A stretch of 32,309 nt of DNA from Bdellovibrionales bacterium (GTDB lineage: Bacteria; Bdellovibrionota; Bdellovibrionia; Bdellovibrionales; UBA1609). Location of the stretch: positions 1-32,309 of the forward strand of contig JAHBUX010000024.1 in the NCBI GenBank assembly GCA_019637855.1, in the 5' to 3' direction. The notes under the pieces are model-generated. The model made no database searches. It had not been told where the DNA came from and saw nothing but the letters and a program-made list of their open reading frames with translations. Shown one piece after another: positions 1 through 32,309 of this stretch (the first letter of the stretch is position 1; each line of letters opens with the position of its first letter). The position numbers and the translations under genes were made by a program.

Positions 1-75
1 GGCCTTCGCGTCATCCGTTCGGCCCTCTCGGAGACGGAGCCCATTCACGGCACTCCCGAGGCTAAGAGCTCTTAG
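1..75 (+). CDS. C-terminal end of an unrecognised protein (cut by window edge)
   Basis: Frame 1 is open from the first base to a TAG at 73-75 and would encode the last 24 residues of a protein ending in AKSS. Third codon positions are mostly G or C, as in the real genes nearby, which supports coding. The start lies outside the window. The fragment begins GLRVIRSALSETEP, which superficially recalls the GxRVLRTETA tail of the rRNA methyltransferase RsmE, but the residues do not line up well enough to name it. It runs convergently into the gene at 62-337 and overlaps its end within a perfect palindrome. Confidence 0.4.
   Translation, partial: GLRVIRSALSETEPIHGTPEAKSS
62..75. repeat. Perfect 14-bp palindrome holding both convergent stop codons
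   Basis: CTAAGAGCTCTTAG is identical to its reverse complement. It supplies the TAG stop of the rightward partial gene (73-75) and the TAG stop of the leftward gene (62-64), so both proteins end in KSS. There is no loop and no T-tract, so a classical terminator is not supported. Confidence 0.8.
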
Positions 76-337
76 TACGCCGAACCTTATTATACTCCCC
101 AATCCCGTAATGCCCATAAATCTTGGCGCGCAACATATCCTGCACGTCCTGGGTAAGGTCCACACGAATGACATCTTGCATACGCTGGGGAATGTGGCCG
201 CGTTGTCTTAAGGCTGTCCAATAAAAATCCACAACGTCACGAACGAAGTTCTCTACCGGTTGTTCATCGTACAAACCGGAGTGAAGATGTTCCTCGAATA
301 CTTGATACAAAGGATCGTCGAGTTGTGTGATGGACAT
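62..337 (-). CDS. Small hypothetical cytoplasmic protein, 91 aa
   Basis: The 91-residue product starts at an ATG preceded by an AAGGAAG ribosome binding site. No signal peptide, membrane segment or cysteine motif is visible. It is acidic and probably mostly helical in its first two thirds (segment QVFEEHLHSGLYDEQPVE), followed by a more basic tail ending in RRTKSS. I do not recognise the family. It is transcribed divergently from the NFACT-type gene, with about 43 bp between the starts, so the two probably share a control region. Coding is supported by the ribosome binding site and sensible composition, but there is no functional evidence. Confidence 0.65.
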   Translation of the reverse strand: MSITQLDDPLYQVFEEHLHSGLYDEQPVENFVRDVVDFYWTALRQRGHIPQRMQDVIRVDLTQDVQDMLRAKIYGHYGIGEYNKVRRTKSS

Positions 338-357
338 GGGCGCTTCCTTTCTATAAT
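331..357 (+). promoter_or_regulatory. Candidate sigma70-type promoter for the NFACT gene
   Basis: A perfect TATAAT lies at 352-357, with TGGACA at 331-336 as a possible -35. The spacer is only 15 nt, shorter than the ideal 17. The expected start of transcription near 364 would give a leader of about 17 nt carrying the GAGGG ribosome binding site at 371-375. The -35 overlaps the first codons of the leftward gene. Confidence 0.45.
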
Positions 358-380
358 TTATCGGTTGGACGAGGGTAAAA

Positions 381-1655
381 GTGAAAGCCTGGACGATTGC
401 CGAACTTGAAAACGTGGTGGCTTCGCTTCAGCCGTTGGTCGGGACCCGCTTGCAAGAGGTTCAGACGGCGGAGAGCGATGTTATCTTAGGCTTTTACTCG
501 GCCGACGGCCTGCTTTGGTTATGGACCGATCTTAACGCCATTCGTCCCTGTCTATTGCCCTGGTCTGAGTTGCCTTTAAGGTTAAAATCTCAAAAATCCC
601 CTCTCCACCTCTTTCTGCGCGCTCACTTCGCCAACCGTGTTCTTCGAGAGGTCTATATGCAAGAGGGTGAAGGGCGGGTGGTGCATTTGGTGTTTGGCGG
701 CGCTGGCGAAGAAGGCCGAGCCGAACTTGAAATCCGAATATTTCCCCATGGCCGCAATGTTTTAGCTCGGGCCGGCGGTAAGCAAGTTGCGTGGCAGAAA
801 CCAAAAGAGATGACGGGTGCGCCCGAGACCGAGCCGACTCACTTACCGAAGCGCACGTTGGACGTTTTGCGCGAGCAGTGGTTGCAAGTGCGACAGGTTA
901 AAACTGCCAAGGGCAATCCTCAGGACGTCAAGCAGCGCTTACGTAAAGATCTTGAGCGCAAAGAGAAAGCCTATCTCAAAGTGCAGGAAGAGTTGGCGCG
1001 TAAACGCGATATGCCTTGGAAGGCGGTCGGTGATTGGCTTAAGGCCAATCAATCGCTAAATGTTCCGACGGAGTGGGAGCCTTTTGTCGACAAGCGCCGC
1101 AAGCTCGCCTGGAATATCGAGCAGGCCTACACTAAGGCGCGCGACCTGGAAGGCAAGTCCTTTGGCACCGAACAACGTTTAGAAGTTCTACGTAAGGATA
1201 TGGAGCGGGTGCGCCAGATGCTGGACAAACCTGCGGCCGAGTTGCCGATGGAGCCTGAAAAGCCGCTGGCTCGTCCATTGAAGGATCTTGAGGCGCAGGG
1301 GCGCACGCTGCGCTTGAGTGACGAGTTGATGGCCGTGTCAGGAAAAAGCGCGGCCGACAACCTTAAACTCCTGCGCAAGGCACGCGCATGGGACCTGTGG
1401 ATTCACCTACGCGACTATCCGAGCAGCCACGCTATTTTGTTTCGCAACAAAAACAGCAAGGTCAGCGATGCGGTTTTGCAGCAGGTGTTCGCGTGGTTTG
1501 TGCGCAATCATTTGGGTAATAAGTTTTCGCAGGCCAAAGGTGAGCGTTTCCACATTCTCGTCGCCGAGTGCCGTCATGTACGTCCGATTAAGGGCGATAA
1601 ACTGGGGCGCGTGAACTTTCAAGATGAACGCGTCTTAATCTATCGAGTGCCTTAA
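381..1655 (+). CDS. Compact NFACT-family protein (RqcH / fibronectin-binding-protein-A-like)
   Basis: A GTG start follows a GAGGG ribosome binding site 5 nt upstream. The order is an NFACT-N-like region (about 1-145, with LRAHFANRVL and the FPHGRNVLA segment), a long charged coiled-coil (about 155-285), and an NFACT-R domain (about 305-424, with VSGKSAADNLKLLRKARAWD, the WIHLRDYPSSHAIL core and a basic end). Family members bind the 60S/50S subunit with a peptidyl-tRNA. Bacterial RqcH adds alanine tails to stalled chains. This protein has 424 residues against roughly 570 for RqcH. The helix-hairpin-helix block between NFACT-N and the coiled coil seems to be missing, and the Asp-Arg pair needed by RqcH appears as Gly98-Arg99. 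I infer a ribosome- or RNA-binding role, not proven alanine tailing. Confidence 0.8.
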   Translation: MKAWTIAELENVVASLQPLVGTRLQEVQTAESDVILGFYSADGLLWLWTDLNAIRPCLLPWSELPLRLKSQKSPLHLFLRAHFANRVLREVYMQEGEGRVVHLVFGGAGEEGRAELEIRIFPHGRNVLARAGGKQVAWQKPKEMTGAPETEPTHLPKRTLDVLREQWLQVRQVKTAKGNPQDVKQRLRKDLERKEKAYLKVQEELARKRDMPWKAVGDWLKANQSLNVPTEWEPFVDKRRKLAWNIEQAYTKARDLEGKSFGTEQRLEVLRKDMERVRQMLDKPAAELPMEPEKPLARPLKDLEAQGRTLRLSDELMAVSGKSAADNLKLLRKARAWDLWIHLRDYPSSHAILFRNKNSKVSDAVLQQVFAWFVRNHLGNKFSQAKGERFHILVAECRHVRPIKGDKLGRVNFQDERVLIYRVP

Positions 1656-1665
1656 GCGTTGCCTC

Positions 1666-1693
1666 TTGACTCCTCTTCCCCAGATCTTAAATT
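1666..1693 (+). promoter_or_regulatory. Candidate sigma70-type promoter for the Gld-like ABC operon
   Basis: TTGACT (1666-1671) and TAAATT (1688-1693) are separated by 16 nt. They match the consensus hexamers at 5/6 and 4/6. The ATG at 1728 lies about 28 nt downstream of the expected transcription start and has a GGGAGG ribosome binding site. Confidence 0.5.
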
Positions 1694-1727
1694 ACTAGGG
1701 TTGGCATTTTAATCTTGGGAGGAACCC

Positions 1728-2660
1728 ATGATCGAAGTTCGCGAACTCTCCAAACATTATGGAGAGCGTCTCGCCATTAATGCTCTCAATTTTTCGGTGA
1801 AAAAGGGTGAAGTGGTTGGCTTCCTCGGACCGAATGGCGCTGGTAAATCCACCACCATGAAGATCATCACTGGCTATATGGCACCGAGCTCAGGCTCGGT
1901 GACCGTTGCCGGTTTTGATGTGTTCGAAGATCCCATCGAGGTCAAGCGCCGCATCGGTTATCTGCCGGAGACGCCACCCGTCTATCACGACATGTACGTG
2001 GGCGACTATTTACGTTTCGTAGCGAATTTGAAGGGCTGCGATCGCACCCGTTTAACGGGGCTGGTCAATAGCGCTTTAGAAAAAACGGGTTTGCAGGATG
2101 TACGCGGTCGCTTGATCGGCAATTTGTCGAAGGGCTTTAAGCAGCGTGTGGGGCTGGCGCAAGCCTTGGTTTCTGATCCTGAGATTCTGATTTTGGACGA
2201 GCCGACAGTGGGCTTGGACCCTAAGCAAGTCGCCGAGATGCGCCAGCTGATTCGCACTTTGAAAGGACAGCACACCATTGTGTTGTCGACGCATATTTTG
2301 CCTGAAGTGCAAGCTAGCTGCGACAAAGTGATTATCATCAACAGTGGCAAAATTGTGGCTGAGAACTCTCTGGAAGGACTGTCTAAGCAGATGTCGAGCG
2401 GCGGAGGTCATTCGATCTCGGTGCGTGTGCGCCGTAATCAAGAGGTTATCGTACGTGGCCTCAGCTCGGTTCCCGGTGTGCGCGCGACAACCAATATGGG
2501 GAACTTTATCGAAGTGCAAACCGATGGCGATGAAACTACTGTGGAGCGTGTGGCTGGCTACGTCGTGCAGCAGGGCGCCGGCCTGCTCGAGCTGCGCGTC
2601 CAAGCCCTGGCGCTTGAAGATATCTTTATCAAACTTACGTCCACTGAGACGGCTCACTAG
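1728..2660 (+). CDS. ABC transporter ATP-binding protein, GldA-type
   Basis: This is a 310-residue ATPase that energises the permease encoded next door. Visible motifs are Walker A GPNGAGKST (34-42), a Q-loop region GYLPE (77-81) in which glutamate replaces the usual glutamine, a signature LSKGFKQR (133-140), Walker B with ILILDEPTVGLD (153-163) and an H-loop STH (187-189). The C-terminal 90 residues form the accessory domain seen in ABC-2 type ATPases. In Bacteroidota the GldA-F-G set is needed for gliding. Similar sets occur in many non-gliding bacteria with unknown cargo. The next gene follows after 10 bp, so this opens a polycistronic unit. Family assignment is firm; the substrate is unknown. 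Confidence 0.93.
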   Translation: MIEVRELSKHYGERLAINALNFSVKKGEVVGFLGPNGAGKSTTMKIITGYMAPSSGSVTVAGFDVFEDPIEVKRRIGYLPETPPVYHDMYVGDYLRFVANLKGCDRTRLTGLVNSALEKTGLQDVRGRLIGNLSKGFKQRVGLAQALVSDPEILILDEPTVGLDPKQVAEMRQLIRTLKGQHTIVLSTHILPEVQASCDKVIIINSGKIVAENSLEGLSKQMSSGGGHSISVRVRRNQEVIVRGLSSVPGVRATTNMGNFIEVQTDGDETTVERVAGYVVQQGAGLLELRVQALALEDIFIKLTSTETAH

Positions 2661-2670
2661 GAGTCTTTGA

Positions 2671-3432
2671 ATGCGTGCGATATTTACCATTGCTTGGAAG
2701 GACTTGAAGGCTCTGCTCACCAATCCGCTGTTTTACGTGATTGGCGGCATGTGCACAGTGCTGTGGAGCTACACCTACATGCGCTCACTTCTGGAGTTCG
2801 CTGAACGCTCACGCATGTTCGCGCAACCTGGAATGGACAGTGGGCCCAATATCCAAAACACAGTGATTATGGCCCATATTTCGCTGACCAATCTGCTTTT
2901 CATCTTCGTTCTGCCGGCGCTGACCATGCGTCTGTTGGCCGAAGAAAAACGCATGCGCACTTACGATCTGCTTCTGACGTCGCCGATTACCGCCACGCAA
3001 ATCGCGGTTGGCAAATTCTTCGCCGGCTGGGGTGCGGCTGTGGCGCTGGCGGGAATTTCGCTCTTATATCCCCTGGCCACGCGTTTGGTGGTGAGCTATC
3101 CGATGGGGCCACTGTTTAGCGCTTACCTGGGAATGATCCTGGTCGCGGGCGCTTATGTGGCGGTCGGTTTGTTCGCCTCCGCATTGACCGAATCGATTAT
3201 GCTGAGCGTGGTACTCGGTCTGATTTTCAACATTCTTCTGTGGTTTATCTCGCAGGGTGCGGGCGAGGGACACTTTTATACTCCCGTCGTCGAATACCTG
3301 TCTTTAGGACAGCATTTCGTAGGATTTATCATGGGTGCGGTGAAGCTGAATTCAACCGTATTTTTGCTATCGCTGATCACGCTCTTCGTTTTTCTCACTC
3401 AACGTGTGGTTGAGTCGTCGCGCTGGAGGTAG
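2671..3432 (+). CDS. ABC-2 type permease, GldF-like
   Basis: This 253-residue inner-membrane protein has about six hydrophobic segments: one near the N-terminus (FYVIGGMCTVLWSYTYM), one at about 70-90, and four in the second half, ending in a short basic tail. The segment RLLAEEKRMRTYDLLLTSPI is typical of ABC-2 permeases of the GldF/NosY type. A GGAG ribosome binding site precedes the ATG. It lies 10 bp after the ATPase gene and 2 bp before the GldG-like gene, which supports one complex. Cargo cannot be read from the sequence. Confidence 0.9.
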   Translation: MRAIFTIAWKDLKALLTNPLFYVIGGMCTVLWSYTYMRSLLEFAERSRMFAQPGMDSGPNIQNTVIMAHISLTNLLFIFVLPALTMRLLAEEKRMRTYDLLLTSPITATQIAVGKFFAGWGAAVALAGISLLYPLATRLVVSYPMGPLFSAYLGMILVAGAYVAVGLFASALTESIMLSVVLGLIFNILLWFISQGAGEGHFYTPVVEYLSLGQHFVGFIMGAVKLNSTVFLLSLITLFVFLTQRVVESSRWR

Positions 3433-3434
3433 TC

Positions 3435-5000
3435 ATGAGTAAAGTGGCGAAAATATCTTTTCTCTGTGCTCTGCTGCTCGCAGTCTCTTCGTACGCGTTG
3501 AGTCTGATGGCCGGTGGTTGGATCAATCTGAACACGGTGATGGTGGCTGTTGCCGCGGGCTTGGCGGTGCTAGCTTTTGTTTGGGACTGGCGTTTGTACT
3601 GGGAGTTCTTCACCATGCGTACCACGAAGCATGGCATGAACATGGGCCTGATGATCGTCTTGGCGGTGGTCGGCATTGTGTGCGTGAATTATCTGGCCAA
3701 CAAGAACAACAAGACCTGGGATCTGACGCAAGAGAAGGCCAATATGCTTTCCGATCAGACGCAAAAGGTGTTGGCGGGTTTGAAAAGCGACTTGCTGATC
3801 AAAGTTTTTTATCGCGGACAGCATCCCAAGATTGAAGAGAAAAAAACAAATCTGCGTCAGCACGGCAACATGTATAAAGACGCTTCGGGCAAGGTGAAGG
3901 TCGAATTCGTCAATGCGTATGTCGAGCAAGAACAAGCGCAGCGCTACTTGGCGGACTTACCCGATCGCGATCAGGCCGGTGTGGTGGCGTTCGTTGAATA
4001 TGGGGGAAAGAAAATTCGCATTGATGAGCCCTTTGATGAAGCGGCGATCACTGCGGCATTGATCAAAGCCACGCGCGAAGGCCAGAGCAAAATCTATTTC
4101 GTAAAAGGTCATGGCGAAAAGGATGTGACTTCGGATGATGACACTGGCCTCCAAGATTTCGTGCGTGCTTTGCAGGAGGCCTCGTTCCAAGTGGAACCAC
4201 TGGATCTGATCGAGAAGAAGGAAATTCCCGCGGATGCAGCCGTTTTGGCGATCATCGGTCCGACGGTTCCATATCTAGATGCAGAGCTTGAGTGGATTCG
4301 TGAGTTCGTCCGCAAAGGCGGCCGGCTGCTTTTGGCGCTTGATCCAGGGGTTCGTCACAACCTAGCCAACTTGGTGAAGCCGATGGGTGTTGAGTTTGCC
4401 AATAACTACATCGTGAATCTCTCGACTCAACTGGCAGGCGGTGGACCTGCCACCGTTCTTGGTCGCAGTTTCGATGCGCAATCAGATGTAACCAAGAGTT
4501 TGCCCGAAGGTGCGGGGTTTGCGATTTTTCCCCTGGCCAGCGAGGTCAGGCCCGCGCCGGATAAGCCCGCCGATCTTTTGGTGAAAGAGATTGTCAAGGC
4601 CGACAAAGCCTCATTTACGGTGGACGACCTGACCAAAGCTCCGACAAAAAAATCAGAAACACGGCCGGTCACGGTGGGTGTCGAAGTGTCGGGCACGATC
4701 GCTAAAGTCGAAGGCAAAGGCGAGGAATCTAAGCCGTTTGAAGCTGTGATTTTTGGCGATAGTGATTTTCTTTCTAACCGCATGGTGATGGCCGGAGTGA
4801 ATCGCGATCTGGCGATGAATGCGGTGGCTCAGTTGGCAAACCAAAAGGATCTACTCAGCATTCGGCCGAAACTTCCGAAGGGCACTTTGGTCACTCTCAC
4901 GCAAAACCAGCGTCTGTTTATCGTGATTGCCGGCCTGAGCTTGCCCATTCTGCTGCTTATCACAAGTGGCGTGATGTGGTACCGCAGGAGAGGCGCATGA
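3435..5000 (+). CDS. GldG-like ABC transporter auxiliary protein
   Basis: The 521-residue protein has three hydrophobic segments in the first 90 residues, a large soluble region (about 95-490) and a final membrane segment (LFIVIAGLSLPILLLI) ending in a basic tail, so the soluble part should face the periplasm. The region starting NKTWDLTQEKANMLSDQTQK, the thioredoxin-like FYRGQHP and the IYFVKGHGEKD block fit the GldG / ABC-transporter auxiliary family. The ATG of the next gene overlaps the stop as ATGA, indicating translational coupling. In the Bacteroidota gliding set this protein partners GldA and GldF. The exact function is unsettled even there. Confidence 0.88.
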   Translation: MSKVAKISFLCALLLAVSSYALSLMAGGWINLNTVMVAVAAGLAVLAFVWDWRLYWEFFTMRTTKHGMNMGLMIVLAVVGIVCVNYLANKNNKTWDLTQEKANMLSDQTQKVLAGLKSDLLIKVFYRGQHPKIEEKKTNLRQHGNMYKDASGKVKVEFVNAYVEQEQAQRYLADLPDRDQAGVVAFVEYGGKKIRIDEPFDEAAITAALIKATREGQSKIYFVKGHGEKDVTSDDDTGLQDFVRALQEASFQVEPLDLIEKKEIPADAAVLAIIGPTVPYLDAELEWIREFVRKGGRLLLALDPGVRHNLANLVKPMGVEFANNYIVNLSTQLAGGGPATVLGRSFDAQSDVTKSLPEGAGFAIFPLASEVRPAPDKPADLLVKEIVKADKASFTVDDLTKAPTKKSETRPVTVGVEVSGTIAKVEGKGEESKPFEAVIFGDSDFLSNRMVMAGVNRDLAMNAVAQLANQKDLLSIRPKLPKGTLVTLTQNQRLFIVIAGLSLPILLLITSGVMWYRRRGA

Positions 5001-6385
5001 AGGGCTTTCGCGCCACCTGGGCCATGTCGGCATTGGTTGTGGTCTTGGCGGGCTACACTTACTATGAGTATCGCAACGCCAGCCGTGACCTCGATCGTGC
5101 GCAGGGAGAGCGTCAGGCTTTCACGCTTAAGCGCGAAGACATCAATGAGATCCGCTTAAGCTCAAAGGGCGAGAGCACGCTGCTGCGTAAAGAGGGCGAC
5201 GATTGGAAAGTGATCGAGCCGGTCGCCGACCTCGCCGAAGGCACGGCCATTGAGGGCTTTCTGTTTCAGACCCTGCCGATCAAGCTAAAGACATTTCGCG
5301 GTGAAGAAGACGGTCCGCCGAACTTTGCCGAGTATGGTTTAGAAATACCCGATAGCTCGATCGAGCTCGCTACAAAAGACGCGCGAGAGAAATTGGATGT
5401 CAGCGCCAAGCATGCTTTTGACGGCAGTTTTTATGTGCGATCCAACGGCGAAGCGTTGCTGGGCGACGCTGGTTTAGCGCAGATCGTAGGTCGGCCGCCG
5501 TCCAACTTTCGTTCGCGACGTTTGTGGCGTAACGACGAAGCTGCGGTGGAGCGAGTGGATGTGTCTTTTGATGGTGGCCGCGACAAATATACGCTGCAAA
5601 TGACGAATGGAAAGTGGGATTTAGAGCCTAAGTCCGCTTTCCAGGTCGATAGCGAAAAGGTAGAGAAGTGGATCGAGAAGGTGCAGAATCTCTTGCCCAA
5701 TGATTTCGAAAAAGAGGGCCTCACGGCTGAGGAGAAGTCGAAGTATCTTTTGGCGAAGCCGGCAACGGTAGTAACTTTTAAATACAAGGGTAAGGATGGC
5801 AAGCTGGCCGAGTGGCAAATGACTCTCGGACAGGATCGGGCCGAGGATGTATTTGTTTACACCGATCAGCGTCCGACAATCTACAAGACCAGCAAGGTCT
5901 CCACTGCCGGCATCAAAGTGCCGCCGCAGTTTTTCCGTGAAGGCAAGGCGCCCTTTCAGTTTGATGTTGAAAAAGCGCGTGAAGTTCGCGTCACCGTAGC
6001 CAAGGAGTCACACCTGTTCAAAAAAACGGACAAGGGGTGGGAGTTGGCTGAAGGCGCAAGTAAAGATTTGGAGTTGGATCAGGAAAAACTGGTGCAGTTG
6101 TTCCAGAATGTTCGTAACCTTGAAGCTCAAGAGTTTGTGCCCGGCGCAACGGTAAAGGCGGCGCCCCAGGTGGAAATCCATGGGGACGGTGGCCAGGTTT
6201 TGTTGGCGTTGGCTTGGGGGGATCAGTACAAGGCCAAGAGTCCTTGGAATGGCGCCTCGACCTTTCGCTTTGTAAAGACCAATCTCGGTAAAGAGGTTAT
6301 GGGCATGGCGGCGGACAAACTCGATAAGCTGGTGGATGCACATCTGCTGGTCAACAAGAGTTCGTCAACGCCGGAGAAGAAGTGA
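4997..6385 (+). CDS. DUF4340-type membrane-anchored periplasmic protein
   Basis: I chose the ATG at 4997 because it has a GGAGAGG ribosome binding site and overlaps the previous stop. A longer reading from 4976 would add seven residues before a poor start. The 462-residue product has one N-terminal anchor (about residues 9-22) followed by a hydrophilic body rich in lysine and glutamate. The repeated pattern 'EI.RLSSKGES.LLRKEGDDWKV.EPV', seen again later, is typical of DUF4340. Such genes habitually follow gldA-F-G, so a role as a fourth, periplasmic component of the transporter is likely. The start of the next gene overlaps its stop as GTGA. Confidence 0.82.
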   Translation: MKGFRATWAMSALVVVLAGYTYYEYRNASRDLDRAQGERQAFTLKREDINEIRLSSKGESTLLRKEGDDWKVIEPVADLAEGTAIEGFLFQTLPIKLKTFRGEEDGPPNFAEYGLEIPDSSIELATKDAREKLDVSAKHAFDGSFYVRSNGEALLGDAGLAQIVGRPPSNFRSRRLWRNDEAAVERVDVSFDGGRDKYTLQMTNGKWDLEPKSAFQVDSEKVEKWIEKVQNLLPNDFEKEGLTAEEKSKYLLAKPATVVTFKYKGKDGKLAEWQMTLGQDRAEDVFVYTDQRPTIYKTSKVSTAGIKVPPQFFREGKAPFQFDVEKAREVRVTVAKESHLFKKTDKGWELAEGASKDLELDQEKLVQLFQNVRNLEAQEFVPGATVKAAPQVEIHGDGGQVLLALAWGDQYKAKSPWNGASTFRFVKTNLGKEVMGMAADKLDKLVDAHLLVNKSSSTPEKK

Positions 6386-7362
6386 AGATCAGCAAAAAAT
6401 CGTGCACGCGGGTAGATCTGTCAGGCGGAACTTTGGACTGCTGGCCGCTCTATTTGCTGGTCGACAGTTGCGTTACAGTCAATCTGTCCATCTCGATCAG
6501 CACCTATGCCTCGATCGAAGAGCGTACGGATAAATCCATAGATATTCATATGCGCGATATGGGTTATCGCAAGTCCTTCGCCGATTTAAAAGCAGCGTTG
6601 AACTGTGCTGATCCAGAGCTAAAACTCGTCCAAAAGCAGTTGGCTTATTGGAAACCCACCAAGGGATTTAATCTCGAGACTTTCTCTGAGAGTCCGATCG
6701 GTGGCGGTTTAGGCGGTAGTTCGTCACTTTCGATCAGTTTGATCAAAGCGTTCTCGGAATGGCTGGATGTGAAGCTGAATGTGCAAGAGTCGGTGATCCT
6801 TTCGCACAACCTTGAGGCACAAGTGCTACACAAGATGACCGGCACGCAAGATTACTTTCCGGCATTGAGTCCGGGTTTGAATGCCATTCACTACACTCCG
6901 CAAGGGCCGCGCCTGGAGACCTTGAGCAGCCAGCAAGATTTTTGGAACGAACATTTGTCTTTGGTCTACACCGGTCAACCCCACCACTCGGGTCTGAACA
7001 ATTGGCAGGTGATCAAGGCGTCATTGGACAGTGACCCGGGAACTTTGCGTGCTTTGGCTGATATTCGAAATGTGTCATGGGATCTTTATAACGCCGTCAA
7101 GGCGGGACAGTGGGACGGGTTACCGCGTCTTTTTGACCGTGAGTTTGAGGCCCGTGTGCGCTTAAGTTCGTCCTTCTCAAGCCCGCAGATCGAGCGTTTG
7201 CGCGAAGTTGCTTTAAAAGCCGGCGCGCAAGCTGTTAAGATATGTGGAGCGGGCGGCGGTGGCTGCGTTCTGGTGTGGTCGGCGCCCGGCCGTAGAAATG
7301 ATGTGGAATCAGGATGTCGCGCACAAGGGTTCGAAGTACTCAACGCAAAAGCCGTCGTGTAG
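6382..7362 (+). CDS. GHMP-family sugar kinase (heptose / galactose kinase-like)
   Basis: The GTG start overlaps the previous TGA and has a GGAGAAG ribosome binding site. The 326-residue protein carries the three GHMP marks: an N-terminal RVDLSGGTLD segment (10-19) like the sugar-binding RxSFxGGGTD, the phosphate-binding loop SPIGGGLGGSSS (104-115), and a C-terminal KICGAGGGG glycine loop. The first motif and the length fit the D-glycero-D-manno-heptose 7-phosphate kinase (HddA) group best, with galactokinase-like enzymes as the alternative. The expected reaction is ATP-dependent phosphorylation of a sugar or sugar phosphate in the cytoplasm. Its coupling to an ABC cassette is notable, since surface sugar synthesis and envelope export could be linked, but that is inference. 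Confidence 0.85.
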   Translation: MKISKKSCTRVDLSGGTLDCWPLYLLVDSCVTVNLSISISTYASIEERTDKSIDIHMRDMGYRKSFADLKAALNCADPELKLVQKQLAYWKPTKGFNLETFSESPIGGGLGGSSSLSISLIKAFSEWLDVKLNVQESVILSHNLEAQVLHKMTGTQDYFPALSPGLNAIHYTPQGPRLETLSSQQDFWNEHLSLVYTGQPHHSGLNNWQVIKASLDSDPGTLRALADIRNVSWDLYNAVKAGQWDGLPRLFDREFEARVRLSSSFSSPQIERLREVALKAGAQAVKICGAGGGGCVLVWSAPGRRNDVESGCRAQGFEVLNAKAVV

Positions 7363-8237
7363 GGACCTCGAAAGAGGCCGGCGAATCCTTTGAGGCCGCT
7401 CTTGGCCGCGGTAAGAATCCAAAACATCATCGCTTTATCGGCGTCTCTTTAGGCGGCGGTAAAACCGACAAAACTTGCCTGTCTGTGATCGAGTACTACC
7501 CCGTACAAGGCAAAATCTTTTTAAGTCGTCTGTTCGATAAGATCCGTAGCGAGGGCGAAGTCTCCGCCGACCTGCAGATCCACCGTTTGATCACGCAAAT
7601 GCCCCCGCCGGTGGAGAGTGTGGCCTTCGACGTGCCCTTGCAACTGCCTAAATGCCTGGCTTGCCCGCATCGCTGCGAGGGCTATGAGGATTGTCAGGAG
7701 CCCGAGATCCAATGGATGTGGAAACACTACCGAGCCCAGGCCAAGAAAAAATCGCCCGCTCGTCTGTTTACGCCCTACACTGAGCGTTGCGTAGAGCAGT
7801 ATCTGCAAACGGAATTAGAAGAGCCGTTTCACCTGCCCCACGCGCTAGGTTCAAATCTGGCGCCGCTCACGGCGCGCGCTCAGTTTATCATTCGTCGTTT
7901 GCAGGTGCCGACGGTCGAGGTGTTTCCAAAGCTGAGTTTGTGGCGCATGGGCAATGCTTTACATTTGGCCAAGTCGCATCTGCGCTTTCATCGGCATTGG
8001 GAAGGCGGCCAGACTAGCCGGCAAGTGGTTCTAAATAAGATGATGGATAAGAGCCTGGCGTTTATTTACGATCAAGATGTGAAGACGTTGATCGAATCGC
8101 CGCAGGCATTCGATTCGTTCCTGTGCGCGCTGACCGGCCTTTTGTCCTTCTTAGGACATTGCGAACCACGGCCTAAAGGCTTCCCGCGTAAAGAAAGCTG
8201 GATAGAGTTTCCGAAAAAGGTTTTTCCCTGGCCTTGA
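7314..8237 (+). CDS. DUF429-type protein with a four-cysteine insert
   Basis: The ATG at 7314 lies inside the preceding gene (49-nt overlap). No later start codon precedes the conserved domain, so I kept it. The first 38 residues are basic and disordered. The domain starts at FIGVSLGGGKTDKT (41-54), where DUF429 proteins usually have a G-I-D motif. It continues with FDVPLQLP (105-112), TVEVFPKLSLW and a final AFDSFLCALTG helix. DUF429 has a predicted RNase H-like fold and an unproven nuclease role. Cys114, 117, 121 and 127 (CLACPHRCEGYEDC) directly after the FDVPLQLP motif could hold a metal ion. The first acidic residue of the RNase H-like site appears as Ser, so activity is uncertain. Confidence 0.7.
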   Translation: MSRTRVRSTQRKSRRVGTSKEAGESFEAALGRGKNPKHHRFIGVSLGGGKTDKTCLSVIEYYPVQGKIFLSRLFDKIRSEGEVSADLQIHRLITQMPPPVESVAFDVPLQLPKCLACPHRCEGYEDCQEPEIQWMWKHYRAQAKKKSPARLFTPYTERCVEQYLQTELEEPFHLPHALGSNLAPLTARAQFIIRRLQVPTVEVFPKLSLWRMGNALHLAKSHLRFHRHWEGGQTSRQVVLNKMMDKSLAFIYDQDVKTLIESPQAFDSFLCALTGLLSFLGHCEPRPKGFPRKESWIEFPKKVFPWP

Positions 8238-8289
8238 GGCTAGGCATGGAGCTTACGCCTCTCGAGCTTTCTGCTACCATGACTTCTAG

Positions 8290-9228
8290 ATGAAGATGCT
8301 TTCGCTTGCCCTTATTTCGTTGTGGACCGCTTGCGCTTCGGCCCAGACCGAACACGAGTTGATCCGTCGGATCTCCGTTTTCCCCATCAAAGTCGCGCAA
8401 CCGGAGCTGGCCAAGTTTGCGGAAGAGGCGTGGTGGGAATTGCGCGAGGCCTTAACCCGCGACAAACGCTTTTTGGTGGCGAGCAAAAATTTTCTACAGC
8501 AAAAAGATGTCTATCAAGCGCGTTCCATACTCTCGCCCGCCGATGCAATTATTTTAGGTAAACTTCTCGACGCCAACGCGTTGGTCACCACCTACGTGGA
8601 TGATCGCGTACTATACATGAAAGTGTATGAAGGCGAGTATGGTCGTCCGCTGTGGGAGCAACAACTGGTGTTGCAGCCCTCCTTGCCGATCGCACAGCAG
8701 CTGCAGCCGGGCGTGATAAAGCTGGTGCAGGATTTTATCGCTTCGATTCCCTATCACGGTTTTGTAGTGCTCGATCCTTTAAAGGGCCGCCCGGTGTATC
8801 AAGAGGGGCGTCGTTTGCTGGTGAAGGCCGAGGTGGGTGGCCTGGCGGAAGTCGATGTGGGCGATTCAGCCCAGTTGATTCGAGTGTATAGCGATCACTT
8901 AAAGCCGTTGTTCACACATGGCGCTTCGATCGAAGTTTTTGCTGAAGGCCGTGTGGTGGAGCACAATCGCGAGAGTATCGTGATCGAACTAGATCGTTTG
9001 AATCGCGCAACTGCTGTTCAAGAGGGCACGTTGGTGCGACTGCCGCGCGAGTTGAAGCGACTTGAGGAGCTGTACTCGATTCAGGATTCTCTGAAGAGCA
9101 AGATCGATCCCGAGTTTTTCTCTCCCGGCATGACCGCCGCCAAACAGAAAGAAAGCGAAACCAAGCCGCTGATTGCCTCGCTGGCCTTTATCGCCAACTT
9201 GGCGGCGTTTCTGCTTCTAGCTTTTTAA
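8290..9228 (+). CDS. Exported protein of CsgG-like outline with C-terminal membrane segment
   Basis: A 312-residue product with a Sec signal peptide ending CASA, probably cleaved before Q19. The first half has the alternating pattern of a CsgG/FlgT-type fold: a beta strand (ISVFPIKV), a helix, 'DKRFLVASKNFL', then 'LGKLLDANALVTTYVDDRVLYMKVYEGEYGRPLWEQ', similar to 'GxxLxADxVVxG' plus a strand pair. The second half has a repeat-like beta region (GDSAQLIRV, GASIEVFAEGRVVE). A 19-residue hydrophobic segment ends the chain at position 312. That tail is unusual for a secreted protein and suggests anchoring. No good ribosome binding site was seen. The fold is inferred and the function is unknown. 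It forms a pair with the following exported gene 12 bp downstream. Confidence 0.6.
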   Translation: MKMLSLALISLWTACASAQTEHELIRRISVFPIKVAQPELAKFAEEAWWELREALTRDKRFLVASKNFLQQKDVYQARSILSPADAIILGKLLDANALVTTYVDDRVLYMKVYEGEYGRPLWEQQLVLQPSLPIAQQLQPGVIKLVQDFIASIPYHGFVVLDPLKGRPVYQEGRRLLVKAEVGGLAEVDVGDSAQLIRVYSDHLKPLFTHGASIEVFAEGRVVEHNRESIVIELDRLNRATAVQEGTLVRLPRELKRLEELYSIQDSLKSKIDPEFFSPGMTAAKQKESETKPLIASLAFIANLAAFLLLAF

Positions 9229-9240
9229 GCGGGGATTCGT

Positions 9241-9987
9241 ATGCGCTTAACCGCCCTCTATACCGTTCTGGCTCTTGTTCTGCCCTCACCGGCGTTTGCC
9301 TTTTTCCAAATGGATTTTATGAAGGGCAAGACCGAATCCAAAGCGTCTTCGCGATGGACGCTTTCGGATTGGCTGTCGCAGAAAAATAAAATGAGATTGG
9401 CCGATCAATGGCTGATGGCCAATCGCGCCGGCGATGGTTGGTTTGAATTCAATCCCAGCGCCACCACCGGCAGCTATAAGGTCAGCGTTGATAGTGGCAG
9501 TGGTTCAACCAGCGTTACGCGCAACTCACAGAAGTATACGCTGGATATGTACGTGTCGTTGCTCAATCTCTACGCTGAGTACGAGAAATCGGGTGACGAT
9601 CTTGAGGAGTACGGCGGGGCGGTGGGCCTGCGAGTTTTCGGCGCCTCTTCGCAGACCACCAATCTGGTTGCACGCTATGGTTTTCAGCGCAGCCAAAGCC
9701 TGTCTACACAAGAGCGTTGGGACAATCCATATGCGGAAGGCCTACTGCAGCTCTACATCTTGCAGAATTTCGGCTTGAACGGTCAGTATCGCTATTTTTT
9801 TCCCAAAGACAGCAATCATGGCGAACGCCTTGAAGGTCATCGCACGAGCGCCGGCGCTTTTCTAGAATTCCTGTTTGTTCGATTTTACGCGAATTTCTAT
9901 CAACAGCCCATGAAACGTACAAGCGGCGGCACTGTTACGACGGAAAAGCGCGATGGCTATGAAGCCGGCGCGCGTTTTTTCTTCTAG
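9241..9987 (+). CDS. Probable outer-membrane beta-barrel protein, 248 aa
   Basis: A GGGGA ribosome binding site precedes the ATG. The signal peptide ends SPAFA before F21. The mature part alternates hydrophobic and polar residues in strand-like stretches (YTLDMYVSLLNLYAEY, AVGLRVFG, TNLVARYGFQR, YAEGLLQLYILQNFGLNGQYRYFF, FLEFLFVRFYANFY). The protein ends in ARFFF, with the terminal phenylalanine used by the BAM machinery to recognise barrels. I count about eight possible strands. I do not recognise the family. It follows the CsgG-like exported gene after 12 bp, so the two may act together. The gene ends 9 bp before a convergent gene. Confidence 0.62.
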   Translation: MRLTALYTVLALVLPSPAFAFFQMDFMKGKTESKASSRWTLSDWLSQKNKMRLADQWLMANRAGDGWFEFNPSATTGSYKVSVDSGSGSTSVTRNSQKYTLDMYVSLLNLYAEYEKSGDDLEEYGGAVGLRVFGASSQTTNLVARYGFQRSQSLSTQERWDNPYAEGLLQLYILQNFGLNGQYRYFFPKDSNHGERLEGHRTSAGAFLEFLFVRFYANFYQQPMKRTSGGTVTTEKRDGYEAGARFFF

Positions 9988-9996
9988 AAAAGATAT

Positions 9997-10512
9997 TTAG
10001 AACTGAAACAAGTGTGGGTACAAAATGCTCTCGCATTTAGTGCGCTCTTCCTCATGAGCTTTTGTTAGCGGAAGGGCGACCTCGGGTTCCGTTCTCTTCA
10101 CCTGTGCCTGCGTCGCCTGGCGAAAGTCCGGCGAATCGACTAATGCTAGCTGCAGCTCTGGAAGCTCTGAAGAGTAGGTAAGAGTATCCGTCGAATAGCG
10201 CACCTGAGCGGCGGTGGCATTGATCAGAGCGCCGGAGACTTCTAGGCGACCGGCCATCGTTTCGCGCAAGGCTTCATCCACTGAACCGCGAATGGTCTCA
10301 GGAACATCATTGAGGTCCAAAAACAGATAGCCCGATACGGAGATTTCGTTGCCGCTGGCGTTCACCGCAAACTGCGATAGTGGAACCTTGGCTAGAAAAT
10401 GCATCAAGTATCCGTGCACGTTCCAGCGCGGTTGATAGGGAAAGCGGATCTCCGCAGCCGTGGCCGTGAGGCTGGTGGCGGCGACAACAAACAACAGGAT
10501 TATTTTCTTCAT
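9997..10512 (-). CDS. Small exported protein, YceI-like in size, function unknown
   Basis: A 171-residue product with a clear signal peptide (MKKIILLFVVAATSLTATAA, cleaved before E21) and a GAAGGAAG ribosome binding site. The mature region alternates beta-like stretches (EIRFPYQP, EISVSGYLFLDLNDVP, GRLEVSGALI, AQVRYSTDTLTYS), similar in style to small lipid-binding periplasmic proteins, but no diagnostic motif was found. A single cysteine occurs near the C-terminus (RTKCESILY). It lies 26 bp downstream of the radical SAM gene on the same strand, so it may be the last gene of that unit. The YceI comparison is only a size and pattern impression. Confidence 0.55.
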   Translation of the reverse strand: MKKIILLFVVAATSLTATAAEIRFPYQPRWNVHGYLMHFLAKVPLSQFAVNASGNEISVSGYLFLDLNDVPETIRGSVDEALRETMAGRLEVSGALINATAAQVRYSTDTLTYSSELPELQLALVDSPDFRQATQAQVKRTEPEVALPLTKAHEEERTKCESILYPHLFQF

Positions 10513-10538
10513 AGGTCTTCCTTCACGTTAATAACAAA

Positions 10539-11660
10539 TTAAGTTGCTTCAGCCGCGCGTACGACCTTCGGGTCGAACAGATCGTGCATATGCGGCTGCT
10601 TGAACGGCGAGGTACCCGCCACCTTGAGCCAAGTTTCCGGGCTTTCCATACACATAAACAGGCGCCAAGCGGGATTGTGTGCATGAAAGCGCTGCAAAAC
10701 AAATTGAAACATCTCTTGGCGAACAGCCGCATCGTAGCGCAACTTTCCATCGCGACCGCTGAACGTCTCGGCCTGCGTGACATAAGAATTCAAGCCAAAG
10801 CGCTCACGCATCATCGCGCGCTGCTCAGGCTGGAAGCGCAAAGCGCCAACGGACATATAGGGCAACTGCTCGGGCGTAAAGCGCGCCGCAATCTCGTCGA
10901 CCAAGGCGCCGTAGTTCTCACGCCACTCGGGATGCCAGATCATCGGGTCGATATGGAAGGCCAAGCGATAGCCGTGGCCCACGCACTTATGAGCGGCTTC
11001 AAGACGTTCGCTTAAAGAGGCAGTGCCGTGTTCTTCGCGTTCAACTATGTGCTGCGGATTCACTGACCAACTCACCACCACATTGCCCGCGTGAGGGCTA
11101 TTCAGAAACTGATCGACCTTGTTGGACTTGGTTTTGAATTCCAGCGTCCAAGCCGGGTAGTCACGGAAGAACTCAATCAAAGTTTGGGAATACAAAGTGA
11201 GTGGATCTAGACTCAAAGAGTCTACAGTTTCACCGGTCCCCACACGCAGAGCTTGAGCTTTCAGTCCGGCCTCGCCAATCTCACGCAACTCGTTCAAAGC
11301 GTCATCGAGATTTGAATAGATGGTCAGCATCGGCGTATTGATAAAGCTCTGCAGATAACAGTACGAGCAATTCATATCGCACTGAAGCCCCCAGTTGAGC
11401 ACAAAGTAATTGCAACAGCTCAATCCAGGGCGTGAGCCAGGGCAGCGTTTAAAGAATTTGCCTTTAAACGGCGTCACATAAAGCAAGCGTTTGCTGCGCG
11501 AAAATTCGCGGGCCGAAAGTTCGCCGGCAGCGAGCGGCGGCGCTTCGACGACGGAAACGCGATCGTCAGGAAACAACTCGCGTAGGCGCCGCGCCAGCGA
11601 AGAACCCACCGCCGTCTGATCGATATACACATGCTCAAATTTAGCGACTAGCTCTTGCAT
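10539..11660 (-). CDS. Spore photoproduct lyase-like radical SAM protein
   Basis: The 373-residue protein has the radical SAM cluster motif Cys94-x3-Cys98-x2-Cys101 in LQCDMNCSYCYLQSF, including the CYLQ that is characteristic of the SplB family. Residues 60-90 (VTPFKGKFFKRCPG, CCNYFVLNWG) also match the family. SplB repairs the spore photoproduct thymine dimer using a conserved cysteine (about residue 140). Here the corresponding place reads VGTGETVDSLSLDPLT (140-155) with no cysteine, so canonical repair is doubtful. Splicing of the family name to non-sporeformers is known. The gene overlaps the next upstream gene by 13 nt and is followed by a small exported protein. Likely role: an SAM-radical reaction on an unknown substrate. 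Confidence 0.82.
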   Translation of the reverse strand: MQELVAKFEHVYIDQTAVGSSLARRLRELFPDDRVSVVEAPPLAAGELSAREFSRSKRLLYVTPFKGKFFKRCPGSRPGLSCCNYFVLNWGLQCDMNCSYCYLQSFINTPMLTIYSNLDDALNELREIGEAGLKAQALRVGTGETVDSLSLDPLTLYSQTLIEFFRDYPAWTLEFKTKSNKVDQFLNSPHAGNVVVSWSVNPQHIVEREEHGTASLSERLEAAHKCVGHGYRLAFHIDPMIWHPEWRENYGALVDEIAARFTPEQLPYMSVGALRFQPEQRAMMRERFGLNSYVTQAETFSGRDGKLRYDAAVRQEMFQFVLQRFHAHNPAWRLFMCMESPETWLKVAGTSPFKQPHMHDLFDPKVVRAAEAT

Positions 11661-12463
11661 GACCAGGTTTCACCAATACTGTTTAAGCGTTCGAGCTTTT
11701 TCTTAAGGTCATCCGCCGATGTTGTGCGGATTTTGATTTCGAGTCCGGCCTGATCGCCGAAACGCTGCCATTGACCTTGCACTTGTGCAGGCCACGGCCA
11801 TTGCGCCACGTCGGTCCTCCAGGCTTCATCGTTTTCCGAGGTGCGTGGGCGGCGCCACTGTTCTAAACGCCGCAAATACAAACTCGGGCTATCGGTCGAA
11901 GGCAAAAGATCGTTCAAGGGACGCCCCAACAAAAACAACTCGACGCCGAGCTCAAGAGCCCGCACGCCTTCCACTTTAGAGATCGGCAATCGCGCCAACG
12001 CTTCGGTATACGGCAAAAACTCAGAGATCTCAGGCAATGCCAATAGGGGAGACAGATCACGGGGGCCGAGCTTTTTGTCATCGACCCAGGTTTGGAAGCT
12101 GAGCTGCGTTTGCAAAAGCGCCTGAATCGTTTGGCCGAGACGATCACTCCACCTTAGGGAGTAGGCGGTACACAGCGGATTACGAAACTCTAAAAAATAT
12201 TCGGGAAAGGTCGCTTCCAAGGCACGTAACAACCGGGCAAGTTCGCTTAAACCGAGTTCTGGATAGGCGGCTTTATAGGCGTCCACCAGCCCACCATCGT
12301 CCAATTCCAGCGCCATATCGGTGGGTGGGCGGTGAAAGCCGGTCAGCAGATGCCCGCGCCACGCCAGGGCTGGAAAAACCTGTGGCCAAGGCCTTCGCGG
12401 TAGGAAATCCAAGCATTTACTGCATTGCGAAATCGGCTTTAAGAGCATAAGGCGGACTACCAT
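11648..12463 (-). CDS. Unknown 271-aa protein upstream of the SplB-like gene
   Basis: The start ATG at 12463 has a GGAG ribosome binding site 4 nt upstream. A second in-frame ATG 15 nt further in is an alternative. The N-terminus has a CSKC pair (residues 14-17). The middle holds a patterned segment LRWSDRLGQTIQALLQTQLSFQTWVDDKKLGPRDLSPLLALPE, which looks like a helical domain with a possible recognition helix. The C-terminal third is rich in Trp, Arg and acidic residues with a charged last helix. No family was recognised. Its coupled overlap with the radical SAM gene (13 nt) suggests it helps or controls that enzyme. Confidence 0.6.
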   Translation of the reverse strand: MVVRLMLLKPISQCSKCLDFLPRRPWPQVFPALAWRGHLLTGFHRPPTDMALELDDGGLVDAYKAAYPELGLSELARLLRALEATFPEYFLEFRNPLCTAYSLRWSDRLGQTIQALLQTQLSFQTWVDDKKLGPRDLSPLLALPEISEFLPYTEALARLPISKVEGVRALELGVELFLLGRPLNDLLPSTDSPSLYLRRLEQWRRPRTSENDEAWRTDVAQWPWPAQVQGQWQRFGDQAGLEIKIRTTSADDLKKKLERLNSIGETWSCKS

Positions 12464-12480
12464 AACGCTCCATGGCTGTC

Positions 12481-12497
12481 TATCATTGTCATACCCT
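12481..12497 (+). promoter_or_regulatory. Possible -10 box for a near-leaderless transcript
   Basis: TATCAT (12481-12486) matches five of six bases of TATAAT and lies 11 nt before the ATG at 12498. There is no Shine-Dalgarno sequence in front of that ATG. A transcript starting about 7 nt beyond the box would have a leader of around 5 nt. No good -35 was found, so this remains tentative. Confidence 0.3.
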
Positions 12498-13577
12498 ATG
12501 TCTGAATGGCGAACGCGTGCTGAAATTACATCCGACGTGGTCCTCTTCCGTTATGTCACCGACCCGGTCGAGCGGCAGACTCAAGATGTTTATATCTGGG
12601 ACCTAGATAAGACTTATTTGGATACGACCTTCGAAAGTCTACAGGGGTTGTGGCGTACAGTGCGTGAGAAAGCCTTTCAAAAGCGCAATGTGCCCGGAAC
12701 CGCCACATTGGTGCGGGCTCTGCGTGACTATTGGCAAGAGATGCATAAGGGGCGCAAAGATTTCCCTATTTATTTCATCACCGCATCGCCGCCGCAGCTG
12801 GAGCGCAAAATCCATGACAAGCTGGCTTATGATGGCATCTATCCATTTGGTTTATTTTGCAAAGACAACCTTAGAAACCTAAGCCCGCGCCGGCTGTGGC
12901 GCTTAACTCAACAGATCGGCTACAAACTGCAGGCGCTTTTGCAATTGCGGCTGCACTTGCCGGCCGATGTACGCCAAGTTCTATGGGGCGATGACTCGGA
13001 AGCCGACGCAGTTATTTATTCGCTGTATTCGGATCTGTGCGCGCGCCGCTTGGAAGAGCGCGACGCGATTCATATCTTGCGGCATTTTAAAGTGATTGGT
13101 CAGCAGGTCGATTCGATTTTGAGATTGCTGGAAGATATTCCTAAACAAGATCCCGTTGAAAAGATTTATATCAACCTGGCTGCCGATACCGATGCGGACT
13201 ACTATTTGAAGTTTGGTCGGCGCATCTTGCCGACGTACAACACCTTTCAGTTGGCGCTCGATCTCTATCAGGACCGGCGTTTAAGTCCGGCGCAGGTGGT
13301 GAACGTCGCTCTGGATCTGGTGCAAAATTACGGCTTCGGCGTGGAAGAGTTGGAAAACAGTATCGATGAGCTGGTTCGTCGCCCGGTCTTGGCGGATAAA
13401 ACGGTCGAATCGATTCTGCCGACTCTACAAGAGAACCGGTTGATCCGCTCCAGCTTCGCGTTCAGCGTTCCGCCTAAAGCCGCCATCTCTAGTGATGGAC
13501 CGCGCGTGTTTGAACTGGAAGGTGTGACGGAGCCTTGGGTGCAGGAGCATGTGGATTACCTAAGAGAAGACCGCTAG
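12498..13577 (+). CDS. App1-type (DUF2183) HAD-superfamily phosphatase
   Basis: I start at ATG 12498; TTG 12486 would add four residues without a ribosome binding site. HAD motif I is WDLDKTYLD (34-42, catalytic Asp35 and Asp37). Motif II is ITASPPQL (94-101). The GLFCKDN segment and WGDDSEADAVIYSLY (163-177, the metal-binding GDD followed by a D-x-x-x-Y pattern) match the App1/DUF2183 catalytic domain. App1 dephosphorylates phosphatidate in yeast. Bacterial members are not defined. The protein has 359 residues, with an extra C-terminal half of helices with no clear match. No membrane segment is seen. It is divergent from the gene at 11648-12463. Substrate is inferred at family level only. 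Confidence 0.75.
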   Translation: MSEWRTRAEITSDVVLFRYVTDPVERQTQDVYIWDLDKTYLDTTFESLQGLWRTVREKAFQKRNVPGTATLVRALRDYWQEMHKGRKDFPIYFITASPPQLERKIHDKLAYDGIYPFGLFCKDNLRNLSPRRLWRLTQQIGYKLQALLQLRLHLPADVRQVLWGDDSEADAVIYSLYSDLCARRLEERDAIHILRHFKVIGQQVDSILRLLEDIPKQDPVEKIYINLAADTDADYYLKFGRRILPTYNTFQLALDLYQDRRLSPAQVVNVALDLVQNYGFGVEELENSIDELVRRPVLADKTVESILPTLQENRLIRSSFAFSVPPKAAISSDGPRVFELEGVTEPWVQEHVDYLREDR

Positions 13578-13581
13578 AACT

Positions 13582-13600
13582 GGCTTGCCACTGGTAAGCC
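13582..13600. terminator. Hairpin between convergent genes, possible terminator
   Basis: GGCTTGC and GTAAGCC pair over seven positions (one G-T wobble) around a five-base loop, just after the stop of the App1-type gene and before the stop of the leftward gene at 13609. No T-tract follows on either strand, so rho-independent termination is only possible. Confidence 0.35.
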
Positions 13601-13608
13601 GTCGGCTC

Positions 13609-14508
13609 TCATTCGAAATTTAGAGGATAGGACAGCGAGATCTCCGAACCCTTGAACGTTCGAAAATACAAACGCTCAAACACCGTGATCACACACTTCT
13701 GCAAAGCTTCGTCGTCGACCGCACTATCGGCGATCTTGACCTCGCGTACTTTGCCGCGGCGGCTGATCTCAAACTGCACGACCATTTGTCCCTTCAAACC
13801 GGGGCGATCTTTTAAGCGCGATAGCCAGCACTTTTGAAATTGCGACTGACGGCTCACAATCATCTCGTCGATGTATTCGTTAGATAGTGTTTCCGGTTCA
13901 AGCCCGCCCGCGTCCGGCGGGGGAGCGTCCTCACCCTCCAAATCCTCGGTGGGCGTACTCTCTTTACTATTTTGCGCGAGCTGCATATCTAAGGGCGCCG
14001 AGCGCAAGACGGTTAAAGCCATCGGCTTCTTGGTCGCCTTTTGGCCCGGTAAATACAATCGGCCTTCACGCACCACATAGGCGCGGCCACGCACTCCGGG
14101 TTTAACGAGAGTGATGTCACCGCTTAACACATTCAGATAGAGCGCCGAATTGGCATCCTTGGCGTTCCAAAGCTGCAGACTGACCGAACTTAGAGCCTCA
14201 AGCTCGAGTTCGTCCTGCGAATTTAAAATCAGCAGAGCATGGGACTTGTCATTGGTCTCAAGGCGATCACCATCGTTCAGATCAAGAGGCTGACCTAAAG
14301 GTCCCTTGATCTCCTGCACATCACCTTCATGAATGCGTTTGAGTTGTCCGTCGAGACGCATTAAGCGGCCGACTACGGGGCCGGGAATGGAATCACGCAC
14401 AACTAAAGAGGTGAGCCAATTGGAACCGGGCTCGCTAAGAAACAACAGCCAGAGCAGGCCGACGATTCCAACCAGAACCAGCGGCCCAAGACCCTTCAGC
14501 CCGCGCAC
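13609..14508 (-). CDS. Membrane-anchored FecR-like / AgmX-PglI-type domain protein
   Basis: The 299-residue product starts at a GTG (14506-14508) and has one N-terminal anchor (about 8-24), so the rest is periplasmic. Residues 45-170 are beta-rich and resemble a FecR-type domain (LDLNDGDRLETNDKSHALLI, 'LNVLSGDITLVKPGVRGRAYVV'). An acidic, proline-rich linker (about 183-205) follows. The last 90 residues resemble the AgmX/PglI C-terminal domain: 'FQKCWLSRLKDRPGLKGQMVV' then RRGKVREVKIADSAVDDEALQKCV, TonB-like in style. The two cysteines (FQKC and LQKC) could form a disulfide. AgmX/PglI domains occur in gliding and adventurous-motility proteins of myxobacteria. It starts 5 bp after the secG stop, so it may be translationally coupled to secG. 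Confidence 0.7.
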   Translation of the reverse strand: MRGLKGLGPLVLVGIVGLLWLLFLSEPGSNWLTSLVVRDSIPGPVVGRLMRLDGQLKRIHEGDVQEIKGPLGQPLDLNDGDRLETNDKSHALLILNSQDELELEALSSVSLQLWNAKDANSALYLNVLSGDITLVKPGVRGRAYVVREGRLYLPGQKATKKPMALTVLRSAPLDMQLAQNSKESTPTEDLEGEDAPPPDAGGLEPETLSNEYIDEMIVSRQSQFQKCWLSRLKDRPGLKGQMVVQFEISRRGKVREVKIADSAVDDEALQKCVITVFERLYFRTFKGSEISLSYPLNFE

Positions 14509-14513
14509 CGAAA

Positions 14514-14921
14514 TTACTTCTTCTCGACAGGGGGCTCAGCGATTTGAGCAGGTTTATCCGTGGCCGGAGGAGCTTTGGTGTCCAACGCCGGATTTGTGCC
14601 GGGAAGCGACTGTTGACCAGGCACCGGCTCCGTCTGCGGCTGTACCGGCGGCGGAACGTAAGTGTCCATCACGCTGCCGCTTTTTTTTGCGGTCACGTAG
14701 GTCAAGGTTAGGCAGGAGATGGCGAAAGCCACAGCCAACCATTTGGTGGCGTCGGTTAAAAAGTTAGAAGCCCCACTGGCGCCGAAAAAGCTGTTCGAGC
14801 TCGAACCGCCGCCAAATACGCCCATGGCTCCGCCTTTGGGATCTTGCAAAAGAACAAAGAGAATAAGGCCGATTCCAATAAGGACGTGCACGATGGCCAG
14901 CAACGTTAACATGAGGCTCAC
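14514..14921 (-). CDS. secG: Protein translocase subunit SecG
   Basis: SecG is the small subunit of the SecYEG channel. The 135-residue product has two hydrophobic helices: LLAIVHVLIGIGLILFVLLQ (6-25) and a second at about 60-80. Between them lies the glycine-, serine- and phenylalanine-rich loop DPKGGAMGVFGGGSSSNSFF, which is the signature of the family. A GGAG ribosome binding site precedes the ATG. The tail after residue 85 is long and proline-rich (PPPVQPQTEPVPGQQ), extending the usual length of about 75-110. secG usually sits beside tpiA in related genomes. Here tpiA is 6 kb away. Confidence 0.9.
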   Translation of the reverse strand: MSLMLTLLAIVHVLIGIGLILFVLLQDPKGGAMGVFGGGSSSNSFFGASGASNFLTDATKWLAVAFAISCLTLTYVTAKKSGSVMDTYVPPPVQPQTEPVPGQQSLPGTNPALDTKAPPATDKPAQIAEPPVEKK

Positions 14922-14972
14922 TCCTTCAATGAAGCTGAAGGGAGAAAAAATAGAAGAAAAGGGCGGTGAAGT

Positions 14973-15965
14973 CTATGAGTTTTTGATGTTGCGCATCGGG
15001 AACACGAGGAATTGTTTGGCATCGTGTTTGATCCAGAAGTCCCCGGTATTCTTGTGCAATTCGTTGGATAGCACGAGCGACACGACGTGCGACACGATCT
15101 CGACAAAGCGGATTTCATTGTCCGAGATCGTCTGTTTTTCCGGCGGTAGACGTAAGGAAAGCACACCAAACGGATGCCCATAGCGCGTCACGGGACACAC
15201 GATCATAGAATTGAAGGCGATGTCTTTAGCATACTGACGCACGTGGCGCAGCTCGGCGCTCTCTTCTAGGTTTTCAATGGCGATAAGACTCTGTGTGTTC
15301 ATGACGTGCACGACTTCGGGATATCTATAGAGATCGAGTTGAATACCGGAGGCTTTGCGATCATCGTTGCTGATCACCACGCGGCCATCCTTTTGATCGA
15401 GCACGTGGATGATCGAGCAGCGCACACCGTCCACCTTAATACTGACCATGCGGGTGAGGTTGAACAGAATCTCCTCTAGGGATTGCTGACCGAGCGCTTG
15501 GCGTAGCACCAGATCGGTCAAGTGTAGCATCAGGCTGGCCTCATCCACTCGACTGTAATCTTTGGCTTGCAGATCGTTGAGTTGACGATAGCTGCGCGAA
15601 TGGAAAATCAAACGCTTTAGAATATCCTCAGGTTTGATCGGTTTTACGATGTAGTCCTTAGCACCACGCTGCAGAGCCTGGCGCACGTTGGCGGCGTCGT
15701 TATGGCCTGACATCACTAGCACCGAGATAAACGAGTGACGCAGGCTTTTTTCATTCTTAATAAAATCGATGAGCTCAAGGGCGTTGCCTTCCAGCAACAC
15801 TAGATCGGCCAGCACGTAGCGTGGCTTCCACTCAACAATCTGAGCGCGCGCGTCCTTGCCATTGGTCACTACACGCGCCTCAAAGCCGCGGGCCGAGATA
15901 TAGTCGGCGAGGCGGCGGGATTGTATAGAGTCGTCGTCAGCGATGAGTACTCGAATGCGGTCCAT
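14973..15965 (-). CDS. Response regulator with REC domain and GAF-like output
   Basis: The 330-residue protein begins with a receiver domain (1-120). Its acidic pocket is at ADDDS (9-13), the phospho-acceptor is Asp54 in VLADLVLLEG, the switch Ser86 lies in LVMSGHND, and Lys108 lies in DYIVKPI. The second half (about 140-310) has GAF-domain features (EEILFNLTRMVSIKVDGVRC, 'SIIHVLDQKDGRVVI', 'YPEVVHVMNTQSLIAIEN', 'FNSMIVCPVTRYGHPFGVLSLRL'). No DNA-binding, GGDEF or HD domain follows, so the output is probably protein-protein or ligand sensing. An AGGAAGGT ribosome binding site precedes the ATG. No histidine kinase is adjacent. It diverges from tmk. Confidence 0.85.
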   Translation of the reverse strand: MDRIRVLIADDDSIQSRRLADYISARGFEARVVTNGKDARAQIVEWKPRYVLADLVLLEGNALELIDFIKNEKSLRHSFISVLVMSGHNDAANVRQALQRGAKDYIVKPIKPEDILKRLIFHSRSYRQLNDLQAKDYSRVDEASLMLHLTDLVLRQALGQQSLEEILFNLTRMVSIKVDGVRCSIIHVLDQKDGRVVISNDDRKASGIQLDLYRYPEVVHVMNTQSLIAIENLEESAELRHVRQYAKDIAFNSMIVCPVTRYGHPFGVLSLRLPPEKQTISDNEIRFVEIVSHVVSLVLSNELHKNTGDFWIKHDAKQFLVFPMRNIKNS

Positions 15966-16057
15966 ACCTTCCTATCGGCGGAATAGCGGTCGGGCGTGAG
16001 CGCGTTTGCGATGCGTCATCAGGACCAAAGTGGGGGGAGATGGGCTAGCCTCCGGGC

Positions 16058-16681
16058 ATGCGATTTTTAGCTTTTGAAGGCCTGGACGGTTCCGGCAAAT
16101 CCACTCTTATGCAGGGTTTGCGCAGTGAATTTAAGAAACGCGGCCTGCCTTTTGTCGACACCCGCGAACCGGGGGGGACCCCTCTCGGTCAGCAGATTCG
16201 CCAGCTCTTGCTTACGGTTGAAGGGGAGGCGCCCGTCCCGCGCGCCGAAGCTTTGCTTTATCAAGCCGACCGCGCACAAAACGTAGAGACATTGATTAAG
16301 CCCGCTTTGGCCAAGGGCACTTGGGTGTTTAGTGATCGTCACGCGGCGAGTTCCGTCGCGTTTCAAACCGGTGGTCGTGCCCTGGCGGCAGCGGAAATCG
16401 AATGGTTGAATACGTTTTCCACCGGCGGCTTGAAGCCGGACCTTTATGTGCTACTGGATTTGACGGTGGAGGAAAGTCGCCGCCGTTTGGATGGACGTGG
16501 ACAAGACGCCGATCGCTTCGAACGTGAGAAGAGCGATTTTCATGAACGCGTGCGCGGAGCTTATCTGCGCATGGCAAAAGAGGAGCCCGGGTTGTGGCTG
16601 GTGCTGGATGCCTCTGACAAACCCGACGCCATGTTGGGAAAATTGATCGAAGCTTTAAAGAAGAGAAAATGGCTCGATTAA
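16058..16681 (+). CDS. tmk: Thymidylate kinase
   Basis: Tmk phosphorylates dTMP to dTDP in DNA precursor synthesis. The 207-residue protein has the P-loop GLDGSGKST (8-16), the DTREPGGTPLGQQIR segment (34-48) that binds the nucleotide, the SDRHAASSVAFQTGGR segment and an arginine-rich LID (RRRLDGRGQDADRFEREK). Length is as usual (about 205-215). The ATG is preceded by a purine-rich stretch GGGGGGAGATGG about 18 nt upstream. Spacing is longer than ideal. It overlaps holB by 13 nt, so the two are coupled. Confidence 0.95.
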   Translation: MRFLAFEGLDGSGKSTLMQGLRSEFKKRGLPFVDTREPGGTPLGQQIRQLLLTVEGEAPVPRAEALLYQADRAQNVETLIKPALAKGTWVFSDRHAASSVAFQTGGRALAAAEIEWLNTFSTGGLKPDLYVLLDLTVEESRRRLDGRGQDADRFEREKSDFHERVRGAYLRMAKEEPGLWLVLDASDKPDAMLGKLIEALKKRKWLD

Positions 16682-17610
16682 TCGATGAGATTTTAGGACA
16701 TGCCAGCGCCTGGGAGCAACTGGAACGGCAACGCCGCGATGGCCATTTGCCGCATGCGCTGGCATTCACTGGACCCTCCGGTATAGGCAAGCGCCGCATG
16801 GCGTGGGCTTTGGCGCAAGCCTTACTTTGTGAAGGCGAGAACAAGCCGTGTGGCCAGTGTGGTTCATGTCGCCGAGTCGAACAGCAGCAGAGCGAAAGCG
16901 TGTTGTTGATCGAACCACAAGGTCCACAGATCAAGCTCGAAGCAGCTCATCAAGTGCTTGAGTTTTTATCTTTGCGCCGTCTAGGGGCCGCACGCGTGAT
17001 CATTGTCAATGAGGCCCAGCTTATGAATGCGCAGGCTGCGAATTCGCTGTTGAAGGTGGTCGAAGAGCCTCCTCCAAACTCATATTTTATTTTTATCGTG
17101 CCGGAAATCACGCAATTGTTGCCAACCTTACGTTCGCGCAGTCAGGTGCTGCGTTTTTATCCTTTGAGCTCCGCCGAGCTGGCGCAAGGTGAAAAGGTGG
17201 AGGCGTGGATGCTTAAATCCGCACGTGGCAGCTTTGAACGTCTGGCCGCTTTTCAAGATGAAGAGACCGGTGAACTGCGCCAACTGGCTTTCGACTTTTT
17301 AACCAGTGCTTTGAGTGGTGAGCGCCGCGGACTAGAACGGATATTGGGTGAAACCAAAGATCGTGAGGCGGCTCTGCAGTCGGCGCGTTTTTTACAGCAG
17401 ATCCTGCGTGACTGGACGCTGTTGGGAACCGGCGAAGAGATTCACAGCGATTTTAAAAGTGCAATGGCTGGCTTTCCGGAGCGCCTGCCTCGACACAAGG
17501 TCGAACTGTGGCGGCGGGCTCAGCAAATGGAGAGCGATTTGATCGGCAACGTGGATCGCGTGCTGCTCTTTGAAAACTTTTTTTACCGGTCCCACTCGGA
17601 CTTAAGGTAA
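16669..17610 (+). CDS. holB: DNA polymerase III delta-prime subunit (clamp loader)
   Basis: This is a 313-residue AAA+ protein of the clamp-loader complex. The Walker A-like loop is GPSGIGKRR (35-43), where the usual Ser/Thr after GK is Arg, fitting the non-hydrolysing delta-prime rather than tau/gamma. A zinc module follows (Cys54, 61, 64 and 67 in LLCEGENKPCGQCGSC). The segment NEAQLMNAQAANSLLKVVEEPP carries the Walker B-like region. The 'SRC' motif reads SRS in LRSRSQ. The gene overlaps tmk, and tatD starts 9 bp after its stop. The tmk-holB-tatD order is conserved in many bacteria, which strengthens the call. Confidence 0.9.
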   Translation: MARLIDEILGHASAWEQLERQRRDGHLPHALAFTGPSGIGKRRMAWALAQALLCEGENKPCGQCGSCRRVEQQQSESVLLIEPQGPQIKLEAAHQVLEFLSLRRLGAARVIIVNEAQLMNAQAANSLLKVVEEPPPNSYFIFIVPEITQLLPTLRSRSQVLRFYPLSSAELAQGEKVEAWMLKSARGSFERLAAFQDEETGELRQLAFDFLTSALSGERRGLERILGETKDREAALQSARFLQQILRDWTLLGTGEEIHSDFKSAMAGFPERLPRHKVELWRRAQQMESDLIGNVDRVLLFENFFYRSHSDLR

Positions 17611-17619
17611 AATCAAAAC

Positions 17620-18393
17620 ATGCAGTGGATCGACGTGCACACCCATATCAATATGCTCGAGATGACTCCTGAGCAGGCATTGGCGTCGGCGGCTGAGCAA
17701 CAGGTGAATCATATGATTACCATCGGCACTTGCCCGGACGACTTGCCGGTGGTGCTAGCTCTGGCGCAGAAGTTCTATCCGCAGGTGGGTTGCACTTTGG
17801 GAATTCACCCGCATGAGGCCGAACTCTATAGCGCTGAGATCGAGAAATTTATCCGCGCGCACGCCACCGCCAAAGAGGTGGTGGCCATTGGTGAGACCGG
17901 TCTAGACTACTATTACAACAACGCTCCGAAGGAGCAGCAGATCCACGCTTTCCGCGCCCAGCTGCAGATTGCCCAGGATCTGGGTTTGCCGGTTGAGATT
18001 CACACTCGTGACGCAGAGCCCGACACCATGACCATTCTGCGCGATTTTCAAGGCGGTAAACGTGGTCTCTTGCATTGTTTTACCGGCACTTGGGAGATGG
18101 CCAAGGTCGGCTTGGATTGCGGCTATGATATTTCCATCAGCGGCGTGGTGACGTTCAAGAATGCGCAAGCTTTGCGCGACGTCGTTAAACAGGTACCGCT
18201 TGACCGTCTGCATATCGAAACAGACGCCCCGTTTTTGGCGCCTATTCCGCATCGGGGTAAGAAGAATCAACCGGCCTTTGTCACCCACACGGCGGCCTTA
18301 GTTGCCGACCTGAAAGGTGTGACGCTCGAGACACTGTCGGCGCAGCTGCGCAAGAACGCGCAAGCGTTGTTTCCGAAGATGGCTTTTCAATAG
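17620..18393 (+). CDS. tatD: TatD-family metal-dependent deoxyribonuclease
   Basis: The 257-residue TIM-barrel hydrolase has the full metal site: His7 and His9 (DVHTH), Glu92 in AIGETGLDYYYNN, His128 in EIHTRDA, His152 in LLHCFTG and Asp202 in IETDAPFL. TatD-type enzymes cleave DNA 3'-5' and process damaged or degraded DNA. The ATG at 17620 lies 9 bp after the holB stop and completes the tmk-holB-tatD cluster. Whether this is TatD, YcfH or YjjV cannot be told by eye. Confidence 0.93.
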   Translation: MQWIDVHTHINMLEMTPEQALASAAEQQVNHMITIGTCPDDLPVVLALAQKFYPQVGCTLGIHPHEAELYSAEIEKFIRAHATAKEVVAIGETGLDYYYNNAPKEQQIHAFRAQLQIAQDLGLPVEIHTRDAEPDTMTILRDFQGGKRGLLHCFTGTWEMAKVGLDCGYDISISGVVTFKNAQALRDVVKQVPLDRLHIETDAPFLAPIPHRGKKNQPAFVTHTAALVADLKGVTLETLSAQLRKNAQALFPKMAFQ

Positions 18394-18402
18394 CCTCAAG
18401 GG

Positions 18403-18431
18403 TTGCCATTTCCCTCTCTTGGGCCTAGATT
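18403..18431 (+). promoter_or_regulatory. Sigma70-type promoter of the gapA-pgk-tpiA operon
   Basis: TTGCCA (18403-18408) and TAGATT (18426-18431) are separated by exactly 17 nt, matching the -35 at 5/6 and the -10 at 4/6. Transcription would start near 18438, giving a leader of about 25 nt before the TTG start at 18463. Confidence 0.65.
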
Positions 18432-18450
18432 GGGCTCGCGAAAATTAAAA

Positions 18451-18465
18451 AGGAGAATGACGTTG
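18451..18465 (+). promoter_or_regulatory. Ribosome binding site that decides the gapA TTG start
   Basis: AGGAG at 18451-18455 is 7 nt from TTG at 18463-18465, the ideal distance. It is only 1 nt from the ATG at 18457, too close to work. The TTG start gives MKKVRVGINGFGR, the normal GAPDH N-terminus. Confidence 0.7.
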
Positions 18466-19470
18466 AAAAAAGTCCGCGTGGGCATCAATGGTTTTGGCCG
18501 CATCGGTCGTTTGGCATTTCGGGCCGGTTTCGAACAGGTCGAGTTCGTCGGCATCAACAACCTCAGTGACGCCAAAGGTGCCGCCCATCTCTTGAAGTAC
18601 GACAGCACGCACGGACGTTTCAGCGGCACGGTTGCGCACGATGAGAAGAATCTGATCGTGAACGGCAAAAAGATTCCACTTTCGGCCTGTAAAAACCCGG
18701 CCGATATCCCGTGGAAAGAGTGGGGCGCCGATATCGTCTTGGAATGCACGGGCGCTTTCAAAAGCAAAGAGGATTTTGCCAAACACATTCAAGCTGGCGC
18801 TAAACGCGTTTTGGTTTCGGCCCCCGCGGACGGCGTAGATCTGACCGTGGTCTATGGCATCAATCACACGGCTTATGATCCGGGCAAACATCATGTGTTG
18901 AGCAATGCCTCTTGCACCACTAACTGTCTGGCTCCTTTCGCCAAAGTGTTGAACGACACGTTTGGCATCGAATCGGGTTTAATGACCACCATTCACTCGT
19001 ACACCAACGATCAGATGGTTTTGGATGGGCCGCACAAAGATCTGCGTCGCGCGCGTGCGGCTGCTCTGTCGATGATTCCTACCACCACCGGTGCGGCTAA
19101 GGCCGTGGGCTTGGTGTTGCCCGAGCTCAAAGGTAAATTTGACGGCACTTCGATTCGCGTGCCCACGCCCAATGTGTCCCTGGTTGATTTGACTTTCCGT
19201 TCGCTTAAGCCGGTCAGTGTCGACGCCATCAATGAGGCGTTCCGTAAGGCCTCTGAAGAAGGTCCGTTAAAAGGCGTGCTGGCGGTTGAGAGCGATCCGT
19301 GCGTGAGCGTGGATTTCAACGGCAGCCCGTACAGCTCGGTGATCGATGTGGGCAACACGATGGTGATCGGTCAAAATCTGGCCAAGGTGTTCTCTTGGTA
19401 TGACAATGAGATGGGATTCTCGCATCGCATGATCGACGTGGCTAAATACATGTCTGAGAAAGGCTTGTAA
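18463..19470 (+). CDS. gapA: Glyceraldehyde-3-phosphate dehydrogenase
   Basis: The enzyme oxidises glyceraldehyde-3-phosphate to 1,3-bisphosphoglycerate in glycolysis. With the TTG start it has 335 residues, as usual. Visible motifs are the NAD-binding GINGFGRIGR (7-16), the catalytic Cys151 in SNASCTTNC, His178 in TTIHSYTND, and the SWYDNEMGFSHRM end. Residue Asn33 in GINNLSD sits where an Asp normally selects NAD. Gly189 in VLDGPHKD follows the usual cofactor-loop position. The gene has its own promoter just after tatD, and pgk starts 1 bp after its stop. Confidence 0.97.
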   Translation: MKKVRVGINGFGRIGRLAFRAGFEQVEFVGINNLSDAKGAAHLLKYDSTHGRFSGTVAHDEKNLIVNGKKIPLSACKNPADIPWKEWGADIVLECTGAFKSKEDFAKHIQAGAKRVLVSAPADGVDLTVVYGINHTAYDPGKHHVLSNASCTTNCLAPFAKVLNDTFGIESGLMTTIHSYTNDQMVLDGPHKDLRRARAAALSMIPTTTGAAKAVGLVLPELKGKFDGTSIRVPTPNVSLVDLTFRSLKPVSVDAINEAFRKASEEGPLKGVLAVESDPCVSVDFNGSPYSSVIDVGNTMVIGQNLAKVFSWYDNEMGFSHRMIDVAKYMSEKGL

Positions 19471-19471
19471 G

Positions 19472-20707
19472 ATGCCCTCAAAGACCCTGGAAGGTATTAA
19501 GTCCATCGAGAACTTTCCTCTCGAGGACAAACGCCTATTCCTGCGTTTGGATTTGAATGTGCCGTTGAATGAAGCCGGCGAGATCACCGACGACACGCGG
19601 GTGCAAGCGGCGTTGCCGACCATTCGTTACGCCATCGACAAAGGCGCCAAGATTGTTTTGGCTTCGCACTTGGGGCGGCCAAAGGGCCCGCAGGATCGCG
19701 ACAAGTATTCTTTGGAGCCGGTCGCAAAATATCTTACTGGCTTGCTAGGTAAAGAGATTATCTTGGTTGAAGAGTCGCGCAGTCATGCTCCCAAAGCTTT
19801 GCTGGCGGGGTTGAAACCTTCACAGATAATTATGCTCGAAAACCTGCGTTTTGATCCGGGCGAAGAGAAGAACGATCGCGATTTCGCCCAGTGGATTGCC
19901 GAATTCACTGACATCTATATTAATGATGCCTTCGGCGCCTCTCACCGCGCTCACGCCAGCATCGTGGCTTTGCCCGAACTGATGGAAAAGCGCGGCTTGG
20001 GTTTTCTGATGCGTAAAGAGATCGAGATGCTTGATCGCGTGCGCCTGAATCCTGAACACCCGTTTATCACCGTGCTTGGTGGTGCTAAGGTCAGCGACAA
20101 GATCGAAGTGATCGAAGTGTTAATGGATCGCGTGGACTCGCTGATTATCGGCGGCGCGATGGCGTACACCTTCTTGGCGTCACAGAATATCGCCGTGGGT
20201 AAGAGCTTGGTGGAAAAAGACAGAATTCGCTTTGCCGGAGAGTTGATCGATCGCGCGAAGGCGCGCGGCAAGCGTTTGCTTTTGCCCATCGATCATCGCA
20301 TCACCAAAGATATAAAAGATACCGCTTCTTTGAAAGTCACCGATACGGCAGCGATTCCAGATGGCTGGATGGGCGTGGATATCGGCCCCAAAACCGAGGC
20401 GGCCTACGCGGCGGAATTGAAGCGCGGCAAAACCATCTTTTGGAATGGACCGATGGGCGTGTTTGAAACGCCTGAGTTTGCCCAAGGGACGTTTGCGGTC
20501 GCGCGTGCTATTACGGAGACGTCGGCAATTACCGTCGTCGGTGGTGGAGACTCCGCTTCGGCCGCACAGGCTTCGGGCTTGGCCGACAAATTTTCGCATA
20601 TTTCAACGGGTGGTGGTGCCAGCCTCGAATTCCTGCAAGGTGATAAGCTTCCGGGAGTCGAAGCGGTGCGCGCGCCGAAACGGTCTGAAGCCGTAGTGGA
20701 GGAGTAG
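19472..20707 (+). CDS. pgk: Phosphoglycerate kinase
   Basis: The 411-residue enzyme transfers a phosphate from 1,3-bisphosphoglycerate to ADP. The N-terminal half shows LFLRLDLNVPLN, ASHLGRPKG, MLENLRFDPGEEKND and NDAFGASHRAHAS. The nucleotide half shows LGGAKVSDKIEV, IIGGAMAYTFL, WNGPMGVFETP and VVGGGDSASAAQASG. The length is slightly above the usual 390-400 because of an acidic C-terminal tail (APKRSEAVVEE). The ATG starts 1 bp after gapA's stop, with GAAAGG inside the end of gapA as ribosome binding site. Operonic with gapA and tpiA. Confidence 0.97.
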   Translation: MPSKTLEGIKSIENFPLEDKRLFLRLDLNVPLNEAGEITDDTRVQAALPTIRYAIDKGAKIVLASHLGRPKGPQDRDKYSLEPVAKYLTGLLGKEIILVEESRSHAPKALLAGLKPSQIIMLENLRFDPGEEKNDRDFAQWIAEFTDIYINDAFGASHRAHASIVALPELMEKRGLGFLMRKEIEMLDRVRLNPEHPFITVLGGAKVSDKIEVIEVLMDRVDSLIIGGAMAYTFLASQNIAVGKSLVEKDRIRFAGELIDRAKARGKRLLLPIDHRITKDIKDTASLKVTDTAAIPDGWMGVDIGPKTEAAYAAELKRGKTIFWNGPMGVFETPEFAQGTFAVARAITETSAITVVGGGDSASAAQASGLADKFSHISTGGGASLEFLQGDKLPGVEAVRAPKRSEAVVEE

Positions 20708-20710
20708 GGG

Positions 20711-21469
20711 ATGACAGGGTTCTTCTGTGCCGGCAATTGGAAGATGAACAAGACTCCTGAGCAGGCCGCTCAGTTTGTGCGTCAGCTGAAAGAGTCTGCG
20801 ACTGCCGAGGAACAAAAACACCTGGTACTGCTTCCCACTGCTTTGATCGCCTATGAAGTGGCACAAGGACTGAAAGGTTCCGGCGTGGCTTGGGGTGGTC
20901 AGAATTGTTATTTTGAAAACTCGGGCGCCTTCACTGGCGAGAGCTCGCCATCCTTGATGAAGGAGATGGGGGCAAAGTTCTGTTTGGTGGGCCATAGCGA
21001 ACGCCGGCAGATCTTTGCGGAACCAGATGATATGTTGGCTAAGAAGACGGCGGCCCTCCAGAACCTCGGTATGATTCCCATAGTGTGTGTGGGAGAGACG
21101 CAAGATGATCGCCGTTGGAATCGCACTCAAGAAGTCATCGTGCGCCAAACTCGTTTGGCTTTAGCTTCGGCCGATCCGTCTAAACCAATTTGGTTGGCCT
21201 ATGAGCCTGTGTGGGCCATCGGCACTGGCCAGGTGGCCACGCCCGAACAGGTGGAAGAAGCACACGGCATTTTACGCAAAGCTTTGAAAGAGTGGAGTGC
21301 AATGACCTCCGATCGCATTCCCATTCTTTATGGTGGCAGCGTGAAGGCGGAGAACTCGGCTTCGCTGGCGGCGTTGAACAACGTGAATGGCTTTTTGATT
21401 GGTGGTGCCTCATTGGCTGTGGATGATCTTTTGAAGATCTATCGCAATTCGCAGACCGTTCGTAGTTGA
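20711..21469 (+). CDS. tpiA: Triosephosphate isomerase
   Basis: It interconverts dihydroxyacetone phosphate and glyceraldehyde-3-phosphate. The catalytic residues are Lys11 (AGNWKMN), His95 (VGHSERR) and Glu165 (AYEPVWAIGTG), with the phosphate-binding ILYGGSVKAENS and GFLIGGASL loops. The length of 252 residues is usual. It begins 3 bp after pgk's stop. The stop is 2 bp from the stop of a convergent gene with no room for a terminator, so transcripts from the two sides probably overlap. Confidence 0.97.
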   Translation: MTGFFCAGNWKMNKTPEQAAQFVRQLKESATAEEQKHLVLLPTALIAYEVAQGLKGSGVAWGGQNCYFENSGAFTGESSPSLMKEMGAKFCLVGHSERRQIFAEPDDMLAKKTAALQNLGMIPIVCVGETQDDRRWNRTQEVIVRQTRLALASADPSKPIWLAYEPVWAIGTGQVATPEQVEEAHGILRKALKEWSAMTSDRIPILYGGSVKAENSASLAALNNVNGFLIGGASLAVDDLLKIYRNSQTVRS

Positions 21470-21471
21470 GT

Positions 21472-22944
21472 CTAACGACCGCAACCTTTGATCGCTCTTT
21501 TGCTGCAATAGTTCTTGTAGGCCGTCGCGCCGATGGAAAAAATCGACGGTCCGAAGGAGTTTGAGACGTCTTTTCCCGGATGGCCTTCGATCGCTTCGGC
21601 CGGCATGGGCTTTTTGGCGTCAAAACTTGCCGGATTAAAGGCGCCTGCGGATTCTCCGCTGCTGTCAGATCCGCCGTCACCGTCGTTTGTGCCGCCACCG
21701 CCACTACCAAAACCGCCTAGACTTCCTGCCTTTGTGGCGACTCCACGAGACACACCTTCACGAGTCCCATTAAGGCCGCTGGCAACCCCGCTGCCAGTGG
21801 CGCCGCTACCGCCGAAACTACCGCCGCCGGTGGAGGCGCCATAGCCCAACGTGCTGACCGCGGTGCTTGCGGATCTAGAGGCATCGGCGGCTTCAGACGC
21901 GGATTGGGGCGAGTAGCCAGTAGACACTTGTGCGTCAGTTCCGGCGGGTTTGCTGGCGGTCAAGAAAACGGGATCGGTCGGGCAGCTCTCGCGTGCGCGG
22001 TTTAACATCTCGGCCGAGTTCTCAGATAAGCAATTCACACCGGTGCAAGTGGACGCGGCATTGAGGCGCACGCAACTCGGGCATCCAGCGCGGCCGCTGG
22101 ATTGACAGAAGCGATAGGCCACAGCGTCTTGGCAGAAGGCCGAACCCAAACCTTCACCGCGTTTGTCGATCACCAAATTGGTTTTTGCCTGCACGGCACC
22201 ACTGTCGCTTACGGCGCTGGTGCTGTTCAAGGCGCAGTAGCGGTCGGCAAAGGCGATACAACGTGAGTCTCCCTGAGACGTTGCACAGCGCGCGACGTAG
22301 TCACCATTGCAGTCTGAAAACCTCTCCGAACCATTGGCTGAGCAATTCAAACTACTGCCGCTTTGAGCGGTCGTCGGCGTCGCCTCCGATGTCTGGTCGC
22401 CTTTGTCCTTCTGCTGTTGCTGCGGTGTTTGCATTGGAGCACCGGCCCCGTTTTGCGAGGCATCTTTCGTTTTGTTCGTGTCTTGTCCGTCTTGCGCCAG
22501 GTTGCCATCGGCCTGAGTGAGTCGTGTCAGTTCTGCATCGATGGGCTGTTCGCACTTGCTGCGTTTTACGCCGGGAATTTGCTGAGCCTCGCGTGCGGCC
22601 TGGGGGTTTTTGGCCGATGCAGCTTGCGCGCTCTTCTGTGCTTGATCACAACTTTGCGTACAGGACTTCTTGGCCGCGGCACAGGTGGTGCGGGCGTTGT
22701 TAATGGCCGAGCGTTGGGAGGCGATATCTCGTTGCAGCGAACCCGAGTTGGTATTGATGTTGGCACCGGAAGCGGCGCCGGTGGCGGCAGATCTGGCCGC
22801 ATCCGTAGAAGCCACGCCAGCCACTGCCCCTTTACATTGGGAGTCGGAGCTTTGCGCGGCACTTTGACATTGCGCTAAGTACTGGGCCTTGGCCGATATC
22901 GAAAGGCCAAGCAGGAGGATAAACACAAAAAGCCGGTCAACCAT
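21472..22944 (-). CDS. Secreted cysteine-rich low-complexity protein, 490 aa
   Basis: The signal peptide (LFVFILLLGLSISAKA) is cut before Q21. The mature part has 20 cysteines, an even number that would allow ten disulfides. Most lie in three blocks (about 25-145, 200-250 and 265-325). Block motifs such as YCALNS, FCQDAVAYRFCQSSG and RAGCPSCVRLN have no family I recognise. The first third and the last third are Ala/Ser/Gly/Gln rich; a stretch near 365-430 is glycine-rich and probably disordered. Ribosome binding site is weak (GAGAAG). It converges with tpiA and diverges from the haem operon, sharing the 297-bp region 22945-23241. Likely extracellular or periplasmic; no enzyme motif is seen. 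Confidence 0.75.
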   Translation of the reverse strand: MVDRLFVFILLLGLSISAKAQYLAQCQSAAQSSDSQCKGAVAGVASTDAARSAATGAASGANINTNSGSLQRDIASQRSAINNARTTCAAAKKSCTQSCDQAQKSAQAASAKNPQAAREAQQIPGVKRSKCEQPIDAELTRLTQADGNLAQDGQDTNKTKDASQNGAGAPMQTPQQQQKDKGDQTSEATPTTAQSGSSLNCSANGSERFSDCNGDYVARCATSQGDSRCIAFADRYCALNSTSAVSDSGAVQAKTNLVIDKRGEGLGSAFCQDAVAYRFCQSSGRAGCPSCVRLNAASTCTGVNCLSENSAEMLNRARESCPTDPVFLTASKPAGTDAQVSTGYSPQSASEAADASRSASTAVSTLGYGASTGGGSFGGSGATGSGVASGLNGTREGVSRGVATKAGSLGGFGSGGGGTNDGDGGSDSSGESAGAFNPASFDAKKPMPAEAIEGHPGKDVSNSFGPSIFSIGATAYKNYCSKRAIKGCGR

Positions 22945-23241
22945 ACCTATTGCTTCTCGCTGGCTAGACTCTGGACGAGTGATTAGTGGTAAATAAAAAC
23001 TGTCTCATTCTGATTGTCTCATATCGAATCAAAATGTCACGGTCACCACTCTTAAACGAGGCGAAGGATGAGGTGACCAGTAAATCGTCGAATTGTCGCG
23101 AATCCAGATGTGAAAAGCGCGAATTACTCTTAAGATGATTTTAGGGTGTTCGAAGTATTGAGTTAGTTAGCGGTACGTTTCTCTATCCTCACGTATGCGG
23201 GACAATTTCTGGGGTCAAAAAGTGGTTTGGGGGAACTGGAA
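22945..23241. promoter_or_regulatory. Divergent control region of the haem operon and the Cys-rich gene
   Basis: These 297 bp hold no credible gene. It is more AT-rich than the coding regions. TGTCTCAT occurs twice, at 23001-23008 and 23015-23022 (14 bp between starts), and TAAGAT at 23131-23136 is a weak -10 candidate for the operon. No clear -35 or terminator was found. GGGGGAA at 23229-23235 is the ribosome binding site for the next gene. Confidence 0.4.
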
Positions 23242-24549
23242 ATGAAAGCTGTTGTCGCACTGCTGTGCATTTTTTCCGCCGCGCAGTCCTTCGCGCAAGA
23301 TAGATCTCCACAAGATGAAGCCCTTTGGATCCTGAATCGCCTGACTGGCGTTCGCAATCCGGCTGATTCACCAGTCGCCGCGCAAATGGCGACGTTGATC
23401 ACTAATGGTGATAAAAAAGGCGCCGCCGCTCTGGCCACGCAACAGCCGCAGTTTCTAAGTGTCACCGTCAAAGAGATGGCCGCGCAAATGTCCACCCGCG
23501 AAGAGACGGTGGCTATCCCGTTGAACGATTTCGCTGCCGGCATTATCGGCGTGACTCGCGATGAGTCCGATGCGCGTGAGCTCCTACATGGCAATTTCTA
23601 TTATACCGCTGACCCTGCGAAGATCGCTGCGGTCACGCCGGTGATTCCCAACAATCTGCTCACCGATATTTTATTGAGCAACTTGCATTACAATGCTCTC
23701 GAGCGTTCAAACCTCGATGTGGGCGCGACTTTGCTTCGCGTAGAAGGTCAGCAGATTCCCACCAGCGCCACCACGTCGATCGCCAATCCGGACCCGGCGG
23801 GGATTCTCACCTCACATGCGTTCTTAGCGGCGCATGCTGTAGCCGGAACCAATCGTCGTTTGGTCGAATACACCTTCCGCGAATTCATGTGCACCGAGAT
23901 GATCGGTATGGCCGATACGGGGGCGCCGGATGTACGCATCGGTCGGGATATCGAGCGCTCTCCTGGTGGCGATCCGCTGAAGTTCCAAGCGAACTGCAAG
24001 GGCTGTCACACGGTTATGGACGGCTTTCGCGGCGCTTTCTCGAAGTGGGACTATGTTCCGACTTTGAGCAATGCCGCACAAACGCCCGGTGGCGCCATCT
24101 ATGTGGGTAACGGCGTTACCGCTGGCAACTTCCAACCGCGTATCGATAACAATGCCAATGACAATGCGGCTGGAGTGATGTTCAAAATGAATCGCCCGGA
24201 CTTTGTTCAGTACAGTGGCGGCTACATCCTGCGTGACGATTCTTTTATCAACAACGCGGTCCGCGGCGTGAACGCCACTCGTTTCGGCTGGCGCGGTTTG
24301 GCGCCGGACTCTTCGCCATTAGCGAGCGCGACCGGCGGCGTTCACACCTTTGGCCGCTTGATCGCCAACTCGGCACAGTTCAGCCGCTGCTTCGCCAAAC
24401 GTGTATTTGACCAAATCTGTAAACATGATTTGAGTGACAGTGACAAAGACGCACTCTTTGCCAGCCTCGGTATGGAGTTCGAGCAGAACTCCTACAATCT
24501 CAAAAAACTCTTTCAGGCCGTCGCGGTTCACCCGCGCTGCCGGTTGTAG
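23242..24549 (+). CDS. Exported mono-haem protein with DUF1588/DUF1585-like segments
   Basis: I chose ATG 23242 because GGGGGAA precedes it and the signal peptide (KAVVALLCIFSAAQSFAQ) begins there; TTG 23227 is in frame but unsupported. The 435-residue product has a single c-type haem site, CKGCH at 252-256, in NCKGCHTVMDGFRGAFSKWD. That resembles the 'CxxCH...DPxGxxxExFD' block of DUF1588. The end (FGRLIANSAQFSRCFAKRVFD, then KKLFQAVAVHPRC) resembles DUF1585. Such domains are known from DUF1592-type proteins of planctomycetes and myxobacteria. This version is short and lacks an obvious DUF1587/1592. Four further cysteines follow or precede the haem. It opens a four-gene unit. Function is not known. 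Confidence 0.75.
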   Translation: MKAVVALLCIFSAAQSFAQDRSPQDEALWILNRLTGVRNPADSPVAAQMATLITNGDKKGAAALATQQPQFLSVTVKEMAAQMSTREETVAIPLNDFAAGIIGVTRDESDARELLHGNFYYTADPAKIAAVTPVIPNNLLTDILLSNLHYNALERSNLDVGATLLRVEGQQIPTSATTSIANPDPAGILTSHAFLAAHAVAGTNRRLVEYTFREFMCTEMIGMADTGAPDVRIGRDIERSPGGDPLKFQANCKGCHTVMDGFRGAFSKWDYVPTLSNAAQTPGGAIYVGNGVTAGNFQPRIDNNANDNAAGVMFKMNRPDFVQYSGGYILRDDSFINNAVRGVNATRFGWRGLAPDSSPLASATGGVHTFGRLIANSAQFSRCFAKRVFDQICKHDLSDSDKDALFASLGMEFEQNSYNLKKLFQAVAVHPRCRL

Positions 24550-24560
24550 GAGGGCGGGTT

Positions 24561-25211
24561 ATGAAGAAGCTCAATATGAAATGGAAACGCATTTCGCTGA
24601 TCCTGGCCGCGATGGCGGGACTTTCGACTCTGAGTTTTAACTGTGCGCCGAGCATGTTCCAGGCGCCGAAAGGTCATGGCTTTTCATTCAGCTCTTTTGA
24701 TGTGTTTGCGGCTCCTAAGGTCTCGCCGTACTCGCTGATGACTTCGCGTCAAACTTATAAGACCTTTTTGAATGTGACCGGCCAAGAAGGCGCGGCCACG
24801 ACCGCACAGCAGAATGAATATGATCTGCGTTCGGCCACATTGGCCACGACCGATCGGTTGACCAACGTCAATGCGCCCTTGCAGATGGCCGCCACGTCTT
24901 TAGCGGGTGAAATGTGCAATGGCTTGCTGGCCAAAGAGATCGCACTACCGGCGGCCAGCCGTCGTTTCTTCGGACAAGTGGATTTCGCGCGTTCGGCGGC
25001 GCAGAACACGCCGGCCGCCTTTGATGCGGCGGTGGGAATGATGGCGACCTCCTTCTGGGGACGGGCTCCATCGTCGGAAGAAAGCAAGCTGCTCAATAGT
25101 TTCTATACGGAGTTCAGCGCGGGCGCGGGAACGGCCGCGGCGGGAACTCGCAATCTGTATCTCGCGGCATGCACGGGTATGTTGGCCGCGTTCGACACTT
25201 ACAATTATTAA
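24561..25211 (+). CDS. Lipoprotein of unknown function within the haem operon
   Basis: GGAGG stands 7 nt before the ATG. The N-terminus is basic (MKKLNMKWKR) with a hydrophobic stretch and the lipobox LSFNC, so Cys28 would be lipidated. The 216-residue chain has no CxxCH. After the lipid anchor comes a linker, then a helical, alanine-rich domain (about 70-216) containing SLAGEMCNGLLAKEIAL and 'FGQVDFARSA', then SFWGRAPSSEES and LYLAACTGMLAAFDTY. The motif APSSEESKLL resembles the 'R.PT..E...l' step seen in DUF1592-type helical proteins, so this may be a split-off helical part. It lies 11 bp after the mono-haem gene. Confidence 0.68.
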   Translation: MKKLNMKWKRISLILAAMAGLSTLSFNCAPSMFQAPKGHGFSFSSFDVFAAPKVSPYSLMTSRQTYKTFLNVTGQEGAATTAQQNEYDLRSATLATTDRLTNVNAPLQMAATSLAGEMCNGLLAKEIALPAASRRFFGQVDFARSAAQNTPAAFDAAVGMMATSFWGRAPSSEESKLLNSFYTEFSAGAGTAAAGTRNLYLAACTGMLAAFDTYNY

Positions 25212-25234
25212 GATGAAGGCTGTTGGGGGAATAA

Positions 25235-26647
25235 ATGGGTAAGGTTGTTAAAAAAGAAATGCCGATGTGGGCGAAGACTGGACACAGCAAACCTGTCTCG
25301 CGCCGTGAGTTTCTCGCTTCCGGTTTGCTGCCCTTCGCGGTTTCGGCCTTTGTGCCCGGGGCCCTGGGGTTGTTGGGAACACCGTTTGGTGCCCATGCCG
25401 CCACCAATTGCCCGACCAGTTCAGGAATTTTACCTTCGTTTATCACATTAAATCTTGCCGGTGGCGCCGGTTTGAACGCCAACTTCTTACCGCGCGATGC
25501 GGGCAATCAACTGCTGCCTTCTTATAGCAAGATCGGTGGTGGGACGGCGGCCAACCTGGTCACCAACAACACGGTGATGCCGTGGAATGGAATGGGGCCA
25601 TTTCTGCAAGGCTCGGGTTTTTTGAACGGCCTGCAAGCCGGAGCCCCCACAGCGCTCGCCAACACTTCGGTGATCGGCGTGTGTGTGCAGTCACGCGATG
25701 ATTCGTCAGAAAATCCGTTTGATGCTTCCGGGATGGTTTTTAAAGCGGGTTTAGTCGGCTCGATGTTGCCCAATATGGGAACAGAGAGAACTCCGAACGG
25801 CTTGAGCAATAAGTCAGCGGTGATTTCGCCACCTACGCCGTTGGTGGTGAGCAGCGTGACTTCGATTAACAACTCGATTGGTTACACCGCGGCTTTGCGC
25901 AATCTTTCGACAGCGCAAAAGGCTCAGATCTCGCGTCTGGTGTCTTCGCTCAGTACCGCGCAAGCGGCAAAGCTGAACTCATTGAGCAGCACTGCTCAAG
26001 TGCAAAACTTGATCGACTGCGCCGGATTGAAAAATAATGAGTTGATCGCGGCCGGCGGTGCACCAGCCTTGCCCGCGGCCCTTCAAACCGTGTGGGGCGT
26101 GAATGCCAATACAGCCGCCAACAATGAAGCCAATGTGTTTGCAAATATGGTGTATCACTCGTTGGCTGGAAATGGTGGCGTTGTGAATCTGCAGATGGGT
26201 GGCTACGACTACCACGATGGCTCGCGTAACACCGGCAACACCCGCGACACTGCGGCGGGTACGGCCGTGGGCCGCATTTTGGAGAGCGCCAAAGCGATGG
26301 GACAAAAAATATTTGTTTACGTGACGTCGGACGGTTCAGTGACCTCCAACGACAGTGCGAACCCGGGAGCCAACTGGGTGAGCGATCGCGGCACCGGCGG
26401 CTTAGCCTTGTTCTTTATGTTTGATCCGGCCGCGCGCCCGCAAACATCGGGCTTACAGATCGGCAATTTCACTAATGGTCAGGTGGCGAACGATAGCACT
26501 TTCGTAGGCTCGGATCCGGCGCAAGCGGCACAGGCCGTGTTTGCCAACTATATGAAGTTTGCCGGTCGTATGGATTTGTTCAATCGAGTCATTCCGACGA
26601 GCGCTCCGCTCAGCGGCGCGGTTTTAGAAGGCGTTTTAAGAGTCTAG
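25235..26647 (+). CDS. Tat-exported DUF1501-like protein
   Basis: The 470-residue protein has a twin-arginine signal, SRREFLASG (22-30), then a hydrophobic stretch ending GAHAA, so it should leave the cell folded. A GGGGG ribosome binding site precedes the ATG. The segment VVNLQMGGYDYHDGSRNTGN, followed by 'GRILESAKAMGQKIFVYVTSDGS', follows the 'GGWDxH ... vvvxSEFGR' layout of DUF1501 proteins, which are also Tat-dependent. The middle (about 220-270) is a serine/leucine-rich helical part. No CxxCH is present. In other genomes DUF1501/1552 proteins accompany DUF1592-like cytochromes, which fits its place here. Activity of the family is unproven. It lies 23 bp from each neighbour. Confidence 0.72.
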   Translation: MGKVVKKEMPMWAKTGHSKPVSRREFLASGLLPFAVSAFVPGALGLLGTPFGAHAATNCPTSSGILPSFITLNLAGGAGLNANFLPRDAGNQLLPSYSKIGGGTAANLVTNNTVMPWNGMGPFLQGSGFLNGLQAGAPTALANTSVIGVCVQSRDDSSENPFDASGMVFKAGLVGSMLPNMGTERTPNGLSNKSAVISPPTPLVVSSVTSINNSIGYTAALRNLSTAQKAQISRLVSSLSTAQAAKLNSLSSTAQVQNLIDCAGLKNNELIAAGGAPALPAALQTVWGVNANTAANNEANVFANMVYHSLAGNGGVVNLQMGGYDYHDGSRNTGNTRDTAAGTAVGRILESAKAMGQKIFVYVTSDGSVTSNDSANPGANWVSDRGTGGLALFFMFDPAARPQTSGLQIGNFTNGQVANDSTFVGSDPAQAAQAVFANYMKFAGRMDLFNRVIPTSAPLSGAVLEGVLRV

Positions 26648-26670
26648 GCTGTACGTAGGGAGTTCGTGCG

Positions 26671-27900
26671 ATGAGAAAAATCTTGCTCGGCATCGGGCTG
26701 GCGGCGTTGCTGGTGGTTTACCAGAACTGCAGTTTGGACGCCAAACACATGGGTGCGGCCTCGAACGATTTCAGCAGTTTCGGTAAGGCTTGTGACGCCA
26801 TTCTCAAGAACGCCTACATGTCCACCTATTACAATGTGTTTCGAAGCGGCGATGCCACTCGCAACTGTATTCCTTGTCATGCCTCCGGCGGCGAGGCGGG
26901 GCCTTCTCGTGCTTTTGCCAGCGCGGATTTTAACAAAGCTTTCGAAGCTTTCAGCACAACGGGACGCACCCGTGTGCAAGCCAATATGCTCAATCCCAAT
27001 CACAAGCCACCACACACCGGCGCGCAGAATCAGTCCGTAGTTGATGGTGCCAAAGCCGCTTGGGACGCGGCCGAAGCGGCAGCGCGTGCATGTAGTGGCA
27101 CGGGCGGTGAAGTGATAACGATCAACAAAGCCGCTCCGGCGAACGTGTACACCACCACTCCCGGTGACAATGCGGCGACAGCCTGGCCGCGGATCTCTTT
27201 TGATCTAGATACAGAGTTGGCGGATACCGACGCGCAAAACAAAGTGCATATGACCATCACTTTGGAAGTGCGGCGCTTTATGGACAACACGCGCCAGCCG
27301 CCGGCCGCGATCGGTTATCAGTTCCGTAACCCGACGGTGACAGTGAAGACAGCCAACGGCACCACGCCGACCTATCGGATCACAGGGCTTTCGATGAACT
27401 TGAATGGATCCAACTACACTTATATGACTGCCTATTCGTTGCTGGATGTGGTGGTGAATTCGACGACCGGTGTGAACATCGCGCCAGGGGCCGCATTTGC
27501 GGCAGCGCCGACGGCGAGTTTGAGTGTGGCTAACACAGATCAGTTCGCCTTCCGATTCACATCTATTTTGGACGCGGACGGGCAGCCGGTCACTCCCACT
27601 CCTGGAGGCGGGGGCGGTGGGGGCGGAGGAAATATTCCGACACGCGTGACCTTCGCCGATTTGAATTCCGCCAATCCTACGACCGGAGTGTTCTCACGCT
27701 CTTGCAACAACTGTCACAATGCCAACAACCGGCAGGGCAGTTTGGATCTCACCAACTATGCGGCGTCAGTGGCCGTAGCCAGTACCATTCGCAGCCGCAT
27801 GAACAATGCCGGGAATCCGATGCCTCCGGCCGGCCTTTTGAGCAACAACGATCGTGCGGTCGTGGATGTGTGGGTGAACGGTGGCGCGCCCCAGAACTGA
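26671..27900 (+). CDS. Di-haem c-type cytochrome lipoprotein with polyglycine hinge
   Basis: The 409-residue product starts with MRKILLGIGLAALLVVYQNC, a signal with lipobox VVYQNC, so Cys20 would be lipidated. Two haem c sites are present: CIPCH (66-70) and CNNCH (345-349). The second is followed by NPMPPAG (about 382-388), whose Met is the usual sixth ligand in class I cytochromes c. Between them lies a beta-rich domain (about 115-310) with TITLEVRRFMDNT and YRITGLSMNLNGSNYTYM, then a run of nine glycines. No clear methionine partner for the first haem was seen. It closes the four-gene unit. A role as electron carrier or receiver at the outer membrane is likely. Confidence 0.82.
   Translation: MRKILLGIGLAALLVVYQNCSLDAKHMGAASNDFSSFGKACDAILKNAYMSTYYNVFRSGDATRNCIPCHASGGEAGPSRAFASADFNKAFEAFSTTGRTRVQANMLNPNHKPPHTGAQNQSVVDGAKAAWDAAEAAARACSGTGGEVITINKAAPANVYTTTPGDNAATAWPRISFDLDTELADTDAQNKVHMTITLEVRRFMDNTRQPPAAIGYQFRNPTVTVKTANGTTPTYRITGLSMNLNGSNYTYMTAYSLLDVVVNSTTGVNIAPGAAFAAAPTASLSVANTDQFAFRFTSILDADGQPVTPTPGGGGGGGGGNIPTRVTFADLNSANPTTGVFSRSCNNCHNANNRQGSLDLTNYAASVAVASTIRSRMNNAGNPMPPAGLLSNNDRAVVDVWVNGGAPQN
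27604..27629 (+). repeat. G-rich tract encoding the polyglycine hinge
   Basis: Seven G-runs of two to five bases occur here, coding the glycine run between the two domains of the di-haem lipoprotein. Such a tract could fold into a G-quadruplex and is prone to slippage. Confidence 0.6.
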
Positions 27901-27940
27901 GCGCGATCTTTAAACGAGACGAGCTGCTCAAGTGTGCAAT

Positions 27941-27965
27941 GACTTTTCGCCTGCGGCGTCAAGTC
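27941..27965 (+). terminator. Stem-loop 40 bp after the haem operon, possible terminator
   Basis: GACTT pairs with AAGTC and inside that CGCC pairs with GGCG around a TGC loop, separated by a two-base internal mismatch. No T-tract follows, so it is a candidate transcript end or processing site rather than a clear terminator. Confidence 0.35.
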
Positions 27966-28011
27966 CAAGTAATCCTTCGAAATGCCGTGTATGGTCGTTA
28001 AATACTAAATC

Positions 28012-28030
28012 ATCTCAATAGTTTATCTCA
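28012..28030 (+). repeat. Paired ATCTCA motifs upstream of the zinc-ribbon gene
   Basis: ATCTCA occurs at 28012-28017 and 28025-28030, 13 bp apart. It resembles the paired GTCTCA motifs at 23002 and 23016 in front of the haem operon. Regulator binding sites are possible. Confidence 0.25.
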
Positions 28031-28148
28031 TATGGGGATGTTGTGTTCCGGAGCTCTTCGTGCGACTCTATGAGTGTCTGTGGCGGCCCTCTCGTTGGCC
28101 GGTTCTGTGTTTCGGGAAATCAATGTGTGGGTAGAAAGAGTTCGAGTC

Positions 28149-28373
28149 ATGCAGAAAACGCATGCCTATCGGCGTTGCCATGTTTGCGGCGCCACTTGTG
28201 AAGCTCCTTCCCAAGTGCGCCATTGCAGCAGTTGCAAGAAGCCGTTTGCGCCGTTCTACTATTTCAACGATCAATTCTCCCCCGTGCAGTACGATGCCGG
28301 ATTGCGACCGACCGCTTTAGAGGGAGAATGGCGCCCCATTCAAGGCTTGACCGCCTACTGGCAGATGGATTGA
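28149..28373 (+). CDS. Small zinc-ribbon-like protein, 74 aa
   Basis: I chose ATG 28149 because AAAGAG lies 8 nt upstream. The longer reading from 28074 adds 25 residues and lacks a good site. The 74-residue product has two CxxC pairs, CHVC (about residues 10-13) and CSSC (about 28-31), spaced like a zinc ribbon. The rest is rich in aromatic residues (FAPFYYFNDQFSP, 'LEGEWRPIQGLTAYWQMD'). No signal peptide is seen. I do not recognise the family. The ilvA-like gene starts 9 bp after its stop, so it may be cotranscribed with the downstream genes and could be a regulator or RNA-binding accessory. Confidence 0.7.
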   Translation: MQKTHAYRRCHVCGATCEAPSQVRHCSSCKKPFAPFYYFNDQFSPVQYDAGLRPTALEGEWRPIQGLTAYWQMD

Positions 28374-28382
28374 TATGGCCGA

Positions 28383-29585
28383 ATGCCAATCCGCCTCGAA
28401 GATATCCAAGCCGCGCGTAAGCGTTTGCAAGGACTGGTGCAAACCACTCCGGTAAACTCTTCGCGTTCTGTTTCCGATCGTCTAGGCACTTCGGTGTGCC
28501 TCAAACTTGAAAACACACAAACCACGGGTTCCTTCAAGGTGCGTGGCTCGCTGAATAAGATGTTGAGCCTCTCGCCGGAGGAACTCAAGCGTGGCGTGGT
28601 CGCATCCAGTGCTGGCAATCACGCGCAAGGCGTGGCCTATGCCGCTACTCAGCTAGGTGCGAAGTCGCATGTGGTGATGCCCGAGACCGCTCCTCTGGCC
28701 AAAGTTTTGGCCACGCAAAAGTACGGCGCTGAAGTGATTCTGAAGGGCCGCATTTATGACGAGTCTTTTCAATACGCCAAAGAGCTAGAGAAAAAACACG
28801 GCTACACTTTCGTGCATCCCTACGAAGATGATCACATCATCGCCGGGCAGGGGACGTTGGGACTTGAGCTGCTTGAGCAGGTTCCGGATGTGGAGTCGAT
28901 TGTTGTCCCGGTGGGCGGCGGCGGTTTGATTTCGGGTGTGGCTACGGCGGTGAAGGCTTTACGTCCCGAAGTTCGCGTGTATGGCGTTGTCTCCAATGTG
29001 TCGCCGGGCATGTTGCAAATGTTCCGTAAGCAGTCGGTTGAACCTCCCACACCCACACTTACCATCGCGGATGGGATTTCTGTGAAGAAGCCCAGTCAAG
29101 CGATGTACGAGGGCTATATTTCCAAGCTGGTCGATGACATGATCGACGTGGGCGATGAAGAGATCGCGGAGAGCATCGTTTACTTTCTCGAGCGGGCAAA
29201 AACTTTGGTCGAAGGTTCGGGCGCGGTCGTTCTGGCCGGAGCTGAAAAGGCCGAGTGGGATTTGGGTAAGAAGTGCTGCCTGGTTTTAAGCGGCGGCAAT
29301 ATCGATTTGAACTTGGTGTCTAAGGTGATTGAGCGTGGTTTGTCTAAGCGTGGCCGTCTAGTGCGGATTGCCGCCATTGTGCCCGATCGTCCTGGCTATT
29401 TGATGAAGCTGACCAATGTGATCGCGGAAAAGGGTGCCAACGTTCTGGATGTAAAGCACGATCGTGTGCGTGCGGGTGTGCGTCTAAGCGAAACGGCTAT
29501 CGAGTTTCTGTTGGAAACGCGCAGCTCAGATCACATCGTCGAAATGCAAGACGCTTTCCGGGCCATCGGGGCCCGCATTCTGTAA
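28383..29585 (+). CDS. ilvA: Threonine ammonia-lyase (IlvA/TdcB-type, PLP enzyme with ACT-like tail)
   Basis: The enzyme converts L-threonine to 2-oxobutanoate and ammonia. The 400-residue chain has the PLP lysine (Lys52, GSFKVRG), the ASSAGNHAQGVAYAA substrate loop, the phosphate-binding VPVGGGGLISG and the LSGGNIDLNLV end of the catalytic domain. The last 75 residues (about 325-400, RLVRIAAIVPDRPGYLMKLT) are an ACT-type regulatory domain, so this is the roughly 400-residue form, shorter than the IlvA with two ACT-like repeats. Catabolic or biosynthetic use cannot be told by eye. Ribosome binding site is weak. hisC-like gene starts 9 bp after its stop. Confidence 0.92.
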   Translation: MPIRLEDIQAARKRLQGLVQTTPVNSSRSVSDRLGTSVCLKLENTQTTGSFKVRGSLNKMLSLSPEELKRGVVASSAGNHAQGVAYAATQLGAKSHVVMPETAPLAKVLATQKYGAEVILKGRIYDESFQYAKELEKKHGYTFVHPYEDDHIIAGQGTLGLELLEQVPDVESIVVPVGGGGLISGVATAVKALRPEVRVYGVVSNVSPGMLQMFRKQSVEPPTPTLTIADGISVKKPSQAMYEGYISKLVDDMIDVGDEEIAESIVYFLERAKTLVEGSGAVVLAGAEKAEWDLGKKCCLVLSGGNIDLNLVSKVIERGLSKRGRLVRIAAIVPDRPGYLMKLTNVIAEKGANVLDVKHDRVRAGVRLSETAIEFLLETRSSDHIVEMQDAFRAIGARIL

Positions 29586-29594
29586 GGATTTTTC

Positions 29595-30692
29595 GTGAAG
29601 GCACTCCCTGAGATTCAATCGCTGCATCCGTATCAACCCGGCAAACCGATTTCCGAAACCAAACGCGAGTTGGGTTTGAAACACGTTTACAAGTTGGCTA
29701 GCAACGAGTCGCCACTGGGCACCTCGCCGATGGTGCGCGATGCTGTTATTGCGGCTGTGGACGAGATCAATCGTTACCCGGATGGTGCTTGCTTTGAAAT
29801 GCGTCAGGCGGTGGCCGCTTATTACGGAGTGCCGCCGCAGAATCTAATGTTTGGCAATGGCAGTGATGAGATCGTCGATATTCTGGTGCAGATCTATTGT
29901 GATCCGGCGAAGGATTCGATTCTGACCTCGCAAGGGGCGTTTAGTGCCTATCAGATTTCGGCTCAGAGTGTGCGTGTGCGTGCACAGACCACAGCTCTGA
30001 CTTCGGATTTGCGTTTTGATCTGAAGGCCATGGCGGCTTTGATCGAAAAAGACCCCAGCATTCGTTTCGTATTTTTGCCCAATCCGAATAATCCCACCGG
30101 CACCTACTTTACTGCTGAAGAGTTTGATGCCTTTATGGCGGTGGCTAGCCGCAAAGATCTGTTTGTAGTTTTGGATGAGGCTTATGTGGAGTTCGTTCGC
30201 GCCAAGGATTTCCCGCGCGGTCAGGACTATCAGAAGAAGTATCCCAATATTTTATTGTTGCGCACGATGAGCAAAGTGTTTGGCTTGGCGGCTCTGCGTA
30301 TCGGAGTGCTGATTGCGCCGCCGGAGGTTTGTGACATGTTTAATCGCGTGCGCAAGCCCTTCAACATTAACTCGCTGGCGCAAGTCGCGGTGGTGGCTTC
30401 GTTACGCGACAAAGAACATCTGGAAAAGATCAAGCAGGTGACCTGGGATGGTCTTGATTACTATCATGCTCAGCTCGACAAGATGGGTGTGAAGTACTGG
30501 CCTTCGCAAGCCAACTTTGTGCTGTTCGACTGCGGTCGTGATGCGGGCGAGGTTTTCCAAGAGCTTTTGCGTGAGGGTGTGATTCTGCGTCCGGTGAAGC
30601 CCTATGGCATGCCCAACTACTTGCGTATGAGTGTCGGTTTACAGGAAGAAAACGAGGCGGCCATTCGCGCTTTGCAAAAGGTTTTGCGTTAG
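29595..30692 (+). CDS. hisC: Histidinol-phosphate aminotransferase (HisC-type)
   Basis: The 365-residue PLP-dependent aminotransferase starts at GTG 29595 behind AAGGA. Visible features are ASNESPLG (35-42), FGNGSDEIVD (86-95), NPNNPTG (163-169), Asp194 with Tyr197 in VVLDEAYVEF, and the PLP lysine Lys227 in RTMSKVFGLAALRIG (Arg235). The reaction is histidinol phosphate to imidazole acetol phosphate with 2-oxoglutarate. Other family members also use aromatic amino acids, and no other his gene is visible in the window, so that is a real alternative. The downstream hydrolase start overlaps its stop by 1 base (TAGTG). Confidence 0.9.
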   Translation: MKALPEIQSLHPYQPGKPISETKRELGLKHVYKLASNESPLGTSPMVRDAVIAAVDEINRYPDGACFEMRQAVAAYYGVPPQNLMFGNGSDEIVDILVQIYCDPAKDSILTSQGAFSAYQISAQSVRVRAQTTALTSDLRFDLKAMAALIEKDPSIRFVFLPNPNNPTGTYFTAEEFDAFMAVASRKDLFVVLDEAYVEFVRAKDFPRGQDYQKKYPNILLLRTMSKVFGLAALRIGVLIAPPEVCDMFNRVRKPFNINSLAQVAVVASLRDKEHLEKIKQVTWDGLDYYHAQLDKMGVKYWPSQANFVLFDCGRDAGEVFQELLREGVILRPVKPYGMPNYLRMSVGLQEENEAAIRALQKVLR

Positions 30693-31513
30693 TGCCTGTT
30701 CTTAAGCGCCCGGATGTTTCCATTCACTACGAATTGAAGGGTGATCAGGGCGACCCGATTATTTTTATTCAAGGCATTGGCGTGGCGGGTAGCGGCTGGG
30801 AGCCGCAGGTCGAAGAGTTCAGTCGCGATCATCAAACTGTAACTTTCGATAACCGTGGCTTGGGTAAGAGTACTCCGTATCAGGGGGCGATCTCTATTGA
30901 GCGCATGGCTGACGACGTGGCGGCGTTGATGGATGAACTCAAATGGGAGTCGGCGCACATCGTAGGTCACTCGATGGGCGGCGTGATCGCGCAGGATTTA
31001 GCGATTCGCCATCGCAAGCGTGTGCGTAGTTTGACTTTGATGTGCACATTTGCGCGCGGAAAAGACGGCGCACGGCCCACACCGTGGGTGATTTGGATGT
31101 CGTTACGCACGCGCCTTGGGCCGCGCTCGTGGCGTCGTAGGGCGTTTTTAGAGATGCTCTTTCCACCCGCGCATTTGCGCATGGCCAACTTAGAAAAGGC
31201 CAGCCAAGAGATCGGTCGTTTGGTCGGTCGCGATTTGGCCGACTCACCACCTATTTTGATGAAGCAGTTGAAGGCGCTCGGTCGGCACGATATTTCACCT
31301 CGTTTGCCGGAGTTGGCGCGTTTGCCCACACTGGTGTTGAGTGGAAAGTTCGATCCCATCGCCAAGTCTCAATATGGCCGCATGATTGCTGACGGCATTC
31401 CCGGCGCGGTTTTCGAAGAGTACGAAAACGCCGCTCACGCACTACCGATCCAGTTGCCTGTCGAGGTAAACCGCCGTCTGCGCGAGTTTCTTTCAGCCAT
31501 CCCCAAAAAATAA
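30692..31513 (+). CDS. Alpha/beta-hydrolase, esterase-like
   Basis: The GTG start overlaps the previous TAG by one base. The 273-residue protein has the full catalytic triad: Ser94 in the nucleophile elbow GHSMGG, Asp221 (LSGKFDPIAK) and His249 (ENAAHALP). The oxyanion loop is near IQGIGVAGSGW (26-36). It has the cap-less size of a simple hydrolase or lactonase and no signal peptide. Substrate is unknown. It ends the tightly spaced chain of ilvA-like, hisC-like and hydrolase genes. Confidence 0.9.
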   Translation: MPVLKRPDVSIHYELKGDQGDPIIFIQGIGVAGSGWEPQVEEFSRDHQTVTFDNRGLGKSTPYQGAISIERMADDVAALMDELKWESAHIVGHSMGGVIAQDLAIRHRKRVRSLTLMCTFARGKDGARPTPWVIWMSLRTRLGPRSWRRRAFLEMLFPPAHLRMANLEKASQEIGRLVGRDLADSPPILMKQLKALGRHDISPRLPELARLPTLVLSGKFDPIAKSQYGRMIADGIPGAVFEEYENAAHALPIQLPVEVNRRLREFLSAIPKK

Positions 31514-31626
31514 CTGAACCCTAAAATCACACGACTGTCGCCCGAAAAAGTCCGGCAATAAATTCTGAAAATCAAGGCAGCAAACGACAAAATCCCGACA
31601 CCTTCGAACATATTTTCTCCAATTTT

Positions 31627-31669
31627 TCTCTCTAACATCTCTCTCTAAAATTAAATCTCCGAAATTTTA
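31627..31669. repeat. Direct repeat and AT-rich inverted repeat
   Basis: TCTCTCTAA occurs at 31627-31635 and 31640-31648. TAAAATT (31646-31652) pairs with AATTTTA (31663-31669). The stretch belongs to the gene-free region in front of the transposase-like gene. Confidence 0.5.
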
Positions 31670-31678
31670 CGGTTCCGA

Positions 31679-31692
31679 GCCCATGGATGGGC
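31679..31692. repeat. Short inverted repeat with a direct-repeat copy
   Basis: GCCCAT (31679-31684) pairs perfectly with ATGGGC (31687-31692) around GG. Its inner CATGGATGG is repeated 26 bp further on at 31708-31716. Confidence 0.5.
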
Positions 31693-31718
31693 GAGGAATT
31701 GCGTTCTCATGGATGGAA

Positions 31719-31746
31719 AGGCGCTGTGAGCACGCGCACAGCACCT
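31719..31746. repeat. REP-like hairpin upstream of the transposase-like gene
   Basis: AGGCGCTGTG and CACAGCACCT are inverted over ten positions with one mismatch, around the eight-base loop AGCACGCG. GC-rich hairpins of this type flank RAYT transposase genes. Confidence 0.5.
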
Positions 31747-31846
31747 CGGAGATGTGGATTTTTCGCTGGGTACGATTCGAAAGTTCACGTTGTGAAGGTT
31801 GGTGTTGGTAGTTGAGAGAAGTGTGGGGACGTGTGGAGCGGCGGGC

Positions 31847-31872
31847 GAGAGGAGAGGAGAGGAGAGGGGAGG
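31847..31872 (+). repeat. GGAGA purine tract
   Basis: The pentamer GGAGA recurs about four to five times in a row, then GGGGAGG. The tract is pure purine on this strand and prone to slippage. Confidence 0.6.
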
Positions 31873-32087
31873 TTTCGTGTGAAGCATGGCTGCGTTGAAC
31901 GAGAGATTTGCGTCAATATCACTCCTATGCCAAATCAAGATTGACGAGTGATTTGAGAGCTAATAAATATGGCGACAACCCGAATCGGGTGAAGCTCGGT
32001 TTTGGTTTTTAAGTTATGAGTTTGAGAAATTGATTTGTTGAGACTGATTCGGATTTGTCGATTGCTTACAGATTGTAGATGCGGTTC

Positions 32088-32104
32088 AGCTTCCTGATGA
32101 AGCT
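32088..32104. repeat. Hairpin 15 bp before the transposase-like start
   Basis: AGCTTC and GAAGCT pair perfectly around CTGAT. Its place just before the start codon suggests translational control or a REP-type end; neither is proven. Confidence 0.4.
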
Positions 32105-32119
32105 AAATGGCGGGTTTAA

Positions 32120-32309
32120 ATGGCGAGGAAATTGAAAGCTCCGAAACAGCTGGAGATGTCAGGCTGCACAGGCTGGGGTGGGAAGCGCTCTGGAGCTGGT
32201 CGTCCTAATAGAACTGGAACTGTTTCGCATGGTCGGCGTGAGACCGTGAACTTTAAGCTGCCGTTGAATTTAACTCTGCGCCTACGTAAAGGGATTCCCA
32301 CCATTCGAC
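32120..32309 (+). CDS. N-terminal part of a RAYT / IS200-like transposase (cut by window edge)
   Basis: From ATG 32120 the frame stays open to the window end, giving 63 residues. The start MARKLKAPKQLEM, the WGGKRSGAGRPNRTG segment and LPLNLTLRLRKGIP are typical of the Y1-type REP-associated tyrosine transposases common in Bdellovibrio-like genomes, where a GGxRxGAGRP motif leads into a strand 'H(I/V)TLR...'. The catalytic His-hydrophobe-His and Tyr lie beyond the edge, so activity cannot be judged. The ribosome binding site is weak. Upstream hairpins fit such elements. Confidence 0.65.
   Translation, partial: MARKLKAPKQLEMSGCTGWGGKRSGAGRPNRTGTVSHGRRETVNFKLPLNLTLRLRKGIPTIR

Follow-up and report, generated by a model that had tools for sequence, protein, structure and literature searches.

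A conserved four-gene envelope haem cluster of Bdellovibrionota with an apparently divided DUF1592-type protein and a predicted alkaline-phosphatase-fold partner

Some Verrucomicrobia and Planctomycetes frequently carry PSCyt/PSD genes together with their unknown-family neighbours, and published work describes them as having no known function (PMC5615132). In the same work, PSCyt genes adjoin two gene families of unknown role, CBMs such as LamG_3 are present, and sulfatases lie nearby (PMC5615132). Among the literature passages found, none gives a function for DUF1592 or DUF1552 proteins. The PSCyt3-type module consists of a DUF1587-DUF1595-DUF1592-DUF1588-DUF1585 lipoprotein and a DUF1552 Tat protein. 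Related pairs combine PSCyt2/PSD1 (DUF1549-DUF1553) or DUF1800 with DUF1501.

In this study, we analysed a window of 32,309 nucleotides from a Bdellovibrionales bacterium (contig JAHBUX010000024.1), whose genome also carries a PSCyt3-type module (G000:C1, L072). The window contains four genes, here called g1 to g4, with the following features:

23242..24549, + strand: g1, 435 aa, exported mono-haem helical protein; PSD4-PSCyt3-PSD2-like, corresponding to the C-terminal part of a DUF1592-type protein
23995..24009, + strand: haem c motif CKGCH of g1, residues 252-256, invariant in 66 sequences
24337..24522, + strand: DUF1585 (PSD2)-like stretch of g1, residues 366-427, below the Pfam cut-off (18 vs 25.8 bits)
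24561..25211, + strand: g2, 216 aa, helical lipoprotein; PSD3-PSD5-like, corresponding to the N-terminal part of a DUF1592-type protein
25235..26647, + strand: g3, 470 aa, Tat-exported, predicted alkaline-phosphatase-fold, DUF1501-like protein
25298..25315, + strand: Tat motif SRREFL of g3, seen in the sequence and the alignment
26198..26215, + strand: GGYDYH motif of g3, residues 322-327; D325, Y326 and H327 invariant in 75 sequences
26327..26335, + strand: SDG of g3, residues 365-367; D366 and G367 invariant
26384..26386, + strand: D384 of g3, invariant
26671..27900, + strand: g4, 409 aa, di-haem lipoprotein with a middle domain, joined to g2 in gamma/delta relatives
26866..26880, + strand: haem c motif CIPCH of g4, residues 66-70, invariant in 26 sequences
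27703..27717, + strand: second haem c motif CNNCH of g4, residues 345-349, in a C-terminal PF13442-like cytochrome domain

The cluster resembles the PSCyt3-type module in several respects: g2 and g1 are co-linear with its N- and C-terminal parts, the haem column is shared, a Tat-exported partner adjoins, and an envelope lipoprotein is present. In contrast to that module, it is split into genes in reversed order, its proteins fall below the Pfam cut-offs, it has an extra di-haem protein (g4), and the partner is DUF1501-like rather than DUF1552. The DUF1549-DUF1553 and DUF1800 pairs share with it a helical partner and a DUF1501-type Tat protein, but no window protein matched DUF1549, DUF1553 or DUF1800, and PF07583 and PF08811 had no match in the whole genome.

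The original prediction described four genes on one strand at 23242-27900 with gaps of 11, 23 and 23 bp, and the open reading frames, all on the + strand, agree with it. The export signals that it listed (Sec, lipobox, Tat SRREFL, lipobox) are present on all four products, and its haem motifs, CKGCH in g1 and CIPCH plus CNNCH in g4, were found as described. The N-terminus of g1 is a Sec-type signal (MKAVVALLCIFSAAQSFAQ); an earlier TTG start is possible at 23227. The lipoboxes of g2 (..LSFNC28) and g4 (..VVYQNC20) both carry N at -1 and depart from the E. coli consensus, but they are credible because the lipobox Cys does not vary among 37 g2 sequences or among 26 g4 sequences. Likewise, the CxxCH of g1 and the first CxxCH of g4 are not chance occurrences, since they are invariant in 66 and 26 sequences, respectively. 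The Tat residues R23 and R24 of g3 are invariant in 75 sequences, and the same genome encodes TatC and a cytochrome c assembly protein. A scan for promoter-like and terminator-like signals stayed at chance level. Elsewhere in the window, a gene divergent to g1 (21472-22944, - strand) encodes a 490-aa exported, Cys-containing, Ser/Gly/Ala-rich protein without a Pfam match, and the product of 10539-11660 (- strand) belongs to the spore photoproduct lyase family (PF20903, E 4.7e-32), here in a lineage that does not form spores.

To trace the cluster in relatives, we used mechanical ORFs as gene calls and took taxon names from record titles. A search with g3 gave matches in 32 of 59 relatives, and the ORF maps of the matched loci repeatedly showed g1-g2-g3-g4 on a single strand. 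The g3 family was present in 122 of the 291 Bdellovibrionota genomes. A scan of named genomes, with an alignment of a closer family subset as the query, found 80 loci. The original prediction had staked itself on conservation of the gene order in relatives, and the order was indeed kept in at least 34 full four-gene loci of Bdellovibrionota (24 of the plain form, 9 that have an additional g4, and 1 beside a second set without g2). This count excludes loci cut by contig ends as well as L119 and L134, where one g4 was automatically labelled as fused from weak g2 matches and the maps are of the split type. In the genome studied here the cluster occurs a second time (L032), with two g4 genes and a g1 of 766 aa. 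One locus from a record titled Streptomyces griseus MAG (CALQIT020000005.1, L126) has a cluster typical of Bdellovibrionota and falls among these in the g3 tree; the bin is probably mislabelled.

A three-gene form, g1-[g4::g2]-g3, was found in 32 loci of Gammaproteobacteria and some delta-type proteobacteria, including Alteromonas, Aestuariibacter, Aliiglaciecola, Steroidobacteraceae and Myxococcota. The genes are homologous and stand in the same order, but g4 and g2 are fused into a lipoprotein of about 820 aa, which has the haem stretch first, the g4 middle domain next and g2 last. LamG_3 lies between the haem stretch and the middle domain in both fused proteins scanned (n=2), and also occurs in some long g1 proteins. 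In a tree of 75 g3 proteins, rooted for drawing only and thus not proof of direction, the fused forms make up one starred clade, which holds 30 fused loci and 1 cut locus and is surrounded by split forms. The g4::g2 fusion is Rosetta-stone evidence that the parts act together. The system is widespread in Bdellovibrionota, Gammaproteobacteria and Myxococcota and not a local curiosity. The suggestion of an undescribed compact form did not hold up in this respect: the form is widespread, and it is compact only in being without the LamG domain that many relatives carry.

The flanks of these loci contain further recurrent genes. The three-gene clusters often stand beside a divergent lipoprotein with an HZS_alpha domain. 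In 19 gamma loci such a lipoprotein, about 890 aa long, is encoded on the upstream side of g1 (L187:72-2753, - strand, and homologues); the L187 protein matches the hydrazine synthase alpha middle domain (PF18582, E 3.9e-15). Near Bdellovibrionota clusters, three kinds of protein are encoded repeatedly at varying positions: a YceI-like protein, a small cytochrome c that is a lipoprotein, and an exported protein with a CxxCH motif (L130, L131, L145, L148, L156, L173 and L190, with some of them also at L114 and L179). An ExbD/TolR-like gene lies 3' of g3 in Myxococcota-type loci (L158:8516-8983, where the Pfam match is weak, and L169:7098-7622). In some gamma loci g3 is followed by TPR proteins and a thioredoxin-like gene, and 4 loci have an FG-GAP lipoprotein ahead of g1.

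To compare g1 and g2 with undivided proteins, we used a canonical set of 18 DUF1592-type proteins from the phylum, most of them with a DUF1552-type neighbour. The canonical protein of the same genome has the order CBB3 (45-101), PSD3 (126-189), PSD5 (209-270), PSD4 (281-408), PSCyt3 (426-521) and PSD2 (536-608). In profile-profile comparison with the set, g1 aligned strongly with residues 281-607 of 614 (prob 98.3, E 2.4e-14) and g2 moderately with residues 118-243 (prob 90.6, E 1.3e-6). The two stretches are co-linear and do not overlap, and the canonical domain order explains the partition into g2 and g1. Reversed and column-shuffled controls scored at most about 25; the corresponding scores were 107-119 for g1 and, with the lipobox region left out, 36-53 for g2. 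The g1 haem motif coincides with the PSCyt3 haem column. A profile of the mature canonical protein matched 42 of 44 g2 ORFs, and the best 14 matches all lay at positions 18-171, in the N-terminal third; the best single-sequence HMMER E for g2 was 4e-4. We also considered that the g2 match is an artefact of the lipobox, and rejected this, as the match weakens after trimming yet persists. Alignments of g2 with g1, and of g1 with DUF1552 or DUF1501, gave no support.

Thus, profile alignment supports the idea that g1 and g2 correspond to a split DUF1592-type protein, and the two parts stand in reversed gene order relative to the canonical protein. They are separate ORFs with their own stop codons and export signals, not a single polypeptide. 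The description of this protein as shortened was incorrect, since g1 and g2 comprise 435 and 216 aa, whereas a canonical protein, its own cytochrome domain included, has 614 aa. In Pfam searches, g1 did not reach the gathering scores of PF07624 (18 vs 25.8 bits) or PF07627 (15.2 vs 27), and PF07631 was not found in it, all three being families that the prediction had named for checking; two g1 relatives match PSCyt2 weakly. The search with g2 gave no Pfam match for DUF1592-type domains and nothing credible in Pfam or NCBIfam. Its invariant residues are Cys28, which is the lipid site, Cys119 and Cys204. The g1 model is confident (pLDDT 90), and Foldseek gave no convincing PDB relative, with nothing listed above Z 4.3. 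This lack is not evidence of a new fold, but it means that no mechanism can be borrowed for g1.

The assignment of g4 as a di-haem lipoprotein is supported by its two CxxCH motifs and the invariant lipobox Cys. Its C-terminus gave a cytochrome CBB3 match just below the Pfam cut-off. A near-invariant H111 follows the first CxxCH, and H238 is invariant in the fused g4::g2 proteins; a bis-His haem is plausible from these residues. g4 belongs to the same split, because g4 and g2 are one polypeptide in gamma- and delta-type relatives. The electron-carrier role that the prediction gave to g4 is putative. Alignment of g4 with the canonical DUF1592 protein found no support beyond the lipobox and haem.

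The AF2 model of g3 (pLDDT 82.6) is similar to the alkaline phosphatase (AP) superfamily, with a Foldseek E of 2.6e-4, a VIA Z of 12.0 and 437 chains at Z>=8. The match to 5ylc (Z 12.0) has an rmsd of 4.0 over 226 residues, and identity to the listed superfamily matches is about 7-14%. The fold of g3 is therefore predicted to be that of the AP superfamily, which includes sulfatase, NPP and MCR/EptA proteins. Sequence searches for solved structures of g3, DUF1552 or DUF1592 relatives returned none of relevance except small cytochromes. Across 75 sequences, the Tat RR, GG76-77, D156, D325-Y326-H327, D366-G367 and D384 are invariant, and D156, D325, H327, D366 and D384 are strictly conserved over 22-57% identity. 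By comparison with the superfamily, D325/H327 and D366 would sit where AP enzymes carry metal ligands. The first AP metal-ligand position after strand 1 presumably appears as GG in g3, not Asp, which leaves a D/H/D/D site, and the nucleophile position is variable. Normal AP catalysis by g3 seems doubtful, because GG apparently takes the place of the first ligand, and because S127, the candidate nucleophile, is conserved as Ser in no more than 63 of the 75 sequences.

As for g3 being a DUF1501-like partner, this part of the prediction stood in its features and faltered in its sequence match. The protein has a Tat signal, GG after strand 1, the pattern GG-[WFY]-D-x-H and the predicted AP-type fold. 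The similarity to DUF1501 by sequence is weak and limited to GGYDYH..SDG (prob 64-88) and the Tat/N-terminal strand-1 region. Pfam and NCBIfam gave nothing credible for g3. A PF07394 (DUF1501) search of g3 gave no match even at E 10, and the same search of the genome matched another gene only. PF07586 (DUF1552), also proposed for checking, gave no Pfam match to g3, and DUF1552 was rejected as a relative, as hhalign covers only residues 18-84 in the signal and first strand (prob 63). In the same genome, contig C1 carries a second system in which a g1-like mono-haem protein adjoins a true DUF1501 protein (L198:4326-7377). Another genome (L199:2532-6484) has a g1-like and a true DUF1501 protein, followed by a 233-aa lipoprotein weakly matching the canonical DUF1592 profile. 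These pairs fit a wider family of haem protein and DUF1501-type pairs.

To explain these observations, we propose that the four products would form one envelope complex. What is a single lipoprotein elsewhere, the DUF1592-type (PSCyt/PSD) haem protein, would here be present as three chains: g4, with a haem part and middle domain, lipid-anchored; g2, PSD3-PSD5-like and also lipid-anchored; and g1, PSD4-PSCyt3-PSD2-like and soluble, with one c-haem. These chains would assemble with g3, a folded, Tat-exported AP-superfamily protein with an altered metal site and candidate ligands D325, H327, D366 and D384. Electrons may pass via the haems between the cytochrome pool and a site in g3 or g1. The complex could act at the surface of the envelope by processing a glycan or similar ester, the substrate being a guess, and the LamG domains of relatives may be a targeting part. 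The idea of a surface glycan or ester draws on LamG_3 in relatives and on the PSCyt, CBM and sulfatase neighbourhoods described in PMC5615132. A search for functional data on any relative of the cluster found none. We give this whole reading, from divided haem protein to electron transfer and surface processing, about an even chance. The bolder proposal, in which an altered g3 metal site receives electrons from the split PSCyt scaffold and performs redox chemistry on a hydrolysis fold as a separate enzyme class, is fairly unlikely.

Other explanations share some of this evidence. If g3 were an ordinary metal-dependent envelope hydrolase of phospho- or sulfo-esters, the haem proteins would be a scaffold or docking platform without electron transfer. 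The predicted AP-superfamily fold with its conserved Asp/His fits this, and haem may merely stabilise small helical domains; however, the first Asp ligand is apparently missing, Ser127 is not invariant, and neither g1 nor the first g4 site shows any variation in its haem motif. Haem domains also recur across PSCyt systems (PMC5615132), and we regard this explanation as tentative and on the unlikely side. The altered active site could instead make g3 an AP-fold pseudoenzyme in a structural or sensory surface assembly, for example for LamG adhesion, rather than a catalyst. LamG domains in relatives and the FG-GAP lipoprotein ahead of g1 in 4 loci agree with such a role, but the strict conservation of D156, D325, H327, D366 and D384 at 22-57% identity points to a retained site, and haems are costly for a mere scaffold. 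We consider the pseudoenzyme unlikely.

A further alternative concerns the split itself: g1 might be an independent PSCyt3/PSD2 relative, and g2 a helical lipoprotein of unrelated origin, recruited into the cluster. The lack of a Pfam match for g2 and its moderate profile evidence would allow this. However, g1 and g2 cover the canonical protein co-linearly without overlap, the shuffled and reversed controls score far lower, and 42 of 44 g2 ORFs match the canonical profile, the best ones in the N-terminal region. The fused gamma proteins also keep the haem-then-PSD3/PSD5-like order, and this alternative is distinctly improbable.

Taken together, the cluster is conserved yet unstudied, with a planctomycete-type haem protein apparently cut into genes beside a partner of predicted AP fold. 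A naturally divided PSCyt/PSD version, together with fusions elsewhere, offers separately expressible parts with defined partners. Cultured strains of Alteromonas and Aestuariibacter carry the cluster, which makes it accessible to knockouts and pull-downs.
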